This document shows, piece after piece, positions 1 through 64,000 of a stretch of 64,000 nucleotides of DNA. The position numbers were made by a program, and so were the translations under genes. A model generated the notes under the pieces. The model searched no databases and was not told where the DNA came from. It worked only from the letters and a program-made list of their open reading frames with translations. This stretch comes from Acidobacteriota bacterium (lineage in GTDB: Bacteria > Acidobacteriota > Holophagae > Acanthopleuribacterales > Acanthopleuribacteraceae), in NCBI GenBank assembly GCA_030066195.1, contig JASJCB010000005.1, positions 62,001 to 126,000 on the forward strand. Reading direction: 5' to 3'. Every line of letters begins with the position of its first letter. Positions within the stretch are counted from its first letter, which is position 1.

Positions 1-3000
1 GTCATACAGGTAGAAGTTCGCATCCAGGCTGCCGGGATCAAGGGGTTCGTCCACGAAAACGGAAACGGCGGTCGATAGGGGAATATCGGTCGCATTATTC
101 GGCGGGTTGGTCGAAACCCTGGAAGGCCGGGTCAGGTCGATATCATCGCCCGTAAGGAACTGGAAGGTAGAGACCGGCAAGGGCAAACCGGCCATATCCC
201 GAATGCCGCTAAGGGTTACTGTATGGAGCGCATTGGGGGCAAGCGGGGCAACCGGCTGAACCAGGACATCCAGATTGTCGTTGGTGAAGGAAATGCCGAA
301 ATCGACCGGGATGCTGCCTTCTGCCTGTAGTCGCAAACTGTCGCCGTTCACGGACAGGCGGTTCACCGGCTCGTCGAAACGGACGCGAATGCGGCTGTTC
401 AAGCTCGCACCCTCGAAACCGTCCGGCGGAGAAACAAGGGTCAACGCCGGTGGATTCAAGTCCGACCCGGAACCGGTGGTGAACCAACGATTGAAGGAGG
501 GCAACGGGTTCCCGTCTGTATCGAAGATACTATTGCTGAAAATGCGTACATTGTAGGTCGTCTCGGGCAGCAAGGGGTCCCTGGGAGTAATGCGGATATG
601 ACGCCCGCCGGCCGTGGTGCCGATGGTTGAAGACACCAGGGAACCACCCTGGGTAAAATTGACCGTATTGGCGCTGATGGTTGTGAGGTCCAAGGGTTTG
701 GACCAGGCTATTTCCAGAATGGTATTGACGGGCGCGCCGTTGTCCATGCCCACGTAGTCGATCAGGACCGGCGGCGTATCGAAACGCACTTCCTCGGCGA
801 TATAGAAGATGCCCTGGTAGGCGTAAACGGTATTGCCGGTCGGGTCAAGCGCCGTCTCTTCCAGGAAGACGCGAACTTCGGCCCCGGGCAGAAACGGATT
901 GGTGGGCGCGAATACCAGGGCGCGACCGTTGCCGGTGACGCTGACCGACCCCTCTTTCAAACGGCCGTTTTCCGAAACGAAAAAGGCTCCCGACACCGTG
1001 GCCGGATCGAGCGGTTCCGATGTATACAGCGTGACGGCCGTATCGCTTGGAACGTTTCGAGCATTACCGGACGGAATTTGAATGGATACGGATGGTCGAT
1101 CGAAGTCGGCCGCGGGACCGGTGGTGAAAGAGCCGGAAAATTCAGTCAAGGGATTCCCGGAGAGGTCCGTTGCCCCGTTGCTTGCTATGACGTTGATGAC
1201 ACTGTCGGCAGGCAAGTTTCTCCGCAGGGTCACGCGGCGGTTGTCCACCGAGCGCTCCACACCGGTACTCAGCGCCTGGCCGTTCACATAAAAGAGGAAG
1301 TTCGTGCTGTTGATGGTGTCGGCGTCCAAGGATTCGGAAATCAGCAGGGATACATGCTGATACGGACCCATGCCGGTGCTGCCGTCCGCCGGGGTCATGG
1401 AAACCACGAAGGGCGGGGTGGTGTCCTGATCGCCGCCGGTGTCGTACCAACTGCTGAAATAGACGGCCCCGTTCCCGGCGAGGTCGCGGACCCCGGTATG
1501 CACGATCACGCGTATGCGGCGATTGGGGGGCGGCGTTCTGACATCCGGCGGGCGCGGCGTAAAGGTCACCACGGCGCCGACGGTGCTGTATTCACCGGCC
1601 AGGTTGCCGCTTACTCCTTCCACGGTAATGGGCAGATGGACGGGGTTCACTCTCAGCGGATCGACGGCCTCACTGAAGGTGATCACTACCGGCGTGAACG
1701 GATCGACCCCGGTTTCCTGGTGCGCCGGACTGATGGATACGACCTCGGGCCCCGTCTGGTCGGCAACGCTGGAAGCGGATGTGGTGAAACTTGTCTGTAC
1801 TACTGCCGCCGGATTACCGGAGAAGTCGGTCATGCCGCCAAGTTGAACCGTATAACTCGTTCCGCTTGCAAGCGGCCCGTCCGGGGTGAAAACAATCGAT
1901 CGATAGTCGTTGGAAAATTGGTAGCTGCCCGAAACCGGCGGCCCGCCTGCCGAAACCGTGAACATATCATCACGGAAACCGGACGTACGGACAGGTTCGT
2001 CGAACCTGGCCGCAATTACCGCGTTGACGGGTACGCCGCTGCTGCCGTCCGGCGGACTGACCAGTTGAACCGTCGGCGGTTGGTCGTCGATTTCGCCGGT
2101 GGTGGTGAAGGTGGCGCGGTGGGCGCTGCCGAGGACCGTCTGACCCGGTAAATCTTCGACGTCGGTGACATAGAATCGGTAAACGAAGCCGGGTTTCAGG
2201 TTCTCGACCGGCGTCAGGGTCACCGTGGTGTTATCGGCCGAAAGCGTCAGGTCGGCGGGAATGTTGATGCCGCCTTGATCGTAGCGCAGGTAGATATTGC
2301 CCGCATCTACAGTCAAGGGGTTGACGGATTCACTGAAAGCCACGCTCGGCCGGATGTCCAAGGGAACCTGATCGGAATTGTGGCCGGGGTCTACGGAGAC
2401 GATTTGGGGCGGCGGCTCATCGAGCTCGGTCCCCGTGGTGAACTGGATATCCACGGCGCCGACCAACGGATTGCCCGCTCGGTCGCGCATGTCTTCACTG
2501 ACGGCGATGCGGTATGCGGCCCCGGGTTGCAGCAAGGCATCGGGGACGAAGGTGACACGGCGATTACCCAAACCGGTTTCCAGAGTGCCGGTGACGATAT
2601 TGCCGGATCGATCAACCACAATCGCCTCATCCAGGGCGGTGACGCGCAAGGGCTCGGAAAAGTCTAACATGATGCGCGTGTTCAAGGGCACATCGGTTTG
2701 ACCGTCCGCCGGACTGCTGCGAACCAGGGCCGGCGCTTGGGTATCAGGCTGAAAGGCAGTGGTAAAGCGGAAGAACCGGTTGCCGCTGAGACCGATTCCG
2801 GCCAGGTCAGTCACGTTGGTGCTCAGGTTCAGGTCGTGACGGCGACCCACTGCAAAAGGACGCACGGGTAGAAAGGATACACGGCGATAATCATCCGCTA
2901 TTTGAATTTCACCGGCTACTCTCTCTCCCGATACCGTGTCGGTGATGTAGAAAAAGTCCGGCGTAAAGGACGAGGGGTCCATTCTCTCGTCAAAGACGAC

Positions 3001-6000
3001 CGTCACGGCCGCGTTCAAGGGTACGTCGTCTTCGCTGTTTTCCGGATTGGCGAAGCGAATGGAAGGCGCTTCCCCATCGGCAAACAGATTGGTGGTATAG
3101 GTGGTCACATGATCGGCAGCCATGGGATTGCCGGCCAGATCGGTCAACCCGCTGACGGTGACCCGAATCTCCTCGCCGTGCGGCACCTGGTTGAAATCGG
3201 GCCGGAAGACCAGCGACAGGCCGTCTACCGATAAAAAGGATTCGCCCGGCAGGTTGCCCGATGACTGATTGAATAAAACGATGCTGTCGGGTCCGACGGA
3301 AAGGGGCGACAAGGGCTCGTCAAAGCGAATGACGACCATTTGATTGAAACGGATGTCGGTTGCACCGTCATCAGGAAGCACGGCCGCCACTTGCGGCGGG
3401 GTAAGATCGCCGTTGAAGGGATCGGTGCCCAAGACGGCTTCTTCGCCGTTGGTCAGGCCGTCGCCGTCGGGGTCCTGGTTGACATCGCCCAGGTTGTTGG
3501 GATTCAGACCGTAGCGTACCTCGTAACCGTCCGACATACCGTCACCGTCGGTATCCGCCGAAAACGGATCGGTGCCCGCGGCCAGTTCTTCCAGGTTGGT
3601 CAAACCGTCGCCGTCGCTGTCTTCCTCGCCGTCAGGAATGCCGTTGCCGTCGCTGTCGGCATTGCCGGGGTCCAAGCCGAAAGCCAACTCGAACCGGTTG
3701 GTCAGGCCGTCGCCGTCACGGTCTTCATCTCCGTCCAAGATTCCGTTGCCGTTACTGTCGATACTATTGGCATTCAACCCCAGGACGGCTTCCCAATCAT
3801 CGGTGATGCCGTCGCCGTCCGTGTCTCGACCCGGGATCAGGTCGATAAAACCGAAATCGGTGATGCCGCCCACGGTGATCGGCAAAGAGGGCGTGCCGCC
3901 TCGATAATCTTCACCGCCCACGTTGGCGGAAACGGACAGGGCTACCCTGGAACCGCCGGGGACATCCAGGGTCAACGAGAAGGAGCCGTCCGGCGCGGTG
4001 GTCACGGAACCGCCGATATCGCTGCGAACCTCGGCGCCCTCGACCGGGTTGCCGTTCAAGCGTACAAAGCCCTCGGCCGTGGTGTCGGAGGTATTGCCGG
4101 CCACGATGATGCGCTTCACGGAAACCGCGCCCTCATTGACCGCTGTAATCATGACCGTACCTTCCCGGCGAGCCGTCACCAGGCCGTCTTTGTCGACCAC
4201 GGCAAAGAGCCGGTTGCTGGTACGGTAGACGGTCCACTTGTCGCGTCCGGTCAAGTCGGTCGGGGTGCCGTCGGCCAGGAGCCCGATGACCGATAATTGA
4301 AGGGTCTCGCCGGGGGCAATGACATCGGTTTCCGAACGGATCTCGATGGATTGCGGCATGGGCGGCGGCGTCGTCGTAAAGGTAAGATTATCGATCAGGT
4401 AGGTCTGGCCCTGGCGAATCTGAAACGGATCGCTGAAGACCCAGGTGGTGATTCCGTCCTCGGTTTTATATCCCACCAGGCGCAGGAAGTCGTCACTTAG
4501 GAAATCGGGCACGCTGCCCGGACCGTCTTCGCCGAACTGGTCCGCCGCCGATATATTGGGAATGCGGAAGGTTCCGTCCGGGTTGACCTGAACCGCCTGG
4601 CCGTTAACCGTTACGGTCCAGGTGTCGTCGATTGCAAGAAAATCACCGCTCGGAGAAAGCGGGTCGAAGTTGTTTTCAACCTCGTAACCGTCGCTTAGAT
4701 TGTCCCCATCGGTATCGTAGACCAGCGGATGGGTTCCAAAGAGAACCTCGAGAATATCTGCCAGTTTGTCTCCGTCCAAATCGGAATCGAGAGTATTTGC
4801 TTGCAAAGGGTCCAGACCCAATCGGACCTCGACTGTATCGACAATGAAATCACCATCAGTGTCATCGTCGATAATCGCGAATTGGCCTATTCCGAAATCA
4901 TCGCCGTTTCGTACGATGACGAGTAAAGGTAAGCGGATAGACGTGATCGGTGAGGGAGTATCCAAAACAGTCATCAACCCTTGGTCATCGATAGAGACCG
5001 CATCGGGCATTCTTCCCGTCATTCCGAAATATAAAGTATCCGTTGCGGTAATATCGGTATATGATCCATCACTTTCTTGTCGCCTTACTCTTAACTGAAC
5101 CGTATCCCCCACGTTCAAGAAGAAACGACTGTCGACAGCACTCACTTCAAGGGGGCTTTCATTCAAACCGGGGATGAAGAGGTTTTCTTTTTCCGGTGGT
5201 GGAGGTAACTCCAGTTCACCAGCTTTCGATAGATCGAAACTCTTCAAAGGACAAAGGGTTTGAATGATTTCTCTGGTTGCTTTTCCCATAAAGGGGATTA
5301 CCTTATCCCCGAAGAATTTGAGGACCGGCGACAGTTCCGGGTTGGATTGTAGACAAGGTCGTAATGTCTCATCTAAAAAATGGTTGTGTTCATCATCGTC
5401 TATCGTTTCACAATCTCGCCACCAAGATGGTATTAAATCCAGGGCAAAGTGCATATGACCTTCAATTACAAACCCGATCTCACTGGCAGGGACAGGAATA
5501 CGCGGCAGAGGCGGCGGTGATGGAATTAAAATGGGAAGCCAGCCCGGTATATACTCACCAAAAGGGATACCTGTGTTATTGGTAGCATTTGTGGTGTGCG
5601 TATTTTTCACCCATTGAGGAGCATCCTCCTCACAAGAGCGTTCGGCAAGACATTTCAACTGCCAGGAAATAGGTCCCGATACAGAACCGGAATCTGCATC
5701 TGCCCTATCGCACAAATCTTCAAGAGCCTCCTCACAAGGGTCCATCTCACACTCACCGGTTACCGCATAAGGCGGGCAGTTACAGCCCCACCCGGCGATC
5801 GACAGGCCGACGCCCGGGTCGGTTACGATGGTGGTGCCGTCCTCGCTTACGGTACTGGAGGCCACAATCTCGAAATTGTTGGTGTCGTGGTCGAAACTCA
5901 GGAACCAGGCGACCGCGCCCGGCGGCAGGCCGCTCATGTTGGGGTAACGGATCTCGATCGGCGGGTCGAAGTGCGCGCCGCCCGGCTGCAAGGTCCAGGC

Positions 6001-8772
6001 GAACGGCGGCGCCGCTCCGTCCGGCATGGGCATGGGCACATCGTCCGCGTGCACCGCGTTCAAGCTCAGGATCGCGGGGTCGAACGGCGAGGGCTTCGTA
6101 CCGTCCGGGCGGGTCATGGAACCCGCTTTGACCAGCATCTCCAGCCCCTCCATTTCCTCTACCCGCAAAATGACATCTTGAGTGTTATCGAAAACCACGG
6201 CATTCGCCGGATTCAGTTGCGGCAGCTTGACCGGAATCGGCAACTGGTTGTCTACATTGGGGACGATCACCGGTTCGAAGTGCAGGGAGGGAAAGCTGCC
6301 GGCGGGGATCGGGGCCCCGTTCAAACCGGTTGCCACGAGTCCGTTCACGTAAAGATCGGCGGACCCGTCCGGGATATCGGTAAAGCTGAAGGTTCCGTCT
6401 ACACTGGAAAAAATCGGGCCGAAGGATTGACCGCCTGCTTCCAAGATGCAACGCGCACCCTCGATGGGCCGGTTGGCATTGTCGATCACCAGACCGGAAA
6501 AGGAGGTGGGCCGTCCTTCCTCGCGGAAATAACCGAACAGGGAGAAGACCACCGGTTCGCCGGGATTGTTCGGGAAATCCGCCTCGAAATAGTGGTTGCC
6601 CGGCTCGCTGCCCAAGGCGGCGTTCACGCGGGCATGTCCCGTCTCACTGGTTAAAACCGTGACCTGATCCTGTTCGTTAACCTTGCCGGAGCCGCCTACC
6701 GTCCGGAAGGTCACCGGAACGCCGGTTACGCCGTTGCAGCCGTCGCTGACCCAAACCACCAGGGGCTCGCAGGCGGGCGCGCCGACCTCGGCGCGTTGGT
6801 TGTTGCCCGTCCCAACGTTGATCTGGCGCGCCGGGGCCGGGGCCGCGGAGGCACAGAAGTAAACCGTGTCGGCGACGCCCGCGGACGTCACTTCAAGGCG
6901 GTTGTTGCCGCAACCCGCGTCCATGCCCATGCGCCACCAGGCTCGCGCCAAACCGTCACTGTCCGTACGGGTTTGGTAGCTGAATGTATCTTCCTGAACC
7001 CCCCGGGCGCCGGGGCCCAATCTACCGTCGCTGCGATTGACCTTAAAGGTGACGGTTTTGCCTACCAGGGGGCTGCCGTCGGGATTGGTCACCTTGACCA
7101 CCACCGGCTCTCCCAGTACTTCCTGGATGGTTCCATCCTGGCCGTTGCCCGAAATCATTTGCAGTCGGGCGGCATTCGGGCCGGCCGTTTCCTGCAATAC
7201 GGTGATCATGCGCGTGATCTCATTACCCAGGGCGTCCCTGGCCACCACGACCAGGTCGTTCAGGGCATCGCCGTTCAGGGGAACCGCCTCGGCGAAGAAA
7301 CTGCCGTTGGTGCCGATTCCCACGTCCACCAGGGCCGGGCGGCCGTTTACGGTGACCGTCAGGCCCAGGAAGCCGCTCAGAGAATCGCCCACGGTGCCGG
7401 CCACGTCGGTGCTGCCGGCAGTCAGTCGAGCTCCGGCAGGCGGAAATAAAACGGCCAGGGACGGCGCGGCCCCGTCGTTGGTTACATTGGTTGCTCTGGG
7501 GGCGCTACGTTCGCTTGCCTTGACGGAGGTCAAGAAGATCATGTTCTTGCGGTTGGACAGCAGCGGGACATCGGCACTGAAGCGTCCGTTGGTTACCGGG
7601 ACTGTAAAAAGTCCGGCCGGCCAGGCAATTTCAACCTCGTCGGCGGCCGGGGCATCGCCTTCGAGGAGAATGGTTTCTTCGGTTGTCAGAGTGTCGTGTT
7701 GGTCTAAAGTAGGGGCGCCCAAGGCGGTGTTCAGCATGACCGTGGCAAGTCCGCTCTGATCGAAACCGTCCTCGGCTCGGAAAGTAAAGCTGTCCAAACC
7801 CAGGTAACCGTCTGCCGGAGTATAGACGAGATCGGGGGCGGTTCCGCTGAGGGTTCCGTGCGCGGGTTGGCTTTCGACGATGAAATCCAGGGTGTCCTGG
7901 TCGGGGTCGTTGCCGACCAGAACCAGGGGAACCGGCGTTTCGGCCGTGGTCAACACATGAAGATCCTGTACGGTCGGCGGGTCGTTTACCGGGGTAATGG
8001 TGATGGTAACCGCGGCGGGCTCACTCCAGTCGATTCCGTCTCCGATGCGAAAGGTAAACTGGTCGTTGCCGTGAACGTTGGGATCGGGCAGGTAGGTGAT
8101 TTCCGGCGGCGTTCCGGTCAATACGCCGGTTTCCGGCTCGTCTACGATTTCGAACACCGGATCATCAGTTGCCTCGGCGGTTCCGGTCAATACGACGACC
8201 AGGGTATTGTCCTCGGCAACACTTAAATCGGCGGGATCTGCATCCAGGCCGCCGCCCGCAACCGTGATGGATACGGTCATGGTGTCCACCAGCAAGCCGT
8301 CGCTTGCCTTGAAGGTCACCTGGTACACGCCCCTTTGACCGCTGACCGGCGTAAAATCGAACTGTCCCGTATTCGAGTCGAGAGTCGCGTTTTCCGGGAG
8401 GGATTCAGCGGAGTAAGTGGGCGTGTCCCCGTTGGGGTCAGTGGCGGAAACGGTAAAGGAAAGCTGTTGTCCGATACCCACTGTTTGGTCATCCACGGGG
8501 TTTAGTTGGGGAGGGTCCAGATCGGGGACTTCGGATAAGACACAAACGAAATCCAAAATAGACACTTCGCCGTCGCCGTTACAATCGGAACCGGCTCCAC
8601 CCCAGGCGGCGAAGACGCCACGTAGATCGGAAGCGGTCAGGCTGTCGCAACCGTCGCCGGTACAGGTCTGAGTAAAAGCGGGCGTAACCGTCGTCAGAAC
8701 AAAACACATGGTAATCAAAACACGGCAAGACTGGGTGGACAAATAACGTACACAGCTTGAATCCTGAAGCAT
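1..8772 (-). CDS. Giant secreted multi-Ig-domain (adhesin-like) protein, C-terminus beyond window
   Basis: One frame stays open from an ATG at 8772 to base 1, giving at least 2924 codons; the 3' end lies outside the window. The N-terminus has a hydrophobic export segment (about residues 17-34). A short cysteine-containing segment with DCNGDGEV at residues 63-70 follows; it resembles one half of a dockerin/EF-hand calcium loop. Next come a putative-Ig/cadherin-like domain (about 8260-8510), tandem cadherin-like/Big_9-type units (about 7740-8250), Big_1/invasin-like units (about 6600-7190), a carboxypeptidase-regulatory-like unit (about 6310-6510), a Cys-rich stretch near 5700-5800, Big_2-like domains (about 5040-5150 and 4080-4330) and acidic DxDxDG thrombospondin-type-3 repeats (about 4680-4890 and 3430-3840). 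At least eleven Big_5-type units (PP.v...P.dG...vp.n....F.Epvd) fill 1-3420. The role is probably cell-surface adhesion or matrix structure. No catalytic domain is visible. Confidence 0.9.
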   Translation of the reverse strand, partial: MLQDSSCVRYLSTQSCRVLITMCFVLTTVTPAFTQTCTGDGCDSLTASDLRGVFAAWGGAGSDCNGDGEVSILDFVCVLSEVPDLDPPQLNPVDDQTVGIGQQLSFTVSATDPNGDTPTYSAESLPENATLDSNTGQFDFTPVSGQRGVYQVTFKASDGLLVDTMTVSITVAGGGLDADPADLSVAEDNTLVVVLTGTAEATDDPVFEIVDEPETGVLTGTPPEITYLPDPNVHGNDQFTFRIGDGIDWSEPAAVTITITPVNDPPTVQDLHVLTTAETPVPLVLVGNDPDQDTLDFIVESQPAHGTLSGTAPDLVYTPADGYLGLDSFTFRAEDGFDQSGLATVMLNTALGAPTLDQHDTLTTEETILLEGDAPAADEVEIAWPAGLFTVPVTNGRFSADVPLLSNRKNMIFLTSVKASERSAPRATNVTNDGAAPSLAVLFPPAGARLTAGSTDVAGTVGDSLSGFLGLTVTVNGRPALVDVGIGTNGSFFAEAVPLNGDALNDLVVVARDALGNEITRMITVLQETAGPNAARLQMISGNGQDGTIQEVLGEPVVVKVTNPDGSPLVGKTVTFKVNRSDGRLGPGARGVQEDTFSYQTRTDSDGLARAWWRMGMDAGCGNNRLEVTSAGVADTVYFCASAAPAPARQINVGTGNNQRAEVGAPACEPLVVWVSDGCNGVTGVPVTFRTVGGSGKVNEQDQVTVLTSETGHARVNAALGSEPGNHYFEADFPNNPGEPVVFSLFGYFREEGRPTSFSGLVIDNANRPIEGARCILEAGGQSFGPIFSSVDGTFSFTDIPDGSADLYVNGLVATGLNGAPIPAGSFPSLHFEPVIVPNVDNQLPIPVKLPQLNPANAVVFDNTQDVILRVEEMEGLEMLVKAGSMTRPDGTKPSPFDPAILSLNAVHADDVPMPMPDGAAPPFAWTLQPGGAHFDPPIEIRYPNMSGLPPGAVAWFLSFDHDTNNFEIVASSTVSEDGTTIVTDPGVGLSIAGWGCNCPPYAVTGECEMDPCEEALEDLCDRADADSGSVSGPISWQLKCLAERSCEEDAPQWVKNTHTTNATNNTGIPFGEYIPGWLPILIPSPPPLPRIPVPASEIGFVIEGHMHFALDLIPSWWRDCETIDDDEHNHFLDETLRPCLQSNPELSPVLKFFGDKVIPFMGKATREIIQTLCPLKSFDLSKAGELELPPPPEKENLFIPGLNESPLEVSAVDSRFFLNVGDTVQLRVRRQESDGSYTDITATDTLYFGMTGRMPDAVSIDDQGLMTVLDTPSPITSIRLPLLVIVRNGDDFGIGQFAIIDDDTDGDFIVDTVEVRLGLDPLQANTLDSDLDGDKLADILEVLFGTHPLVYDTDGDNLSDGYEVENNFDPLSPSGDFLAIDDTWTVTVNGQAVQVNPDGTFRIPNISAADQFGEDGPGSVPDFLSDDFLRLVGYKTEDGITTWVFSDPFQIRQGQTYLIDNLTFTTTPPPMPQSIEIRSETDVIAPGETLQLSVIGLLADGTPTDLTGRDKWTVYRTSNRLFAVVDKDGLVTARREGTVMITAVNEGAVSVKRIIVAGNTSDTTAEGFVRLNGNPVEGAEVRSDIGGSVTTAPDGSFSLTLDVPGGSRVALSVSANVGGEDYRGGTPSLPITVGGITDFGFIDLIPGRDTDGDGITDDWEAVLGLNANSIDSNGNGILDGDEDRDGDGLTNRFELAFGLDPGNADSDGNGIPDGEEDSDGDGLTNLEELAAGTDPFSADTDGDGMSDGYEVRYGLNPNNLGDVNQDPDGDGLTNGEEAVLGTDPFNGDLTPPQVAAVLPDDGATDIRFNQMVVIRFDEPLSPLSVGPDSIVLFNQSSGNLPGESFLSVDGLSLVFRPDFNQVPHGEEIRVTVSGLTDLAGNPMAADHVTTYTTNLFADGEAPSIRFANPENSEDDVPLNAAVTVVFDERMDPSSFTPDFFYITDTVSGERVAGEIQIADDYRRVSFLPVRPFAVGRRHDLNLSTNVTDLAGIGLSGNRFFRFTTAFQPDTQAPALVRSSPADGQTDVPLNTRIMLDFSEPLRVTALDEAIVVDRSGNIVTGTLETGLGNRRVTFVPDALLQPGAAYRIAVSEDMRDRAGNPLVGAVDIQFTTGTELDEPPPQIVSVDPGHNSDQVPLDIRPSVAFSESVNPLTVDAGNIYLRYDQGGINIPADLTLSADNTTVTLTPVENLKPGFVYRFYVTDVEDLPGQTVLGSAHRATFTTTGEIDDQPPTVQLVSPPDGSSGVPVNAVIAARFDEPVRTSGFRDDMFTVSAGGPPVSGSYQFSNDYRSIVFTPDGPLASGTSYTVQLGGMTDFSGNPAAVVQTSFTTSASSVADQTGPEVVSISPAHQETGVDPFTPVVITFSEAVDPLRVNPVHLPITVEGVSGNLAGEYSTVGAVVTFTPRPPDVRTPPPNRRIRVIVHTGVRDLAGNGAVYFSSWYDTGGDQDTTPPFVVSMTPADGSTGMGPYQHVSLLISESLDADTINSTNFLFYVNGQALSTGVERSVDNRRVTLRRNLPADSVINVIASNGATDLSGNPLTEFSGSFTTGPAADFDRPSVSIQIPSGNARNVPSDTAVTLYTSEPLDPATVSGAFFVSENGRLKEGSVSVTGNGRALVFAPTNPFLPGAEVRVFLEETALDPTGNTVYAYQGIFYIAEEVRFDTPPVLIDYVGMDNGAPVNTILEIAWSKPLDLTTISANTVNFTQGGSLVSSTIGTTAGGRHIRITPRDPLLPETTYNVRIFSNSIFDTDGNPLPSFNRWFTTGSGSDLNPPALTLVSPPDGFEGASLNSRIRVRFDEPVNRLSVNGDSLRLQAEGSIPVDFGISFTNDNLDVLVQPVAPLAPNALHTVTLSGIRDMAGLPLPVSTFQFLTGDDIDLTRPSRVSTNPPNNATDIPLSTAVSVFVDEPLDPGSLDANFYLYD

Positions 8773-9473
8773 CGCGCACTTCTCCCCTTGAGGTCGATTC
8801 AGTGACCCTTGTTTAATGAGGCGTTCATTAGGACAATGCGTAAAAGAAAAGGATATCGGCTCAGGAAACTGGTTTTTAACCTTTTCTTTACATTCTCATA
8901 ACATAGATTCGTCGGCGAGTCTGACCGGGTCGTCTTGTTTTCGACGATCGAATGCTTTGGTGAGAGAGGTTGCTTTTGGGTTGTCAATTGATCGGCTTTG
9001 TGAAGGGAAATTTCGGTCTTCTCGATGCATCACAACCCGGTACAAAGAAGGTTGTTGCTGCCCCGACAACCCCTCGTAAATGCATTTATGCAGATGTGCA
9101 CCGGGGACTATCCTTGTTTTGATCTCAATACATCGATGTCGGGACGGGTCGAGGCTTCTTCCAGTTCGGATAGATTGTTATTCGGGCAGGTCCATCTTTA
9201 TACGAAATCGGAAAGAAGGATGTCATCCGGGCGACATCCTTCTTTGAATACGAATAGACGGTTGTAACCGGGGGTATAAGCTTCCCTGACTGCAAAAATG
9301 CCTTTGTTCGGCGGGAGCGTACCTTGTTTTGGATAGAAGAGGAGGATGTGTCGATGTGTTCGGGCAGTTGATTCGGCCGAATAATCATGTGACGGCTGTG
9401 TCGCCGCCTCACAGGACGAGCCTTGAACTCTTGTTCTGTGGTATAGTCACCCTGGAATTAGCGTGGCAAGGGC
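8773..9473. other. Non-coding divergent intergenic region
   Basis: About 700 bases between the giant Ig-domain gene (leftward) and the pyruvyl-transferase-like gene (rightward). Short open frames here show no ribosome-binding site, no recognisable domain and low-complexity composition, so I treat it as non-coding. It must hold promoters for both flanking genes. TATAGT at 9442-9447 is a possible -10 for the rightward gene, without a convincing -35. The most distinct element is a perfect hairpin at 9212-9245, listed separately. Confidence 0.6.
9212..9245. terminator. Perfect 13-bp hairpin inside a divergent intergenic region
   Basis: AAAGAAGGATGTC at 9212-9224 pairs perfectly with 9233-9245 across an 8-base loop. 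The A/T ends give short U-rich tails on both strands, so it could act as a bidirectional terminator. Both annotated neighbours start on either side of it rather than end here, so a terminator would imply a short untranslated transcript. A small RNA or regulatory stem is an equally good reading. Confidence 0.45.
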
Positions 9474-10619
9474 ATGGTTGTGACTGGAAATATATGTATT
9501 TGGGGAACTTCTCTGGAGAAGGTAGCGGACGAAGCCCAGGTTCTCAGCGTCATGAGCGCCTGCCGCCGACAGTTTCCCCATGCCGATATCGTTTTATTCA
9601 TGCGCGACGGTCATCTCATTCAGAGCCAGGCCCCCGATGTCGTGGTTTTCCCAACGGCTCGGCTGTTTCGCGTGCTGCGAGCGCTGATCGGAGCCCGGCT
9701 ATTCGTGATCGTGGGCGGACCCTTTTATGAAGACCGCAAACAAGCCGCCGTCTGCGGGCTGCTCATCGGACTTGCCCGAGCGGTGGGGACCCCCGTAATG
9801 GCCTACGGGACCACCCTGTTTCCCCTGACCACGCGTTGGGGCCGGTCGTTGTACCGGTTCCTGTTCAATCGAATGGCCGCCGTCGCCATGCGGGAACCGG
9901 TCTGCCTGGATCTGCTGACGGCGTTGAAGGTACAGGTCAAACCCGTCCTGTTTGCCGACCCGCGGTTCGGACTGCAACCCGCGTCCCCCGAACGTACTCG
10001 GGAAATCCTGGATGCCGAGGGCATCGATCCCGATCGTCCCTACATTGTCGTCACCACCCGTTTGATGAACGAACAACTGCCCGATTGGGTGAAGCGCGGG
10101 TCTGATTTCGAACCGCAACGACCCGCCATGGTAAACAAGGCGCTCGGCAAGACCCTGGCTTTTCTGGCGCGGCGCTACCAATTGGTCATGATCCCCATGC
10201 ATCCGAGCCCGGCCGAGGACCAGGCCACCGCGTCGGCGCTGAGACCCTATTTCGAGGAACCCGAAAAGCTGCGCGTCCTGAGCCGACGCTACACCGCACC
10301 GGAGGTCATGGGTTTGATCGGAGAGGCGGAGGCGGTCATTGCCGGCCGGTTGGGATCGGCCGTGTTTGCCGTGGCCATGGGAACACCGGTCACCGCCGTT
10401 GCCTATGAGAGCCGCATCATCGATTTCTTCAACCGCGCCGAGTGCGGCGAGTGCGCCATGGATTGGCGCGAGATCGATGAAGCGAGTCTGCTCGCCCGGG
10501 TCAAGGAAATGTTGGACCACGCGGAATCCTACCGTCGCAATCTCCCCCTGCGCGCCGCGCGTTTTACGGCCGAGGCGGAAGAGAATCGCAAGTGGTTGAC
10601 CGCCCTGGCCGGCACATAG
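9474..10619 (+). CDS. Polysaccharide pyruvyl transferase family protein
   Basis: 381 residues. The N-terminus (GNICIWGTSLEKVADEAQ) and the overall two-lobed GT-B-like layout resemble the PF04230 polysaccharide pyruvyl transferase family, which includes CsaB/WcaK-like enzymes that transfer pyruvate ketals onto cell-surface glycans. The C-terminal donor-site region reads AGRLGSAVFAVAMGTPVTAVAY. In CsaB-like members this position usually carries an RxH motif, whereas here the histidine position is glycine, so activity is uncertain. The ATG at 9474 has only a weak AAGG-type ribosome site. The gene converges with the next gene; their stop codons are almost adjacent (10619/10621). Confidence 0.7.
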   Translation: MVVTGNICIWGTSLEKVADEAQVLSVMSACRRQFPHADIVLFMRDGHLIQSQAPDVVVFPTARLFRVLRALIGARLFVIVGGPFYEDRKQAAVCGLLIGLARAVGTPVMAYGTTLFPLTTRWGRSLYRFLFNRMAAVAMREPVCLDLLTALKVQVKPVLFADPRFGLQPASPERTREILDAEGIDPDRPYIVVTTRLMNEQLPDWVKRGSDFEPQRPAMVNKALGKTLAFLARRYQLVMIPMHPSPAEDQATASALRPYFEEPEKLRVLSRRYTAPEVMGLIGEAEAVIAGRLGSAVFAVAMGTPVTAVAYESRIIDFFNRAECGECAMDWREIDEASLLARVKEMLDHAESYRRNLPLRAARFTAEAEENRKWLTALAGT

Positions 10620-10620
10620 A

Positions 10621-11514
10621 TTACGTGCGGGCTTCCTGTTCCTCGGGACTGTTGAGCCGGCGTTTATAATAGGCGTGGATCACGCGTGGTACGTTGGGAT
10701 GGTTCTGGGTAATGGTCTTCAGTGCGTCCATATCCAGTTCCAAGATTTCACAGGGTGACGCACAAACGATGGTGGCCGACCGGGGCTCCTTGGAGATCAA
10801 CGAGATTTCGCCGAAGAACGAACCCGATTCCAGAACGCGCACCTGGTTATTCCGGCCGCGCGCATTGCGAACATAAACACGCAGGGTACCGCCGGCCAAT
10901 AGGAACATACTGCCGCCCGGCTCTCCCTCCGAGCAAACGATCTCGCCGCTTTCGAAATTGAGCAGGTTGAGGCCTTGAATAACGGCCAACAGTTCCTCGC
11001 TGGAGAAATCGTTGAACAGCGGCGAGCGGGACGGACCGGTAATGGCGGAGGGTTGATTGGCGGCGCCGTCACCGCCCAACACGATCTCCAGACTATTGGC
11101 GTCGGCAATGGGCACCGCCTGGTTCAGATCGGCCGGCTCGTCCGACGCTGTTTCTGCCTGGTACCCCGCGACGGGAATTTCGTCGGTCTTGGGCAGGTCG
11201 GCGGTGCTGTAAACCAGCTCGGCAATACGCTGCTCCAGGGAACCTAAACCGGGGTTGATGCGCTGCATCTTCTTCAAGATGGCAATGGCCTTGGAAGCAA
11301 AGCCGTCCTGGGCAAATTGTTCGGCCAGGCGATTGAGAATACCCATGGCCTCGCGCTGCTCGCCGGTTCTCGCCAAAAGTTCGGCAAGCTGTTGTTGCAG
11401 GAAGGCGTTGTCGGGGTTTTCATGTACCCGCATTCTTAAAAGCTTGATCGCCTTGGGGTATTTCTTTTTCGAGATCAGATACTCGATCTCCCCAACCTGA
11501 TTGCGGTTCCACAT
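10621..11514 (-). CDS. TPR and cyclic-nucleotide-binding domain protein
   Basis: 297 residues. Residues 1-95 form helical TPR-like repeats (YPKAIKLLRMRVHENPDN, then a unit around EAMGILNRLAEQF). A polar linker follows, then a cyclic-nucleotide-binding domain at about 165-285. The signature GSFFGEISLISKEPRSATIV matches the phosphate-binding cassette (GE...L...pRsAT). No HTH or kinase domain is present, so it is a stand-alone cytoplasmic sensor or adaptor rather than a CRP-type regulator. Similar CRP-fold proteins often bind partners through their TPRs. GGAGG sits just upstream of the ATG at 11514. It lies tail-to-tail with the preceding gene. Confidence 0.85.
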   Translation of the reverse strand: MWNRNQVGEIEYLISKKKYPKAIKLLRMRVHENPDNAFLQQQLAELLARTGEQREAMGILNRLAEQFAQDGFASKAIAILKKMQRINPGLGSLEQRIAELVYSTADLPKTDEIPVAGYQAETASDEPADLNQAVPIADANSLEIVLGGDGAANQPSAITGPSRSPLFNDFSSEELLAVIQGLNLLNFESGEIVCSEGEPGGSMFLLAGGTLRVYVRNARGRNNQVRVLESGSFFGEISLISKEPRSATIVCASPCEILELDMDALKTITQNHPNVPRVIHAYYKRRLNSPEEQEART

Positions 11515-11645
11515 GCCCGTCCTCCCGGTCTCCGCCGAAAAATATCAGGACTAGCATAGCAAAAGCGACGGACGATGGAAAGACGCCACAAAGATCGGTT
11601 ACTTTTACCTGATCTATCGATGCTACCCTAGAAAAGGGGGGTTCC

Positions 11646-12656
11646 ATGTTTCGTACATCCACTCTTTTAAATAGGAAGCGCCTGCTTTGGGTCGGAATTC
11701 CCCTGGCTTGCCTATTGCTTTTCGGTTTCTGGCTTTGCCCCAACGGCTTGTGGTTCTTCGGCGATATGACCGACTATACCAAGGCTCGCCGCGGCTCCCT
11801 GACAGATGCGATTACCGAGCGTACCGAACCTGCCTCGGCCGGCACGATCACCAGTTATCACCGCTTGGTCTCCGACAGCGGTCTGGAAGTCGAGGCAGCC
11901 CTGAAACGTCCCGAGATCATGCCCGCGGAACCTCTTCCCCTGGTGGTCTTGATCGGCGGTTTCCGAACGGGACGTGACGCGATAGATTTAATCCACGATC
12001 AGGGCGACACCATGTTCGCGACAGTTTCCTATCCCTACGAGGGAAACCGACGCATTCGCGGCGCCGCGGGTTGGTTCGGGGCTCTGCGCAAGTTGCGGCT
12101 CTCCATGCACGACAGCCCCGCGGCCCTGAAACTGTCGTTGGACTTTCTCCTGCAACAACCCGGCGTCGACCCGACGCGGGTGGAGTTGGTCGGGGTCAGT
12201 TTGGGCAGCTTCCTGGCCACGGTCGGGGGAGCCCTCGATCAACGGTTTTCCCGTGTGTGGTGCATCCATGGCGGCGCCGACTACACGAAGATGCTGAACG
12301 CGGCCTTGGAAAAGAATATCCCCCCGGGTTTTGTGCGCCGGCCGGTGGCGGGATTCGGAAATCTGTTGGTCAATCGCCTGGACCCCAAGCATTACGTGGG
12401 TCGCATTTCACCCCGGGAAGTGGTAATGGTCAACGCGGCCGCCGATGACCGCATTCCACGGGCGGCCACGGATTTGCTGCATGCCCGGGCTCTTGAACCC
12501 AAACAGGTTATCTGGTTGGATACGAAACATGTCAGCCCCCGAAGAGAGGAGTTGATTCGCGAATTGGTCGGTCTGGTGCTGACTCGTATCGAACACGATC
12601 GACAAATGAAGCAGAGCGTTCCCGACGATCAGGGAAACGGGGCACGCTCCAGATAA
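11646..12656 (+). CDS. Membrane-anchored alpha/beta hydrolase
   Basis: 336 residues with an N-terminal hydrophobic anchor (about residues 11-32). The alpha/beta hydrolase core has the nucleophile elbow GVSLGS, the acid in AADDRIP and a C-terminal histidine in DTKHVSP, so a full Ser-Asp-His triad is plausible. VLIGGF supplies the oxyanion-side HG-like loop. Substrate is unknown; the fold covers esterases, lipases and peptidases. The start at 11646 follows a G-rich run (GGGGGTTCC). The last 28 bases overlap the convergent beta-propeller gene. Confidence 0.75.
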   Translation: MFRTSTLLNRKRLLWVGIPLACLLLFGFWLCPNGLWFFGDMTDYTKARRGSLTDAITERTEPASAGTITSYHRLVSDSGLEVEAALKRPEIMPAEPLPLVVLIGGFRTGRDAIDLIHDQGDTMFATVSYPYEGNRRIRGAAGWFGALRKLRLSMHDSPAALKLSLDFLLQQPGVDPTRVELVGVSLGSFLATVGGALDQRFSRVWCIHGGADYTKMLNAALEKNIPPGFVRRPVAGFGNLLVNRLDPKHYVGRISPREVVMVNAAADDRIPRAATDLLHARALEPKQVIWLDTKHVSPRREELIRELVGLVLTRIEHDRQMKQSVPDDQGNGARSR

Positions 12657-13636
12657 ACCGTGTCCTCTTCATCGGTCACAAAGCGAATGCACCAACCGTC
12701 CCCAATGTAACGCGGCGCCCGCTCGACGGTTCCCTTACCCTGCTCCTTCCCGTCGCGATCCAGAATGCGGTAGGTCACCTTGCCTTTGATCGACCGGCTG
12801 AAGATCCAGATTCGGGAAAGCGCGTCGCTGAGCATGATGTCCACGGGATACCAGTAGTCGGGTCGCTCGTCACCGGGCTTGAACTTCGGCCGATATTCGA
12901 CGGGATAACTGCTAAGCGCTTCCTCGATAGAAGCCCGGTCCAGCGGCTGCCGGGGCAGATCTGCCGGTACCACGGCCAGAACCTTGCTATTAAAATCCAG
13001 GAACCGTATCTGGTCATCGGCATAATTGAGGGCAACGAAATCCTTGCCGGCCGCTGCCTTGATTCGGGGTGTATAGGGCATGACCATGGTGCCGTAATTG
13101 CCGCGATACAAATAGGTCAGGGGTTTCGCGCCGTAGGACCAGACAAGATCGACCTCATCGGAGTCCAAAGCGAGAATCTTCACCGCCGGTTGCTCCGGGG
13201 ACATGCCCAATCCGTTTTCTTGAAACAAAAACCGATTGCCGGGCAAGGCCGTCGGCATATACAGGTCGCGGGCTGTTTTGATTTCGGAAACAAAGGCGCC
13301 GTTGCTGTCGAAGGTGAGCAACTTGCCGTTCCCCCCGTCCAAAACCCAGAACTGTTTCGTCTCCGCGCGCCAACCCATGCCGATCGGTTGCGCTATTTCA
13401 CCCGGCCCCTTGCCCTTCGCGCCGGTCCGACGCATGAAGCGTCCGTTTGCATCGAAGAAGACAACCCGGCCCTCGGTCGAATCCATCAACGCGACAGCCC
13501 CCTGATCACTTACGGTCATCATGGTTCGGGTATAGAGATCGCGCTCGCTCAGGTCCACCTTCCAGGCGGCGGAATCCCCGGCAACAGCCATTAAGAAAAC
13601 CAGGACGGTCAAAACAAATACCTCCGTCGGGATCAT
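12629..13636 (-). CDS. Secreted six-bladed beta-propeller (NHL-like) protein, coupled to the TonB receptor
   Basis: About 335 residues with a signal peptide (VFVLTVLVFLMAVAGDSAAW). The body has repeating strand patterns such as ARGRVVFFDANGRF-type blades and the motif GAKGKGPGEIAQP, typical of the 6-bladed beta-propeller family. I choose the ATG at 13636. It overlaps the TonB-receptor stop by one base (TGATG), so translation is probably coupled; a TTG one codon earlier is also possible. Two longer paralogues with the same GKGP(G/N)(E/Q)F signature lie at 56243 and 61513 in this window. The pairing with a TonB receptor suggests an outer-membrane or periplasmic substrate-binding or accessory role, which is inferred. 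Confidence 0.8.
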   Translation of the reverse strand: MIPTEVFVLTVLVFLMAVAGDSAAWKVDLSERDLYTRTMMTVSDQGAVALMDSTEGRVVFFDANGRFMRRTGAKGKGPGEIAQPIGMGWRAETKQFWVLDGGNGKLLTFDSNGAFVSEIKTARDLYMPTALPGNRFLFQENGLGMSPEQPAVKILALDSDEVDLVWSYGAKPLTYLYRGNYGTMVMPYTPRIKAAAGKDFVALNYADDQIRFLDFNSKVLAVVPADLPRQPLDRASIEEALSSYPVEYRPKFKPGDERPDYWYPVDIMLSDALSRIWIFSRSIKGKVTYRILDRDGKEQGKGTVERAPRYIGDGWCIRFVTDEEDTVYLERAPFP

Positions 13637-16479
13637 CAATAGATATAGGTCATGCTCAAACGAGCGACGCGCGGACCCAGTATTTCGGCCGGGCGGCGAT
13701 AGGAGATGCCCTCCACATTGGCCGTGGAGTAAGCCGTGACCGCGTTCTCATTGGTCAGGTTGAACATATCCAGGCGCATCTCCAGGTTGCCGCGTCCGTT
13801 CAAGCGGAAGTTTTTGGCCAGGCCCAGATCGATCAATGCGTAGGACGGCATATGATCGTTGTTGCGGCCCTCCGTAAGCAGGGTCGAGCTGTTCAGTCCG
13901 TTAAAGTAGAGCTGGTAGGGGTTGAAATAGCGGCCCGATTCATAGCGCATTTTTCCGGATAATTGAATCTTGTGGGGCAAGGTGTAGGAACCGAAGAGCT
14001 TGGCGGTCCAGTCGCCGGCGTAGTCGTTGGTAAAGCGGATGTCGCGACTCAGGTTCTCGGCGTTGTTGGGATCGTTGAGTTCGTCCGGGTCGTAGTCGTA
14101 GTGCGTGCCGCCGCGAGTGACGCTCATGTGCAGGTTATAGCCTTTACCGCGCTTGTTCAACGTCAATTCGAAGCCCGTATAGTCCACTTCAAAATCGTCC
14201 AGATTGGTGCGCAGGGTTCCGGTCAGGCCGTCACCCACGTAATTGAATACGCGGCGAGTCACGCCGTTGGCATCCTGAAACGAGCCCTCCTGCCAGTTTT
14301 CCAAACCGGCCGCGCCCAACTGCCGCGTGTAGGTGAAGTTGTAGGCCTTCCGATGGATCACCGCCGCCGACATGGTCAGGTTGTTGCGGAATTGGCGCGA
14401 AAGCTTCAGGATAGCCTCGTCGGTTTTGGGCGCCCGGTAATCGTCGGCAATCGGCGTACCCGTCGTTTGGGTGGAAGCCCAAAGCTGGTTATCGAAATCG
14501 ACCTCGTCCCAGTCGGTGCCGTCGCCCAACCACAAGCCGTTGCCGTCCATATCCCGCCAGGGATAGTCTTCCTCGTACTCGAACGTGGTCGAAGCCATGG
14601 TGAACTGATCGGTATTCAGCGAGTTCGCGTACTGGTTCAGACCCAGTTTGACCAGGGTACGCCCGTCGCCCGCCGGGTCGAATGTCATGCTGAAGCGCGG
14701 CACCAGGTCCCGCCAACGCACCACATTGTTCAAAGCCGCGGACTCGCCGCTCGCGAAGCGTTCGGCAAAGGTAGCGCCGTCCCGAAATCCCAGATTTTCC
14801 GGGACCTGTTGCCACGAAGGCTTCAGAATGCCCTGATCGATAGAGCCCGCTTGATCCTGGTAACGCAAGCCGAAGTTGTAGGTGAAGCGACCCACGGTCA
14901 TCACGTCGCTGACGTACAAGGACCGGGATTCGGTCTTGGTGCCCGTGCGCGTAGCCCGGTAAAACCAGACCTCGCCGTCGTTAGCATTGAATTTTTGGAC
15001 GATGGCGTCGCCCGGGTAGACATCGTCCCGAAAATCCCGGCTTGTCTGGTCCTCAAAACCGAAGTTGATCTCGTGCGAGGCGATGCCCGCGTTTCGATAA
15101 AAATTCCCCCGAACGGACAAGGCGCGGGTATCGCGGCCGAACTCGGAGAACAGGTAGGCGGAGGTTGCGGTGCCGGTACTGCGATCTATATGCACGGGAT
15201 AACGGGTCAACACATCGGGCGGCGCATCGGCGGGCACCCCGAGATCAAAGGGAAAATCGCCTTGGCTGTACTTCAAGTTCAAAGTCAGGCTTTCATTGAC
15301 GAACCATTCGTCGTGAATATACCAGCTTTCAGAAGGTGACCGCTGGTTCCAACCCTTGCCCGCGCCCTGGTAATAAGTGCGTGAAGGCCAGCCGGGCAGG
15401 CGGTTGGATTGGGTCTTGTTGCTTTCGTTATAGGCGATCTTCAAGGTGTGATCGCGATGCACGGCCCATTTCAGGTTGGCGTTGGTCTGCTCCAGGTTCG
15501 CCTGGTCCAAAACCGTTTCCTGAGTATTGGGAACGAACAAGTCGATGCGATTCTGATGATGCGCCGCAAAGAACCACAGCTTATCCTTGATCAGGGGCCC
15601 GCGGAAATTAACAAACCACGACTGGACCGCATCCTGCGTGGCGCTTAGCTCGCGCCCCTCCACGGTCAAGGAGTTATCGCTCTGAAACTGATCGCCGCTG
15701 TAGCTGTAACCCAGCTTCCCTTCGAATTTGTTGGAGCCGGTTTTGCCGGCCATGATGATGCTGATGCCGGGCGCCCCGATCGAGGCGTCGTGGGAAGCCG
15801 TGGAAACCTTGATCGCATTGAAGGTCTCGTAATCGTAATAGATGCTGCTGGCGCCGCCGGCGCTGTTGTCGGTGAGGTTCACGCCGTCCATGGTATAGGT
15901 GTTCTGGTAGGGCGATGTTCCGTGAACGCCCATGCGACTTTGCTTGCCCTGCTTGTTGCCGCCGATATTGACCTGCGACATGAACACGCCCGGGGTAATC
16001 TCCAGAATGGTCCAGGGGTCCCGCGTTCCGGGAACGGTATGAAGCGCCTGCCCGCTCATATTCAACCCCTGGCTTTCCTTGCTGAACTCGGCGGGCATGT
16101 CCTTGCCGGTCACCGCGATGACCTCGTTGACGGTATTCAACGGCAGGGCCGCGGTCAGCCGGGAGGTTTGTCCCAGGTGGACCTGGATATCGTCGCGCAC
16201 CATGGTCTTGAAACCGGGTTTGCGAAAGGTAATCCGATAGTTCTCGGCCGGAGGTATGTTGGGCACCCGGAAACGTCCCTGATCATCGGTGAAAGCGGTG
16301 CGCTCCTTGAACAGGAACTTGCCCTGGACGGTGACTTCAACATGAGCCAGGGGTTTCCCGTCTCTATCCGTCGCGACACCCGCGATGTGGCCGCTTTCCT
16401 GCCAGGCGACCGCGGGAAAAAGGGCTGCCGACAGTAAAACGCAACCGACCGCCCACAGACGGCTGAGGGTGCTCACCAT
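13636..16479 (-). CDS. TonB-dependent receptor with carboxypeptidase-regulatory-like N-domain (Oar-like)
   Basis: 947 residues. A signal peptide (to about residue 26) is followed by a carboxypeptidase-D regulatory-like domain (GHIAGVATDRDGKPLAHVEV, residues about 30-105). Then comes a plug domain (about 115-235, including YTMDGVNLTDNSAGG) and a long beta-barrel that ends in an aromatic residue (TYIY). This is the Oar/CirA-like architecture common in Acidobacteriota and Bacteroidota, used for import of large or unusual substrates; the substrate is unknown. AAGGAG lies 8 bases before the ATG at 16479. The downstream beta-propeller gene is coupled to it. A 42-bp-period repeat array begins about 160 bases upstream. 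Confidence 0.9.
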   Translation of the reverse strand: MVSTLSRLWAVGCVLLSAALFPAVAWQESGHIAGVATDRDGKPLAHVEVTVQGKFLFKERTAFTDDQGRFRVPNIPPAENYRITFRKPGFKTMVRDDIQVHLGQTSRLTAALPLNTVNEVIAVTGKDMPAEFSKESQGLNMSGQALHTVPGTRDPWTILEITPGVFMSQVNIGGNKQGKQSRMGVHGTSPYQNTYTMDGVNLTDNSAGGASSIYYDYETFNAIKVSTASHDASIGAPGISIIMAGKTGSNKFEGKLGYSYSGDQFQSDNSLTVEGRELSATQDAVQSWFVNFRGPLIKDKLWFFAAHHQNRIDLFVPNTQETVLDQANLEQTNANLKWAVHRDHTLKIAYNESNKTQSNRLPGWPSRTYYQGAGKGWNQRSPSESWYIHDEWFVNESLTLNLKYSQGDFPFDLGVPADAPPDVLTRYPVHIDRSTGTATSAYLFSEFGRDTRALSVRGNFYRNAGIASHEINFGFEDQTSRDFRDDVYPGDAIVQKFNANDGEVWFYRATRTGTKTESRSLYVSDVMTVGRFTYNFGLRYQDQAGSIDQGILKPSWQQVPENLGFRDGATFAERFASGESAALNNVVRWRDLVPRFSMTFDPAGDGRTLVKLGLNQYANSLNTDQFTMASTTFEYEEDYPWRDMDGNGLWLGDGTDWDEVDFDNQLWASTQTTGTPIADDYRAPKTDEAILKLSRQFRNNLTMSAAVIHRKAYNFTYTRQLGAAGLENWQEGSFQDANGVTRRVFNYVGDGLTGTLRTNLDDFEVDYTGFELTLNKRGKGYNLHMSVTRGGTHYDYDPDELNDPNNAENLSRDIRFTNDYAGDWTAKLFGSYTLPHKIQLSGKMRYESGRYFNPYQLYFNGLNSSTLLTEGRNNDHMPSYALIDLGLAKNFRLNGRGNLEMRLDMFNLTNENAVTAYSTANVEGISYRRPAEILGPRVARLSMTYIY

Positions 16480-16600
16480 GATTGTTCTCCTTTTACGCTC
16501 CGGAAGACACCCGGATTGGTGACGCGGGAAGGGCGAAAAAAACCGGGCACTTCATAAGTAAAGTATGTGCAAAATTTCTGCCCGATGCAACCTGTTCTTA

Positions 16601-17070
16601 CCCGGCACCCTGGTGAAACGGACGAAAGGGGTTTCCATTCCCGGGAAGATAACCGAACCGGGGTTAGTCGGGAGCACCATTCCCGAGCGGCGGTATTGTT
16701 GAATCGAAAAACACAACACCATTCCCGGGATCAGGTCCACCTGTGACGAAAAATCGGGTTTCAAGCCCGGAATGATGCCTACCTCATTACCGAAACAGAC
16801 CATCAATCCCGAAACAGAGTCCTCCGCGTGACGATTTTGACAACTTCAGCCCCGGAATCGACCTCCTTTCGCCGGCAGCTCGATAACCCCTGACCGGAGT
16901 AACAACCGAAATTGGGATTGAGTTGACCTGTTTTCCCGGGAAATGCCCTCTTTGAGCTCACCAACATGGTCACAAATCCGAGAACAGGACCACTCCACGC
17001 TCCCCAAACCGGTATCCTTCCCGGGAATGATGCTACCCTCGGCACGTTCAGGTAGTCCCATTCCCGAGCT
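16601..17070. repeat. Intergenic 42-bp-period repeat array with CCCG cores (array A)
   Basis: Non-coding DNA between the TonB receptor start and the CHAT gene end. A core of the form (A/T)TCCCGGGA, or its near variants, recurs with CCCG (or a one-base variant) at 16640, 16682, 16724, 16766, 16808, 16851, 16893, 16935, 16977, 17020 and 17063. Spacing is 42 or 43 bases every time; an extra CCCG at 16601 may be an outer unit. Several cores are palindromic (TTCCCGGGAA at 16638 and 16933). The sequence between cores is strongly diverged, so this is an old or functionally constrained phased array rather than a fresh tandem duplication. Open frames crossing it have no start signals. Confidence 0.85.
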
Positions 17071-17411
17071 TCGGGCCACTTGAGCATCGAAAAATAGCCT
17101 CCTAATGTAAAAAACTTTCACATTTACACGCCGAACCCTCATTTGACGCCCAAATAGGGTGTTTTTTGATGAAATCAACATAACGAGGTGATCCGCCGGA
17201 GCATTTAAATGGACCGGCACCATCCGGGTAAAAACCGATACCGAATTCCGGCACGGGAGCCCGGGTAGAGAAAATGGCACGGATACCCAGATTTTTAACG
17301 GCGGTAGTTGGACGACTGCGTCGCCTGCCTTCCCCCTAAATCCGGGTGTCCGTGCCAAAAGACTATGTTCCGGGCAAGCCGGCTAAGAACCTGGACCTTT
17401 TCCCCGTTGGG
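17071..17411. other. Intergenic sequence without recognised genes
   Basis: About 340 bases beyond array A. CCGGG-containing words continue irregularly (17223, 17260, 17343), so the array may decay into this stretch, but the 42-base phase is no longer clear. No coding sequence with a start signal is visible. Confidence 0.5.
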
Positions 17412-17588
17412 TCAAAGCGAAGGTCCCACCTTCGATGAGGAAGGAGTCGCGCGAAGCGCAGCGACGAAATTATGTTCTTGTTCTCCGGCTTTCTGCCGCT
17501 CGATCAGCCATTCTTCAATCTCTTTGAGGCTTGCAATCTCGCCATCGAAACCAATAAAACCAGCCACCCTCTTTCTCAGCGAAATCAC
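17412..17588 (-). pseudogene. Possible small ORF or 3' gene fragment
   Basis: A frame open from about 17669 to a stop at 17412 encodes a protein-like tail (FIGFDGEIASLKEIEEWL, then IERQKAG) with a plausible amphipathic helix. The only candidate start is a GTG at 17588, giving 58 residues, and there is no clear ribosome site. The last residues run through a small palindromic repeat (CGAAGGT...ACCTTCG at 17418-17434). It looks like the C-terminal remnant of a larger gene, but I do not recognise the family. Confidence 0.25.
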
Positions 17589-17717
17589 CTTCGGCGTCGT
17601 TATCTGAAAGATAGCCGACGGAAAAAGTTTTTCCCAGGGGGCCCTATGGTAGCCTTACAAAGGAATGAGGGCCGTTACGCGTTCACCTTTCTGGGGAACC
17701 TCGATGTTCGATGTGAC

Positions 17718-20615
17718 CTACCGGGTTCCCAAGCCGCATACATAGGCCAGATCGGCGCGTAGACGGGTTTGCATGGAGGTCGGCAATTGATCGATCAGGT
17801 CCAATTGTGTTTGTATTTGCTCGTCGGGATACATCACGCGGAAGGTACTCTGCCAGGATTGTTCGACCCCGTTGACGTTTTGCACAACACGCAAGGTCAG
17901 GTCGCCTTGCGGTGCATCGGGCCATTCCTCGGGCCAGCCGACTCGCAGAAGATCCGGGTTTCCCTGGTGTTCGCGGTTCGCTTGAACCTCCATGGTTCGC
18001 CCGGGTCGCGGTCGCACCCACTCCAGCTTTACCGTGGTGTTTTCGGGATTGCCGAGCCATGCCGTCGTGGGACGTTTGGAAAACGTGAAGGACCCCGGCT
18101 CGGACAATTCGTCCCCCCGCGACGCCGGCGACAGCTGGGCGAAACCGGCAAAGCGTCGGCGCTTCAGCAGGGGCGCCAAACGGCTGAACAAGGCGCCGGC
18201 CATGGGCGTGACCTGATCGAAGAGCAACGGCTCGATGCGGCGGGAAACCGGACCTTTCAAAGTGTGTAATCGATTGCGATGGTCCAAAAGGGTGATGCTG
18301 GTTTCGGCCGGCAATTCGAGGCGGTGTTCCTCATTCAACAGCATACGAGGTTCGGCGATCATCCGGTCATGCCGGGTTTTAACCTCAACCCGTCCGCTTA
18401 CATTCAGAACCAATGCGGCAAACAAGCTGTTCCCAATTTCCAACGATGGTGATGCGGAGCCCGATAGGGCCGATTTCTGTTGCCGTTGTTTTCCGGTCCG
18501 CAATGCAGCGACTTCCTCGGACCAGGGCATGGGCAGGGAACCGACAATGGCTTCGTAACGGGTCATCGCCCCGTCCACGGCGACGGCATCTCCACTCTTA
18601 TGGGCTGTAAGCGCGGTCAGGGCCAGGGTTTCCGCTTCTCCCAACGGATCTGCCAACTGTATGTAGCGAGCGAGTGCTTGTTTCAGGTAGGCATCGGCAA
18701 GTTCCGGCTGGTTCGATTTCAGGTGAGCGCGACCAAGGTTCTTCAAGGCGCCGGGATGGTGCTTATCGTAGCGCAGCACCTCGTGAAATTGTCTTGACGC
18801 TCGGTCGAAACGACCTTCGGCCAGGAGTATTTTCCCCGCCTCGTGCAAGGCGTCCACGTGGCCGGGGTCCAGGTCGATCGCCTTTTTGAAGGCGTCAAGG
18901 GCTTGCCCGTTTTCCTTAAGTGCGATGTAGACGCGTCCCAGATTGTAGTGGAACCCGGGGTTTTCCGGGATCAGGTCAACGGCGCTCAGGGCGTCTTCCA
19001 AGGCGCTTTTGGGACGTCCCTGCGCCAGAAAGACCATGGCCAGGTTGCTGAAGGCCGGAGCAAAGCGGGAGTCCTGATCGCGTGCTTCGCGATAGTGTTT
19101 CCCGGCTTCCTTCAAATTACCCTCGCGCCAGGCCTTGTTACCTCGGTGGAAGGCATGTAAGGCCCGTGGTCTGGTGCGATACACGGGTTCGATCCAACGT
19201 CTTTCCCGCGCCAGTTTGCGGCTGAGCAGGGACATCAATTGAAACCGGGCGTCTTCCAAACGCGCCGTATCGTCGCCGGCTTCCGGAATGGAGATTTCGG
19301 GAACGGGAATCAACTTGCCGCTACGGTCGCGAATCGTCACAGCGAGTTTCAGGGCGTCATTTCGGTTCAGCGCCAGTTCGACGCTATAGTCGGGATCGTG
19401 CTCGGTGGCCATGATGCCGAAAGCGGGCAGGGTCGCGGCGGGAAGGAGCGCTTCTTCCCAAAGGTCCCGGTCAGACGTTCCGGCATCTATACGCACTTCT
19501 TCGAAATGGACGCGCACCGGCTCTCGACTTCGAAAGAACCAGAGTGCCGGAATCAATAATAAAGCAACGGCTATAGCGGCATAAATAGGGCGTTTTCGAA
19601 CGGGTTTGGAAACATGCCCGCCGGCATGCTTGGAGTAGAGACAGGGGGTAAAGACCTCGTCTTCTAACTCTTCCCGCTGAACGGACCGTCGACCGGCAAT
19701 TACGGCATGATCCATGGTGTTGCCGGCGGCAAGGCTGTCATAGAAACCCTTTGCGAAAGCTACGGCGGCATAATCACTGATGGGGCGACGCATGGCGGAG
19801 ACGGCCGGAATGCCTTCCCTGATCAGGGAGGCGGCAACGCCTTTCATGCCGTTGACATCTACCTGAGCATTGCCGCCGTGACAAGCGTTCAACACAAAAA
19901 GGGCCGGACGCCTGCTCTTTTCGAGGGCGCGTAACTCGGCCGCCAGATACGCGCCGCTGACGGGTAGGGCGTCACCGAATTCGTCCTTGAAAAACAAGAC
20001 GGGTTCGTCGGTCTCCGCATCCAGACCGCCATGGCCCATGAAGTGGACGACCTGATAGCCGTTTTCCAGGGAACTTCTCAAAGTTTCCGGGTCGGCTCCT
20101 TCCAAGAAGTCTACTTTTAGAAGGCGCCCCTTGGCTTGCCCGATGATGTCCAACTCTTTTTTTAAATCGAGCGCCTCGGTATCGTTGGTTTGGACGGCGA
20201 CCACCAGAACCCGAATGCGTACAACGGGAACCACTTCCAACGGAACGCCGCCTTTTACAGCCCTTACCACGGAGAAATCGGCGTCCAAGCCCAAGCAGGT
20301 TCGACCCGCCATGGCCTCCCAGGGAAGGTCGTGTAAGCGTTTCACCAGTGATACGGCCTCGGCCCCGGCGGCATCCGATTCGCCGCCGGGAAAGATGCGC
20401 AAACGCAACGGACGCGGCGCTCGGCTGAAGAGGTCCGCAATGTCACCGTTGAATATTTTCTTGAACAGCACTCTTCCCTGTTCATCCTCGGGGGCCTCGG
20501 CGTTCCAATCCCGCAAGTCAAGTATTCCGGAGGCTTCGCCGACGTTTTTGCCGCTTACCACGACCTCGCAACAGCCGGGACCGGTGGGTACCGGGAACAG
20601 TTCCAATGTCACCAT
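17718..20615 (-). CDS. CHAT protease-TM-TPR-FecR-like sensor protein
   Basis: 965 residues. An N-terminal CHAT (caspase-like, clan CD) domain spans residues about 1-330. Its catalytic pair is visible as His195 (HFMGHGG) and Cys245 (LNACHGG). One transmembrane helix (343-361), preceded by KPVRKRP, predicts a cytoplasmic protease and an extracytoplasmic rest. About five TPR units follow (485-665). A C-terminal segment (about 725-790, VSGRVEVKTRHD...) resembles a FecR domain. So a periplasmic sensor appears linked to a cytoplasmic protease. AAGGAGG precedes the ATG at 20615. It is divergent from the sigma-factor operon across 203 bases, suggesting joint control. Confidence 0.85.
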   Translation of the reverse strand: MVTLELFPVPTGPGCCEVVVSGKNVGEASGILDLRDWNAEAPEDEQGRVLFKKIFNGDIADLFSRAPRPLRLRIFPGGESDAAGAEAVSLVKRLHDLPWEAMAGRTCLGLDADFSVVRAVKGGVPLEVVPVVRIRVLVVAVQTNDTEALDLKKELDIIGQAKGRLLKVDFLEGADPETLRSSLENGYQVVHFMGHGGLDAETDEPVLFFKDEFGDALPVSGAYLAAELRALEKSRRPALFVLNACHGGNAQVDVNGMKGVAASLIREGIPAVSAMRRPISDYAAVAFAKGFYDSLAAGNTMDHAVIAGRRSVQREELEDEVFTPCLYSKHAGGHVSKPVRKRPIYAAIAVALLLIPALWFFRSREPVRVHFEEVRIDAGTSDRDLWEEALLPAATLPAFGIMATEHDPDYSVELALNRNDALKLAVTIRDRSGKLIPVPEISIPEAGDDTARLEDARFQLMSLLSRKLARERRWIEPVYRTRPRALHAFHRGNKAWREGNLKEAGKHYREARDQDSRFAPAFSNLAMVFLAQGRPKSALEDALSAVDLIPENPGFHYNLGRVYIALKENGQALDAFKKAIDLDPGHVDALHEAGKILLAEGRFDRASRQFHEVLRYDKHHPGALKNLGRAHLKSNQPELADAYLKQALARYIQLADPLGEAETLALTALTAHKSGDAVAVDGAMTRYEAIVGSLPMPWSEEVAALRTGKQRQQKSALSGSASPSLEIGNSLFAALVLNVSGRVEVKTRHDRMIAEPRMLLNEEHRLELPAETSITLLDHRNRLHTLKGPVSRRIEPLLFDQVTPMAGALFSRLAPLLKRRRFAGFAQLSPASRGDELSEPGSFTFSKRPTTAWLGNPENTTVKLEWVRPRPGRTMEVQANREHQGNPDLLRVGWPEEWPDAPQGDLTLRVVQNVNGVEQSWQSTFRVMYPDEQIQTQLDLIDQLPTSMQTRLRADLAYVCGLGTR

Positions 20616-20818
20616 GGGGTGCCTCCTTACTCAAGAAAGGTCTTTCCGAAAGCCAGGAAACCTTCCACGGCCGAAAAGGTTAGAAATACTTTGTTTGATT
20701 GTGATCGATCTACTGATTTCGGTTATTTTGAAAGCAAATTGTTAACTTTCCGGGCGATTTGGTTTCCCATATTAATGAGTCGCCGACTACGGCGCTTTGA
20801 ACGATTTGGAAGGTAACT

Positions 20819-21187
20819 ATGCGCGGCCTGGTTCTGCTAACCGCCTTATTGGTTTTCGATGCTTGCAGCACACGCAATAGATCCTATGCGGACATAGAGA
20901 GCCTGGCCGATGAATGTTCCACCCGAATTGTGAGCGATCGTTACATCGGCGGTCATCCTGTACAAGTAACCATCCGCGGTTATGCTTTCAATAGAGCCAC
21001 CGGTATCTACCGAATCGAAGCACGCCTCGGATGGACGAACCAAAAACAGAATTATTGGGTGGACGGGATCATGGTTGTGGGCCGTGACCCGTCCCACGAC
21101 AAATGGTTGGAGACGGACATGAGTGAAAATTTAAAAAATCGAATCGACTTGGAAAGCGATATCCCGATTCAGGAAAAGGAACCGTGA
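20819..21187 (+). CDS. Small secreted or lipoprotein-like protein
   Basis: 122 residues. A hydrophobic N-terminus (RGLVLLTALLVFDACS) ends in a cysteine that could be a lipidation site, though FDAC is a poor lipobox. The rest is polar with a beta-rich pattern (VQVTIRGYAFN, IYRIEARLGW). No family recognised. GGAAGG precedes the ATG at 20819. It is the first gene of the rightward sigma/anti-sigma/CHAT cluster and may be a secreted partner of those proteins, which is inferred from position only. Confidence 0.6.
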   Translation: MRGLVLLTALLVFDACSTRNRSYADIESLADECSTRIVSDRYIGGHPVQVTIRGYAFNRATGIYRIEARLGWTNQKQNYWVDGIMVVGRDPSHDKWLETDMSENLKNRIDLESDIPIQEKEP

Positions 21188-21219
21188 ACCTCGCGCGGGC
21201 GTAGGTGAATTATGCTAGT

Positions 21220-21765
21220 ATGGCCCCGTCAATACTCATAAGGGCGGCGCCGTCTGTGAAGGATGAAAAACAATTCGAAAACATTTATCGTCGCTTCTTT
21301 CTTCGTGTCTTCACGTTCTTTCGTAGGCGTGGATACTCGGAGGAGGATGGACGGGACCTGGCGCAGGACGTGTTTATGAGAGCCTTCACCAATTGGGATC
21401 AACATCGATCGGATGAGGCACTGCCGGGTTGGATCAAGTCCATTACCCTGAGTATATGGAAGAACAATGTACGTCACGAAATGGCAGGAAAGCGCAAAGC
21501 TGAAGAAGTAACCTTCAATGAACTGGCGTCACCTTACAAAACCAATGACGAAGAACCGCTCTTGAAAATGATCGACGAAGAAAACCGTCTCAGGGTCTAC
21601 CGCGAATTGAAGAAGCTACCCGCCCGGATGAAACAATGTGTTGTCTTTCGGTTGAAGGGGCGCTCTTATGAGGAGATCTCGATTCTCTTGAAGGTATCCA
21701 GAGACACCGTCAAATCGCAGTTAGGCCAGGCCAGACGTCGACTGAGCGAAAAACTGAGGCAGTGA
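21220..21765 (+). CDS. ECF-type RNA polymerase sigma factor
   Basis: About 181 residues. Region 2 is present (FENIYRRFFLRVFTFFRR, then EEDGRDLAQDVFMRAF) and region 4 has a helix-turn-helix (LPARMKQCVVFRLKGRSYEE, then VSRDTVKSQLGQARRRL). There is no sigma region 3, which fits the extracytoplasmic-function group. Three starts are possible: GTG 21205, ATG 21220 with AGGTGA 11 bases upstream, and GTG 21256 with AAGGG. I prefer the ATG. The anti-sigma-like gene follows after 19 bases. Together they should transduce an envelope signal; the target promoters are not identifiable here. Confidence 0.9.
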   Translation: MAPSILIRAAPSVKDEKQFENIYRRFFLRVFTFFRRRGYSEEDGRDLAQDVFMRAFTNWDQHRSDEALPGWIKSITLSIWKNNVRHEMAGKRKAEEVTFNELASPYKTNDEEPLLKMIDEENRLRVYRELKKLPARMKQCVVFRLKGRSYEEISILLKVSRDTVKSQLGQARRRLSEKLRQ

Positions 21766-21784
21766 AACATAGCGGAGTCCGCCG

Positions 21785-22522
21785 ATGAGAACTGAAAAAG
21801 ATCACCTACAAGCAGCATTGGAAGAGGCGATGCCCGTGGAAGAAGCATCCCTGTCTGCCGAGGTTTTGGCAGCCTATGAAGCGGGTGCCCTGCCGCCGGA
21901 TGAAATGGAACGGGTACGTGAGCAACTGTTGGTCAATGACGAAGCGGCCGAAGCTCTTCTGGATCTGCACGCGTTGGAAAACCCCGTTTCCGAGCCCGCC
22001 CAATCGGACCTTGTCGACCAATCCTGGCAGTCCTTTCAAAAACAAATCGAGGTAACAGGGGCATCGGCGCCTGACAATATGGTTCCCTTCAAAAAAGCCG
22101 CTCCCAAGCGTATAGATCCTTGGATGGGGTTTTCCGGTATCCTGGCCGCCGCCTGCGTCGTGCTTGCCGCCCTGGGGCTCTTTCAACACCGAAAGCTCTC
22201 GCTGTTGGAATCGCCTCAAGTGATTCATCGGGACCTTGTCTCCGATACCCCCCGTGAATGGGAACCGGTGGCGTTCGCATCCGAGGCGATTGTCCTCAGG
22301 ATCAATATCCCTTCCATGCATCACAATTACAAAGCCTATTATTTCCTCCTGTCGGACCCTGACGGCAATCTCCTGTTGCGTTCCGGGCGTCTGCGCCTGA
22401 TAGACGGGTATTTGACCTATCAACTCTTGCGCGGGCAGCTTCCTGAAAACCGGTCCTTTCGTTTGGAAATCGAGGGTGAAAGAGACGGCACGGTTTCGAA
22501 ACTGGGTAGCATTGTTTTCTGA
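21785..22522 (+). CDS. Membrane anti-sigma-like protein
   Basis: 245 residues. A cytoplasmic N-terminal helical part (LSAEVLAAYEAGALPPDE, then MERVREQL) resembles the first helices of anti-sigma domains but lacks the HxxxCxxC zinc motif. One transmembrane helix (about 113-133) follows, then a beta-rich extracytoplasmic domain (VLRINIPSMHHNYKAYYF). Position directly after the ECF sigma gene supports an anti-sigma role. The outer domain could be the part cleaved or bound when the signal arrives. The small gap to the sigma gene suggests one operon. The function is inferred from topology and context. Confidence 0.7.
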   Translation: MRTEKDHLQAALEEAMPVEEASLSAEVLAAYEAGALPPDEMERVREQLLVNDEAAEALLDLHALENPVSEPAQSDLVDQSWQSFQKQIEVTGASAPDNMVPFKKAAPKRIDPWMGFSGILAAACVVLAALGLFQHRKLSLLESPQVIHRDLVSDTPREWEPVAFASEAIVLRINIPSMHHNYKAYYFLLSDPDGNLLLRSGRLRLIDGYLTYQLLRGQLPENRSFRLEIEGERDGTVSKLGSIVF

Positions 22523-22581
22523 ATTGGTTTTTAATAGACCCTATAGAACCGGCCGATCACCATATGGAGACAGATGCCGTC

Positions 22582-25350
22582 ATGCGCTCCCTTTATCTCC
22601 CTTTCTTTGTGTCCGCAATGTGCCTGATCATGGCTGCCGGCTGCAGCCGGCCCGCCGATATCCGTGAATTGCCGCCCGGGGAAACCATGACGCGCAAAAC
22701 ACCCGGCGTTTCATTTCACACCTACCGCTTTACCGTCGGCGAGGAGACCTACCAGGAAATCGAGGCACGCCAAATGGGTTTGGACATTACCCTCAAGCTT
22801 ACCCGCCCCGACGATTCAACGCTCACCTGGGACACCATCGGCAAATACGGCCGGGAGCTGATATGTTTCCGTGCCCGGCAGAGCGGCATCTTTACACTGG
22901 AAATCAGTGCTTACGATCCCAATACCATGGGCTCCTACGAACTGGAGCGGCGTGTCAATGCTTCTCCCGGCTCGATTGAACGCCGACGGGCCCGGGCATT
23001 CGATACATGCTGGAAGGCCAAACAATTACATCGGCAAAGAGAACATGCCCCGGTCGCACTGGAGCTGGCCGATGAGGCGGCCGGGCTCTGGTCGGCCTTG
23101 GGAGAGCAAGACCAGGCAATCGTAGCGCTGTACTACAAAGCGACCGCATCGGGCATTTCCGGCCTGCCGTTGAAGAAAATCGAGACCTATGAAGAAGGTC
23201 TGGCCCTGGCGGCAGCATCCGATAACGGGCACCTGCAAGGCCAGTTTCATCAAAACCTGGGGACCGCTTACCAGAAGCTCGGCTTTTTCACCAAGGCCGT
23301 GAACCACTACCGGCAAGCCCTGAACTTTAGGGGCCGGGAAGACATAGCCCGGGCTAATACCCTGGAAAGTATGGGGTTGACCTATGCTCAGTTGGGCGAC
23401 AGCCGAACCGGTAAGAAATACCTGTTGGAAGCATTCGACATTTTTGAACGCACGAGGCGATTGGACAAAATACGACCCTTTGTATACAGCGAATTAGCCA
23501 AAATCTACCGCCGGGAGGGCAATTTCGAGGATGCCGACGAACTGCTGGAAAGAGCCTTCCGAATGAGCGGCGATCGGGCGGAAGATTTGATCGGCGTTTA
23601 CAAAGCGCTGGCCCGTTCGTTGGTAGAAACGGGTCAGGCCGCGCAAGCCCTGAAGCATTATCGAAAGGCCCTGTCCATGGTTCCCCAAGACCGACTGGAA
23701 AGTCGCATCTACCTTGAAACGGATATGGCGGAGGCTCTCATTGACCTGAACAGGGAAATCGAAGCCCGCGACCTCCTGGTAAAGCATCTGCCGTTTCACC
23801 TGAATCAGGGCAATGCACAGAATTTGCTGCATATTCAACACAACCTGTTGCGTATCTCCCAACGAATCGGCGGCAATAAGGAATTGGAAACGGCGATCAT
23901 GGGGCGGATGCGGGAGACGCTGAATGAAATTCGCATATCGAACCGGTCCAATGAGCTGTGGGACCGTTTCGCGGAACGGCGTTTCAATTACCAGGAGACT
24001 TTTCTGGGCCTTGTTCTGGAAACCGCAAAAGATCCGGCCGCGGAGGGTTTCAGTCAGGTTGAAAACAGCCGGGCGGCCATTTTGCGCGATGTTTATTCCC
24101 CTGATCGTGAAATCTTGGAACCGACTATGAAAACGGAGTTGGCCCGAAGAGAAGACCAAATTCTTGACCTGCGCTTCCAAAGCCTGTTTGCGCCCCGGGA
24201 CCAACAGGATGGATTGGACCGGCTGGCCCGCACCCTGGTACGCGGTTACACGGCTATGATGAGTTGGTCGGCCGACGGGGAGAGGGAGAACCCTTCCACA
24301 CCAACCGTTACGCTTCCCCAAGTACAGAAGATGCTGAAACCGGGCACATCGGCCCTGTATTTCGCGCTTTGCCACGAACTCATCTACCTCTGGCGCATTA
24401 CGGCGCGGGAAACCGTATTGGCAACTATAGAAAACCGCCGCCGGGTAGAGAGCGATGCGGAGGACTTTCTGAAAGCGCTGGCCGAGATCGACGAGCCCGG
24501 CAGAGAAAAACGGATCGAACGCCTGGGAGCCCGTTTGGGAAAAGAGTTGTTGGGAGATCTCCCGGAAGACACGGAACGTCTGATTATCATTCCCGACGGT
24601 GCGCTTCATTTCATTCCCTTCGGAGCCCTGCAAGTGCCCGGAGGTAAACGCTTGGGTCTTCAGTATGAGATCACCCTGCTCCCCTCATTTTCCGTGGGCG
24701 CCGCGCTGTATCGCCGCGCCGTCGAGCGCCCGGCCCCCGCGGGAGTCGCCCTCTTCGCTATTTCGGAATTCGCGGATATGCCCGACCTGCCCCATGCAGG
24801 GGAAGAGGCGGAGGAGATTCGCCGAATTGCGGGGAGAACGGGACATCGTCCGGTGTTCAGCAGAATCAACGACCAGGTCTCCAAGACGGCTTTACAGGAG
24901 CCGGTTGTTCAAAAGGCCGCGTATATCCACGTGGCGACCCATGGAGAAAACGGGACCGATGATCCTTTCGGCGCCACCCTTGTGTTCTCGTCGGAGAAAA
25001 AAAAGGACCGTTTCCTGAATGTCTCCGAAGTTGCGCGGTTTAAATTGAACGCGGACCTGGTTTGTTTGAGCGCCTGCCGAACCGCCTTGGGCCGCAACAC
25101 CAGGCTGCGAGGGATGATGGGTTTTTCCCAGGGGTTTTTCAAGGCGGGCGCCAACGGCGTATTGTCCAGTTTGTGGCAGGTCAGCGATAAAGCCACGCGC
25201 GAGTTGATGGTCAGCTTCTATCGCGCGCTTTTGGAAGACGACCTTTCACCACCGGCCGCCATGCTGCAGGCGCGAAGAGAAATGGTATCGCGCTCGGGTT
25301 ATGCCGATCCTTTTTATTGGGCGGGCTTTTCCTACAGCGGCGTTTGGTAA
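22582..25350 (+). CDS. Lipoprotein TPR-CHAT protease
   Basis: 922 residues from the ATG at 22582, chosen because GGAGA lies upstream and the result is a normal lipoprotein signal (lipobox AAGC, Cys21); an ATG at 22564 adds six acidic residues. An N-terminal beta-rich domain (FHTYRFTVGEETYQ) is followed by TPR-like repeats (about 200-420), a helical region and a C-terminal CHAT domain. Catalytic residues are His787 (VATHGE) and Cys832 (LSACRTALG). The end (DPFYWAGFSYSG) is typical of the family. Being lipid-anchored, the protease should sit on the membrane surface outside the cytoplasm, opposite the predicted cytoplasmic CHAT domain encoded at 17718. Confidence 0.85.
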   Translation: MRSLYLPFFVSAMCLIMAAGCSRPADIRELPPGETMTRKTPGVSFHTYRFTVGEETYQEIEARQMGLDITLKLTRPDDSTLTWDTIGKYGRELICFRARQSGIFTLEISAYDPNTMGSYELERRVNASPGSIERRRARAFDTCWKAKQLHRQREHAPVALELADEAAGLWSALGEQDQAIVALYYKATASGISGLPLKKIETYEEGLALAAASDNGHLQGQFHQNLGTAYQKLGFFTKAVNHYRQALNFRGREDIARANTLESMGLTYAQLGDSRTGKKYLLEAFDIFERTRRLDKIRPFVYSELAKIYRREGNFEDADELLERAFRMSGDRAEDLIGVYKALARSLVETGQAAQALKHYRKALSMVPQDRLESRIYLETDMAEALIDLNREIEARDLLVKHLPFHLNQGNAQNLLHIQHNLLRISQRIGGNKELETAIMGRMRETLNEIRISNRSNELWDRFAERRFNYQETFLGLVLETAKDPAAEGFSQVENSRAAILRDVYSPDREILEPTMKTELARREDQILDLRFQSLFAPRDQQDGLDRLARTLVRGYTAMMSWSADGERENPSTPTVTLPQVQKMLKPGTSALYFALCHELIYLWRITARETVLATIENRRRVESDAEDFLKALAEIDEPGREKRIERLGARLGKELLGDLPEDTERLIIIPDGALHFIPFGALQVPGGKRLGLQYEITLLPSFSVGAALYRRAVERPAPAGVALFAISEFADMPDLPHAGEEAEEIRRIAGRTGHRPVFSRINDQVSKTALQEPVVQKAAYIHVATHGENGTDDPFGATLVFSSEKKKDRFLNVSEVARFKLNADLVCLSACRTALGRNTRLRGMMGFSQGFFKAGANGVLSSLWQVSDKATRELMVSFYRALLEDDLSPPAAMLQARREMVSRSGYADPFYWAGFSYSGVW

Positions 25351-25464
25351 TTGTCGCCGGTTCAGGTCACAAAATATGATTTCTAACCCTTTTTGGGATG
25401 ATCGGTTTCCTTATGGGAGAATGCAGGACATTCAATCAATCATACTCACAAAAAGGAGTTTTCA

Positions 25465-25620
25465 ATGTGTGCTGACGAGAAATTCATAGGTGTAATCGAC
25501 GAGCAAACCGATGAAATCCCTCAATCCGAAAGCAAGGCCGACGCTGACGAAAAACCCGGTCAAAAACAAGTTGGTTTCGGTACCGGTGTGAACATACGCG
25601 GCTTCAAAATTCCTTCATAA
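25465..25620 (+). CDS. 51-residue peptide between two caspase-fold protease genes
   Basis: Starts MCADEKFIGVIDEQ and ends VNIRGFKIPS. The ribosome site is excellent (AAAAGGAG, 6 bases before the ATG at 25465), which argues for real translation. The first part is acidic, the middle is Lys/Glu/Asp-rich, and the tail is Gly-rich and neutral (GFGTGVNIRGFKIPS). There is no signal peptide or transmembrane segment. It follows the TPR-CHAT gene by 114 bases and is convergent with the C25-like peptidase gene, with a strong terminator between. It could be a protease substrate, propeptide or modified peptide; there is no direct evidence. Confidence 0.65.
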   Translation: MCADEKFIGVIDEQTDEIPQSESKADADEKPGQKQVGFGTGVNIRGFKIPS

Positions 25621-25672
25621 AGTAGGGCTGTTCAAGCATCGCCGAATCATTTATTTCAAGAATTGGAAAGAG

Positions 25673-25702
25673 GGGGCGCCATTTCGGCGCCCCTTGTTAT
25701 TT
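25673..25702. terminator. Bidirectional intrinsic terminator
   Basis: GGGGCGCC at 25673-25680 pairs with 25686-25693 around a 5-base loop and is followed by TTGTTATTT on the plus strand. It closes the sigma/CHAT/peptide cluster. The stop codon of the convergent peptidase gene (25697) lies within its tail, so it may serve both directions. Confidence 0.8.
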
Positions 25703-27031
25703 CGCGACCCGAACCGCGGGGTCACCCAGAATCATGTAACAGCGAGCGTCTTGTAATGACCGGTATTTAAAAACGGCCTCTTCCTTGGGACTGCCCCAAT
25801 CAATCCTCATGGTCGCCAGGGAAAAATAACGCCGGGAAAAGTGTTCCATGGCGTGGCCGATCGGAACGCCCTCGACCAGCTTGCTCAAGGTGCTCGCGAA
25901 ATGACTGACATGGTTGACCTTGCTTTGCCACAAAAAGGAGTACTCGAAGGCCTCGTCCAAATGACCTACCACGGCCGGGGCGCCGCGTGGATGACCCAAC
26001 ACGGTTTGAGCCAGGTTCGAAATAAAAGGTTCCTTCATGTGAACTTGCTTCGGCCGGCCTTGGGCATCCTTACCGAAATAGGGTTTTTGGGTGCCGGCAG
26101 TGAAACACGCAAAGTGGAAGTTGATCAGACCTGTCATATCGGCATCTTCCGATCGGTCTACTCCCAGAAAGCAGTCTTCCGGTCGGGCGGCCTGCCCCAC
26201 CTGCCAATCGGAACAAATCAGGCCGCCCATCAGAGCCCGCTTTTCCCGCTCTGTTTCTCCGGCTGCTACTCCGTGTGATGCCGTAAAAAGAAGCGCGGGA
26301 CCGCTGCTGTCGATGACCAGGTTTTTGAGTCGGTTGCTGGTAGCATCTTCATTTTGAATCGTTGCCAACTGCCAATCGGCTCTTGTTCGCCCGCGGTGTT
26401 TTTGGAGTCGTTTTTCCAACGGCGTCATCAGGTGTTCAATGCTCAATTGGGTCAGGGCATCGTTGTTATTGACGCCGAACAGGGCCAACTCGCGTTTTCG
26501 TAAGGCGGCTTCCTCGTGGCGCACGACATTTTTTGCATAACACGTGTAGCCCGAGATGTCGCGGAAACAAATCCTGCCCACCGCATATCCGGTTCCCAGA
26601 TCGGCTTGAAATGAGAACGGGATACTTGTGGGATCTCCAACAAGGAGCAGGTAATACGGCACCTGGTCAGGATCGGCTTCACTGAGAGGAGCATCATGTT
26701 CGTTCAGGAACTGTTCCGCGGTTTCGCCTCGATAAATATGAGTGAAGACCTTCCTGCCCATCTGCTCCTCACGCAGGCGCAACAGCGGGGAAAGATGATC
26801 GAGTAGTTCTTTGTCTTGCTCGTGAACGATCACGCCCCAGCCGGCTTCTTCCAGATTAAGGGGATCGATGCCCGCTACTACATCACGACTGAAATTGTCC
26901 GGCGCGGCTTCGGTTTCCGCGGTCGATGTTTCAAAGTATTCGTTCAGGCCCATGGGGGGACGCGCATAGCAGTCAAAGCTGTCCGATTCACCTAATCTTA
27001 CACCGCAAAAGAAAATTCTATCTGGTCTCAT
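25697..27031 (-). CDS. C25/gingipain-like caspase-fold peptidase
   Basis: 444 residues from the ATG at 27031, preceded by TGGAGG. The stretch PYYLLLVGDPTSIPF, then YAVGRICFRD, matches the core of peptidase family C25 (gingipain-like), a clan CD caspase fold. The catalytic dyad is visible as His253 (FTASHGVA) and Cys309 (NFHFACFTAG). There is no signal peptide and no gingipain adhesin or propeptide domain, so it is probably cytoplasmic. It is the third caspase-fold gene within 9.4 kb, convergent with the sigma/CHAT operon. A shared regulatory or defensive role is an inference. Confidence 0.75.
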   Translation of the reverse strand: MRPDRIFFCGVRLGESDSFDCYARPPMGLNEYFETSTAETEAAPDNFSRDVVAGIDPLNLEEAGWGVIVHEQDKELLDHLSPLLRLREEQMGRKVFTHIYRGETAEQFLNEHDAPLSEADPDQVPYYLLLVGDPTSIPFSFQADLGTGYAVGRICFRDISGYTCYAKNVVRHEEAALRKRELALFGVNNNDALTQLSIEHLMTPLEKRLQKHRGRTRADWQLATIQNEDATSNRLKNLVIDSSGPALLFTASHGVAAGETEREKRALMGGLICSDWQVGQAARPEDCFLGVDRSEDADMTGLINFHFACFTAGTQKPYFGKDAQGRPKQVHMKEPFISNLAQTVLGHPRGAPAVVGHLDEAFEYSFLWQSKVNHVSHFASTLSKLVEGVPIGHAMEHFSRRYFSLATMRIDWGSPKEEAVFKYRSLQDARCYMILGDPAVRVAK

Positions 27032-27433
27032 GGTAACCTCCAGGATGAAATTCACCCCAAGGGACACCAACCTCGATGAGGCGTTCAGAAGTTTGCGGAG
27101 ATATCTTGGAGAAAGTAGGGATTCGACTCGAAAGGAGCAGGGTTTGATTTTGCTTACCCGGACTTGTTAAGTGAAAGGTAGACGCAAAAATAAACCGCGA
27201 CCGGGTCCCTTAACTTTTTGGCGAGCCATTCGGAAAAAGCCCGACCGTATGTGAGAAATTTGACCGGATGTTGACAATCAGTGCCGGCTCGTTTCACCCG
27301 AGCCGGCGCGGGTCTCCGACTATGCGCGGGACGGCGGTAATATACTGCCGGCATGCAGCTTGCTCCATTAGATGATTAAAAAGATGACGGGGGGCAGAAT
27401 CAGGCGCCGGAAGGCGGCGCCGGGGAGACTGCC
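27032..27433. other. Intergenic region with a perfect hairpin
   Basis: About 400 bases. GCCGGCTCG at 27283-27291 pairs with 27299-27307 around a 7-base loop. TTGACA at 27271 and TAATAT at 27338 are promoter-like words, but they are not correctly spaced to each other. No coding sequence is supported. Confidence 0.5.
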
Positions 27434-27697
27434 ATGACCATGCGACTTACCAAGATTTTATGGAAATCTTTTCACCCGAAGTCCCGAGCCGGCCGACGGA
27501 TTTCAGTGACATCCCTCTTTTCCCTGGGTTTCCTATTGATACCGACGGTAGAACGAATCCTGGCCGGCCTCCCCGATAAATTGTGGTGCGAAGAGACCAT
27601 GATTCCCATCTGCCTGATTGCTCTGGCCTCGATCATGCTGTTGGTTTGGGACGTGGCCAGACGGCGATTTCGCCGCTGGTGGAAATGGGATATCTAG
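27434..27697 (+). CDS. Small two-helix membrane protein
   Basis: 87 residues with two hydrophobic segments (about 25-43 and 55-72) and a basic C-terminus (VARRRFRRWWKWDI). GGGGAG precedes the ATG by 7 bases. No family recognised. It stands alone between the peptidase and the alpha-amylase promoter region. It may be a real small inner-membrane protein, but there is no conservation evidence available here. Confidence 0.5.
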   Translation: MTMRLTKILWKSFHPKSRAGRRISVTSLFSLGFLLIPTVERILAGLPDKLWCEETMIPICLIALASIMLLVWDVARRRFRRWWKWDI

Positions 27698-27835
27698 CCC
27701 CGTGCCTCAAAATGAATGGATCTTCAAAAAGTATAAATAAGATGTTAAGGACTACAAATGCGAGAGAAGTTGCTAAAATCAAGGGTATATCAGCACTATA
27801 AACCTTATTATAACAAGTTTTTATATTCATGTTGC
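27698..27835. other. AT-rich leader upstream of the amylase operators
   Basis: A markedly AT-richer stretch than its surroundings, extending to about 27960. No gene is seen. ACTACA at 27749 resembles a half-site of the operators described at 27836-27940. Confidence 0.5.
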
Positions 27836-27940
27836 AAAACTACATAATCTGTAGTTTTACTACCTCAAAACAGCATTTCAAGCGCCTTTTTGGTTTCTTT
27901 GAAAAGATTTATTTGCATTCTTCTGTAGTTTTGCTACAAT
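27836..27940 (+). promoter_or_regulatory. Putative amylase promoter with two dyad operators
   Basis: AAAACTACA-TAATC-TGTAGTTTT (27836-27858) is a perfect 9-bp dyad, and its right half continues into TGTAGTTTTACTAC (27850-27863). A second copy, TGTAG-TTTTG-CTACA, lies at 27924-27938. That second copy overlaps the -10 of a sigma-70-like promoter: TTGCAT at 27913-27918 and TACAAT at 27935-27940, 16-base spacer. The two operators are about 74 bases apart, seven helical turns, which would suit looping repression. The regulator is not encoded nearby in recognisable form. Confidence 0.65.
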
Positions 27941-28112
27941 AGCGATGTTGAGTTGATGTATGGATCACATGTCGGCGATCGAGTCCGATTTTTTCAGTTT
28001 TCAAGTCCCTGCTTTTTGACATAATCCGCCCCCCTTTACGGGCGAAGAACGGAGTCGGTGAGAGACCGCGGGGAAAAGCGTCTCCCTGACCGGCTTCGGA
28101 GGAGACGTTATA

Positions 28113-29939
28113 ATGAATAAGAAGTTTTCGGCGCGTACGCTTTTGACGCCTGTTTTAGTGTTTTTCCTCAGCATTTCCGGCCTTTCCCAAGAAAACGGCG
28201 TCATGATGCAGTATTTTCACTGGTACCAACCCGGCGGCAACCTTTGGAGCGAAGTCCAGACCAATGCCGCCGATTTGTCCGCCGCGGGTATCACCGCACT
28301 TTGGTTGCCCCCCGCTTACAAAGGTCAGGCCGGCGCGTATGACGTGGGTTACGGCGTATACGATATGTATGATCTCGGCGAGTTCAACCAAAAAGGCTCC
28401 GTGGCCACCAAATACGGCACCAAACAGCAGTATCTGGATGCGATTACGGCTTTGCAGAATGCCGGTATCCAAGTGTATGCCGACGTGGTCTTGAACCACC
28501 GGGGCGGCGCGGACGCCACTGAAAGCGTTACCGCGACCCGTGTCGGTTGGAATGACCGTAATTATGAATACGGCGGCGATGTTACCATCGATGCCTGGAC
28601 CAGCTTCACCTTCCCCGTCCGCAACAACACCTACTCTTCCTTCCAGTGGCGTTGGTACCACTTCGACGGTGTGGACTGGGCCCAGAACCTGGGCGAGAAC
28701 AGCATCTTCAAGTTCCGCGGCGCCGGCAAGTCCTGGGATTGGGAAGTCGATTCCGAAAACGGCAACTACGACTACCTGATGTTCGCCGATCTGGATTTCG
28801 ACCATCCCGAGGTGGTAACCGAAACCAAGGACTGGGCCGAGTGGTACCTGCAGGAAACCGGCGTCGACGGCTTCCGCATGGACGCGGTCAAGCACATCAA
28901 GTACAGCTTCCTGCAAGACTGGATCACGCACCTGCGCACGGTGACCGGCGACCCCTTGTTCACCGTGGCCGAGTTCTGGAGCTACGACAAGGGCAAGCTG
29001 CACAACTTCATCACTAAAACCGGCGGCACCATGCACCTGTTCGACGCGCCGCTGCACCTGAATTTCTACAACGCCTCCAACAGCGGCGGCAGCTACGACA
29101 TGCGCACCATCCTGGACAACACACTCATGAAGGAGCAACCCGCCCTGGCCGTGACCCTGGTAGAGAACCACGACACGCAGCCCTGCCAGGCGCTGGCGTC
29201 TCCGGTCCAGGACTGGTTCAAGCCCATGGCCTACGCCGTCATCCTGCTGCGCGAGGAGGGTTATCCCAACGTCTTCTACGCGGACTACTACGGCGCTTCT
29301 TATAACGATTGCGGCACCATCACCATGCAGTCGCACAAGGCGGCGATCGATGTCCTGCTGGACGCTCGCAAGCACTATGCCTACGGCGACCAGGTGGACT
29401 ACCTGGACCACTGGGACGTAATCGGCTGGACCCGTAAGGGCAATACCCAACACCCCAACGCCATGGCGGTCCTGGTCAGCGACGGCCCCGGCGGCAGCAA
29501 GTGGATGGATGTGGGCCGAGCCAACACGGTGTTTGTGGATGTGACCGGCAACTACGGCGGTACGGTGACCACCAACAACGACGGCTGGGGTAACTTCCAC
29601 GTAAGCGGCGGCTCCCATTCCGTATGGGTCGGCGAGGATACCGGGACACAGCCCGGCACGCACAACGTCTGCTTCACCTGTTACAACGGTACCACCGTCT
29701 GGGGCCAGAACGTCTACGTGGTGGGTTCCATCCCCGAACTGGGAAGTTGGAACACCGCGAATGCCCTGAAACTGGACCCCAATAACTATCCCACCTGGGA
29801 TAAATGCTTCGACATGCCCAACAGCACGCCCTTCGAATGGAAATGCATCAAGAAGGACGGCAACGGCAATGTCGTCTGGCAGTCGGGCAGCAACAACGCT
29901 TATTCCGGCAGCGGGGGTTCCACCAGCGGTTCCTTCTAA
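28113..29939 (+). CDS. Secreted alpha-amylase (GH13) with C-terminal starch-binding domain
   Basis: 608 residues. A signal peptide ends near GLS-QE. The GH13 catalytic barrel starts GVMMQYFHWYQPGG, as in the Bacillus liquefying-amylase group (GH13_5). Conserved regions are DVVLNHR (region I), GFRMDAVKHI with nucleophile Asp257, VAEFW with acid/base Glu287 and ENHDTQ with Asp354. All three catalytic residues are present. Residues about 513-608 form a CBM20-like starch-binding domain (VVGSIPELGSWN). It hydrolyses starch alpha-1,4 bonds outside the cytoplasm. GGAGGAG lies upstream of the ATG at 28113. Dyad operators at 27836-27940 probably control it, and a terminator follows. Confidence 0.95.
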   Translation: MNKKFSARTLLTPVLVFFLSISGLSQENGVMMQYFHWYQPGGNLWSEVQTNAADLSAAGITALWLPPAYKGQAGAYDVGYGVYDMYDLGEFNQKGSVATKYGTKQQYLDAITALQNAGIQVYADVVLNHRGGADATESVTATRVGWNDRNYEYGGDVTIDAWTSFTFPVRNNTYSSFQWRWYHFDGVDWAQNLGENSIFKFRGAGKSWDWEVDSENGNYDYLMFADLDFDHPEVVTETKDWAEWYLQETGVDGFRMDAVKHIKYSFLQDWITHLRTVTGDPLFTVAEFWSYDKGKLHNFITKTGGTMHLFDAPLHLNFYNASNSGGSYDMRTILDNTLMKEQPALAVTLVENHDTQPCQALASPVQDWFKPMAYAVILLREEGYPNVFYADYYGASYNDCGTITMQSHKAAIDVLLDARKHYAYGDQVDYLDHWDVIGWTRKGNTQHPNAMAVLVSDGPGGSKWMDVGRANTVFVDVTGNYGGTVTTNNDGWGNFHVSGGSHSVWVGEDTGTQPGTHNVCFTCYNGTTVWGQNVYVVGSIPELGSWNTANALKLDPNNYPTWDKCFDMPNSTPFEWKCIKKDGNGNVVWQSGSNNAYSGSGGSTSGSF

Positions 29940-29993
29940 ACCGGCACGACCTTCCCTATCCTCCGCGAAAAAGCTTCTTCCCTAGGAGCACCC

Positions 29994-30028
29994 AAAAGGG
30001 ATCGGCCCGGCCGGTCCCTTTTACTATT
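29994..30028 (+). terminator. Intrinsic terminator after the amylase gene
   Basis: AAAAGGGA at 29994-30001 pairs with TCCCTTTT at 30015-30022, with a GC-rich CGGCC/GGCCG-type inner part. TTACTATTTT follows. The symmetric A/T flanks mean it can also serve the convergent gene ending at 30040. Confidence 0.8.
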
Positions 30029-30039
30029 TTGCGCTTCGC

Positions 30040-30564
30040 TTAGGTTCGTCGCAAGGCCGCCTGCAGCAGGTCCGACAGCTCTTGCGCCAATGTGACCAGG
30101 TTTTCGGACGGTCGGCCCTCATCCAACTCGATGGTTTTGTTGCCGTCCAAAACCAGGGTCAGTTTCATATTTTCGTCCGATTTCTCCTGATGAAGTTGCA
30201 CCAGTACGACATCGGCGAAACGCGCAAGCAGGTGTTTGTTACGCACGATGCGGCCGGTGAGCACCTGAAAGGAAACGGTATCGCCGGTTGCCACCGCGAT
30301 CAGGTAGCGGATCATCCTGGGAATCAACGGCAGCAGCAAAAGAGTGGGCAGCCACCATATCGGGTTTTCACTGTAACGTTCGACCAGGAATTCTCGCCAG
30401 GACAGATGATCGGGCACGTTCCCCAGACCTAAAACGTGATAGGCATAGAGATAAATCATAGCGACCAGGAACGTAATAGTCGCCGGCATGCCGCGACGCT
30501 TGCGATTGATAACCAGGGTATTCTGATCAGCCCAGTGCCATGTGGTGTCCCATCCGGGCAACAT
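30040..30564 (-). CDS. Membrane protein of unknown function
   Basis: 174 residues. Two hydrophobic segments (about 27-45 and 69-91) are joined by a short polar loop. A C-terminal soluble domain follows (TVSFQVLTGRIVRNKHLL, then LVLDGNKTIELDEG), whose strand pattern resembles a small PH/DUF-type fold. GAGGAGG precedes the ATG at 30564. No family recognised with confidence. It is convergent with the amylase and divergent from the serine hydrolase gene. Confidence 0.7.
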   Translation of the reverse strand: MLPGWDTTWHWADQNTLVINRKRRGMPATITFLVAMIYLYAYHVLGLGNVPDHLSWREFLVERYSENPIWWLPTLLLLPLIPRMIRYLIAVATGDTVSFQVLTGRIVRNKHLLARFADVVLVQLHQEKSDENMKLTLVLDGNKTIELDEGRPSENLVTLAQELSDLLQAALRRT

Positions 30565-30748
30565 GTTCCGCCTCCTCGATCGGCGGATCGGGCCGGACTC
30601 CGCCGAATCCTAATGATAGCAGATCTCCGAGCGTCGTCGAGCCGCTCGGCCGTACCGTACCGGCCTCTTTCTGACTTGACACGGTTATTCAAGTTTACTT
30701 TTTTCAAGGACCTTCGATAAGTCCATCAAAATGTGTGGAGGTCCTCTA

Positions 30749-32380
30749 ATGCTTCGATGCTCATCCCTTTTGTGCGGCCTGTTTTTCGTCGTCGCCGGTT
30801 TTACCCAAGATACCGGCGCTTATCGAGACCTTTTGTCAAAATTCCAAGAACGCCTGGACAGCAGTGCCCAGCAGAAACCCGGCCTACCCTTGGGACCGCT
30901 GCCCGGTATCAGCGCCGCCGTTCGTTTTCCCGATATAGACCATGCCTTTCCCCTGGTCAGCGGTTACGCCGACCCGTCCCCCAGGTCTGCCGTTTGTCCC
31001 GATTGCCCGGTCAAAATGAGCGCGGATCACTTGATCGAGGTGGGCAGTGTGACCAAAACCTTTACCAGCGCCCTGGTGCTCCAACTGGTTAGAGCGGGGA
31101 AGATCTCGTTGGACGATACCCTGAACACCCTGGTACCCCAGGTGGTCAATGATCGAATCGACGGCTACGCCACCTTGCATCAAGTCATGCGAATGACCAG
31201 CGGCACCGCGGATTTTATCGGCAACACCCAATATCAAGACGACGGCGATTGGCAGGGGTTTGCGTACCAGGCCGCGAGCCGAACCCTGGATTGGATTCGA
31301 GACAAGAAAAACAAGGAACAACTGGACGTCTTCCCGCGTATCCTGGGCGACAAAAAACTGAACGATCAGGAGAAGCTGTCGGCATTGTCGGAACAGACCG
31401 AGCTCCTGAAACAATTCAAGGATTTCTCCCGGACCTACGGCGTGGCGGAAGGACCCATGGCAGCCATGCTGACCGACTTCTTCCGCAAGGTGATCGACGA
31501 TCGCCTGATCGATGCCGTTGCCGACCCGAAGGTCTTGAGGGAAAAACTCGCGACCATCTACCTTCAACTGTTGATCCGCTACAACCAACTCAACCGCATC
31601 TACTTCCAGGCTGTCGGTTTAAACGATTTCCTGGCTCGGACCACCCCGCCGCTGTACCAGGCGATTACCTACCTGATGCCTTACAACGGTATCGGCAGCC
31701 TCAGCTTGCCTCTATTCGCGCCCGGCACCAACTGGGGTTACTCCAATACCAACTATGTCATCGCCGGCATGATCCTGGAGGGGCTTCTGGCCGACCCGTT
31801 CCTCACCTGGTCCTTCCGTCACCGCTTCTACGAGCGACTGGACGGCAAAAACATCCTGATGGGTGGTCCGGAACTATACGATCTGGATCGCCTGGCGACC
31901 AGTTGGTCCCAACCGGGACAAAACCAGAAGAACTGGTCGCGCATGTCGTTCTACACGGCTTATTGGACCGCCGGCGCCATGGTATCCACCCCGACGAATA
32001 TTGCCGACTGGCTGTTCCTGCTGTTCGGCACCGAGCAGATCCTGGACAAAAAGAGCCGGGAAAAAATGGTCGACTTTCGCACCATTCCCAACCAGATCCC
32101 CACGCCCGACGGGGTGAACCATCCCGTGGAAGGTTTTAACTGGAATGGTTACGGCCTGGGCATCATGCGCTTTATGATCGGTTTGGACGGCAACGAAAAC
32201 CCCACCGAGGTGTGGGGCTATTGGGGCGCCACTCACGGCTTCAACTGTCTGGCCGCCTACATCGTGGAGGCGAACGCCTCGGTCGTCATCGGCGCCAACC
32301 GTCGCGGCGATATTCCCGAAACGCGAAGCCTGGAACTGTTGCGCGATTTCACCCGGGATATCATTGCCCGTAAAAAGTAA
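30749..32380 (+). CDS. Serine hydrolase, class C beta-lactamase/DD-peptidase family
   Basis: 543 residues from the ATG at 30749, chosen because GGAGG lies 7 bases upstream and a signal peptide (LRCSSLLCGLFFVVAGF) follows directly. The PF00144 motifs are present: SxxK as Ser100-Val-Thr-Lys103 (EVGSVTKTF), YxN as Tyr331-Ser-Asn (WGYSNTNY) and HxG as His496-Gly (ATHGF). The spacing between SxxK and YxN is larger than in AmpC-type enzymes because of a helical insertion of roughly 100 residues (DWIRDKKNKEQ...FKDFSRTYG). It is secreted; its substrate could be peptidoglycan peptides, D-amino-acid peptides or esters. Confidence 0.85.
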   Translation: MLRCSSLLCGLFFVVAGFTQDTGAYRDLLSKFQERLDSSAQQKPGLPLGPLPGISAAVRFPDIDHAFPLVSGYADPSPRSAVCPDCPVKMSADHLIEVGSVTKTFTSALVLQLVRAGKISLDDTLNTLVPQVVNDRIDGYATLHQVMRMTSGTADFIGNTQYQDDGDWQGFAYQAASRTLDWIRDKKNKEQLDVFPRILGDKKLNDQEKLSALSEQTELLKQFKDFSRTYGVAEGPMAAMLTDFFRKVIDDRLIDAVADPKVLREKLATIYLQLLIRYNQLNRIYFQAVGLNDFLARTTPPLYQAITYLMPYNGIGSLSLPLFAPGTNWGYSNTNYVIAGMILEGLLADPFLTWSFRHRFYERLDGKNILMGGPELYDLDRLATSWSQPGQNQKNWSRMSFYTAYWTAGAMVSTPTNIADWLFLLFGTEQILDKKSREKMVDFRTIPNQIPTPDGVNHPVEGFNWNGYGLGIMRFMIGLDGNENPTEVWGYWGATHGFNCLAAYIVEANASVVIGANRRGDIPETRSLELLRDFTRDIIARKK

Positions 32381-32406
32381 TCCGAACCTCGTGTTATCAT
32401 GCGGCC

Positions 32407-32670
32407 ATGGTGAAACGTCGTTCCATTGAAGTGGTCTGTCGTTGCGGACAACCCCTGGCCCGTTACAAAAAGCGCGGTAAGGGTCGGTTGGTCAAGATGT
32501 TCTTCGAGCGCATCGCCCTGGATCATGCAGGGGTTTTCCTGACCGACCCGCCGCTGCCGCTGAATCGGGAGATCTTCTGTCCGGGCTGCGGCAAACGCGT
32601 GGCCACCGTTCAGGTGATCAGCGGTAAATACGCGGCCAAGGTCAACCAGGGCGGCATTCAGCCCATGTAG
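32407..32670 (+). CDS. Small zinc-ribbon-like protein
   Basis: 87 residues with paired cysteine motifs CRCG (residues 11-14) and CPGCG (58-62), forming a likely zinc ribbon. The rest is basic (RYKKRGKGRLVK). It has no signal peptide and ends GGIQPM. It lies 26 bases after the serine hydrolase. No family recognised; a nucleic-acid or protein-binding role is possible from its charge and zinc site. Confidence 0.6.
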   Translation: MVKRRSIEVVCRCGQPLARYKKRGKGRLVKMFFERIALDHAGVFLTDPPLPLNREIFCPGCGKRVATVQVISGKYAAKVNQGGIQPM

Positions 32671-32819
32671 GCCGTAAAAAATGACTCGGGAACGCCGTCA
32701 ATCGTTTCTCAGCGGGTACAACTCGTGCTATGGTGGATGGGTCTATGCAATGAGGCCCCAGCCTAAGGAAAACCCGCTTTCTAAAATCTGTGTGTCATCA
32801 ATCAGATGTGGAGGATATG

Positions 32820-33515
32820 ATGAATCGTTCGCTGTTAACCCTTTTGATCGCCGGCGTGCTGCTTGCCACGGTTGCATGCGGCAAAAAAGAAGACAAGGTA
32901 GACTTTGCCGCGGGCCTGGCGGCCCTGAAAACCACCCAAACCGAACTGAACGCCAAACGAGCCGAAGCGGTCGGTCTGGAAGGTGAAGCGGCTACCGCCG
33001 CCTACAAGGAACTCGGCGACGCGGGCACCGAGTTCATGGACCAGATCGCCAATTTCATTTACGAGATCGACCTTCAGGTAAGCAAGACCAAAGAACCCCT
33101 GCCGCCCGAATATCAGCAAGCCACCCGCATGATAAGCGATGAGTACCTGATCATCGGTAAGGAATACATCGATCGTCAGGGCGACTACAACTACGCCATT
33201 TCCGTTTATGAGGAAGGCTTGAAATCCGATCCCGATTATCAAGCATTGAAAGACGCCAAGGCCGAAGCGGAGAGATTGCGCTATATGACCGCCGATCGCT
33301 TCGCCGCCGCCAAGGAAGGCATGACGGAAGCCGAGGTCAAAGCGGCCATCGGCCCGGTTTACTCCCAAGGTATCCAAACATACCCCGAGAAGAAATCCAA
33401 GGCCTGGTTCTACAAGCGCGAAGACGGCGGCACTGCCGGTGTCTTCTTCCAGGAAAAAGATGGTGTCTACAAGGTCTACAAGGTAGACTACGACGCGGTG
33501 AAGCCGGGTGCCTGA
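32820..33515 (+). CDS. Lipoprotein with SmpA/BamE-like C-terminal domain
   Basis: About 231 residues. GGAGG lies 5 bases before the second of two tandem ATGs (32817, 32820). The signal ends LLATVAC, a lipobox, followed by GKKEDK. The middle is helical with a TPR-like unit (YNYAISVYEEGLKSDPDY). The C-terminal part (EGMTEAEVKAAIGPVYSQGI, ending with an aromatic WFYKR strand) resembles the SmpA/OmlA fold, which in BamE binds the beta-barrel assembly machine. It is probably periplasm-facing. It is not BamE itself, given its length and TPR-like insert. Confidence 0.75.
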   Translation: MNRSLLTLLIAGVLLATVACGKKEDKVDFAAGLAALKTTQTELNAKRAEAVGLEGEAATAAYKELGDAGTEFMDQIANFIYEIDLQVSKTKEPLPPEYQQATRMISDEYLIIGKEYIDRQGDYNYAISVYEEGLKSDPDYQALKDAKAEAERLRYMTADRFAAAKEGMTEAEVKAAIGPVYSQGIQTYPEKKSKAWFYKREDGGTAGVFFQEKDGVYKVYKVDYDAVKPGA

Positions 33516-33567
33516 TCCGTTTTCAATTCCATAAACCGGGGCCGGGCGCCGAGTCCGGTCCCCACAC

Positions 33568-34827
33568 CTATCGTTCGATCAATTTCAGGCAAGCCAGTTT
33601 GTGGTTGCCAAGCACATACAGCAGGCCGTGGGCCAATACCGGGCCGTTATAAGCCGGAGTGTCCACCAGCTTTTTCATGACCGCCTTTTCCCGATAGGCT
33701 TCCGGGGTTGCCTCGATCAGGCGCACGTCGCCGGATTCCGTGGTCACGATCAGGTGCCCGTCCACGTAAAGGGCGTTGGCATGACGCAGTCCGGGTTTTC
33801 GCCAGGCAAGTTCACCCGTATCCAACTTGACGCAACGCAGGTCGGAACCGCCGCCCATGCCGTGCGCACCGTAGAGATATCCCTTGTGATGGACCGGGGT
33901 GGACCAGTGCGCGGCCAGGTTGATCTTGCGCCGATCATCCTTGCGAATGAAGTCATAACCGCCGGGTTTGAAGCGCAACAGGGCGCCGCCGGGTCCGTAG
34001 GATTCGCTGATGAAGACCTTGTCGTCGACCACCACGGGCGTGGCCGCATTGACGCTTTCCAGGCGTTTCGCGCGCCAGGGCAAATAAAAATCCTGCTTGC
34101 CTTTATCCGGGTCAAAGGCCAGTAGACCACCCCTGGCGAAAACGAAGCACCACCAACGATCTCCGCGTTTCACCAGTCGCGGCGTGGCGTAACTCGCCAG
34201 TTCATCGCTCAACCGGTAGACTTCCTTGCCGGTTTTCTTGTCGAAGGCCACTACGCCGGTGCCGTTGCCTTGCACTTTTCCGCTCTGAATGCCCGGGCTG
34301 TCTTCGGGACTGCCGCCGACCTGGGTGATCAGCAACTTGCCGTGAACCACCGGAGAGGCGCCCACGCCGAAGAAGTTCTGAACGACGCCGTAGGTCTTCT
34401 TGGTATCGATATCCCAAACCAGCTTGCCGTTCTCGGCCTGGTGACAACGCAGACGCCCCTCGGCGCCGAAGGTATAGACCCGATCGCCGTCGATCAGTGG
34501 CGCTACCCGAGGCCCGTTGCTGAAACCGTACATATCGGCATAACGCGTGGGATAGGTCTTCTGCCAGATCTGCTTCCCGGTTGCAGCCTCATGGCAGGTA
34601 AGCCGAGCCAGATCGCCCTTGCGATCGAAAAGATAGAGGCGATCCCCGGCGATGGACGGTGCCGCGTATCCCTCACCGGTACGCAGTTCCCACACAACGG
34701 GTAAACCCTCGCCCCAGTCGGTGCGGATACCTTTTTCGAGCGAAACATTATCCTGGCCCGGTCCTAAAATAGCGGGCCAGTCACCAGGAGCCAGGGTAAA
34801 TAGCAAATATGTAAGCATTAACATCAT
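33568..34827 (-). CDS. Secreted PQQ-type beta-propeller protein
   Basis: 419 residues with a short signal peptide (MLMLTYLLFTLAPG). Repeated blade motifs such as CHEAATGKQIWQKTYP, CHQAENGKLVWDIDT and VKLDTGELAWRKPG are the PQQ-like (PF13360-type) repeats. It lacks quinoprotein dehydrogenase cofactor ligands that I can identify, so a scaffolding or binding role is more likely than catalysis. AGAGGA precedes the ATG at 34827. Its promoter region lies against or inside the phased repeat array B. Confidence 0.85.
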   Translation of the reverse strand: MMLMLTYLLFTLAPGDWPAILGPGQDNVSLEKGIRTDWGEGLPVVWELRTGEGYAAPSIAGDRLYLFDRKGDLARLTCHEAATGKQIWQKTYPTRYADMYGFSNGPRVAPLIDGDRVYTFGAEGRLRCHQAENGKLVWDIDTKKTYGVVQNFFGVGASPVVHGKLLITQVGGSPEDSPGIQSGKVQGNGTGVVAFDKKTGKEVYRLSDELASYATPRLVKRGDRWWCFVFARGGLLAFDPDKGKQDFYLPWRAKRLESVNAATPVVVDDKVFISESYGPGGALLRFKPGGYDFIRKDDRRKINLAAHWSTPVHHKGYLYGAHGMGGGSDLRCVKLDTGELAWRKPGLRHANALYVDGHLIVTTESGDVRLIEATPEAYREKAVMKKLVDTPAYNGPVLAHGLLYVLGNHKLACLKLIER

Positions 34828-34869
34828 GAAGATCCTCTATCGGTCGGCAATGTGCATCAAAAATCAAAC

Positions 34870-35505
34870 ATACCGGCAACACCGATCGGGGTCAATCTAT
34901 TCCTGAAAGCCACCGGTCCGCCGGGAACAAAAAGCAGGCATGGGCAGACCGGTGCGAACCATCGGAAAACAAAAAACAAATGCCGACAAATCGATTCATC
35001 CATTTCGATCCAAAAAAGTACGCCCCCGTCTCCCAAAGGCAGCATCCGACACCTCGAAACTCAAATACGCTCGCCGACAACCGAACATCCCGGCCGAATA
35101 AACGACGCCCATGTTCCCGGGTAAAAAATTCCGGCCGGAGAAATCATAATTCACCTCTCCCGGCATCTACATCCCGGATCAAAAAGGTTAATACCCTTGA
35201 CAAATCCCCAACATCGCGGCCGAAAAAAGACCATACATGCATCCCTGTGTCAACATCCCCGCGTCGGGAACCTTCATTATGGATTTCGGAGGGTACCTCC
35301 TTCCGCCGGGGATGTACCCACTCGTGACATGTGGGTACCTCCTTGAGCGTAGGGGGTACCCTCCGGAATCCATACTCGTACTTCCTGAGCCGGGGAAGTA
35401 CACCTTGGAATTCCGACCCGTACATCCCCGGGCGAAAAAGGTAACCACGGGGCGCATGTGGGTACCTCCCTGAGGCAAGGTGGTAGCCATGGAGATACAT
35501 GTATG
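34870..35505. repeat. Intergenic 42-bp-period array with 21-bp-phased GTAC cores (array B)
   Basis: In the right half GTAC occurs at 35293, 35314, 35335, 35356, 35378, 35398, 35420 and 35462, with GTAA at 35441 and GTAG at 35483. Steps are 20-22 bases. Alternate sites have the forms GTACcTCC and tGTACCc, so the full unit is 42 bases. A(C/T)(A/C/T)TC(C/G)-type words carry the same 42-base phase leftward (35169, 35211, 35253, then 35295, 35337, 35380, 35422, 35464) and more weakly at 35085 and 35043. CCGG/CGGCCG words fill the left part. It is non-coding, between divergent genes. Confidence 0.85.
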
Positions 35506-35755
35506 GTCTTTTTTGAGGCTTCAAAAGGATGTCAAATCTACGCAAAAGTCTAAATAAATTACGGTTGTATGGTTTTGTTATTCAAGGCGCTGATTCGACG
35601 ACACAAAAGAAACCGTCGACGCTCGATATGGACAAATCCCAAACAGTGCAAAGCGTAAGTCGATCCGTCAAAGCGGCACACCGGTTTTCTATAATGAAAC
35701 CCCGACCGCTGTCGCCCATGTTCAAACCTTAAAGCAGGGAGATTCGTTTTTGCGT
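35506..35755. other. Intergenic sequence between array B and the next operon
   Basis: About 250 bases without a supported gene. A short open frame starting at 35529 lacks a ribosome site and recognisable composition. Confidence 0.5.
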
Positions 35756-35761
35756 TATACT
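35756..35761 (+). promoter_or_regulatory. Putative -10 element (TATACT)
   Basis: GTTATACT with 31 bases between the hexamer and the GTG start at 35793. The same GTTATACT word occurs at nearly the same distance before the genes at 56243 and 57606. No strong -35 is visible. Confidence 0.45.
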
Positions 35762-35792
35762 GATTGAGAAATGGTCTTCAAGGAGGTTACCC

Positions 35793-36032
35793 GTGGCAAA
35801 TGCACTGGATCGGGAATGGACAACCTATCTAGCCCATAAACAAGATTTGCTCAAAAGAGGGCGCGGCCGTTTTGTTTTGATCAAGGGCGATCGTATTGTT
35901 GATTTCTATGATACGCAAAGAGATGCGGTGTATGCAGGCTATGAGCATTTCGGCTATGTCCCGTTTCTTGCTCATCGAGTTGTTGAGGACGAGCCGATCC
36001 ACAGGATTTTCCACCTGACGGATGTCCGCTAA
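35793..36032 (+). CDS. Small DUF5678-like protein, partner of retropepsin-like gene
   Basis: 79 residues from a GTG with a near-perfect ribosome site (AAGGAGGT). The pattern RFVLIKGDRIVDFYDTQRD, then A..AGYEHFGYVPFLAHRV, matches the short DUF5678-type family (gkyvaik.g.v......da...g...yg..p.fl..v). The stop codon abuts the next ATG (TAAATG), so the two genes are translationally linked. Such small proteins commonly neighbour retropepsin-like genes; the function is unknown. Confidence 0.65.
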   Translation: MANALDREWTTYLAHKQDLLKRGRGRFVLIKGDRIVDFYDTQRDAVYAGYEHFGYVPFLAHRVVEDEPIHRIFHLTDVR

Positions 36033-36464
36033 ATGCCGGTTACCCGAAAGCACCAACCAAATTTACGCCGGAACGGTCCTCTGGTCTCCATTCACATTGG
36101 ATTGGACGAGTTTGCTCAGCGGCTACGAACAACCATGGGTGAGGAACTTCCCGAAAAAATCGCAATCCAGGCAATGGTGGATACGGGGGCGGCTACGACT
36201 CTAATCGATCCGACAGCTTTAGATAGATTGGCCCCCGCACAAATTGATCAGGTCCAAATTCAAACACCTGGTTCTACCGGTATCATGTGTTCTCGCTATT
36301 GGCTGCGCTTACATTTACCTGATCAGATTAGCATGGAAATGCCGGTGATCGGCGCGGGCTTGGAAGGACAACATATCCAGTGTCTGCTTGGGAGAGATGT
36401 ACTAATGCATGCCGTTTTGGTTTATGACGGTCCCAAAGAATGTTTTTCTCTCAGTTTTGATTAG
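36033..36464 (+). CDS. Retropepsin-like aspartic protease
   Basis: 143 residues. The active-site motif AMVDTGAATTLID places the catalytic Asp at residue 50. The hydrophobic-hydrophobic-Gly partner motif is CLLGRDVLMHAVLVYDG near the C-terminus. One motif per chain means it would act as a homodimer, as in retroviral proteases. It has no signal peptide or anchor, so it is probably cytoplasmic. It starts directly after the stop of the DUF5678-like gene. Confidence 0.75.
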   Translation: MPVTRKHQPNLRRNGPLVSIHIGLDEFAQRLRTTMGEELPEKIAIQAMVDTGAATTLIDPTALDRLAPAQIDQVQIQTPGSTGIMCSRYWLRLHLPDQISMEMPVIGAGLEGQHIQCLLGRDVLMHAVLVYDGPKECFSLSFD

Positions 36465-36597
36465 GTAAACTGCTTGACGGCTTCTCGATCGGAGCAAATC
36501 TCGAACAGCGCAAAGCGCTCCGCTGAATGCAACCCAATCCACTCGGCCGGCGTACCATCGGAGGGGGAGGCAATCGACCGTTGACGAGGAGGGGGAT

Positions 36598-37125
36598 ATG
36601 GCCCAAACCCTTGAAAGTCATTGGCCTCAGATAAGGCGCACCTTTGCCGCCGCCCTTGGAACATCCTTCCACTTTTCCATGGCGTCGGTAGATGACCAAG
36701 GTAACCCGCATATCAGTCCAATCGGTTCACTTCGCTTGGATAAGAACCGAACTCGCGGGTATTACTTCGAGCTTTTTACCAAGAAAATGCCGAGGAACTT
36801 CCAAACCAACCAAAGAGTGTGCGTCATGGCGGTTCCCAGTCGTATCCGATCATGGCTGAGCGCACTTATCCGCGGCCGTTTCAAGTCTCCGCCGGGGGTA
36901 CGCTTATACGGTACGGTGGGCGAAGTACGCGAAGCAACACCGGAAGAAAAAGTCTGGTGGGAAAGACGAACCGGCATCCTGCGCTTCTTGAAGGGATATA
37001 AGATCCTGTGGTCCGACCTCTCCCACGTGCGCGAAATACACTTCGACGACTGGGCGCCGGTAAACCTGGGCCCCATGACCCAAGGATGTTGGGATAGCCG
37101 GTCTAAAAAGAAGGGAGCAAGTTAG
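36598..37125 (+). CDS. Pyridoxamine 5'-phosphate oxidase-like flavoprotein
   Basis: 175 residues. The N-terminal half follows the PNPOx-like split-barrel pattern (FHFSMASVDDQGNPHISPIG, then a strand and NQRVCVMAV). Members bind FMN or F420 and include oxidoreductases and haem-handling proteins. The C-terminal part (WERRTGILRFLKGYKILWSD) is not specific. GAGGAGGGGG precedes the ATG at 36598. The substrate is unknown. Confidence 0.75.
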   Translation: MAQTLESHWPQIRRTFAAALGTSFHFSMASVDDQGNPHISPIGSLRLDKNRTRGYYFELFTKKMPRNFQTNQRVCVMAVPSRIRSWLSALIRGRFKSPPGVRLYGTVGEVREATPEEKVWWERRTGILRFLKGYKILWSDLSHVREIHFDDWAPVNLGPMTQGCWDSRSKKKGAS

Positions 37126-37322
37126 TTTCGTTGCTACCGGCGGCGTTAAACGTCTCCAAATCCGCATGAGTTTAGTGGGAATTCTCGGATTTCGAACGGC
37201 TTGTGCGGCTTGTCACCAACGTTTCCAATCGCCGATTCTCCTTGGGATGCGCGGACCGTCGTGACCACTGGTCCATTTACCGCGGATCTTCCGCAACCCT
37301 GCTATTTCCCAAGGAGTTTACT

Positions 37323-39014
37323 ATGACATTTCGCTCCCCCGTTGTCATTCCCATTATCTTCCTCCTATCCACCATCTCCCTGAAAGCACAGCTCACGCCC
37401 GCGGAAATGGGCGTCAACCTTGAAGTCCACACGCCCTATGCGCGCCAGATTATTTTTGTCGATGCCTTTAAGCGGGCCGCCCCCTGGCAAACCTTCGAAT
37501 TGGAGCATCCCCACGGTTGGAATACCCAACAAACCATCGATCATGACAGCAACGGCTATCCCCTCGAAGTACCGTTTGACTCGGATACCGGCACCGACAC
37601 CGCGGTCAACACCTGGACGCTTACCGATATGGACGGCCACTATCCCCCCGGCACCTGGAAACTGTCCTTTGAAGGCGAGGGTCAGTTGGTCGTTTCCGCC
37701 GGTTCCTTCGTACAGTCTTTTGAGCAGGCCGGTACCTACGACATTCCTATCGATCCCAGTCAGGGCGGCGTTTACTTCAGCCTCATCCGCTCCATCCGGG
37801 GCAATCACATCAGGAACATTCGCCTGATGATGCCCGACACCGAGGACAAAAGCTCCGACTTCTACAAACCCCTGGTCAATCGCCTGAAGGAATTCAGCGT
37901 GGTGCGGTTCAGTCAGACCATGCGCACCAACGACGGCGATTATCCCTGCGATGATCCGACGATGGATGCCGAAGACATCGATTGTGTCAAAACCGCGGCC
38001 AATCGCCCCACTGCCGGTTGGTTCACCCAGGCAACCAATAGAGGCATTGCCCTGGAGTACCTGATCGATCTGGCCAACGAGGCCGATGTCAGTCCATGGT
38101 TCTGCATTCCCCACGGCGCCGACGACAACTATATGACCCAAATGGCAACCCTGATCCACACCCGTTTGAACTCCCACCTGAAAGTATATATCGAACTGTC
38201 CAACGAACTGTGGAACCACAGCGGACCCTATCCCCAAAGCGATTGGGCCGTGGCCAACGGCAGGCGCATGGAAAACAATCCCAACCTGGCCGAACATACC
38301 GCGCAAATCCTTTGGACGGCCAAACGTTCGGCCGACATGTTCTACCGCTTCCAGCAGGCTTTCGGCGCCGATCGGAACCGCCTGGTTCGCGTGCTGCCCG
38401 GCACGCCGGTGCCCGCCTGGAACAACCACATGCTGACCGCAATCAAAGACCCGGCCTACAACGCCTGGCCGGCCCCTCATCCCAACCTCGCTACTGAACC
38501 CGATGTGCTGGCGATGCACGCCTATTTCGGCGGCCTGGTCCCCGCCGAAATCTTGGACGAGGGTGTGCAAGCCTCCGTCACCCCCGTGGAGATCGTCAGC
38601 CGCGCCCGAGTCAATATTGCTACCGACCGTCCGCATTTCAGCGAAAACGAGGCCATTCTCTCGGTTCGATCCCTGACCGAACAGAATGCCGCCGTTGCCC
38701 TCTTTCACGATGTCGGCCTCGTGGCCTACGAGGGCGGCCAACACATCGTAGAAATGAACGGAACGAACAACAACCCGACCCTGGCGCCCAAGTGTGTTCA
38801 GGCCAACCACGCATTCGAGATGCAGGAGGCCTACACCCACCTGCTGAACACCTGGGAAGCCGCCGGCGGCGGCTTGTTCATGCACTACAGCCTTGTCAAG
38901 AGGCCCTCGGATTACTGGGGCAGTTTCGGCTTGTTCGACTGGACAACCCAGGATCAGGCGACGGCTTATAAGTATCAGGCCTTGAGGCCGTTCCTGCGGC
39001 AACCGACGCCCTGA
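37323..39014 (+). CDS. Putative secreted glycoside hydrolase (clan GH-A-like)
   Basis: 563 residues from the ATG at 37323, chosen because AAGGAG precedes it and a signal peptide follows (SPVVIPIIFLLSTISLKA). An N-terminal beta-rich domain (about 25-170) precedes a barrel-like domain with VYIELSNELWN (Glu295, acid/base-like) and LVAYEGGQH (Glu470, nucleophile-like). Two such glutamates at strand ends are the clan GH-A hallmark. Similar proteins are often annotated as cellulose-binding proteins. A role in polysaccharide breakdown is likely; the exact substrate is not readable. Confidence 0.65.
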   Translation: MTFRSPVVIPIIFLLSTISLKAQLTPAEMGVNLEVHTPYARQIIFVDAFKRAAPWQTFELEHPHGWNTQQTIDHDSNGYPLEVPFDSDTGTDTAVNTWTLTDMDGHYPPGTWKLSFEGEGQLVVSAGSFVQSFEQAGTYDIPIDPSQGGVYFSLIRSIRGNHIRNIRLMMPDTEDKSSDFYKPLVNRLKEFSVVRFSQTMRTNDGDYPCDDPTMDAEDIDCVKTAANRPTAGWFTQATNRGIALEYLIDLANEADVSPWFCIPHGADDNYMTQMATLIHTRLNSHLKVYIELSNELWNHSGPYPQSDWAVANGRRMENNPNLAEHTAQILWTAKRSADMFYRFQQAFGADRNRLVRVLPGTPVPAWNNHMLTAIKDPAYNAWPAPHPNLATEPDVLAMHAYFGGLVPAEILDEGVQASVTPVEIVSRARVNIATDRPHFSENEAILSVRSLTEQNAAVALFHDVGLVAYEGGQHIVEMNGTNNNPTLAPKCVQANHAFEMQEAYTHLLNTWEAAGGGLFMHYSLVKRPSDYWGSFGLFDWTTQDQATAYKYQALRPFLRQPTP

Positions 39015-39027
39015 TCGTCAAACCATC

Positions 39028-39055
39028 GAAGCGGCGCGCGCTTGCGCGCCGCTTC
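39028..39055. terminator. GC-rich hairpin between convergent genes
   Basis: GAAGCGGCGCGC at 39028-39039 pairs perfectly with 39044-39055 around a 4-base loop. There is no U-run, but its place between two convergent stops supports a bidirectional terminator. Confidence 0.7.
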
Positions 39056-40800
39056 TAATCATCGCAATAAACCATTTCCCAACCGTGGAAGACCAATACC
39101 GGGCAGATCCATTCGAGATCATCTCCTACCTTGGCCAGTCTTGAGTCTTTTCGGTATTGTGTCAATTGTTCTTTGGCCGTATCCACCTCGGCTTGTAGCA
39201 GAGCATCGGTCAGTTCTACTCCGCGTTTGATGTATTTCAATTCGATCAGGTAGCCGTAGCGGATGTCTGGGTAGCCCGCCCGGAACGGTTCCAGGAAAAT
39301 GTCACAAAAGCCCTTGTTCAGCGGTTGCTCACTGCCGGTGAGAAAGTAATGCGTGGTGTTGAGATAGGCGAGGAGGAATCCCTGAATGACCTTTTCGCCC
39401 TGTATGTAATCGCGAACGGTCGTATACTCCTGTACGGCGTCGGCGAGCAGCCTGAAGAAGGGTTTCCAGTTCCCGAACCAACCCATTTGCTCCAAGGCTT
39501 GTTGCAATGCCATGGGATCTACCTTGAAGACGCCGTTGTCCTTGTAGGCATCGCGCAGTTGCCCCCACAAAAGGCTTTCGATGGTTTTGTTCGGGATGCA
39601 GAGCAGCGGTTCAGCACGGAAACGTCCGGTGTGGGTGATCAGGCCCAGGTAATACACCAGCGAGATGAAATTTTCGGCATCTTTTAACTCTTCTACCGGG
39701 AAACCCATGGCAATGGGCGATGAGATCTCCCGGTTTTCCATAATGGATTTCAGGGTATCGAAATTACCGTTGAGCTTCTTGCCGGCCAAAAGAAGGTGGC
39801 GCAATTTACCGTAGTCTATGCGCACGTTCTGGTCGATTAATTGGTCGGGCATGTCTTGGAAAGCAAGTACGGTTTGCACAAAATAGAGGACCATAGCCGG
39901 GTTGAAAACATCTTGTCGGGCTTTCTTGGTGAAGCGATAGCCGCCGAACCAATCCCTTGTCAAATCAAGAACATCGGGCAGCGTCATGTTAAGGACTTCC
40001 GCGATGCGGTAGGTATTCAAAAGATCGGCGACTTCATCTTCGGTGAAACCGGCGACTGCTTGCAGCGCGGGGTAGAGGCTGACCTGGGTACCGATGTTGA
40101 ATCCGCTGGTGACATCATCCATGGTGACCGGCGAGACCCCCGTGATAAACAAGCGCTCCAGGCCGGAATCCGTCATGCCCGCGGCGCCCTTGAGCACGTT
40201 GAAGAAAAAGCGAAAGAACCCGGCGCCATGGGTGATATCATGGTAGCTACCCTTTCCATAAGTGCTTAGAATGGTATTGGTGAAGTTGTCGTACTCATCG
40301 ATGATGATATAGAGTCTGTGTTGGTTCAGGCGGCAGTACTCGAAGAGCGTGCTTAAACGGTCACCGGCAGTTTTCATCTTCTCGACAGCATATCTAAAGG
40401 TCTCGTCAAAGGCATCTTCATAGCGCCTGAGGAAGCTGTTGAACATGGTTGTGGTGTATTGCTCGAACGAGGCTTCCACCCGTTCGGTTTCGGGCCTCAC
40501 CTCTGAGAAATTGAAGGCCAGAACCATGTATTGATTCTTTTCCGGGGTAGGATTCGATCCAATCCATGAATCGCCGAATAGGTTTTCGAAGCGATCCGCA
40601 AAGTTACGGTCGTAATAGGCGGCCAGGGTAGATACCATTAAAGATTTCCCCGATCGCCTGGGTCTGAGAAAGAAGAGGAACCGGCCCGCTTTTTCCAGTT
40701 CAGCGATAAATCGTGTCTTATCCACATAAGCCATGTTCTTTGCGCGAATACGCGTATAGTCAGCCACGCCGTAAGGAATCTCAGGCATCTGTTCGCTCAT
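39055..40800 (-). CDS. AAA-ATPase-like protein with C-terminal PD-(D/E)XK nuclease domain
   Basis: 581 residues. The N-terminus YGVADYTRIRAKNMAYVDKT and Walker A RPRRSGKSL (about residues 46-54) plus Walker B LYIIIDEYD are typical of the PF09820 AAA-ATPase-like family. A C-terminal PDDEXK_9 nuclease-like domain (PF08011) carries GYLIELKYIK. Such genes are multicopy in many Bacteroidota and environmental genomes and are suspected of mobile or defence roles; their function is unproven. It is preceded by a short G-run before the ATG at 40800. No inverted-repeat ends of an insertion sequence were seen. Confidence 0.85.
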   Translation of the reverse strand: MSEQMPEIPYGVADYTRIRAKNMAYVDKTRFIAELEKAGRFLFFLRPRRSGKSLMVSTLAAYYDRNFADRFENLFGDSWIGSNPTPEKNQYMVLAFNFSEVRPETERVEASFEQYTTTMFNSFLRRYEDAFDETFRYAVEKMKTAGDRLSTLFEYCRLNQHRLYIIIDEYDNFTNTILSTYGKGSYHDITHGAGFFRFFFNVLKGAAGMTDSGLERLFITGVSPVTMDDVTSGFNIGTQVSLYPALQAVAGFTEDEVADLLNTYRIAEVLNMTLPDVLDLTRDWFGGYRFTKKARQDVFNPAMVLYFVQTVLAFQDMPDQLIDQNVRIDYGKLRHLLLAGKKLNGNFDTLKSIMENREISSPIAMGFPVEELKDAENFISLVYYLGLITHTGRFRAEPLLCIPNKTIESLLWGQLRDAYKDNGVFKVDPMALQQALEQMGWFGNWKPFFRLLADAVQEYTTVRDYIQGEKVIQGFLLAYLNTTHYFLTGSEQPLNKGFCDIFLEPFRAGYPDIRYGYLIELKYIKRGVELTDALLQAEVDTAKEQLTQYRKDSRLAKVGDDLEWICPVLVFHGWEMVYCDD

Positions 40801-40941
40801 ATAACCCCCGATAAACCGGTAGCTTGCTTTATTCTAACAGCAGTGCGGGGTAATTGGAGCAAATCCGCGGCAATGCCGGGGAAAGATGAGACGAGTCGCC
40901 GTCAGGTCTCCGGCTGTAACCTCTCTTTTCCGAGTTCGGTG

Positions 40942-41604
40942 TTAATCGATGATCTTGCCGTCCAGCAGCTTTACCTTGCGTTGGGCGCGGTCCGCGTAGC
41001 GGGGGTCGTGGGTGACCATGCAGATGGTGGCGCCCTCCCCGTGGAGTTGATTCAGCAGGTCCATGACCACGTCGCCGTTTGCCGAGTCAAGGTTTCCGGT
41101 GGGTTCGTCCGCCAGCAGGATCTTGGGGCTGCCCACTACCGCGCGCGCCACCGCGATGCGTTGTTGCTGGCCGCCCGACAATTGCGTGGGGTAGTGATTG
41201 CGCCGGTGTTCCATGTCCATTTTTTCCAGAACCCCGGCCACCCGTTCGCGTGCTTCCTCGCCCTTGATGCCGCGGTAGACCAGGGGGAGTTCGATGTTCT
41301 CGAATACGGTAAGGTTTTCGATCAGATTGAAGCTCTGGAAGATGAAGCCGATGTCGCGGTTACGCACCTTGGTCCGTTCGGCCCGGCTCAACTTATCCAC
41401 CGATTGACCGTCCAGCCGGTATTCTCCGCCGGAGGGCGTGTCCAACAGGCCCAGCAGCGACAGCAGGGTGGTCTTGCCGCAACCGGACGGCCCGTTCACC
41501 GAAACGAACTCGCCCTTGGCAACGGCCAGGTCGATGCCGGACAGGGCGTGGGTCTCCATCTCTTCGGTGTGATAGACCTTGCTGAGCTTTTCCAGATGAA
41601 TCAA
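40942..41604 (-). CDS. ABC transporter ATPase, LolD/MacB type
   Basis: 220 residues. All ATPase motifs are present: Walker A GPSGCGKTT, Q-loop FIFQSFNLI, signature LSGGQQQR, Walker B ILLADEPTGNLDS and switch histidine VTHD. The length and EPTGNLDS match the LolD/MacB/FtsE-like group that drives lipoprotein release or tripartite efflux. The start is a TTG at 41604 with GGGAGG 7 bases upstream. It is 13 bases after the adaptor gene, so the two form one transcript. No FtsX-like permease gene is adjacent on either side. Confidence 0.9.
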   Translation of the reverse strand: MIHLEKLSKVYHTEEMETHALSGIDLAVAKGEFVSVNGPSGCGKTTLLSLLGLLDTPSGGEYRLDGQSVDKLSRAERTKVRNRDIGFIFQSFNLIENLTVFENIELPLVYRGIKGEEARERVAGVLEKMDMEHRRNHYPTQLSGGQQQRIAVARAVVGSPKILLADEPTGNLDSANGDVVMDLLNQLHGEGATICMVTHDPRYADRAQRKVKLLDGKIID

Positions 41605-41617
41605 TAATGCCTCCCGA

Positions 41618-42925
41618 TTATTGCACGGCGATGCGTTCGCTGTTGTTATAGGCGCTGGTGTCGGAAAGGATGATGCGATCGCCCTCTGCCAGTCCCGCGA
41701 CGATTTCGATGGTCGTTACCGACTGGCGTCCGAAGCGCACCAGCGTGCGCACCGCCTGGCTGCCGTCCGACGCCAGTTTGAAAACCTGGGCGTCGGCATT
41801 GCCGCGAGCGTGAACCGGCTTATCCACATATAGGGTGTCGGGGATACGCTCTATTTCGATAATCCCCTCTACAGCCAGGTCGGGTCTGGCGATCTTGGGC
41901 AGCGGGCCTTCCAGTGCCATGTCCACGGAAACCATGCCGTCCTTCACGGTGGGGTCGATACGCGAGATTCTGGCGGGTATTTCGCCGGAATGGGTATCCA
42001 CGATGCAGATCAATCCGGGCTGTAAGTCGCGTGTACGGCTCTGCGGAACACGGATCACGGCTTTCAGGCGGGTTGTGTCGGCGATTCTGGCCAGGACGGC
42101 GCCGGCCTCAACCCGTTGACCTATTTCCAGGGGGAGTTCTTGAAGGATTCCGGCAATGTCGGCGCGAATCTGCAAGCCCTCGGCGCGATCGTTTTTCAAG
42201 CGGGCAGCATCTTCCAGTTGAGCCACACGCGCTTGCTTGCTTTGAAGCTGTGTGGAGACGGACGCTTCGATCTTCTGTAATTGTTGCTTTTCCAATTCCA
42301 TCAGGCCGGCCAGTGACCTGGCTTTCATTTCCGAGATCCTGGCGTCCAGGTCGGGATGCAGGCCCCTGCTCTGAAGGGCGCGATCCCGCTCGGCGACCAG
42401 TTTAGCCACCTCGTAATCCGTACGCGCTCTCGCCAGCGCCGCCTTGCGATCCAGGATGCGCTGCTCCAATTGGAAACGCAACTCCTCCAGTTCCGCACGA
42501 GCGGCCTGTACCCGGCTCTCCGCCTCGCGCGCCTCGAACTCCAAATCGGGATTGGCCAGGGTGAGGATGGGCGTCCCGGGCTGGACCGAGGCGCCGGGCT
42601 CCAGATGCAACGCGGCCACCAAACCTGAGTTGGCGGCGGTAAGCCAGCGGTTCTCCTCGGGGACCAGTGTACCGTTGCCGCGCACCCGGCGCAGCATTTC
42701 CCCACGTTTCACGGTGCCGTCCCAGATCGCGCTTTCGGCGATGGTGGGCAGGGCCGGCTTGATGGCCATGGCCATGAAAATGAACAGAGACAATAGAATT
42801 ACCGCTGAGCCGGCCATAAATACTTTGCGGTTCTTCTGTTTGTTGCGCTGTTCCGGTGTTTTCAACACGTCCAAGGGGTCACTTCCGCGGCGGCCGCGAG
42901 GCACACCAAAAAGATCGGCTCCCAA
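41618..42925 (-). CDS. Periplasmic adaptor (HlyD/MacA-like) of an efflux system
   Basis: Up to 435 residues. A cytoplasmic tail precedes one transmembrane helix (about 38-55). A lipoyl/barrel-sandwich half (ALHLEPGASVQPGTPIL), a long coiled coil (about 135-260) and the second half with beta-barrel domain (GQRVEAGAVLARIAD) follow. This is the membrane-fusion-protein plan of MacA/HlyD. The start is uncertain: a TTG at 42925 or a GTG seven codons later, neither with an ideal ribosome site. It should pair with the adjacent ATPase and a permease encoded elsewhere. Confidence 0.85.
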   Translation of the reverse strand: MGADLFGVPRGRRGSDPLDVLKTPEQRNKQKNRKVFMAGSAVILLSLFIFMAMAIKPALPTIAESAIWDGTVKRGEMLRRVRGNGTLVPEENRWLTAANSGLVAALHLEPGASVQPGTPILTLANPDLEFEAREAESRVQAARAELEELRFQLEQRILDRKAALARARTDYEVAKLVAERDRALQSRGLHPDLDARISEMKARSLAGLMELEKQQLQKIEASVSTQLQSKQARVAQLEDAARLKNDRAEGLQIRADIAGILQELPLEIGQRVEAGAVLARIADTTRLKAVIRVPQSRTRDLQPGLICIVDTHSGEIPARISRIDPTVKDGMVSVDMALEGPLPKIARPDLAVEGIIEIERIPDTLYVDKPVHARGNADAQVFKLASDGSQAVRTLVRFGRQSVTTIEIVAGLAEGDRIILSDTSAYNNSERIAVQ

Positions 42926-43013
42926 AGCTTAGCAGATCACCCGCGTAATGGGTTGAAAAAACCGTGCCTGGAGCCAATTCCATCCAGGCGGAAAGAAACG
43001 TTTCCCGCGTTGA

Positions 43014-43931
43014 TCACCCGGTTGGATTTTGCAGGAAGGAAACTGGCGGCGCAAAGAACGACATGCCGCTGACGGCACTGGTGTAGTTCATCAAATGGTC
43101 CCTGTTCCCCTGCTCGTCGCCCTCGACCATGCTGCGCAACATCGAGGTGAAGTTCTCGGGTGTTGCGGCGTAAGCCATAAAAAACAACCCGGACTCGGTC
43201 ACGGCGCCGTAGGGCATGCTGTGGCGCAGGATCTCGATGGACTTGCCGTCGGCGTCCTTCAAGCTGGTGCGCAGGGTATGCGCGTGCGGCGACTTGTCAG
43301 CGCGGGCAAACTCGATATTATCTACCTTGGTGCGCCCGATAACCCGTTCCTGCTCCTTAACCTCCAACTGGTTCCACTTTTCCAGATCGTGCACGAAACG
43401 CTGGGCGTGCAGGTAACTGCCGCCGTTGAAAGGCCCGTCGTCGCTGACCAGGGCCACCCCGGGGCGGTCTTCGCCTTGAGGGTTCTCGGTGCCGTCGACA
43501 AAGCCGATCAGGTCCCGGGAGTCCATATAGCGAAACCCGAGGACTTCCTCGACAACCGCCATATCCTGAGCCAATCGCGCATAAATACGTCGCCCCGACT
43601 CAAAAGTCAGGTCCCGGCGGGCAGAATGGATGTGAAACAAAAGGTCGGCCGGAGTGTCGGGCATATGCAGTGAGTCCCGGCCCATTTCGGGAAAAGGTTT
43701 CAGGTGCGCGGGCCTGGCCCGGGGATAGAGGTCGTCCCATATTTTGTCGCCCACGGCAACCACGGCATGAAGCTCAGCCGAGGGATCGAGAGCGGCAATT
43801 TCGGCGTTCAATTCTGACACTTCACCGAGTGCTTCGGCGATGCGGGTAGGATCGGCCCCGGATCGACGATCGAGGATTAGGAATAACGCATGTACGTTGG
43901 CTTCCGCGCAAATACCGGCTTGTGGGCTCAT
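43014..43931 (-). CDS. DyP-type haem peroxidase
   Basis: 305 residues from the ATG at 43931, which has GGAG 9 bases upstream; a TTG three codons earlier is less likely. The family signature GFVDGTENP (GxxDG, distal Asp) is present, as is a conserved C-terminal region with SPHAHTLRTSLK that includes the likely proximal histidine area. DyP enzymes oxidise dyes and phenols with peroxide. No encapsulin gene or cargo-loading tail is obvious (the end is FLQNPTG), and no Tat signal is visible, so it is probably cytoplasmic. Confidence 0.9.
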   Translation of the reverse strand: MSPQAGICAEANVHALFLILDRRSGADPTRIAEALGEVSELNAEIAALDPSAELHAVVAVGDKIWDDLYPRARPAHLKPFPEMGRDSLHMPDTPADLLFHIHSARRDLTFESGRRIYARLAQDMAVVEEVLGFRYMDSRDLIGFVDGTENPQGEDRPGVALVSDDGPFNGGSYLHAQRFVHDLEKWNQLEVKEQERVIGRTKVDNIEFARADKSPHAHTLRTSLKDADGKSIEILRHSMPYGAVTESGLFFMAYAATPENFTSMLRSMVEGDEQGNRDHLMNYTSAVSGMSFFAPPVSFLQNPTG

Positions 43932-44167
43932 GGCAAACAACTCCGCAAGGTTTGAATCTGAAGGCGATTATATTCTAACCCAACCCGGATCAGGTTCCCA
44001 GTGTCGGGTTTTCGATTCGCGAAACGGGGAACATGTCTCCGAGCGACTGACCATTAATGATTCACGAAGAATCGCCGTTGAGTCGATTAGCGGGTGGAAT
44101 TTAGGGTCCCGCCCGTCAAAAACGAGTCGCCGGCCCGATCCAAACTATGACTTTGGAGAATTACCGC

Positions 44168-44173
44168 TATAAT
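44168..44173 (+). promoter_or_regulatory. Putative -10 element (TATAAT)
   Basis: A perfect TATAAT hexamer with 35 bases between it and the ATG at 44209. No consensus -35 is found at 16-18 bases. Confidence 0.45.
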
Positions 44174-44208
44174 AAGCTCGTTATAGATAGGATGGAGGAT
44201 TTCGCTTC

Positions 44209-45240
44209 ATGGGTGAAAAAATACGTGTTGTACAAGTTGGCTGCGGCCTCATGGGTCCGATCCTGCTGGGTTACCTGCAGGAAAAGGGCGCCGAAATTGC
44301 CGCCGTAATCGATCGCAATCCCGCTCGCTGCGGCAAAAAGGTGGATGAGGTACTCTCGTTACAAAAACCCACCGGCCTGACGTTTGAACATCCCGACAAG
44401 GCGGAGGAAATCTTCCGGGCATCCAACGCCGATGTGGTGATCATGGCCACGCGCACCAAAATGAGCGATATGGCCGATATCATGCGCACCGCCGCCAAAT
44501 GCGGCATCAACTGCATTACCCTGGGTGAGGAAGCCTTCTACCCCTGGAATACCTCGCCGGAAATCACGCGGGAACTGGACGAACTGGCCAAGGCCGGCAA
44601 CTGCACCATCACCGGCACGGGCTTCCAGGAAATCTTTTGCGGTTACCTGGTGCTGGCCGCTTGCGCATCTGTTCAACGCGTGGACCGTTTGGAGGGCCTG
44701 CTGCTCTACAACGTGGACCACTATGGATCGGCCCTGATCGAGCATCACGGCGTCGGTCTGGATATGGACACATTCAATGAAAAGATCACCTCCACCACTT
44801 CCGAAATCCCCGAGGAGCCGTCATACGCCTGGGCCTATAACGAATGGATCTGCTCGAACCTGGGCCTGACCATTACTTCCATGACCCAAAGCTTTAAGCC
44901 GGTTACCCAAGAGGTCGCGGTCACCAGCAAAACCCTCGAGCTGGAGATTCCCGCCGGACAACCCGCCGGTCTGGAAGCGCGCGTGATTACCGAAACCAAA
45001 GAGGGACTGACCATCGACAGCCGTTGTGTCGGTAAGTTGTTTACCGAGAGTGAGGATGACCTTACCGAATGGCGCGTGGTCGGCGAGCCGAACACAACCG
45101 TCTCGGTACCGAAACCGGGCACACCGTTTCACTCCTGCGCCAGCTTGATCAACCGAATCCCCGATTTAATCGAAGCCCCCGCCGGATTTAGAACCACCGA
45201 GACGCTGGGTATGGCCAAATATTGGATTCCCGGACATTGA
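44209..45240 (+). CDS. DapB-like NAD(P)-dependent dehydrogenase
   Basis: 343 residues. The N-terminal Rossmann fold begins KIRVVQVGCGLMGPILLGYL with a GxGxxG-like turn. The NAD(P)-binding half resembles the dihydrodipicolinate-reductase N-domain. The C-terminal half (NVDHYGSALIEHHGVGLD) is longer than DapB and resembles 2,4-diaminopentanoate dehydrogenase-type enzymes of ornithine fermentation. The other genes of that pathway are not adjacent, so the substrate is uncertain. GGATGGAGGA lies upstream of the ATG at 44209. Confidence 0.65.
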   Translation: MGEKIRVVQVGCGLMGPILLGYLQEKGAEIAAVIDRNPARCGKKVDEVLSLQKPTGLTFEHPDKAEEIFRASNADVVIMATRTKMSDMADIMRTAAKCGINCITLGEEAFYPWNTSPEITRELDELAKAGNCTITGTGFQEIFCGYLVLAACASVQRVDRLEGLLLYNVDHYGSALIEHHGVGLDMDTFNEKITSTTSEIPEEPSYAWAYNEWICSNLGLTITSMTQSFKPVTQEVAVTSKTLELEIPAGQPAGLEARVITETKEGLTIDSRCVGKLFTESEDDLTEWRVVGEPNTTVSVPKPGTPFHSCASLINRIPDLIEAPAGFRTTETLGMAKYWIPGH

Positions 45241-45245
45241 GAAAC

Positions 45246-45288
45246 CCGGCGTTCCCATGTGACGTCTTATGCGTGACGGGAACGCCGG
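45246..45288 (+). terminator. Hairpin between dehydrogenase and signalling gene
   Basis: CCGGCGTTCCC at 45246-45256 pairs perfectly with 45278-45288 around a 21-base loop. No U-run follows, so it may be a weak terminator or a processing stem. Confidence 0.5.
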
Positions 45289-45315
45289 AGATGTCCGGAT
45301 CTCTTCGGAGCCTTC

Positions 45316-48300
45316 ATGCAACTCAGCTTTCCCGATATCGAGGTCAAGGAAGAAATCGCCAGATCCAACAGCAGCGTCGTCCTTTTCGGTCACCGGAATG
45401 ACGACGGCCTGCCCGTGGTCGTCAAGGTTCTCAACAGCGATTATCCTTCCACCCAGCAGATCGCTCGATTCAAATACGAGTATAAGCTGGCTCGAAAACT
45501 GGAAGCGCCGGGCCTGGTCCATGTCCACGAGTTGCGCAAGCACGGCAATACCCTGGCCATTCTTCAAGACTACGGCGGCGTGGACCTCAACCGCTTTCCC
45601 GAGGTTCCGCTGCCGTTGGACCTGTTCTTCCAGATTGCCCGCGATGTGACGCAAACCATCGCCAGGTTGCATTCCGGGGGGATTATTCATAAGGATATCA
45701 ACCCGCGCAATATCCTGTGGGACGAAAGCACCCGCCGGGCCCATATCATCGACTTCGGTATTTCCACCGAACTGACGCGCGAGCGCCAGAAAGCAGCTCA
45801 GGCTCAAGAGTTGCTGGGCACCCTGCCCTATATCTCGCCCGAGCAGACCGGCCGCATCAATTGCGAACTGGACTATCGCACCGATTTCTATTCGTTGGGG
45901 GTAACCTTTTACCAGTTGTTGACCGGTGCGTTGCCGTTCTCCGCCCGCGACGCCATGGGTTGGGTCCACTGCCACATCGCCAAGCACCCCACCGATCCGC
46001 GCAAGTTGCGCATGGACCTACCCGACGTTCTGGCCAATATTCTGTTGAAGCTGATGTCCAAGGATCCGGAAGCCCGTTACCAGAGCGCCCAGGGCCTGCT
46101 GGAGGACCTGAAGCTCTGTGCCGCTCAATGGAGGGACGGCGGGGTGATCGTTCCTTTTGAACTGGGCCGGCGCGACATTCGGGAACGCTTCAGCATCCCG
46201 GATAAGCTCTACGGCCGCGAGAAGGAACTGGAGAGGATTCTCACCTGCTTTGCACGCGTGGCTCGCGGCGGTCGCGAAATGATTTCGGTGGGCGGTTATT
46301 CCGGTGTCGGCAAGTCCTCCCTGATCAACGAGGTGCACCGGCCCATCGTGGAGAAACGCGGTTACTTCATCGAGGGCAAGTTCGACCAGTACCAACGCAA
46401 CCTGCCCTATCGCGCACTGATCCAGGCCTTCGGCGGGTTTATCGACCAACTGCTCAATGAGCCCCGGGAACAGCAGGACCGCTGGCGCTATATCATCACG
46501 GATCGGTTGGGACTGAATACCGGCCTGATGACCGACCTCTTCCCCAGGCTGGAGAACCTGGTCGGCGAGCAGGCCCCCGTCCCCGACCTGAATCCCATGG
46601 AGGCCCAAAACCGCTTCCTGAATACCTTCCGCCACTTCGTCGGCTGTTTCGCCCACGAGGAACACCCCATCGTGCTCTTCCTGGACGACGTGCAGTGGGC
46701 CGACATTCCCAGCCTGAAACTGGTGGAAGGTTTGATGGATTCCACCGAACTGACTCACCTGCTGGTGATCGTGGCCTACCGCGATAACGAGGTCGACGAC
46801 GGACATCCTTTGATGCACACCCTGCACCGCGTGGAAAACCTGGGGTCCCTGCGCTGGATCAATATCGAGCCCTTACGCGAAACCTCGGTCAAGGACATCG
46901 TGGCCGATACCTTGCGTTGTCCCAGGGATGAATGCGAGACCCTGGCTCAGACCGTGTTCCAGAAGACCGGCGGCAACCCTTTCTTTATCAACGAATTGTT
47001 GAAGAACCTGTATCGCGAGGGCTGTCTGACGTTCAACCCGGACCGGGGTTGCTGGACCTGGCAGGAAGACGCCGTGGAAAGCGTCATGGTCAGCGGCGAC
47101 GTGGTGACCTTCATGATCAGCCGCCTGCGGAAACTACCGGAGACCACCCAAAACAGCCTGAAGACAGGCGCCTGCATGGGCAACATCTTCGACCTAAGCA
47201 CACTGACCATGATCCTCGACCAGTCGCCGGTAGAAACCGCCGCTACCCTCTGGCCCGCGGTCAAGGAAGGCATCTTGCTGCCGCTTTCGGAGAAATACCG
47301 GCTGGTGACCGAACAGGTGGTGCAGGGCATCACCAAGGAAGTTCACGATTTCGGCGTGCGCTACCGCTTTCAGCACGACCGCGTGCAACAGGCTGCCTAT
47401 GCCTTGATTGAACCGCGATACCTGCCCAAGACCCATCTTCACATCGGTCGCCGCATCCAGTCGAATACCCCCAACGAAAAGATGGACGACAATGTCATCG
47501 ATATCGTACGCCACCTCAACGAGGGCCGTAATCTGATCAAGGGCGTTAAGGAAAAACTGGACCTTGCCAGACTGAACCTGACCGCGGCAAGCAAAGCCCG
47601 GGCTTCAATGGCCTTCGAACCGGCACTCAGTTACCTGGGAATCGGCCAGAACCTGCTGCCCGAGAATGCATGGGAAAGACACTATGAACTGACCTTCGAC
47701 ATCTACCGGGATCACGCCGAAACCTCCTACTTGTGCGGCGCGCCCGAGCAAGCGCGAGACGAATGCGAATTCCTTTTGAAGAAGGTACGCACCGACCTGC
47801 AACGGGCCGAGATATGCCGCACCCTATTGGCGCTGTATTACTTCAACGGCTATCTGCAAGAGGGCATCGACGCGGGCCTGAAGGGACTGCGGGCCCTGGG
47901 GATCGATATCGATCCCAATCCTACCGACGAGGCCGTGATGGCCGCCGAACTGGCCCTGCGCGACGCCATCGGCGACCGGCCCATCGAGACCCTGCTCGAC
48001 CTGCCGGAACTGACGGACCCGCAGATCGAACTGACCCTGCGCATCCTCATGGAACTGTGGACACCGGCCTATGAAATGGCCCAAGAGAACCTTTGGGTCC
48101 TGTTCATGCTCACCCTGGCCGAGCTTTCCGTTCGCTACGGCAACAGCCCCACTTCGGCCTTCGCCTACCTGTTCTACGGCATGATCCTCATCTGTCGCGG
48201 CGAACTGGCGTCCGGCAACGAGTTCGGTGAGCTGAGCCTGAAACTGAACGCCCATTTCAACAGCCTGGAACTGCGTTATAAAATCGTGATGATGCACACC

Positions 48301-50619
48301 CTTTTCATCCGGCCCTGGAATTACCACTGGCGCACGCTGACCACGTGTTACAGCGAAGTGCTGGAAGCCGCGCACCTGGCCAGTGACAGCGTGTATATCG
48401 GTTACAGCTGTCTCTATATCATCCATTGGAACCCGGAGATCAACCTGGAGAAAGCAGTCAGCGAAGGCGCCAAGTACCTGGCGCGGTTCAAGGCAACCCA
48501 CTCCCAGGGCGGCTCCGAAATCATTCACCTGCAACAGGCCTGGCGGTTGAACATGCGCGGCGCCACCCAAGGCCTGCTCTCTCTGACCACCGACGATTTC
48601 GACGCCAACGCCTGCCTGACCCAGATGACCGAGGACCAGAATTACGAGGCGCTTTGCTGCTACCATACCGTCAAACTTCAGCTCTGCTTTTATTACGAAC
48701 ATTACGACCAGGGCTTGCTGCACTTCCAAAAGGCCGACGAACTGAAAGCCGCCATGGCCGGACAGATCTTCTCGTTCGAGTTCACCTTCTTCTCCTTCCT
48801 GGTTCTGGCCGCGCTCCACAACCAATTCGACGAAAGCAAACAGGAGGAAACGCGTAAGCGTCTGCGCGAGGAATTGCAGGTCATGAAACTCTGGGCCGAC
48901 CACTGCCCCATCAATTACAGCCACCACTATTTGATGATGGCCGCGGAAATGGCGCGCGTGGAAGGCCGAACCTACGAGGCCGCGGACCTTTACGACCAGG
49001 CAATCGAACAAACGCGCGTCAATGAATACGACAATTACCGCGCCATAGCCAACGAACTGGCCGCCAAATTCTACTTGAATCGCGGTCGGCTCAACCTTGC
49101 GGCCGCTTATTTCAAAGACGCACACTATTACTATTCGTTGTGGATGGCCGTGGTCAAGGCGCGCCAGTTGGAAGAGAGCTACGGTCAATACTTCCTGAAA
49201 CCCACCAAGCACTTGAGGGAAGTGTCGACGACCGAAACCACTCAGACCTCCGGTTCCCACACCTCGGCATCGCACAATATCGACCTGGAAGCCGTGCTGC
49301 GGGCGTCCCAGGCGCTCTCGGGTGAAATCGTCCTGGAAGATCTCCTCAAGAAACTGATGCATATCGCCATCGAGAGCTCCGGCGCGCAATTGGGCGGCCT
49401 TTTGACGAACGAGGACGGTTTCTGGTTCATCAAGGCCAAGGGCGGCGTGGAAGACGTTACCATTTTCGAGAACCGCCAGTTCCCCCTCGAGCAAAGTCAA
49501 ATCCTGGCTCCTTCCGTCATTCGGCACGTGGCCGAAAACCGCAAACCCATTGTGTTGTCCAACGCCTTCCTGGAAGGCTCCTTCCACGACGATCCCATTA
49601 TCGCCGCCAACAAAACCAAGTCCCTGCTGTGTATGCCCATCATCGGCCGCGGCAAGATGCAGATGATCCTCTACCTGACCAACAACCTCATCGGCGGCGC
49701 TTTTACCGAGGAACGGATCGGCGTGTTGACCACCCTGTCCTCCCAGGCGGCCATCTCCATCGAAAACGCTTCGCTGTATGCCAACCTGGAGAAGAAGGTC
49801 GAGGAACGGACCATCGAGCTGAGCATCAAGAACCGCCAGATCATGAGCAGTATCCAATACGCGCAACGCATCCAAAGGTCCATGCTGCCGGACTTGGGAC
49901 GTTTCCACGAACTCCTGCCTCAGTCCTTCGTGATCTACCAGCCCAAGGACATCGTCTCCGGCGACTTCTTCTGGTATTACGAATGCGAGGACTACATTCT
50001 GGTAGCGGTGGTGGATTGCACCGGTCACGGCGTGCCCGGCGCCTTGATGTCCATGATCGGGAATACCCTGCTGAACCAGATCGTCAAAGAGAACGGGATC
50101 CTGGAACCCAACCTCATCCTGACCATGCTCAGCCAGGGCGTTCGGCGCGTCCTGCACCAGGAGGGCGATTCGGTCTACGCGGGCGACGGCATGGAACTGG
50201 CCCTGTGTCGCATTCGGCGCGATATGAGCAGCGTGACCTTCGCGGGCGCCCGCCGACCGCTGTTCGTAACCCGGCCCATTCCCGGGAAAGATTTGCAGGA
50301 ACTGCTCATCTATAAAGGCGACCGCAACCCGGTAGGCGGCAGGCCCAGAAGGAAAGCGGGCGATTTCAGCAATCACGAGATTCATTTGAGAGGCGGTGAA
50401 ACCCTTTACCTGACCACGGACGGCTTCGTGGACCAACCCAGGAAGGACGGAAAAAAGTACGGCTCGCGCCAGTTCAAAGCCTTGCTCAGCAGCCTGGCCG
50501 CCAGTTCCATGGACGCCCAAAAGAACAAACTGATCAGCGAACTGACGGCAAGCCGCATCCACAAATGGCAACGGGACGATATCACCATCATCGGCATCCG
50601 GCTGTCCAAGGAATCCTGA
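45316..50619 (+). CDS. Ser/Thr kinase-AAA ATPase-GAF-SpoIIE phosphatase signalling protein
   Basis: 1767 residues. A protein kinase domain occupies residues 1-270 (Lys37 in VVVKVLN; Asp127 in IIHKDINPRN; Asp146 in DFGIS). An AAA_16-type ATPase follows, with Walker A GGYSGVGKSS at 326-335 and FLDDVQWAD. Then comes a long helical TPR-like middle, a GAF domain (about 1330-1490), a coiled coil and a SpoIIE/PP2C phosphatase (SGDFFW, VAVVDCTGHGVPGA, LTTDGFVDQ). Kinase and phosphatase in one chain suggest an input-integrating switch, perhaps acting on an anti-anti-sigma partner. CGGAG lies 5 bases before the ATG. Confidence 0.9.
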   Translation: MQLSFPDIEVKEEIARSNSSVVLFGHRNDDGLPVVVKVLNSDYPSTQQIARFKYEYKLARKLEAPGLVHVHELRKHGNTLAILQDYGGVDLNRFPEVPLPLDLFFQIARDVTQTIARLHSGGIIHKDINPRNILWDESTRRAHIIDFGISTELTRERQKAAQAQELLGTLPYISPEQTGRINCELDYRTDFYSLGVTFYQLLTGALPFSARDAMGWVHCHIAKHPTDPRKLRMDLPDVLANILLKLMSKDPEARYQSAQGLLEDLKLCAAQWRDGGVIVPFELGRRDIRERFSIPDKLYGREKELERILTCFARVARGGREMISVGGYSGVGKSSLINEVHRPIVEKRGYFIEGKFDQYQRNLPYRALIQAFGGFIDQLLNEPREQQDRWRYIITDRLGLNTGLMTDLFPRLENLVGEQAPVPDLNPMEAQNRFLNTFRHFVGCFAHEEHPIVLFLDDVQWADIPSLKLVEGLMDSTELTHLLVIVAYRDNEVDDGHPLMHTLHRVENLGSLRWINIEPLRETSVKDIVADTLRCPRDECETLAQTVFQKTGGNPFFINELLKNLYREGCLTFNPDRGCWTWQEDAVESVMVSGDVVTFMISRLRKLPETTQNSLKTGACMGNIFDLSTLTMILDQSPVETAATLWPAVKEGILLPLSEKYRLVTEQVVQGITKEVHDFGVRYRFQHDRVQQAAYALIEPRYLPKTHLHIGRRIQSNTPNEKMDDNVIDIVRHLNEGRNLIKGVKEKLDLARLNLTAASKARASMAFEPALSYLGIGQNLLPENAWERHYELTFDIYRDHAETSYLCGAPEQARDECEFLLKKVRTDLQRAEICRTLLALYYFNGYLQEGIDAGLKGLRALGIDIDPNPTDEAVMAAELALRDAIGDRPIETLLDLPELTDPQIELTLRILMELWTPAYEMAQENLWVLFMLTLAELSVRYGNSPTSAFAYLFYGMILICRGELASGNEFGELSLKLNAHFNSLELRYKIVMMHTLFIRPWNYHWRTLTTCYSEVLEAAHLASDSVYIGYSCLYIIHWNPEINLEKAVSEGAKYLARFKATHSQGGSEIIHLQQAWRLNMRGATQGLLSLTTDDFDANACLTQMTEDQNYEALCCYHTVKLQLCFYYEHYDQGLLHFQKADELKAAMAGQIFSFEFTFFSFLVLAALHNQFDESKQEETRKRLREELQVMKLWADHCPINYSHHYLMMAAEMARVEGRTYEAADLYDQAIEQTRVNEYDNYRAIANELAAKFYLNRGRLNLAAAYFKDAHYYYSLWMAVVKARQLEESYGQYFLKPTKHLREVSTTETTQTSGSHTSASHNIDLEAVLRASQALSGEIVLEDLLKKLMHIAIESSGAQLGGLLTNEDGFWFIKAKGGVEDVTIFENRQFPLEQSQILAPSVIRHVAENRKPIVLSNAFLEGSFHDDPIIAANKTKSLLCMPIIGRGKMQMILYLTNNLIGGAFTEERIGVLTTLSSQAAISIENASLYANLEKKVEERTIELSIKNRQIMSSIQYAQRIQRSMLPDLGRFHELLPQSFVIYQPKDIVSGDFFWYYECEDYILVAVVDCTGHGVPGALMSMIGNTLLNQIVKENGILEPNLILTMLSQGVRRVLHQEGDSVYAGDGMELALCRIRRDMSSVTFAGARRPLFVTRPIPGKDLQELLIYKGDRNPVGGRPRRKAGDFSNHEIHLRGGETLYLTTDGFVDQPRKDGKKYGSRQFKALLSSLAASSMDAQKNKLISELTASRIHKWQRDDITIIGIRLSKES

Positions 50620-50788
50620 AGCACACTCGGTCCGTGTCGAAAACCTCGCAAAGGTGCGGAGCCCGGACGCATGTTGATTGGGAAAAGCACGGCAGAATCT
50701 GCCGGTCGGGAACATTCTGCCGCCCGGCAGATTCCGGTTGTTTGGACCAAGCGACTTGCTAGATAAGACTTAGCAGCTTTGTCGGCCA

Positions 50789-50803
50789 TGGCACCGCACT
50801 TGC
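50789..50803 (+). promoter_or_regulatory. Sigma-54 (RpoN) promoter of the hook gene
   Basis: TGGCAC-CGCAC-TTGC matches the -24/-12 consensus exactly, with GG at 50790-50791 and GC at 50802-50803 separated by 10 bases. Transcription should begin near 50815. This makes the ATG at 50810 unusable and supports the ATG at 50843 as the start of flgE. Confidence 0.85.
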
Positions 50804-50842
50804 TACGCCATGGCTGAACGAGTCGACCGTAAGGCGGTAACC

Positions 50843-52135
50843 ATGCTGACAGGATCTTTTTACACCGGGTTATCCGGGCTGAACGCCAACGCCACCGCGT
50901 TGAATGTGGTCGGTAACAACCTGGCCAATATCAATACAACCGGCTTCAAGCGCAGCCAGGCCAACTTCAGCCAGATTATGTCCAACACCATTCGCGGCAT
51001 ATCCGGCGCCGGTAATCCCGTCCAGGTCGGGCTGGGTACCCAGACATCCGAAATCGTCGCCAAGTTCGAGCAGGGCTCCATTCAGACCACCGGCATCAAA
51101 ACCGAACTGGCCATTCAGGGCGAGGGATTCTTTCAGGTGAATATCGATGGAACCGATACCTATACCCGATCGGGTCAATTCGGTTTGGACGACGAGGGGC
51201 GCATGGTTTCGGCCTCCGGCGGCGTGGTTCAGGGCTTTAACGGCACCAACCCGGACGGTACGGTCGACCTGTCCGGCGGTATTCAAGATGTCCAGGTCGA
51301 CCTGGGCCAGGCCTCACCGCCCAAGGCTACCGAGGCGGTTCGTTTCATCACCAACCTGAGCGCCGAGGCGGTGACCGGCGATACCTATGTCAACACCATG
51401 GAAGTTTTCGACTCCAAGGGCGTTTCGCACGCCCTGGGCCTTACCTTTACCAAAAACGCGGCCGTGGGTGAATGGGGTTACGCGTTCAGCTTCGACGACG
51501 GCACGGTCTCCACCGTGGCGCCTACACAGTTCGACGGCACCATTACCTTCGACGGCAACGGCAACCTGGACCTGTTGGACGGCCTCAGCATCCAGGACCC
51601 GGCCGCGGCCAACCGCCAGATCGGTATTTCCGCCATCAACACGGGCGCCGCCGACATGTTGTTCACCTGGGACCTGATCCAGTTCCCCACCGATCCCGCC
51701 GGTTTGCGCACCAGTGTGGTGACCAACTTCGGCAACAACAGCAGCACCGGCACCCTGTTCCAGGACGGTTACGGTTCCGGCATCTTGCAAGACATCGACT
51801 TCAGCCAGGACGGCACCATGATCGGCTTCTTCGACAACGGACTCTCGTTGGAGCTGGCGCGGGTAGCGGTGGCAACTTTCAATAACAAGGCGGGTCTGAA
51901 GCAAATTGACGGCAGCTTCTACCTGCCCACGGCGGCATCCGGCCCTGCTTCCGTCGACGGCGAGGGCACCGGCGGGCGCGGCAGCATCCTGGCTTCTGCC
52001 TTGGAAGCCTCCAATGTGGACATCGCCGAGGAATTCACCTCCCTGATTCTGCACCAACGCGGCTACCAGTCCAATTCGCGAACCATTACCACGGTCGACC
52101 AGTTACTTCAGGAAGCCCTGAACCTGAAACGTTGA
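50843..52135 (+). CDS. flgE: Flagellar hook protein FlgE
   Basis: 430 residues. The N-terminus TGSFYTGLSGLNANATALNV, then GNNLANINTTGFK, and the C-terminus SNVDIAEEFTSLILHQRGYQ are the paired coiled-coil ends of hook/rod proteins. The length and the central beta domains fit FlgE rather than FlgF or FlgG. The start at 50843 is set by the sigma-54 promoter. No other flagellar gene lies within the window, so flgE is detached from any hook-basal-body operon here. It forms the extracellular hook joining rod and filament. Confidence 0.9.
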   Translation: MLTGSFYTGLSGLNANATALNVVGNNLANINTTGFKRSQANFSQIMSNTIRGISGAGNPVQVGLGTQTSEIVAKFEQGSIQTTGIKTELAIQGEGFFQVNIDGTDTYTRSGQFGLDDEGRMVSASGGVVQGFNGTNPDGTVDLSGGIQDVQVDLGQASPPKATEAVRFITNLSAEAVTGDTYVNTMEVFDSKGVSHALGLTFTKNAAVGEWGYAFSFDDGTVSTVAPTQFDGTITFDGNGNLDLLDGLSIQDPAAANRQIGISAINTGAADMLFTWDLIQFPTDPAGLRTSVVTNFGNNSSTGTLFQDGYGSGILQDIDFSQDGTMIGFFDNGLSLELARVAVATFNNKAGLKQIDGSFYLPTAASGPASVDGEGTGGRGSILASALEASNVDIAEEFTSLILHQRGYQSNSRTITTVDQLLQEALNLKR

Positions 52136-52288
52136 TGCATCGTTACCGGGCGCGTCGGGTTCAAACCGGCTAACAGCGACCGGATCGGGGAATCGGCGAG
52201 CGACGAGATAGTTCACCGCCGGGTCAACCACCATGCCTCCGCGATCACGTTTGTTGTTAGCCGGCTCGAAGCCGTCGCGGCCGGTTTT

Positions 52289-53782
52289 TCAGGGGATTTC
52301 CACCCGGGTATCGCCGGTCTTCGGATCGATGCGCAACAGCCAGGACCGTGAAGTCACCGCTTCCCGAAAGCGCCGATCATGGGTGACCACCAACAACCCG
52401 CCGCGATAATCGAGCAGGGCTTTTTCCAAACACTCGATCGAGGGCAGGTCCTGGTGATTGGTGGGTTCGTCCAATACCAGCAGATAGGGCTCCGATGTCA
52501 AACCAAGGGCCAGCATCAGCTTGCGCGCCTCGCCCGGGCTGGGCCGCGCGGTGCTCAGCAGACGCTTGGGATCGGAACCCAATCGGCTGACCGCCACCAT
52601 GACCCGACCCAGTTCAGCGGGCTTCAAGGCGCGGGCCTTTTCAATCAGCGCCTCGGCTTCCCGAGCGCTGAGTTCCTGGGGCAAGACCAGGACCCGCTCC
52701 GGCGGCAGGTCGCTCAAAGCCAGGATATGACTGACCAGGGTTGTCTTCCCGGCGCCGTTGGGACCGGCGAGCGCGATGCGGTCATCCGGCCGCATCAGCA
52801 ATTCCGGGTGATGCAGGGTGCGTGATCCCATGGTCAACCGCCCGGGCGGCAGTTGGAAGAGCCGGTCTCTACGGGCGCGGGCGCCCGATTGCACGATACC
52901 CAAACGCGGCGGCGTCTTGACCATCAGGTTAGCCTCACCGGCCGCCGCCCGCTCCACCCGACCGGCCATATTGGTCTTCAGCCGGGCGCCGACCGCGTCC
53001 TTGCCGGAGAGCCGGGCCTGATCTATCTTGGCGCGGCCGTCATGGTCTCGCGGATCGAGCCGCTTTTTTTTATGGCGGCCGGCGGCGCGTTCCATGGCTT
53101 CCGTGCGACGCCTCAGCTCACGCTCTAACCTGTGACGTTCGCTTCGCGCCGCCGCATGGGCATGGGCCCGGGCTTCCCGCTCCCGGCGGGCTGTTTCGGC
53201 GCCTTTGCTGTAACCTCCCGGCCGTAGTTTCCAGACGCCGTCCTCGTAGAACAGGCATTGCATGCACAGTCGGTCAAGCAGATCGCGATCGTGGCTGACC
53301 AACAGGCCCACGCCTTGAAACCGTTCCAGGGCTTGGGCCAGCATCTCGCGACTGTCCGCATCCAGGTGGTTGGTGGGTTCGTCGACAGCCAATAATACGG
53401 GAGCGCGGTGCAAGGCCACGGCAATTTGCAGGCGCTTGCGTTCGCCCATGCTGAGCGTGGCCCAGCGCTCGCCGTAATCCCAGTCGATGCCCAAGCGCGC
53501 GGCCAGGCCCGCGCCGGTCTTGTCGGACCACAACGACCAGTAGTCCTCGGGAGGTTCATCGATGCGTTGCGGACAGTACCAGGCGGGACCGTCGCAAATC
53601 ACCGATCCCTCGTCCGGCTTGCGCAGGCCGACGGCCAACTCCACCAGGGTGGTCTTGCCGGCGCCGTTCGGGCCGACCAGCCCGGTCCAACCGGCGGCCA
53701 GGTGTAAATCCAAATCCTGGAAGAGCGGCACGGGGGCGCCGTCGAACCCGAAACCAACCTGTTGAAACTTCACAAAAGCCAT
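52289..53782 (-). CDS. ABC-F family ATPase
   Basis: 497 residues from the ATG at 53782, which has an ideal GGAGGTGA ribosome site. Two ATPase domains: Walker A GPNGAGKTTL twice, first signature LSMGERKR, Walker B LLAVDEPTNHLD and, in the second domain, LVLDEPTNHQDL. The second domain's signature region (RPSPGEARKLM) is degenerate. A basic coiled linker (RRREARAHAHAA...RHKKKRLDPRD) lies between the domains. No transmembrane segments. ABC-F proteins act on the ribosome, some giving resistance to ribosome-targeting antibiotics. The leader hairpin is listed separately. Confidence 0.85.
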   Translation of the reverse strand: MAFVKFQQVGFGFDGAPVPLFQDLDLHLAAGWTGLVGPNGAGKTTLVELAVGLRKPDEGSVICDGPAWYCPQRIDEPPEDYWSLWSDKTGAGLAARLGIDWDYGERWATLSMGERKRLQIAVALHRAPVLLAVDEPTNHLDADSREMLAQALERFQGVGLLVSHDRDLLDRLCMQCLFYEDGVWKLRPGGYSKGAETARREREARAHAHAAARSERHRLERELRRRTEAMERAAGRHKKKRLDPRDHDGRAKIDQARLSGKDAVGARLKTNMAGRVERAAAGEANLMVKTPPRLGIVQSGARARRDRLFQLPPGRLTMGSRTLHHPELLMRPDDRIALAGPNGAGKTTLVSHILALSDLPPERVLVLPQELSAREAEALIEKARALKPAELGRVMVAVSRLGSDPKRLLSTARPSPGEARKLMLALGLTSEPYLLVLDEPTNHQDLPSIECLEKALLDYRGGLLVVTHDRRFREAVTSRSWLLRIDPKTGDTRVEIP

Positions 53783-53805
53783 GGAATCACCTCCAAAACG
53801 CATAA

Positions 53806-53829
53806 GAGCCGTCTCCCGGGGGACGACTC
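53806..53829 (-). promoter_or_regulatory. Leader hairpin, possible attenuator of the ABC-F gene
   Basis: On the minus strand GAGTCGTC pairs with GACGGCTC (one G-T pair) around a C/G-rich loop. It is followed by TTATGCGTTTT and then the ribosome site. Antibiotic-responsive ABC-F genes are often controlled by leader attenuation, so this is a candidate, not a proof. Confidence 0.4.
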
Positions 53830-54176
53830 GTGTGCCTTTGCCGCAATGCGCCCGGGACTGTTTGCGCGACTCAGTCCTCGCGGGCGGCAGGAAATGAAAA
53901 GATTGTGCGGGCCTCGCTCAAATGCGAAGCAAGAGGAAACGGCTGCTGCTCGTTATGGGGACCTGGTCATATCAACCGTAAATAATCACCCGGAAACCTC
54001 TGAGAAAAACTAGCCGGCCATGCCGACCTATTTTCAACATAGGTACGCGGACGCCGAAAGTCAAGTTTCAATCTCGTCGGCAACGCGGTGCGGCCTGCCC
54101 GCATCGGGGCGTGATTCAGATCAGGTCTCGTATTGTCAAATGATTGTCGATCAAGCGCAGGAGACGCTGAGATCCG
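53830..54176. other. Intergenic sequence upstream of the ABC-F gene
   Basis: About 350 bases between the ABC-F leader and array C. No gene with start signals is supported; a long open frame that covers this and the array is not conserved in the second array copy. Confidence 0.5.
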
Positions 54177-54482
54177 GTTGTGATTGGTTGTCTCGATAAA
54201 TCGAGGATCAAAGAATTGGTCCTGATTCCTCGACCCGGAAAAGTCAGGAGCAAAGAATGAGGCCTGATTCCTCGACCCGGAAAAGTCAGGAGCAAAGAAT
54301 GTAAACTGATTTTTTGCGCCCCGAAAAGTAATGTGAAAGAAATCAGTTGTGGGTCCTTGACCCGGAAAAGTCGGAACAAAGGAAGAGAACTGATTCTTCG
54401 ATCCTGAACTTTCGGTGCGCAAAGAATGAGGACTGATTCTTTGCGCACCGACTTTCAGTATCGAGAAATCGGGGCTCATTTC
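54177..54482 (-). repeat. 42-bp-period intergenic array (array C), inverted copy of array D
   Basis: CTGATT or CTCATT cores lie at 54222, 54264, 54306, 54390, 54433 and 54475, with one degenerate unit at the expected 54348 position. Steps are 42 or 43 bases. Units follow the pattern AATGAGnnCTGATT, with a spacer like CGACCCGGAAAAGTC. A perfect 15-bp hairpin (54413-54427 with 54436-54450, loop of 8) covers one core. Its reverse complement matches 63113-63433 unit for unit, including the degenerate unit. A deduced 14-residue protein repeat exists in one frame, but stops break that frame in the other copy. Confidence 0.9.
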
Positions 54483-55051
54483 TTGACTCTCGGCGGCACC
54501 AATCAACGAATTACGGAGTAATACAAGGTTCTGCTTTGTAAAGAACCTTGATTTAGCTATATTTGGTTGTCAAATAGGAAAAAGGATTGTCTCATGCCGA
54601 GGAGCCGAAAATCCCCGCGAGTCGATCGATTGAAAACCAACTGACTCACCACCTCGTCCAAGGCTTAAAATAACGAGTCAACAGCATCAATTGATGAAGG
54701 TCGAGAACTCTATCAGGCGAATCAGCCATGATTATCGATTTACTGGAAAATTGGTCTCTGACACTGAGTCACTGATCTATGAACCGGGGCTGGTCATTCA
54801 AGAAAGTGCCTAGCAGGAAACCTGTGACTTGTTTATTTTCACAGTTTTGCATTGTGAACCTTTCTTCATATTTGTTGACTAGGACAGTTAAACAGAGCTT
54901 TTCTTCAATATCATCTTGACGGATGAAAACAACTGCTTATATTTAAGTAGTATCAGACACGATAAAAATTCTATCAACTGCCTATTTAATGCAGATTGGC
55001 TGTTTTGGATTTGTATATCGTGATTGCTTAAAAATCCCTAAGGAGACAAAT
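54483..55051. other. AT-rich intergenic region
   Basis: About 570 bases, clearly AT-richer than its surroundings from about 54540. No coding sequence, tRNA or insertion-sequence end is visible. It must hold the promoter of the small secreted protein gene. Confidence 0.5.
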
Positions 55052-55273
55052 ATGAAGAAGATTTGCATCGTCATGCTTTTTGCTTTTGCATCTATTGGCT
55101 TTTCTACCCAAGTAACAATCACTGAACCTACAGTAAGTACTTCTACTGAAATTCAAATAACCAGCGAAAACCTGGATGTACTTGAAGCTGGGGCAGAAGT
55201 GACTGGTGTTTACAGACTTAAGAATGGCCAACTCCTTGTCACCTATGACGATGGCACCTACGAGATTTTCTAA
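55052..55273 (+). CDS. Small secreted protein
   Basis: 73 residues from the ATG at 55052, chosen because AAGGAG lies 7 bases upstream and a signal peptide (KKICIVMLFAFASIGFS) follows. The mature part of about 50 residues is acidic, Thr/Ser/Val-rich (VTITEPTVSTSTEIQI), and ends in GVYRLKNGQLLVTYDDGTYE. No cysteines are left after export. It sits upstream of a C39-like protease gene, but an intrinsic terminator separates them. No family recognised. Confidence 0.65.
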   Translation: MKKICIVMLFAFASIGFSTQVTITEPTVSTSTEIQITSENLDVLEAGAEVTGVYRLKNGQLLVTYDDGTYEIF

Positions 55274-55287
55274 TTTAACAGGCAACG

Positions 55288-55319
55288 GCCCGTCTTTCCA
55301 AGCCTTAGGAAGGACGGGC
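55288..55319 (+). terminator. Terminator-like hairpin after the small secreted protein gene
   Basis: GCCCGTCTTTCC at 55288-55299 pairs with 55308-55319 (one G-T pair) around an 8-base loop. The following bases (TGTCCTCCGTTT) are only modestly T-rich. Confidence 0.65.
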
Positions 55320-55351
55320 TGTCCTCCGTTTGAACCTACTTGAGATCATCG

Positions 55352-56185
55352 ATGTTGACATTTATCCTCCTAGCTTTATGGACACCCGGCACCGCCCCCA
55401 CACCATTGCCCCTGGAGCGATTTACCGGCGAACAAGCCGACGAGGTCTGGGCCGGCGGCCAAAAAAAAATGCTGGTGCTCTTCAATGAAACGAGCACCGC
55501 GGATCTTGGAAGAGATGCTCTTCTGTATGACCTTCAAACAGATCGATTCAAGGTCTTTTTCGTTTTCTCAGGTCAAAGGACGGCGCTTTCAAGCAATCCG
55601 GCTGTCAACAACTTTCTTCCCAAAGACCGTCTCCTGTTCATTAGGGAGCATCTGGTCTCGGAGCCGGAATATCGGGTTTACGACGAGGCAAACCGCCTGC
55701 TTTATCAGTCAAGCCGGCCCGTTCCGGAAAAGGAACTCTATGAATGGGTTTTTGCTTCTTTGAGAATCGAGGACAAAGCCAGGGTGACCATCGGCAAAGA
55801 CGGTGTGATTTTTCAAAAAGGTGAAAATGATTGTGCGGTGGCGGCAACAACGATGCTCCTGGAAAGGCACGGGCATCGTATTTCTTTCGACTCGGTATGG
55901 CAGGTTTTGGAAAACGACGGCAAGAAGGTATCTCTGCTATCCGTCAAGGAATTCTTAACCTCTGAAGGTTACCGGGCAAGTGCCTGGAAAACCGATGTGA
56001 ACGGTTTGAGGAAGCAACGTCTTCCGGTCCTGGTCTATTTGGATGAACATCTGGTGGTTCTTAGCCGCATTATGGAAAAAGGGGTTGTCATTTTGGACCC
56101 CAAAAAGGGACGGCAGTTGATAAATCGCGGATTTTTCGAGATGATTTGGGGCGGAATCTACATGAGAATCGATGGAAGGAGCTAA
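55352..56185 (+). CDS. Exported C39-like cysteine peptidase
   Basis: 277 residues from the ATG at 55352; a TTG at 55340 is possible. An N-terminal hydrophobic stretch (LTFILLALWTPGTA) suggests export. The first half has a thioredoxin-like look (KKMLVLFNETSTADLGRDAL) without a CxxC. The second half is a C39-like domain with Cys161 in ENDCAVAATTML, His233 in LDEHLVVL and Asp249 in VILDPK, a complete triad. C39 enzymes usually cut double-glycine leader peptides within ABC exporters; here it stands alone without ABC domains. It lies between the small secreted protein gene and a beta-propeller gene. Confidence 0.75.
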   Translation: MLTFILLALWTPGTAPTPLPLERFTGEQADEVWAGGQKKMLVLFNETSTADLGRDALLYDLQTDRFKVFFVFSGQRTALSSNPAVNNFLPKDRLLFIREHLVSEPEYRVYDEANRLLYQSSRPVPEKELYEWVFASLRIEDKARVTIGKDGVIFQKGENDCAVAATTMLLERHGHRISFDSVWQVLENDGKKVSLLSVKEFLTSEGYRASAWKTDVNGLRKQRLPVLVYLDEHLVVLSRIMEKGVVILDPKKGRQLINRGFFEMIWGGIYMRIDGRS

Positions 56186-56205
56186 AAAGGCGTCTCTCGA
56201 ATTGT

Positions 56206-56211
56206 TATACT
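56206..56211 (+). promoter_or_regulatory. Putative -10 element (TATACT)
   Basis: GTTATACT, 31 bases from hexamer to the ATG at 56243, the same word and distance as before the genes at 35793 and 57606. No strong -35 is visible. Confidence 0.45.
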
Positions 56212-56242
56212 ACGTCTTAATGATTAATTGCAGGAGGCTGGC

Positions 56243-57445
56243 ATGCCTGAATCCTTTTTCAAAAAACTATCCCTGTTATTAGTGTCTGCCTTTTTGTTTC
56301 CAACCTCCCTTTTTTGTGCAACGGGCAGTGCTGATCAACCGGAGGCCGTTTTTTTTGAGAAGGATATGGCCGTCGAGAGTACGATCAATCACCCCTTCTC
56401 AGACCAATCCTTTGTCTCGGTGGATAACGCGGGCAACATCTTTATTGCCGATGCCCAAGATCTGCGGGTTTATGTATACGGTCCCTCGGGTAACTTCTTA
56501 AAGAATTTTTCCAGGAAAGGGAACGGCCCCGGTGAATTTCAACGCATGATGTACTTTACGGCCCTCCCCGACGGTCGATCGGTGGGCTACAATTTCAACG
56601 GGAACGATGGGAAGTTGATATGGTTCGATGAGAATCACCAGCACGAAAAAACCACTCGCAACGACACTGGACGACAATTGCTGCTCGATCGTATTTACAT
56701 TTCACCGAAAGGGAATCAAATGGGCGCCCGCTACTCCACATTCAGCATTGGGAGTGGAGCCCAGGCGGCTAAAATCGCTGTATTCGATATGGTGTTCAAA
56801 GAAACCAAGGTCTTCCACGAGGAGGAAGATACCGGCCCTCCTCTTACCGCGATCAAGGATTGGGAAAAAAATGTCGCTCAGGACGTGAAACTGTTTTACC
56901 AGCAAAAGTCCACTGTTATTTTTGATGAAAAGGGCTATGTCTTCGTGACAGACCCGAAATCCTACAAAGTTCGCAAATGGACTCCTGATTTGGACAAGGA
57001 AGCGAGGGTCTACAGCAGGAACGTCAAACCAAAGCGTGCCAAAGAGGCCGAACTCCAGATCATTGCGGAGCATGAAGTGGCAAGATTGCGGGCCAGGCTT
57101 CCGGAAGTCGTCACCCGATTGTTCCCCAAGAATTTGGTGGAGAAGACGGTCAACTACATGGAGACTCCGCCGGTAAAACCTTCGATCTTCGGGGTGGTGG
57201 TTGCCGGCAACGATCTTCTTTTTGTGATTCGGGATATCGATGCGGAAAGTCGCCGAAATGAAGCGGATGTGTTTGCTTCCGACGGTTTTTACCTGGGCCG
57301 GGTTTTTCTACCGGACTACGGCATGATGAACCTTGACCACAGGACCACTCTTAGCTTCAAAAACAAGTTTGCGTACAGCCTTCAAATCGATGATCAGGAC
57401 AAAGTCGCTCTTGTGCGGTACCGATACCGAGTAAATAAGAAGTAA
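56243..57445 (+). CDS. Secreted six-bladed beta-propeller protein
   Basis: 400 residues from the ATG at 56243, which follows AGGAGG by 5 bases. Signal peptide KKLSLLLVSAFLFPTSLFCA. The blades include SVDNAGNIFIADAQDLRVYVY, then GNFLKNFSRKGNGPGEFQ. It is a clear paralogue of the protein encoded at 61513-62730, sharing the GP(G/N)(E/Q)F site, a VFGxxPxEKG/VVAGND-like turn and the same C-terminal end (VRYRY). It is more distant from the protein at 12629. It may be a periplasmic or surface binding protein. It is not adjacent to a TonB receptor, unlike the first one. Confidence 0.75.
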   Translation: MPESFFKKLSLLLVSAFLFPTSLFCATGSADQPEAVFFEKDMAVESTINHPFSDQSFVSVDNAGNIFIADAQDLRVYVYGPSGNFLKNFSRKGNGPGEFQRMMYFTALPDGRSVGYNFNGNDGKLIWFDENHQHEKTTRNDTGRQLLLDRIYISPKGNQMGARYSTFSIGSGAQAAKIAVFDMVFKETKVFHEEEDTGPPLTAIKDWEKNVAQDVKLFYQQKSTVIFDEKGYVFVTDPKSYKVRKWTPDLDKEARVYSRNVKPKRAKEAELQIIAEHEVARLRARLPEVVTRLFPKNLVEKTVNYMETPPVKPSIFGVVVAGNDLLFVIRDIDAESRRNEADVFASDGFYLGRVFLPDYGMMNLDHRTTLSFKNKFAYSLQIDDQDKVALVRYRYRVNKK

Positions 57446-57565
57446 CCCTCGTCTCGACCTGGCTGCAGGTTTCGTTAGCGAACTCTTCACGCCGGAACCT
57501 TGCCTGCCGGGCTGACGGCTGACGCCGTCGCTTCGAACCCTGGCGACAAGTCGAGGGAATTTTGT

Positions 57566-57571
57566 TATACT
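57566..57571 (+). promoter_or_regulatory. Putative -10 element (TATACT)
   Basis: GTTATACT lies 34 bases from the ATG at 57606. GCGACA 17 bases upstream is a weak -35 match. Confidence 0.45.
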
Positions 57572-57605
57572 TCCCGGTGTTGGTATGGTGTAAGGAGGCG
57601 GAGCT

Positions 57606-57875
57606 ATGGTGACTACCCTTTTGTTGACTGTCGGCATGTTTGGTCTTTTTTTCTTCATGTTGGGCGTCGGTTTTTTTATTCGAGGCGTTGTGTTGAAGGG
57701 CTCCTGCGGCGGCGCGGCCGCTGTTTTGGGTGAAGAGTCTTGCGGCGCCTGTGCTAAGAAGGAGGCCGAAATCTGCCCTACCGATGACGATACCGGGTTA
57801 CTGAACATCAGCAATATTTCCAATCCGCACCGCACCATGAAGGAACGCAACGATCCCCCGCCTTTGCAGGTTTAA
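57606..57875 (+). CDS. NqrM-like (DUF539) membrane protein
   Basis: 89 residues with one N-terminal transmembrane helix (about 3-26). It is followed by VLKGSCGGAAAVLGEESCGA, then CAKKEAEIC. The KGSCGG and clustered cysteines match NqrM, the small membrane protein needed to insert iron into the Na+-translocating NADH:quinone reductase. TAAGGAGG lies upstream of the ATG at 57606. No nqr structural gene is present in the window, so the gene is either detached from its complex or acts with another NQR/RNF-like enzyme. Its 3' end overlaps the run-on end of the convergent FAAL gene. Confidence 0.7.
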   Translation: MVTTLLLTVGMFGLFFFMLGVGFFIRGVVLKGSCGGAAAVLGEESCGACAKKEAEICPTDDDTGLLNISNISNPHRTMKERNDPPPLQV

Positions 57876-60489
57876 GCGAAAACTCGGAACGCATGCAAGC
57901 CAAGCATCGCCCTCCGGGCGAGGCGAAAACCCTGGGCGCGCACGCATCCTGCGTGCCTGCAAGCCGAGAATCGCCCTCCGGGCGAGGCGAGGTGGAACCC
58001 CTGGGCGCGCACGCATCCTGCGTGCTCTTCCTTGGGGTGGTCATTTGCTGTCGGTTAAGTTTTATTTCTCCCTGGCCACGATCCGCCTCGCCTCGCCCTC
58101 GGGGCGATTCTCGGTTTGCATGCACGCTGGAAGCGTGCGCGCCCAGGGGTGCATGCACGCTCGAGAATTCCTGGTATGGGGTGCCGTCTTCCTCTCCGAA
58201 ACGAACTGTTACGGCAGGGTGCCTTTTCAGCACCTTTTCGAAGGCTAGGCGCAGCTGATCGGGTTCTTTAAGGCCCTCGATACGGGTGGCGAAGTGCAGG
58301 TTGTAGGCCGCGTTTTCCGGGGCGAAGCGTTGTAGGAAGTACAAGCCTTCCTGGTTGGGAGCCAGGGGGAAGCGATCCGGTATGGTTTGCTTTTCCCCGG
58401 TGGTTTCGACCGTTTGATCAAAGGCATCCAGGCAGGCGGCTTCCAGTGCGGCCAGATGCGGACTGTCCAACAGCTTGACCACGGGAATTCGGATACCGAG
58501 GTCCTTCTCCAAACGGTGCAGTAGTTCAATGGCGGCGATGGAGTCGAGACCCATGGCCGGCAGCGGCAGGTTAGGGTCGATGGTCCGCGTGCGCAGGGTG
58601 TTACAGATCTGCCCGCGGAACCAGCGGGAGAACAGTTCGGCGCGGTCCTCGGCCGTCGAGAGGGTTGCCCGGTCCAAATCCGGGATTTCGATGTCTTCCG
58701 CCACCTCGGCGATATCTTGGGCGATCACGGCCAGGGCGCCTTGAAGATAACCCTCGCGGGCGCCGAAACGCCGGATCTTGCCCGAGGAGGTTTTGGGCAC
58801 ACCGCCCGGCTTCAACAGCAGCAGGCCGTGGAGTTGCAGCTCGAAGGCGTCGGCCACGGCGGCGCGAACGGCCGCCGTGACCTCGTCCGCGTTCAGGTTG
58901 CGCACGTGTTGCCGCTCCACTTCCTGGGCGATCACCAGGCGTTCCTCGCCGCCTTCCTCCAGCGAGAAGGCCGCGCCGCAGCCGGGCCGCAGGGCGGGGT
59001 GCGCCGCCTCGGCAACCTTCTCGATATCGGTGGGGTAATAGTTGCGACCGCGCACGATGACCAGGTCCTTCAGGCGGCCGGTGACGTACAGTTGACCCTC
59101 GTTGAGGAAACCCAAGTCGCCCGTGCGCAGGAAAGGGCCCTCGCCGTCGGCGGTGTGGGCGTTGAAGGCGTATTCGGTTGCATCGGGCCGGTTCCAATAA
59201 CCGCCGGCAACGCTGGGACCGGCAAACCAGATCTCGCCGATGTGGTTCTGATCCAACGCCTCGCCGGTTTCGGGATCTACGATCAGCAGTTGGTGGTCGG
59301 GTCGCGGCCGGCCGCAGCCCACCAGGGGCAGGTGCTCGTCCTCGCGATGGGTCCAAACGGCGAAGTTGCGTTCCAGGGCGCGTTTGTCGGCCCATTGGAC
59401 GGCGGGTTGCTCGTCACGTTCGACACCGGTCATGAAAAGCGTGGCTTCGGCCATGCCGTAGCAGGGGTAGAAGGTTTGCGGCGTGAAACCCAGGGGCCGG
59501 AAGGTCTCGGCGAACTTGCCCAGCGAGGCGGCGCGGATGGGTTCGGCCCCGTTGAAGGCCACGCGCCAGCCGCTCAGGTCAAGACCTTTCAAGCGTTCCG
59601 GGTCCATGCGGCGCAGGATCAACTCGTAGGCGAAGTTGGGACCGCCGGCCAGGGTGCCTTTGAACTTGTGTATCGCCTCCAGCCAGCAGAGCGGGTCTTG
59701 AATAAAGTCCATGGAAGTCAACAGCACGGCGGGAATGCCGCGATAGAGCGGGTGCAGTACGGCGCCGATCAAACCCATGTCGTGGTAGAGCGGCAACCAA
59801 CTGACGACCACATCGCCGTCATTACTACCGAAGGCTTCGCCGATTGCCTTTTCATTGGCGACCAGGTTGCCGTGAGTGACCATGACGCCCTTGGGTACGC
59901 CGGTGGAACCGGAGGTATATTGCAGAAAAGCCAGGGTTCCGGGCTGAATTTGAGGCGGTTCCCAGCTTGCGGCGTCGTCGACGGTATCGGTAGCGTGTAC
60001 CTCGGGGGCGTGCGGAGCCTGTAGGAAGAAGGTTTCTATCTTGGGTCGCAGGTCGGCGGTGGTCAAAGCCAGGCGGGCGCCGCAGTTTTCCAGGACGCGA
60101 GCCACCCGTTCCAGCTTCTGACGGGCGCGCGGTGGATAGAGGGGTACGGCAATCACGCCCGCGTACAGGCAGCCCAGGAAAGCTTCCACATAATCCAAAC
60201 CGGGGGGAAAGAACAGCAGCACCCTGTCGCCGGGTTGCGTCCGGCGTTGCAGCCAACCCGCGACGACGCGGGCGCGGCAATCCAGTTGCGCATAGCCGAC
60301 CGCTCGCTCGTTCGCTCCCCGATGACTCAAGAATACATAGGCGCGACGCCCGGCTTGGACCTCGGCTCGGGTGCGCAGGATGTGGACCAGCGAACCGGCT
60401 TCTCGAATATCCTGTGCGTCTACCGCTTCGCCGACGGCTGGAATACGGCTGTAGCAACCGCTCCCCCGCAATAAGACAGGTGTGGACAT
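57808..60489 (-). CDS. Fatty-acyl-AMP ligase-ACP fused to a truncated condensation domain
   Basis: 893 residues. A FAAL domain (about 20-600) shows TSGSTGVPKG, NGAEPI, YGMAEATLF and TGDLGFL. A carrier domain follows with the phosphopantetheine serine Ser650 (GLDSIAA). A condensation domain then begins (FPLAPNQEGLYFLQRFAPEN) but breaks after about 78 residues (Tyr-Gln-Glu-Phe at about 58165), with no HHxxxDG. From there the frame reads through a repeat block and the antisense of the NqrM-like gene. It should activate a fatty acid and load it on the carrier, starting a lipopeptide. GGGAGG precedes the ATG. Downstream condensation is lost. Confidence 0.85.
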   Translation of the reverse strand: MSTPVLLRGSGCYSRIPAVGEAVDAQDIREAGSLVHILRTRAEVQAGRRAYVFLSHRGANERAVGYAQLDCRARVVAGWLQRRTQPGDRVLLFFPPGLDYVEAFLGCLYAGVIAVPLYPPRARQKLERVARVLENCGARLALTTADLRPKIETFFLQAPHAPEVHATDTVDDAASWEPPQIQPGTLAFLQYTSGSTGVPKGVMVTHGNLVANEKAIGEAFGSNDGDVVVSWLPLYHDMGLIGAVLHPLYRGIPAVLLTSMDFIQDPLCWLEAIHKFKGTLAGGPNFAYELILRRMDPERLKGLDLSGWRVAFNGAEPIRAASLGKFAETFRPLGFTPQTFYPCYGMAEATLFMTGVERDEQPAVQWADKRALERNFAVWTHREDEHLPLVGCGRPRPDHQLLIVDPETGEALDQNHIGEIWFAGPSVAGGYWNRPDATEYAFNAHTADGEGPFLRTGDLGFLNEGQLYVTGRLKDLVIVRGRNYYPTDIEKVAEAAHPALRPGCGAAFSLEEGGEERLVIAQEVERQHVRNLNADEVTAAVRAAVADAFELQLHGLLLLKPGGVPKTSSGKIRRFGAREGYLQGALAVIAQDIAEVAEDIEIPDLDRATLSTAEDRAELFSRWFRGQICNTLRTRTIDPNLPLPAMGLDSIAAIELLHRLEKDLGIRIPVVKLLDSPHLAALEAACLDAFDQTVETTGEKQTIPDRFPLAPNQEGLYFLQRFAPENAAYNLHFATRIEGLKEPDQLRLAFEKVLKRHPAVTVRFGEEDGTPYQEFSSVHAPLGAHASSVHANRESPRGRGEADRGQGEIKLNRQQMTTPRKSTQDACAPRGSTSPRPEGDSRLAGTQDACAPRVFASPGGRCLACMRSEFSLKPAKAGDRCVPSWCGADWKYC
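57896..58164. repeat. Palindromic repeat block that truncates the condensation domain
   Basis: Two direct copies (57896-57959 and 57960-58026) of a 64-67-base unit, each containing GCCCTCCGGGC and GCACGCATCCTGCGTGC palindromes. One inverted copy follows at about 58078-58160. Its edge coincides with the point where condensation-domain homology ends. A diverged copy may lie at 63468-63515 (CGCCTCGC...ATCTCGGCTTGC). It resembles short interspersed repeats that read as CAPR/GAHAS-type peptide in many annotations. Confidence 0.8.
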
Positions 60490-60600
60490 GTGACCTCCCG
60501 GATGAAAGTGGTCGGTGACACCGAGGCCGCTCCGTCCTCGGCCGTTCGGGTTATGGATGAATCGTATAGGATCTATGATCGGGCGTTTGCAAGTCCGACA

Positions 60601-61266
60601 TTATAGATCGAAACGCGCGATTGCTTCCGCTAAATGAGGCGCCATGGCGGGCGGCGCTTTTTCGCCGAAGTACTTGATGTAGGCCCGGCTGGTTACCTTG
60701 TTATTTTTGAGGAAGAGGATGTCGCTTGGCACCATGTGACGAATCACCAACATGGATTGGGGACAGTAAAGCGGTCGGAAGTCCCGGTTCCACAGGCCGA
60801 CCTTGTTGGGGGTGGCGGGGTGGAACTCGCCGATCATGATGCCCTTGGGCGCGAACTCTTCGATCAGTTCACGTTGGGTGGCGTCGATAATTTCAGGCGC
60901 GTTTTTCCAGCCCACGTAGGGAAAGATTACCAGTAACGACTTGAAAATAGCCTCGGGACCGTCGGTGGGTTCGGCCTTCAGGAAGAAATCGCCGAACTCG
61001 CGCATCATGGGCGCGATCTCCTTGCGGTCGATGACCTTGTGCGGGTAGACTGACATGAAGAAGAGGTCCTTGTTCATGGACGATTTGACGTAGGGGCAGA
61101 CGGAACCCTTGCGTCCCAACTCGGGATGCGGCTTGCACAGGTAATTTTCCGACCAGTCCAGAACCTCGTTCACGGCATCCATATGCTCCGCAATCGAGGG
61201 GGGTAAGTTGTTGGAACGAATGTCCGAGATACGGATCAGTTCATCGGTAGCACCGGCTGTCAGCAT
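60601..61266 (-). CDS. DUF6875-like protein of a biosynthetic locus
   Basis: 221 residues. The segment GRKGSVCPYVKSSMNKD, the later IMIGEFHPATPNKVGLWNRD, and RPLYCPQSMLVIRHMVPSD match, as I recall them, the DUF6875 family often found in natural-product clusters. It has no signal peptide or transmembrane segment. The enzyme activity is unknown. GAGGT precedes the ATG at 61266. It lies between the FAAL gene and a beta-propeller gene, same strand as both, and may belong to the lipopeptide locus. Confidence 0.6.
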   Translation of the reverse strand: MLTAGATDELIRISDIRSNNLPPSIAEHMDAVNEVLDWSENYLCKPHPELGRKGSVCPYVKSSMNKDLFFMSVYPHKVIDRKEIAPMMREFGDFFLKAEPTDGPEAIFKSLLVIFPYVGWKNAPEIIDATQRELIEEFAPKGIMIGEFHPATPNKVGLWNRDFRPLYCPQSMLVIRHMVPSDILFLKNNKVTSRAYIKYFGEKAPPAMAPHLAEAIARFDL

Positions 61267-61512
61267 GGGTAACCTCGTGGTAAATCTCGAAGTAACACGA
61301 TCGCGGCCTGTCAGGCCGATTACGACTTTGGGTGATTGGGAAGGCGGGTCCGGCGCCGTCGGCCCCGGAAAACGGAAGTGTTTGGTCTTGGTGATTCAGG
61401 GTTCGATCCCGGATTCGGCAAATGAGTCACTCTACCCTTCCAGAGGCGCAAAAGATCGTGTGAAGTGGTCATGACCGCGGCCTGATCGGCCCGGTTTTAC
61501 GATCTGTTTACG

Positions 61513-62730
61513 TTAACGGGGTTCGATCGCATAGCGATAGCGAACCACCTGATTATCACCGTCCGTATCGGTGTGCAAGGTATAGGCAAAACCGTTGCGG
61601 AAGACCAGGCGCGGGTAGAACAAGCCGCTGAAGTGGGTCATCATGCCGTGGTCCGGTAGTTCTACCCAGCCCAGGTAGACGCCGTCCGCGTTGAACAGGT
61701 CCCCGCGGCTTTTGCCCGAGGCCATGTCGATATCGTGCACCACCAGCAGCCGGCCTTTCTCCATGGGAATGAGGCCGAAAACGGGGTTCTTGACCGGGGC
61801 GAGTTCGGCGCGTTCCACGGACCGTTGCACCACGCTTTCGCTGAAGACTCGGGCCAGAACGGGAATCTCGCGGTATTCCTCGACCAGACCCTCGACCAGG
61901 GCGCGACGATGGGCGGCATCGTTGGCAACGGGCTTGTACTTGCGGTTGATCACCAGCTCTTTGGTTTTGCCGTCGGCGCTCCAGCGGGTAATGCTGTATT
62001 CAGTGCTGACCGCGCTGTAGAGCCGGCCCTCGGCGTCGTAGTTGAAGACGCCGATCGGTCCGAAGAAAGCCTTCAGTTGATCCGTCAAAAATTCGCCCAT
62101 GTAGACGGGATCTTCCATACGACCGGGATTGAAGGTCATCTGGTCGACCGCCGAAAATTGGTGGATCAGGTTCAAGTCGGTGTCGATGAGGCCGGTCTTC
62201 AGCTTGGACACGGGGTTCTCGGCCTTGCTCTCTTTGAAGAGCACGGCATAGCTCTTCCCGGTGGGCGAGGGAATGGCGTAGAAGACCGAGCGGCCCGGCG
62301 AGTTGAGCACCTTGGAGCCGGTGTAGTTGTGATCGGTGTCGAAGAACTTGGCCGTGGTGCCGCCGCGCGAGTTGGTGCCCACCGCGCTGCCGTCGGCCAG
62401 GATGGTGTAATTGAACAAATACTCGAACTGATTGGGACCTTTGCCCTCGGTGGCGATGGTTCGAATATACTTACCGCCGGAATCGTATTCCAGAACGCGA
62501 CAATCCTCGGGATCGGCCACGAACATATGGCCCCGCTTGTCGACGCTGATCAGGGTGGCCGGATTGGCCCACAAATAGTTTTCATCGTTTTCATCCGCGC
62601 CGAAGCGCAGATCCTCGGTGAGGCGCAGGGTCATGGGCTTGCCGGAGGGTTCGATCGGATTGTCGACCCCCCCGCAAATTGCCGCGGTTGTGGTCAACAA
62701 GGCACAGACTGCCAACCGGGTCATGATCAT
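61513..62730 (-). CDS. Secreted six-bladed beta-propeller protein, paralogue of the one at 56243
   Basis: 405 residues. A signal peptide (TRLAVCALLTTTAAICGG) leads into blades such as SVDKRGHMFVADPEDCRVLE, then IRTIATEGKGPNQFEY. Length, blade spacing and the end (QVVRYRYAIEPR) match the protein at 56243. A second in-frame ATG two codons on is also possible; AGAGGA favours 62730 or 62724. It is encoded in the middle of the FAAL/DUF6875/thioesterase locus. It may be unrelated to biosynthesis, or may bind the product outside the cell. Confidence 0.75.
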   Translation of the reverse strand: MIMTRLAVCALLTTTAAICGGVDNPIEPSGKPMTLRLTEDLRFGADENDENYLWANPATLISVDKRGHMFVADPEDCRVLEYDSGGKYIRTIATEGKGPNQFEYLFNYTILADGSAVGTNSRGGTTAKFFDTDHNYTGSKVLNSPGRSVFYAIPSPTGKSYAVLFKESKAENPVSKLKTGLIDTDLNLIHQFSAVDQMTFNPGRMEDPVYMGEFLTDQLKAFFGPIGVFNYDAEGRLYSAVSTEYSITRWSADGKTKELVINRKYKPVANDAAHRRALVEGLVEEYREIPVLARVFSESVVQRSVERAELAPVKNPVFGLIPMEKGRLLVVHDIDMASGKSRGDLFNADGVYLGWVELPDHGMMTHFSGLFYPRLVFRNGFAYTLHTDTDGDNQVVRYRYAIEPR

Positions 62731-63112
62731 AAATTCCTCTCATTGAAGTGGGTTCTCGGCGTAATTCCCGGGTATGCGGTTTCCCGCTTAAAAAAACAGG
62801 CGTAAATATCTTAGGAATGAGGTCATCGAAATATAGATAGCGATAAAGATAAGCAAAATAATAAGGACGAGCCTTACCCGCCTACCTACAACATACGAAA
62901 AATCGTCAAAATCTTGGACAAAAGTTTCTGTAAAAATTGAGGGAATCCCTCCAGGGTCACACCCAAGTCGAGATCGGCGAGTTTTTTATGCTTTCGGCCC
63001 GAAACAACTCGTTTTCCGGGTTTGACAACCAGATACTCAGATACAGCCGAATACGCGACCTTTGAGAAGATGAACCTCATATTTCTGCCTGGTTGGTTGA
63101 TGCTCGATGCCC
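62731..63112. other. Intergenic region upstream of the propeller gene
   Basis: About 380 bases, AT-richer between 62800 and 62940. A 64-residue minus-strand frame (62886-63080) has no ribosome site and no recognised family; I do not call it. Confidence 0.45.
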
Positions 63113-63433
63113 CGGGTCGAGGAATGAGCCCTGATTTCTCGATTCCAAAAGTCGGAGATCAAAGAATCAGTCCTCATTCTTTGCGCACCGAAAGTTCAGG
63201 ATCAAAGAATGAGATCTGATTCTTTGCTCCCGAAAAGTCCGGGTCAAGGAACCACAACTGATTTCTTTCACATTACTTTTCAGTGCGCAAAGAATGAGAT
63301 CCGATTCTTTGCTCCTGGCTTTTCCGGGTCGAAGAATGAGGACTGATCCTTTGCTCCTGACTTTTCCGGGTCGAGGAATGAGAACGGATTCTTTGATGCC
63401 GGCTTTTCCGACACAACCAATGACAACCCCGTT
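63113..63433 (+). repeat. 42-bp-period intergenic array (array D), inverted copy of array C
   Basis: AAT(G/C)AG cores lie at 63123, 63165, 63208, 63293, 63335 and 63377, with AATGAC at 63419 and one degenerate unit near 63250. All steps are 42 or 43 bases. Consensus of the unit is roughly AATGAGnnCTGATT-CTTTGCTCC-TGACTTTTCCGGGTCGAGG. It aligns with the reverse complement of 54177-54482 over the whole length. A typical core is flanked by TTTCTTTCAC or GCGCAAAG palindromes. It lies upstream of the leftward propeller gene and downstream of the thioesterase gene. Confidence 0.9.
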
Positions 63434-63549
63434 AAAGCGCCTCAGCACACCGATGGACCATTAAACGCCTCGCTTCGCGTGGCGCGAATCTCGGCTTGCT
63501 GCCGGCGCGCACGGGAATACCTCATAGCTTTTGTTTGTGAACCGGGTTT

Positions 63550-64000
63550 TTATTTGGTGATATAACCCACGATGCCGCGTAAGAGGGCTTCTTCTGATTG
63601 TTCGGCGGCCAGGAAGAAATGATCGCCCGGTAACATGTGGTACTTGAAGTTGTCGCTGTATTTGCCCCAACCCTCGATGCCTTCCTCGGGCACGTCCTCG
63701 TCCTTCAAACCGCCGAAGGCGGCCATGGGGCAATTTACCTTGGTTTCTTTATCGAATTCCGCCGTCTCCGAGAGGGTGAAGTCCGCGCGCAGCAGGGGCA
63801 GCATCAGTTCCATCAGTTCGGGATGGTCCAGCACTTCCTGCGGGGTGCCGTTCATTTCGGCCAGCTTGGCCTGGAATTCCGGGTCCGGCAAGCTGTGTAC
63901 TTCTTCACGGTCCACCTCGACATGCGGTGCGTTGCGGCCCGAAACAATCAGGTACTTGGGCTCGAATCCCTTTTTTTCCAAGCGGCGGGTCAGGTCGAAG
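63550..64000 (-). CDS. Type II thioesterase, N-terminus beyond window
   Basis: The last 149 residues are visible and the frame is open through base 64000. VSGRNAPH, GGLKDEDVPEEGIEGWGKYS and MLPGDHFFL match the GrsT/SrfAD-like thioesterase II family. The catalytic Asp (GGLKDED) and His (GDHFFL) are present; the nucleophile GxSxG lies outside the window. Such enzymes free misprimed carrier proteins in NRPS/PKS systems. With FAAL-ACP and the DUF6875-like gene on the same strand, it supports a lipopeptide-type locus continuing to the right. Confidence 0.85.
   Translation of the reverse strand, partial: FDLTRRLEKKGFEPKYLIVSGRNAPHVEVDREEVHSLPDPEFQAKLAEMNGTPQEVLDHPELMELMLPLLRADFTLSETAEFDKETKVNCPMAAFGGLKDEDVPEEGIEGWGKYSDNFKYHMLPGDHFFLAAEQSEEALLRGIVGYITK

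Follow-up and report, generated by a model that had tools for sequence, protein, structure and literature searches.

Positions 17718 to 27031 of the window, as the whole 64,000-nucleotide stretch of DNA analyzed here is called, carry six genes and a short peptide gene that represent one instance of a recurring gene set. As judged from sequence, loci of this kind share a conserved core, consisting of an ECF sigma factor, an anti-sigma factor with one predicted membrane span and, as the product of its own gene, a TPR-CHAT protein whose N terminus is of the export type. To this core are added C25, C14, CHAT or S8 proteases, along with a gene for a short peptide, in variable combinations. We give roughly even credence to the fuller reading, inferred steps included, that these genes make up one of several copies of a chromosomal sigma-switch cassette, in which ECF signaling of the DdvS/DdvA type is split between genes and supplemented with caspase-fold proteases. 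A connection between TPR-CHAT proteins and sigma factors is, to our knowledge, documented chiefly in a single CRISPR type and in one anti-sigma factor of Myxococcus. The cassette suggests that, in bacteria, caspase-like cutters serve to detect disturbances at the cell surface and to start a response.

The open reading frame calls in the window place every gene of the set as follows:

17718..20615, minus strand: second CHAT protein P0001 (Pfam CHAT at 84 bits plus TPRs; dyad; hydrophobicity; homologues at loci C348, C340 and C407)
20819..21187, plus strand: small lipoprotein-like protein P0002 (122 aa; no Pfam family)
21205..21765, plus strand: ECF sigma factor P0003 (Pfam sigma-70 regions 2 and 4)
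21785..22522, plus strand: membrane anti-sigma factor P0004 (no Pfam family; assigned by profile, alignment and hydrophobicity)
22564..25350, plus strand: extracytoplasmic TPR-CHAT lipoprotein P0005, location predicted (Pfam CHAT at 184 bits plus TPRs; dyad; signal segment)
25465..25620, plus strand: short acidic peptide gene, 51 aa (Shine-Dalgarno site upstream; counterparts in other copies)
25697..27031, minus strand: C25/gingipain-fold cysteine peptidase-like protein P0006 (Pfam Peptidase_C25; fold model; dyad)

Recurrence of the cassette

Three further near-complete copies are found in the same genome and five in relatives. C348 and C340, both in the same genome, encode homologues of all six proteins, and C407 encodes five of the six, the small lipoprotein being absent. 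Of the places in the genome that match the ECF sigma factor, the six that score best, its own gene among them, are the ones with a TPR-CHAT neighbor. The small lipoprotein-like protein has a pair of paralogues in this genome, each inside a cassette. In seven genomes of the family, all 14 anti-sigma matches adjoin a TPR-CHAT gene. Outside the family, across the phylum, the same is true of 17 among the 20 top-scoring anti-sigma matches, as opposed to 1 of 20 control anti-sigma loci; two of the three remaining matches lie on contigs under 4.5 kb. Relatives in which these genes did not travel together would have counted against the initial annotation; in the relatives examined they do travel together.

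Chance adjacency, or a defense or variable island whose genes have no joint function, might be suspected, since the genome, which is very large, is rich in CHAT proteins (35 matches) and some CHAT-sigma neighbors are to be expected. The adjacency counts led us to reject a chance neighborhood, and this explanation is rendered highly improbable also by the occurrence of the same gene sets in at least nine places in three genera and by the existence of fused forms, both DdvA and a TPR-CHAT protein joined to C25. An appeal to recent copying meets the low identity (15–42%) of the aligned family proteins to those of the window.

The accessory proteases are more variable. Of the 17 non-family loci with an adjoining TPR-CHAT gene, 11 also contain a C14, C25, S8 or second CHAT protein, and the other 6 show no second protease; none of the 20 control loci has C14, C25 or S8. 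Within the family, 9 of 14 places with a C25-like gene have the sigma factor, anti-sigma factor and TPR-CHAT gene within the stretch of approximately 20 kb that was fetched; the second CHAT protein accompanies them in 8 of the 9. The core is missing from the fetched stretch at the other five; at one of these (G002, 8.17 Mb) it lies some 8 kb away. TPR-CHAT and C25 form a single open reading frame in two Thermoanaerobaculia contigs (L075 and L078), and a subtilase occurs in cassettes L126 and L133. C25 relatives in Chloroflexi reside in a different setting, an nSTAND1-type system. Over 19 cassettes, sigma and CHAT proteins diverge in concert (r 0.51, p 0.0006), as they do within genome G000 alone (r 0.65, p 0.015); within G002 alone, the correlation falls short of significance (r 0.06 to 0.32, p 0.16 to 0.44). 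The searches made of open-licence papers turned up no such cassette; for CHAT domains together with ECF sigma and anti-sigma factors, or with extracytoplasmic function, only PMC10028731 was listed.

Predicted architecture of the encoded proteins

The initial annotation described an ECF sigma factor paired with a membrane anti-sigma-like protein, and this description is borne out by the sigma-70 regions 2 and 4 of P0003 and by the anti-sigma gene adjoining it. The sigma gene starts with GTG, an ATG at 21220 also being possible. The anti-sigma factor displays an N-terminal sigma-binding domain, one span near residues 110–139 and a beta-rich C-terminal domain that is predicted to lie outside. The single span following the sigma-binding domain is indicated by hydrophobicity, and a low-confidence model has a helix at 116–139 (the single-sequence structure model of this protein, at a pLDDT of 46, is unusable). 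Three solved sigma-binding domains are matched by the profile built from the anti-sigma factors: those of ChrR (E 5.7e-4), DdvA (E 1.1e-3) and RsiW (E 5.7e-3). The PDB entries hit are 8rlz, which belongs to DdvS/DdvA, 2q1z and 5wuq. The zinc ligands of this domain are kept in 8 of 13 aligned anti-sigma factors, and zf-HC2 scores above cut-off in those of L088 and L044; the window copy lacks the Cys and His ligands. At the level of the family the N terminus is a zinc-type sigma-binding domain, and in the window copy a degenerate one.

The initial annotation also listed three caspase-fold catalytic dyads, and all three are present, with residue numbers that shift with the choice of start codon. 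In P0005, a signal segment containing Cys27 is followed by an N-terminal region, TPR repeats and a C-terminal CHAT domain, the dyad being His793/Cys838 from the ATG at 22564 (His787/Cys832 from the next ATG). Because a hydrophobic export-type segment begins 23 of the 24 TPR-CHAT proteins examined, the window copy among them, the TPR-CHAT protein of the cassette probably resides outside the inner membrane. Searches of the PDB with P0005 alone, or with whole TPR-CHAT proteins, had only TPR proteins among the matches listed; a profile restricted to CHAT was needed to reach the best solved match, DdvA of Myxococcus (8rot, E 4.7e-10). P0001 has the opposite order, with a caspase-fold CHAT domain at the N terminus (90–317), a predicted membrane span at about 342–360 and then TPR repeats. 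Its dyad, His195/Cys245, belongs to a pair conserved in 11 of 11 second CHAT proteins, and the CHAT domain is predicted to be cytosolic. The FecR-like region formerly assigned to P0001 has no FecR match in Pfam and was dropped.

P0006 matches Peptidase_C25 (PF01364) at 23.2 bits, just above the cut-off of 23. Its model (pLDDT 83.9) resembles gingipain R (1cvr; Z 25.4 over 304 residues) and gingipain K (Foldseek E 2e-7); using the C25 alignment as query against PDB sequences returned nothing useful. The dyad is His266/Cys322 from the TTG at 27070, or His253/Cys309 from the ATG at 27031. Both residues are present in 19 of 19 aligned proteins, although in a second alignment of 19 the Cys is no more than nearly invariant. 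On the evidence of the model, P0006 has a gingipain-type caspase-like fold with a His/Cys dyad, as expected of C25. Hydrophobicity reveals neither an export segment nor a membrane span, and the protein is predicted to be cytosolic.

The peptide gene at 25465–25620 is preceded by an AAGGAG Shine-Dalgarno site 6 bases before its ATG and encodes no signal segment. Counterparts occupy the same place in other copies. A Shine-Dalgarno site precedes 9 of 13 such peptides, which had been chosen by eye from place and composition before this test, versus 5.5% of the ATGs in those loci. When 24 loci were scanned with the site as a requirement, 11 contained such an ORF, and C345, C11, L122 and L129 yielded no candidate whatever; at C340, an 82-aa form lacks the site and a 54-aa GTG form has one. 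The motif PKP, picked after the peptides had been viewed, occurs in 6 of 13 versus 1.3 in shuffles. The peptides look disordered, and the one from G006, searched against the seven family genomes, matched only itself. What they have in common is place and a proline/acid-rich composition rather than alignable sequence. The proline/acid-rich stretch is a free peptide in many copies and an N-terminal repeat stretch on subtilases.

A proposed sigma switch and its alternatives

In the proposed scheme, the TPR-CHAT protein would sit in the periplasm, facing the outer domain of the anti-sigma factor, and would act as a sensor that holds or breaks the latter, by cutting or by a change of shape. The freed sigma factor would then turn on its own operon together with the cytosolic C25-like and CHAT-TM proteases, which, with the short peptide serving as substrate, pro-piece or adaptor, could carry out the response. 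Control of the adjacent protease genes by the sigma factor is thus only putative, for the regions upstream of 31 sigma genes, examined with 30 word pairs, revealed no convincing promoter motif; one weak word pair, GGAA/TCA, occurred at 5 of 31 versus 0.9 expected and, being one of 30 tried, is not counted as a finding. Defense is offered as a first guess at the output, because the target of DdvS in Myxococcus is an antiphage island according to the available text of PMC12288465; repair, or the cell death envisaged in the initial annotation, would be conceivable alternatives. Control of a CBASS/CRISPR island would be a further trait of the DdvS/DdvA type; no antiphage-island genes of the kind under DdvS control were recognized near the window locus. 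PADLOC matched no defense system among the six proteins, recording weak similarity of the P0001 CHAT domain to SAVED_CHAT and BovA, and TPR matches for P0005.

The sensing step could also proceed without cleavage. The catalytic His has become Arg in the TPR-CHAT paralogues C340 and C345, 2 of 14 aligned copies, so proteolysis by this protein cannot be required in every copy. The TPR-CHAT protein might thus be a sensor or scaffold that controls the anti-sigma factor by binding alone, like a detached outer part of DdvA, whose CHAT part is covalently joined to its anti-sigma factor; the caspase fold would then serve protein contact, and the other proteases would be ordinary members of the regulon. 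Conservation of the Cys in 14 of 14 copies and of the His in 12 is more than a pure scaffold should need, and we regard this alternative as possible but rather unlikely.

A wiring closer to Craspase would assign sensing to the cytosol, where a caspase-fold protein, either CHAT-TM or the C25-like protein, would detect an invader and cut the inner part of the anti-sigma factor or the short peptide, thereby freeing the sigma factor. Such a scheme accords with the available account of Csx29, which cuts Csx30 and so relieves its block of CASP-sigma (PMC10028731), with the predicted cytosolic location of both proteases and with the fold match of P0006 to the Craspase TPR-CHAT protein (Z 16). However, the most widely kept components are the sigma factor, the anti-sigma factor and the exported TPR-CHAT protein, the cytosolic proteases being variable or missing. 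Nor is a CRISPR array seen, in agreement with the initial annotation: no 20-mer recurs three times at a spacing of 45–110 in the window, and there is no tandem array at 17–28 kb. This wiring seems distinctly unlikely.

Should the periplasmic sigma-switch reading be true, Craspase and DdvA would be joined to a general and much commoner regulatory device, caspase-fold proteases would be seen to control gene expression in a non-CRISPR setting, and natural variants with swapped proteases would be available for probing the role of each part. A broader conjecture, which we put forward only tentatively, is that widespread CRISPR-free switches sense the envelope through a periplasmic caspase-fold protein that gates the anti-sigma factor, with an interchangeable cytosolic protease (C25, C14, CHAT or subtilase) as payload and a proline/acid-rich peptide that is either cut by the proteases or keeps them inactive. 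Such cassettes might be the ancestral stock of DdvA, by fusion, and of the protease-sigma arm of Craspase.

Comparison with known systems

P0006 shares its fold and dyad with the gingipains of family C25, but is only 12–13% identical to them, lacks an export signal or any membrane span and resides in a sigma-switch setting. In the available text of PMC8195603, caspase-domain proteins of the EACC2-caspase/ECF/DUF1822 type occur in conserved neighborhoods with an ECF sigma factor and a TPR protein and are proposed to be conflict systems; the window proteins, in contrast, have no DUF1822 match in Pfam, and the proteases are CHAT and C25. The ECF54 review, in the part available, places carboxypeptidases, subtilases and CHAT proteins in the vicinity of ECF54 sigma genes and suggests regulation by proteolysis (PMC8999054), a comparison made here by gene context rather than by ECF group assignment. 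Subtilases are likewise present in cassettes (L126 and L133). In that same text ECF54 is described without an anti-sigma factor, whereas one lies beside the window sigma gene and in every cassette that defines the set.

Craspase/CASP, from type III-E CRISPR, likewise combines a TPR-CHAT protease, an ECF sigma factor and a sigma inhibitor in the available text of PMC10028731, which likens its own sigma release to DegS/RseA. Of the analogy with Craspase that had been drawn earlier, the link to sigma control stands, on the strength of this comparison and of DdvA, and is reinforced because the latter, a solved anti-sigma factor, has CHAT in the same chain. As to location the analogy must be qualified: Csx29 has a cytosolic substrate, whereas the TPR-CHAT protein of the cassette carries an export-type N terminus. 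The cassette anti-sigma factor is a zinc-type membrane protein, resemblance to Csx30 not being among the likenesses observed.

DdvS/DdvA of Myxococcus xanthus (PDB 8rot, 8rw5 and 8rlz) also comprises an ECF sigma factor and a membrane anti-sigma factor, and the adjacency of the two genes, a feature of this type, is present in the cassette. Both the sigma-binding domain and the CHAT domain of DdvA are matched by cassette profiles, and both motifs, His and Cys, are retained by DdvA in the CHAT alignment. Unlike DdvS/DdvA, the cassette has a beta-rich outer domain on its anti-sigma factor, extra proteases and a short peptide. Anti-sigma factor and CHAT form one chain in DdvA and are the products of two genes in the window and the other cassettes read; because its TPR-CHAT protein is separately encoded, the cassette is best described as a split relative of DdvA rather than as a member of that type.

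The locus and its paralogues

The locus on contig C3 of the 11.6-Mb genome comprises two minus-strand genes flanking a row of plus-strand genes, with a caspase-fold protein at either end.

Genes of the locus
in 17718-27031, minus strand: P0001, CHAT-TM-TPR protein (Pfam CHAT, 84 bits)
between P0001 and P0006, plus strand: P0002, small lipoprotein-like protein
between P0001 and P0006, plus strand: P0003, ECF sigma factor (Pfam sigma regions 2 and 4)
between P0001 and P0006, plus strand: P0004, anti-sigma-like membrane protein (without Pfam match)
between P0001 and P0006, plus strand: P0005, TPR-CHAT protein with a signal segment (Pfam CHAT, 184 bits)
between P0001 and P0006, plus strand: 51-aa ORF, the short peptide
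in 17718-27031, minus strand: P0006, C25-like protein (Pfam C25 at cut-off)

The catalytic dyads that the initial annotation assigned to the three caspase-fold proteins are correct under its choice of starts; for the FecR-like part that it proposed in P0001, Pfam gave no FecR match. No known defence genes were recognised among the ten scanned genes flanking the locus. The window also contains tandem repeat arrays at 54204-54439, 57894-58025 and 63147-63410 with units of 42-85 bases, and there are 35 CHAT-domain matches across the genome. Named relatives of P0006, together with the large genome sizes known in the phylum, suggest that the genome belongs to the Acidobacteriota.

Paralogues were sought with phmmer, using the six locus proteins against the ORFs of 32 retrieved regions of the same genome, which are not a random sample because they were picked for CHAT or sigma matches. 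Homologues of all six proteins occur on contigs C348 and C340, and homologues of P0001, P0003, P0005 and P0006 on C407, where an anti-sigma is also detected by profile. C90 and C345 carry only sigma, anti-sigma and TPR-CHAT, the same triad that is present on C11 and C250 with an anti-sigma of the plain zinc-finger type. In a sigma search of the genome, the six top-scoring places are precisely those on C3 (the window itself), C348, C340, C407, C90 and C345. Additional caspase-like genes accompany some copies: a C14 gene follows the C25-like gene on C348, and C340 encodes a C14 caspase fused to a C25-like protein as well as a second C14 protein.

Around the C340 copy (L038:9566-20000 and L039), the C25-C14 fusion, a WD40 protein, the additional C14 protein and one with a CHAT domain stand in a row; in the cassette that they adjoin, the TPR-CHAT no longer has the catalytic His. 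The cassettes on C407 (L040:8421-18000) and at 11.22 Mb in the family genome G002 (L081:12363-19899) run on into further genes, the first members of which appear similar at the N-terminus; those on C407 include proteins of ~2000 aa without any Pfam match.

Linkage in the family and across the phylum

A search of 100 relatives with the C25 family matched four genomes, the window's own included, all of the same family, at 14 places. Sigma, anti-sigma and TPR-CHAT lie within the retrieved stretch at nine of these (four in the window's genome, four in G002 and one in G006), and a second CHAT gene is also present at eight of the nine. At a tenth, at 8.17 Mb in G002, this core is ~8 kb away; it was not seen in the retrieved stretch at C265 of the window's genome, 4.65 Mb of G002, C35 of G006 or C42 of G004. 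Viewed from the anti-sigma, a TPR-CHAT gene adjoins all 14 matches in seven family genomes. Across 19 family cassettes, sigma, anti-sigma and CHAT diverge in step, their distances being correlated with r 0.34 to 0.51 (p 0.0002 to 0.0008). For the window's genome alone, the sigma-CHAT correlation is r 0.65 (p 0.015), and within G002 alone there is no significant correlation among the three.

An anti-sigma alignment of 13 rows was run against 396 genomes from the phylum and had matches in 269, many to the zinc-finger part only. Outside the family, the 20 highest-ranking matches formed a test set, and 20 lower-ranked matches whose alignment is confined to the N-terminal part of the anti-sigma served as controls. 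A CHAT ORF is adjacent in 17/20 test loci; two of the other three are on contigs 3.4 and 4.3 kb long, and none was seen at the third, L120. Among the controls, which also include short contigs (L142, L143), one of 20 has a CHAT ORF, 6 kb from sigma.

Eleven of the 17 test loci with CHAT encode a further protease; C14, C25 and S8 proteases were found in 0/20 control loci. Pfam confirms C14 in L121, L130 and L138, C25 in L137 and S8 in L133, the other assignments coming from custom profiles built partly from the proteases of L121, L126, L130, L133 and L138.

Further proteases in the test loci
C14: L121, L123, L128, L130, L135, L137, L138
C25: L137
S8 subtilase: L126, L133, L136
second CHAT: L122, L133, L135

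In L121, a GTPase with a DUF697 match (11691-12998) adjoins the C14 gene.

Properties of the cassette proteins

Although P0004 lacks a Pfam match, its relatives in L088 and L044 exceed the zf-HC2 cut-off. The family profile matches solved domains of 3hug (2.8e-4; which we take to be an anti-sigma domain, its PDB name being conserved membrane protein), ChrR (2q1z, 5.7e-4), DdvA (8rlz, 1.1e-3) and RsiW (5wuq, 5.7e-3). Zinc ligands are present in eight of 13 aligned anti-sigmas and absent from five, the window copy among them.

By a simple hydrophobicity rule, 23/24 TPR-CHAT proteins begin with a hydrophobic segment, mostly followed by Cys as in lipoproteins. The CHAT Cys is conserved in 14/14 aligned sequences and the His in 12/14.

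In 13 loci, the intergenic gap after the TPR-CHAT gene holds an ORF of 36-167 aa, encoding a proline-, acid- or glycine-rich peptide without an export segment; three of the 13 consist of tandem repeats. A Shine-Dalgarno site precedes nine of the 13, the rate over the ATGs of these loci being 5.5%. In L126, L133 and L136, the subtilase-type protein encoded next begins with a repeat stretch of similar kind. We read the short peptide gene as real, its product being a candidate substrate, pro-piece or adaptor.

For the C25-like protein, hydrophobicity revealed neither a membrane span nor an export segment. A model from 19 sequences (pLDDT 83.9) resembles gingipain R (Z 25.4), separase and the Craspase TPR-CHAT (Z 16) and DdvA (Z 12.7). 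In two contigs of a Thermoanaerobaculia genome, the C25-like part is fused behind TPR-CHAT in a single ORF (L075:6329-11305, L078:3295-7992). Chloroflexi relatives occupy a different kind of system, neighbouring a CHAT-SIR2 protein and an nSTAND1-WD40 protein in L072, the sole Chloroflexi locus put through Pfam and the only one to which these domain names apply. At L072:3340-12976, as at L070, L066 and L077, a CHAT protein, a large second protein and one or two C25-like genes are consecutive, an arrangement suggestive of a conflict system that draws on this C25 family.

Proposed mechanism and relation to DdvS/DdvA

Against the PDB, a CHAT-only profile of 12 members matches DdvA best (E 4.7e-10), followed by the Craspase TPR-CHAT (2.7e-5) and separase (8e-4). 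The 991-residue DdvA chain contains both a sigma-binding domain match (7-42) and a CHAT match (825-946); thus, anti-sigma and CHAT are naturally fused in this protein. DdvA is known to have TPR repeats between the two parts.

As is known for ECF/anti-sigma pairs, the anti-sigma would hold sigma at the membrane. The order of the genes, the topology of their products and the fused state of DdvA suggest that the exported TPR-CHAT protein shares a compartment with the outer domain of the anti-sigma, for which it would likely be the sensor or site-1 protease, and that the output would probably come from the cytosolic caspase-fold proteins. According to a published account (PMC12288465), DdvS controls an antiphage island and, because of this, a role in defence would be, by analogy, a fair guess for the cassette.

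Follow-up and report, generated by a model that had tools for sequence, protein, structure and literature searches.

A dispersed, strictly intergenic palindrome array with a 42-bp register in a genome of the Acidobacteriota

Between two divergent genes of an Acidobacteriota bacterium lies a ladder of GTAC words, and the question raised by this locus is whether the ladder serves its two neighbours, the host genome as a whole, or neither. The ladder, designated array B, is located in a stretch of 64,000 nucleotides, which is called the window here. The initial annotation of this stretch described GTAC sites placed every 20–22 bases, and offered three candidate roles, namely a cooperative DNA-binding protein, a nucleoid-organising site, or paired-site control of the divergent genes at 34827 and 35793.

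The ten positions given there for GTAC or near-GTAC words were all correct. Exact GTAC is found at 35293, 35314, 35335, 35356, 35378, 35398, 35420 and 35462, with GTAA at 35441 and GTAG at 35483, and linear regression over the ten positions put the period at 21.14 bp (residual sd 0.30 bp). The longest chain of GTAC words at 20–22 bp spacing had 7 sites, while the maximum was 2 in 2000 dinucleotide shuffles of 34870–35505. The whole 64-kb window contains seven GTAC pairs at this spacing, six of them in array B. The autocorrelation at lag 42 was 0.434, as compared with 0.258 ± 0.018 for the shuffled sequences (z = 10), and lags 127 and 85 gave z = 7.4 and 5.3, respectively; none of the 2000 shuffles reached any of these three values. 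Lag 21 by itself was weak (z = 3.2, matched by 1 of 2000 shuffles). Because lag 42 is strong and lag 21 is weak, the unit of array B is 42 bp with two half-sites, in agreement with the annotated unit. The unit measures 42.3 bp and its dyad axes are separated by about 21 bp; a pitch of 42 bp is four turns of B-DNA.

The annotated extent of the array, 34870–35505, held only in part. A map drawn in rows of 42 bp showed the register from 34906 to 35545 (about 630 bp, about 15 units), but its GTAC-bearing section is limited to 35291–35487. In 34906–35250 the register is carried by A-tracts, in which runs of five or more A lie at phase 15.5–18 of 42 in 6 of 7 cases (left-arm A-run phases modulo 42: 16.0, 16.5, 15.5, 16.0 and 16.5). 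The features are listed below in window coordinates, and those without a sign have no strand.

34906–35545: whole 42-bp register and extent of array B, about 15 units (register map; lag 42)
34931–35214: left arm, A-tract half-units every 42 bp (alignment; A-run phases)
35215–35520 (+): core common to 14 aligned copies, mean column identity 79% (alignment)
35223–35239 (+): AAAAAAGACCATACATG, inverted match of CATGTATGGTCTTTTTT
35498–35514 (−): CATGTATGGTCTTTTTT, right partner of AAAAAAGACCATACATG
35281–35371: central long palindrome/hairpin, 91 bp, dyad 35326, 33 predicted pairs
35318–35334: apex of the central palindrome, in either orientation among copies (flip)
35293–35296: GTAC site 1 (GTAC in 13 of 14 copies)
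35314–35317: GTAC site 2 (11 of 14)
35335–35338: GTAC site 3 (13 of 14)
35356–35359: GTAC site 4 (13 of 14)
35378–35381: GTAC site 5 (9 of 14)
35398–35401: GTAC site 6 (11 of 14)
35420–35423: GTAC site 7 (11 of 14)
35441–35444: site 8, degenerate (GTAA)
35462–35465: site 9, GTAC in the window copy (in just 4 of 14)
35483–35486: site 10, GTAG in the window copy (GTAG in 11 of 14)
35378–35501 (−): second, weaker long-palindrome module, lying 127 bp beyond the first (match of model R1, G000:C3:97378-97501; lag 127)
33568–34827 (−): flanking gene outside the element, PQQ_2 (PF13360) beta-propeller repeat protein
35793–36032 (+): flanking small ORF outside the element, 79 aa, no Pfam match

The genes flanking array B are ordinary. 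Directly after the 79-aa ORF, a small retropepsin/aspartyl-protease-like ORF lies at 36033–36464 (PF13650 and PF00077 above cut-off).

The half-sites are opposed, as had been annotated, and the dyads lie at about 35305, 35326, 35347, 35389.5, 35453 and 35474.5. Across 14 copies the dyad axes are 21 bp or multiples of it apart, and the strongest is the one at 35326. Within the central palindrome around this axis, the GTAC words pair with one another across the dyad. There, 93% of the cells were paired, as compared with 33–54% when the alignment was slid, and a slide of one base destroyed the pairing. Changes on both sides were present at 10 of the 33 pairs, and the covariation score was reached by 0 of 500 shuffles. 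The GTAC columns are the most conserved columns of the element (0.89 versus 0.79 for the rest of the 14 aligned copies, p = 0.0009). The spacers vary more than the cores while the phase is kept, as the annotation had proposed. The indel rate of the element is low (45 substitutions per indel). A length constraint deduced from this rarity was dropped, because a neighbouring non-core control stretch was equally indel-poor, and the low rate is not specific support for a protein-bound array.

Array B is not unique to the window locus. The host genome (11.6 Mb in 407 contigs) contains about 18 homologous places with 69–87% identity by DNA search, and a covariance model of the central part found at least 16 full copies and additional fragments. 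The same model found 0 copies in six other genomes of the same family, and searching the DNA of 60 relatives, as well as plasmids and phages, gave no match. A 19-mer match in a viral contig looks like chance, as the surrounding array is absent there. The nearest RpoB in the GTDB contigs belongs to a Holophagae MAG (87% over 517 aa), and this genome, 8_bin.70 (sample G004 below), carries neither family B nor family A, another array family of the window. The best-shared part of element B is 35215–35520 and the longest shared stretch is 34931–35536 (in L009), and the conservation fades outwards with no sharp ends. The left arm is fully kept only in some copies (L009 and L012) and partly in L011 and L014. 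Two contigs of the genome, C142 and C403 of G000, end within the central palindrome of B copies, and therefore the true copy number is likely above that of the assembly. In families A, B and C, every copy lay clear of predicted genes. Array B is thus a copy of a genome-specific, dispersed, non-coding and strictly intergenic DNA element.

The placement of the copies bears on the regulatory role that had been suggested for the divergent genes. Using a simple, purpose-written gene finder, 8 of the 14 copies with both neighbours were located between convergent genes, as compared with 16 of 85 long gaps (p = 0.005). Only three of the 14 lay between divergent genes. The window copy, which sits between two start codons as a cis-regulatory region of 34827 and 35793 would, is one of these three, and it is therefore unlikely to serve these two neighbours specifically. 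The same element is found beside unrelated genes at at least 16 places, mostly between convergent genes, and promoter-like sites were not above chance. A cis-regulatory function of the window copy is already largely refuted by these dispersed copies, and we consider it very improbable.

The convergent placement would also suit a structured RNA or a bidirectional transcription terminator, in which the long hairpin and its T-run would work at the transcript level, between convergent genes for instance. The predicted fold of array B is very stable (z = −9.4), and T6 and A6 runs are present at the outer stem. RNA hairpins tolerate G-U but not A-C pairs, whereas in DNA both are the same change seen on opposite strands. 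When every antidiagonal pair of the central dyad was counted, 35 G-T and 31 A-C mismatch cells were found. The two mismatches are equally common, so that a G-U preference exists on neither strand, a result that would be expected for DNA but not for an RNA hairpin. A G-U preference seen among the RNAalifold pairs was due to the program's own selection and vanished in this full count. Although cells from related copies are not independent, the comparison favours a DNA-level rather than an RNA-level symmetry of the palindrome. No Rfam family reached its gathering score in the window, and a mir-942 match was far below its cut-off. Terminator-like sites were not above shuffles, none of them was at the outer stem of array B, and the window element itself sits between divergent genes. 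From these results, action as RNA appears improbable, though less so than regulation of the two neighbours.

To learn how general the pitch is, intergenic gaps of at least 230 bp were scanned for periodicity at any lag of 15–130. In a first sample of 464 kb of the same genome, 12 of the 15 periodic gaps had a period of 41–42.5 bp or its double. A second sample (about 0.38 Mb) came from contigs that were in part known to carry family A, but from regions away from those copies; there the pitch was 41–43 bp in 8 of 9. Together, 20 of the 24 periodic intergenic arrays of this genome have a 41–43 bp pitch, as compared with 0 of 28 in samples of the same-family genomes G002, G004 and G006, or 1 of 28 if lag 84 is counted (Fisher p = 8e-11 or 2e-9, respectively). 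The arrays with this pitch fell into 13 clusters unrelated by sequence, although several clusters carry a TTCCCGGGAA-like core and the comparison would not join such arrays. Some of them, array D and L115/L297, keep only a palindromic core at 42-bp intervals, with dissimilar DNA separating the cores, and others (L285, L302 and L287) are tandem, nearly identical 42–43 bp arrays that resemble recent expansions. A count of 6-bp palindrome spacings in the sampled sequence showed an excess at 82 bp only. With 20 arrays in roughly 0.84 Mb of sampled sequence, about 270 would be expected in the 11.6 Mb. The earlier suggestion that the sites are placed on one face of the helix gains support from the occurrence of this pitch in many unrelated arrays of the genome.

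The window itself also contains 42-bp arrays with sequences other than that of B. Array A (54173–54498 and 63116–63428) has a unit of about 42 bp with CAAAGAATNNNNNNNNATTCTTTG plus CCCGGAAAAGTC. It has 70 copies genome-wide, of which 35 were aligned at 82–90% identity, with flanks conserved to about 560 bp, and just 2 of 30 lie between convergent genes. A pattern search for family A in GTDB genome contigs gave no match. Array C (8987–9410) has a 42-bp period and no kinship to A. Seven further genome places match it at 72–78%, one of them partially, and a single weak reversed match of 48 bp connects it with B. Array D (16550–16880) repeats a ATTCCCGGGA-type core every 42 bp in about eight units, and the sequence separating the cores is dissimilar. 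At 57894–58025 there are two 64-bp repeats in tandem (GCAAGCCAAGAATCGCCCTCCGGGCGAGGCG...), whose period differs from that of the other arrays. Outside the window, a 43-bp palindrome array, GTAGG...CAACGTTG...CCTACTTACT, occurs at L302 11500–11800 and L020 2740–3010. Intergenic tandem arrays of 41–43 bp occur at L285 290–600, L287 14800–15130, L117 6530–7100, L119 2830–3300, L131 19520–19900 and L286 15060–15290. Several of these six are unrelated by sequence and some are nearly perfect; L287 is A-like, and L117, L119 and L131 form a group.

Among known repeats, element B most invites comparison with BIME/REP sequences, which are dispersed intergenic palindromic units with regular spacing and opposed orientation (PMC2817692). 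Such elements can form either a single large hairpin or several individual ones, and a REP is defined as a palindrome of 20–40 bp that bears a GTAG or CGTC tag at one end (PMC3733652). Regularly spaced palindromes of alternating orientation, the intergenic location and the many copies are shared by element B. However, it has no 20–40 bp stem-loop whose foot is tagged by GTAG or CGTC, and its GTAC words (GTAG at site 10) lie inside the palindrome. It also differs in the 42-bp helical register over about 630 bp, in GTAC or other dyads every 21 bp, and in that several unrelated sequence families have one pitch. A further feature of REP/BIME sequences is their binding by gyrase, IHF or Pol I. No RAYT gene adjoins any B copy, and a RAYT-borne REP origin was rejected, as the genome has seven Y1_Tnp matches and their flanks carry other repeats. 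RAYT-type Y1 transposase genes at L046 and at L045 and L048 have REP-like repeats of their own (CCCAGGGCGTTGCCCTGGG; GGAATACCTCATAGC), which are distinct from the 42-bp arrays. At L046, similar genes that by eye appear formylglycine-sulfatase-like lie inverted on both sides. A 450-bp inverted repeat around one RAYT gene looks, from the ORF translations, like a duplicated formylglycine-sulfatase-like gene. By the tested features, element B is not a REP/BIME, but its working would be BIME-like.

ERIC is an enterobacterial intergenic imperfect palindrome of about 127 bp. Array B also has 127-bp modules, but here 127 bp is three 42-bp units. Element B resembles a MITE or other non-autonomous DNA element in being short, non-coding, multi-copy, rich in inverted repeats and intergenic. 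It differs in that its true ends have no terminal inverted repeat and its conservation fades outwards rather than ending sharply. The A6/T6 pair (AAAAAAGACCATACATG/CATGTATGGTCTTTTTT) is internal, with homology running on outside, so that a transposon with terminal inverted repeats was rejected. A target-site duplication was not visible at the edges of family A, and the ends of B are too eroded. Arrays of dimeric operators or partition sites have dyads on one helical face, conserved cores and variable spacers, and the phased-array feature is borne out in B, where core sites are more conserved than spacers in a fixed helical phase. In contrast to such arrays, B is dispersed in many copies away from a cognate gene, and each 42-bp family here has its own core sequence.

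Array B might also be a selfish or mutational by-product without host function, and we consider this almost as likely as the reading that we prefer. A palindromic repeat would spread between genes by some transposase acting in trans, its units would multiply by slippage and be made palindromic by template switching, and the pitch would be that of the array-making machinery. Many copies of graded divergence in one genome only are consistent with this, as are the tandem, near-identical and unrelated 42–43 bp arrays (L285, L302 and L287). The apex of the central palindrome is the only flipped site of B, and seven copy pairs are exact reverse complements there over 17 bp. Template switching between inverted repeats is described to cause such spacer inversion together with homogenisation of the arms (PMC8604942). 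In family A some palindrome centres are apparently present in both orientations, but an exact-match test (13–17 bp) scored none. The truncated copies L025 and L020 are both broken at the apex, and in L020 an unrelated 43-bp palindrome array resembling the one in L302 takes the place of the missing left half of B, with the junction exactly at the apex of the hairpin; as two cases are few, the breaks are only a hint. The SbcD-containing complex cuts hairpins, and SbcD is encoded in the genome. On the other side, no transposase or other gene recurred beside 55 loci, except for common sensor kinases, and the RAYT-type transposases of the genome are flanked by other repeats. Neither a target-site duplication nor clean terminal repeats were seen. 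Slippage alone is not expected to produce conserved GTAC cores with variable spacers. A by-product explains the flips, the breaks and the recent tandem arrays well, and the conserved cores with variable spacers badly.

We prefer, with a probability of roughly 0.4, that array B is a helically phased palindrome platform of double-stranded DNA for a dimeric protein, with a BIME-like working. From the pattern of the sequence we infer the protein binding, the organisation of supercoiling or of the nucleoid as its purpose, and the origin of the flips. In each 42-bp unit a pair of half-sites with dyad symmetry is separated by two helical turns, and the outer units add an A-tract in the same register. 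A dimeric DNA-binding protein may then sit on one face of the DNA every two or four turns, and the bound platform could organise or constrain supercoiling between transcription units, mostly convergent ones, in the manner proposed for BIMEs. The apex flips would arise by template switching at the palindrome. Against the platform, the core sequences differ among the arrays, and one protein could not read all of them by sequence, so that the platform would require either many paralogues or a protein that reads shape. In addition, the placement is not common to the families, since A is rarely between convergent genes. The fixed pitch is explained outright neither by a platform nor by a by-product.

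A wider proposal, which we regard as possible but doubtful, is a genome-wide intergenic class defined by architecture. It would comprise hundreds of sequence-unrelated palindrome arrays with one 42-bp pitch, maintained or produced by a single lineage-specific factor that the relatives lack. Such a factor could be a nucleoid protein that forms filaments or reads shape, or else a polymerase or recombinase that makes arrays.

The definition of dispersed bacterial repeats rests on sequence; in this genome, what many unrelated arrays have in common is their spacing, which equals a whole number of helical turns. Were a protein to read the 42-bp spacing, a nucleoid-organising code would be visible in the bare sequence. 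If a mutational machine makes the arrays, the fixed 42-bp step would be a measurable footprint of that machine. In either case, the question becomes what differs between the host genome and the members of its family without the pitch, and this can be tested.
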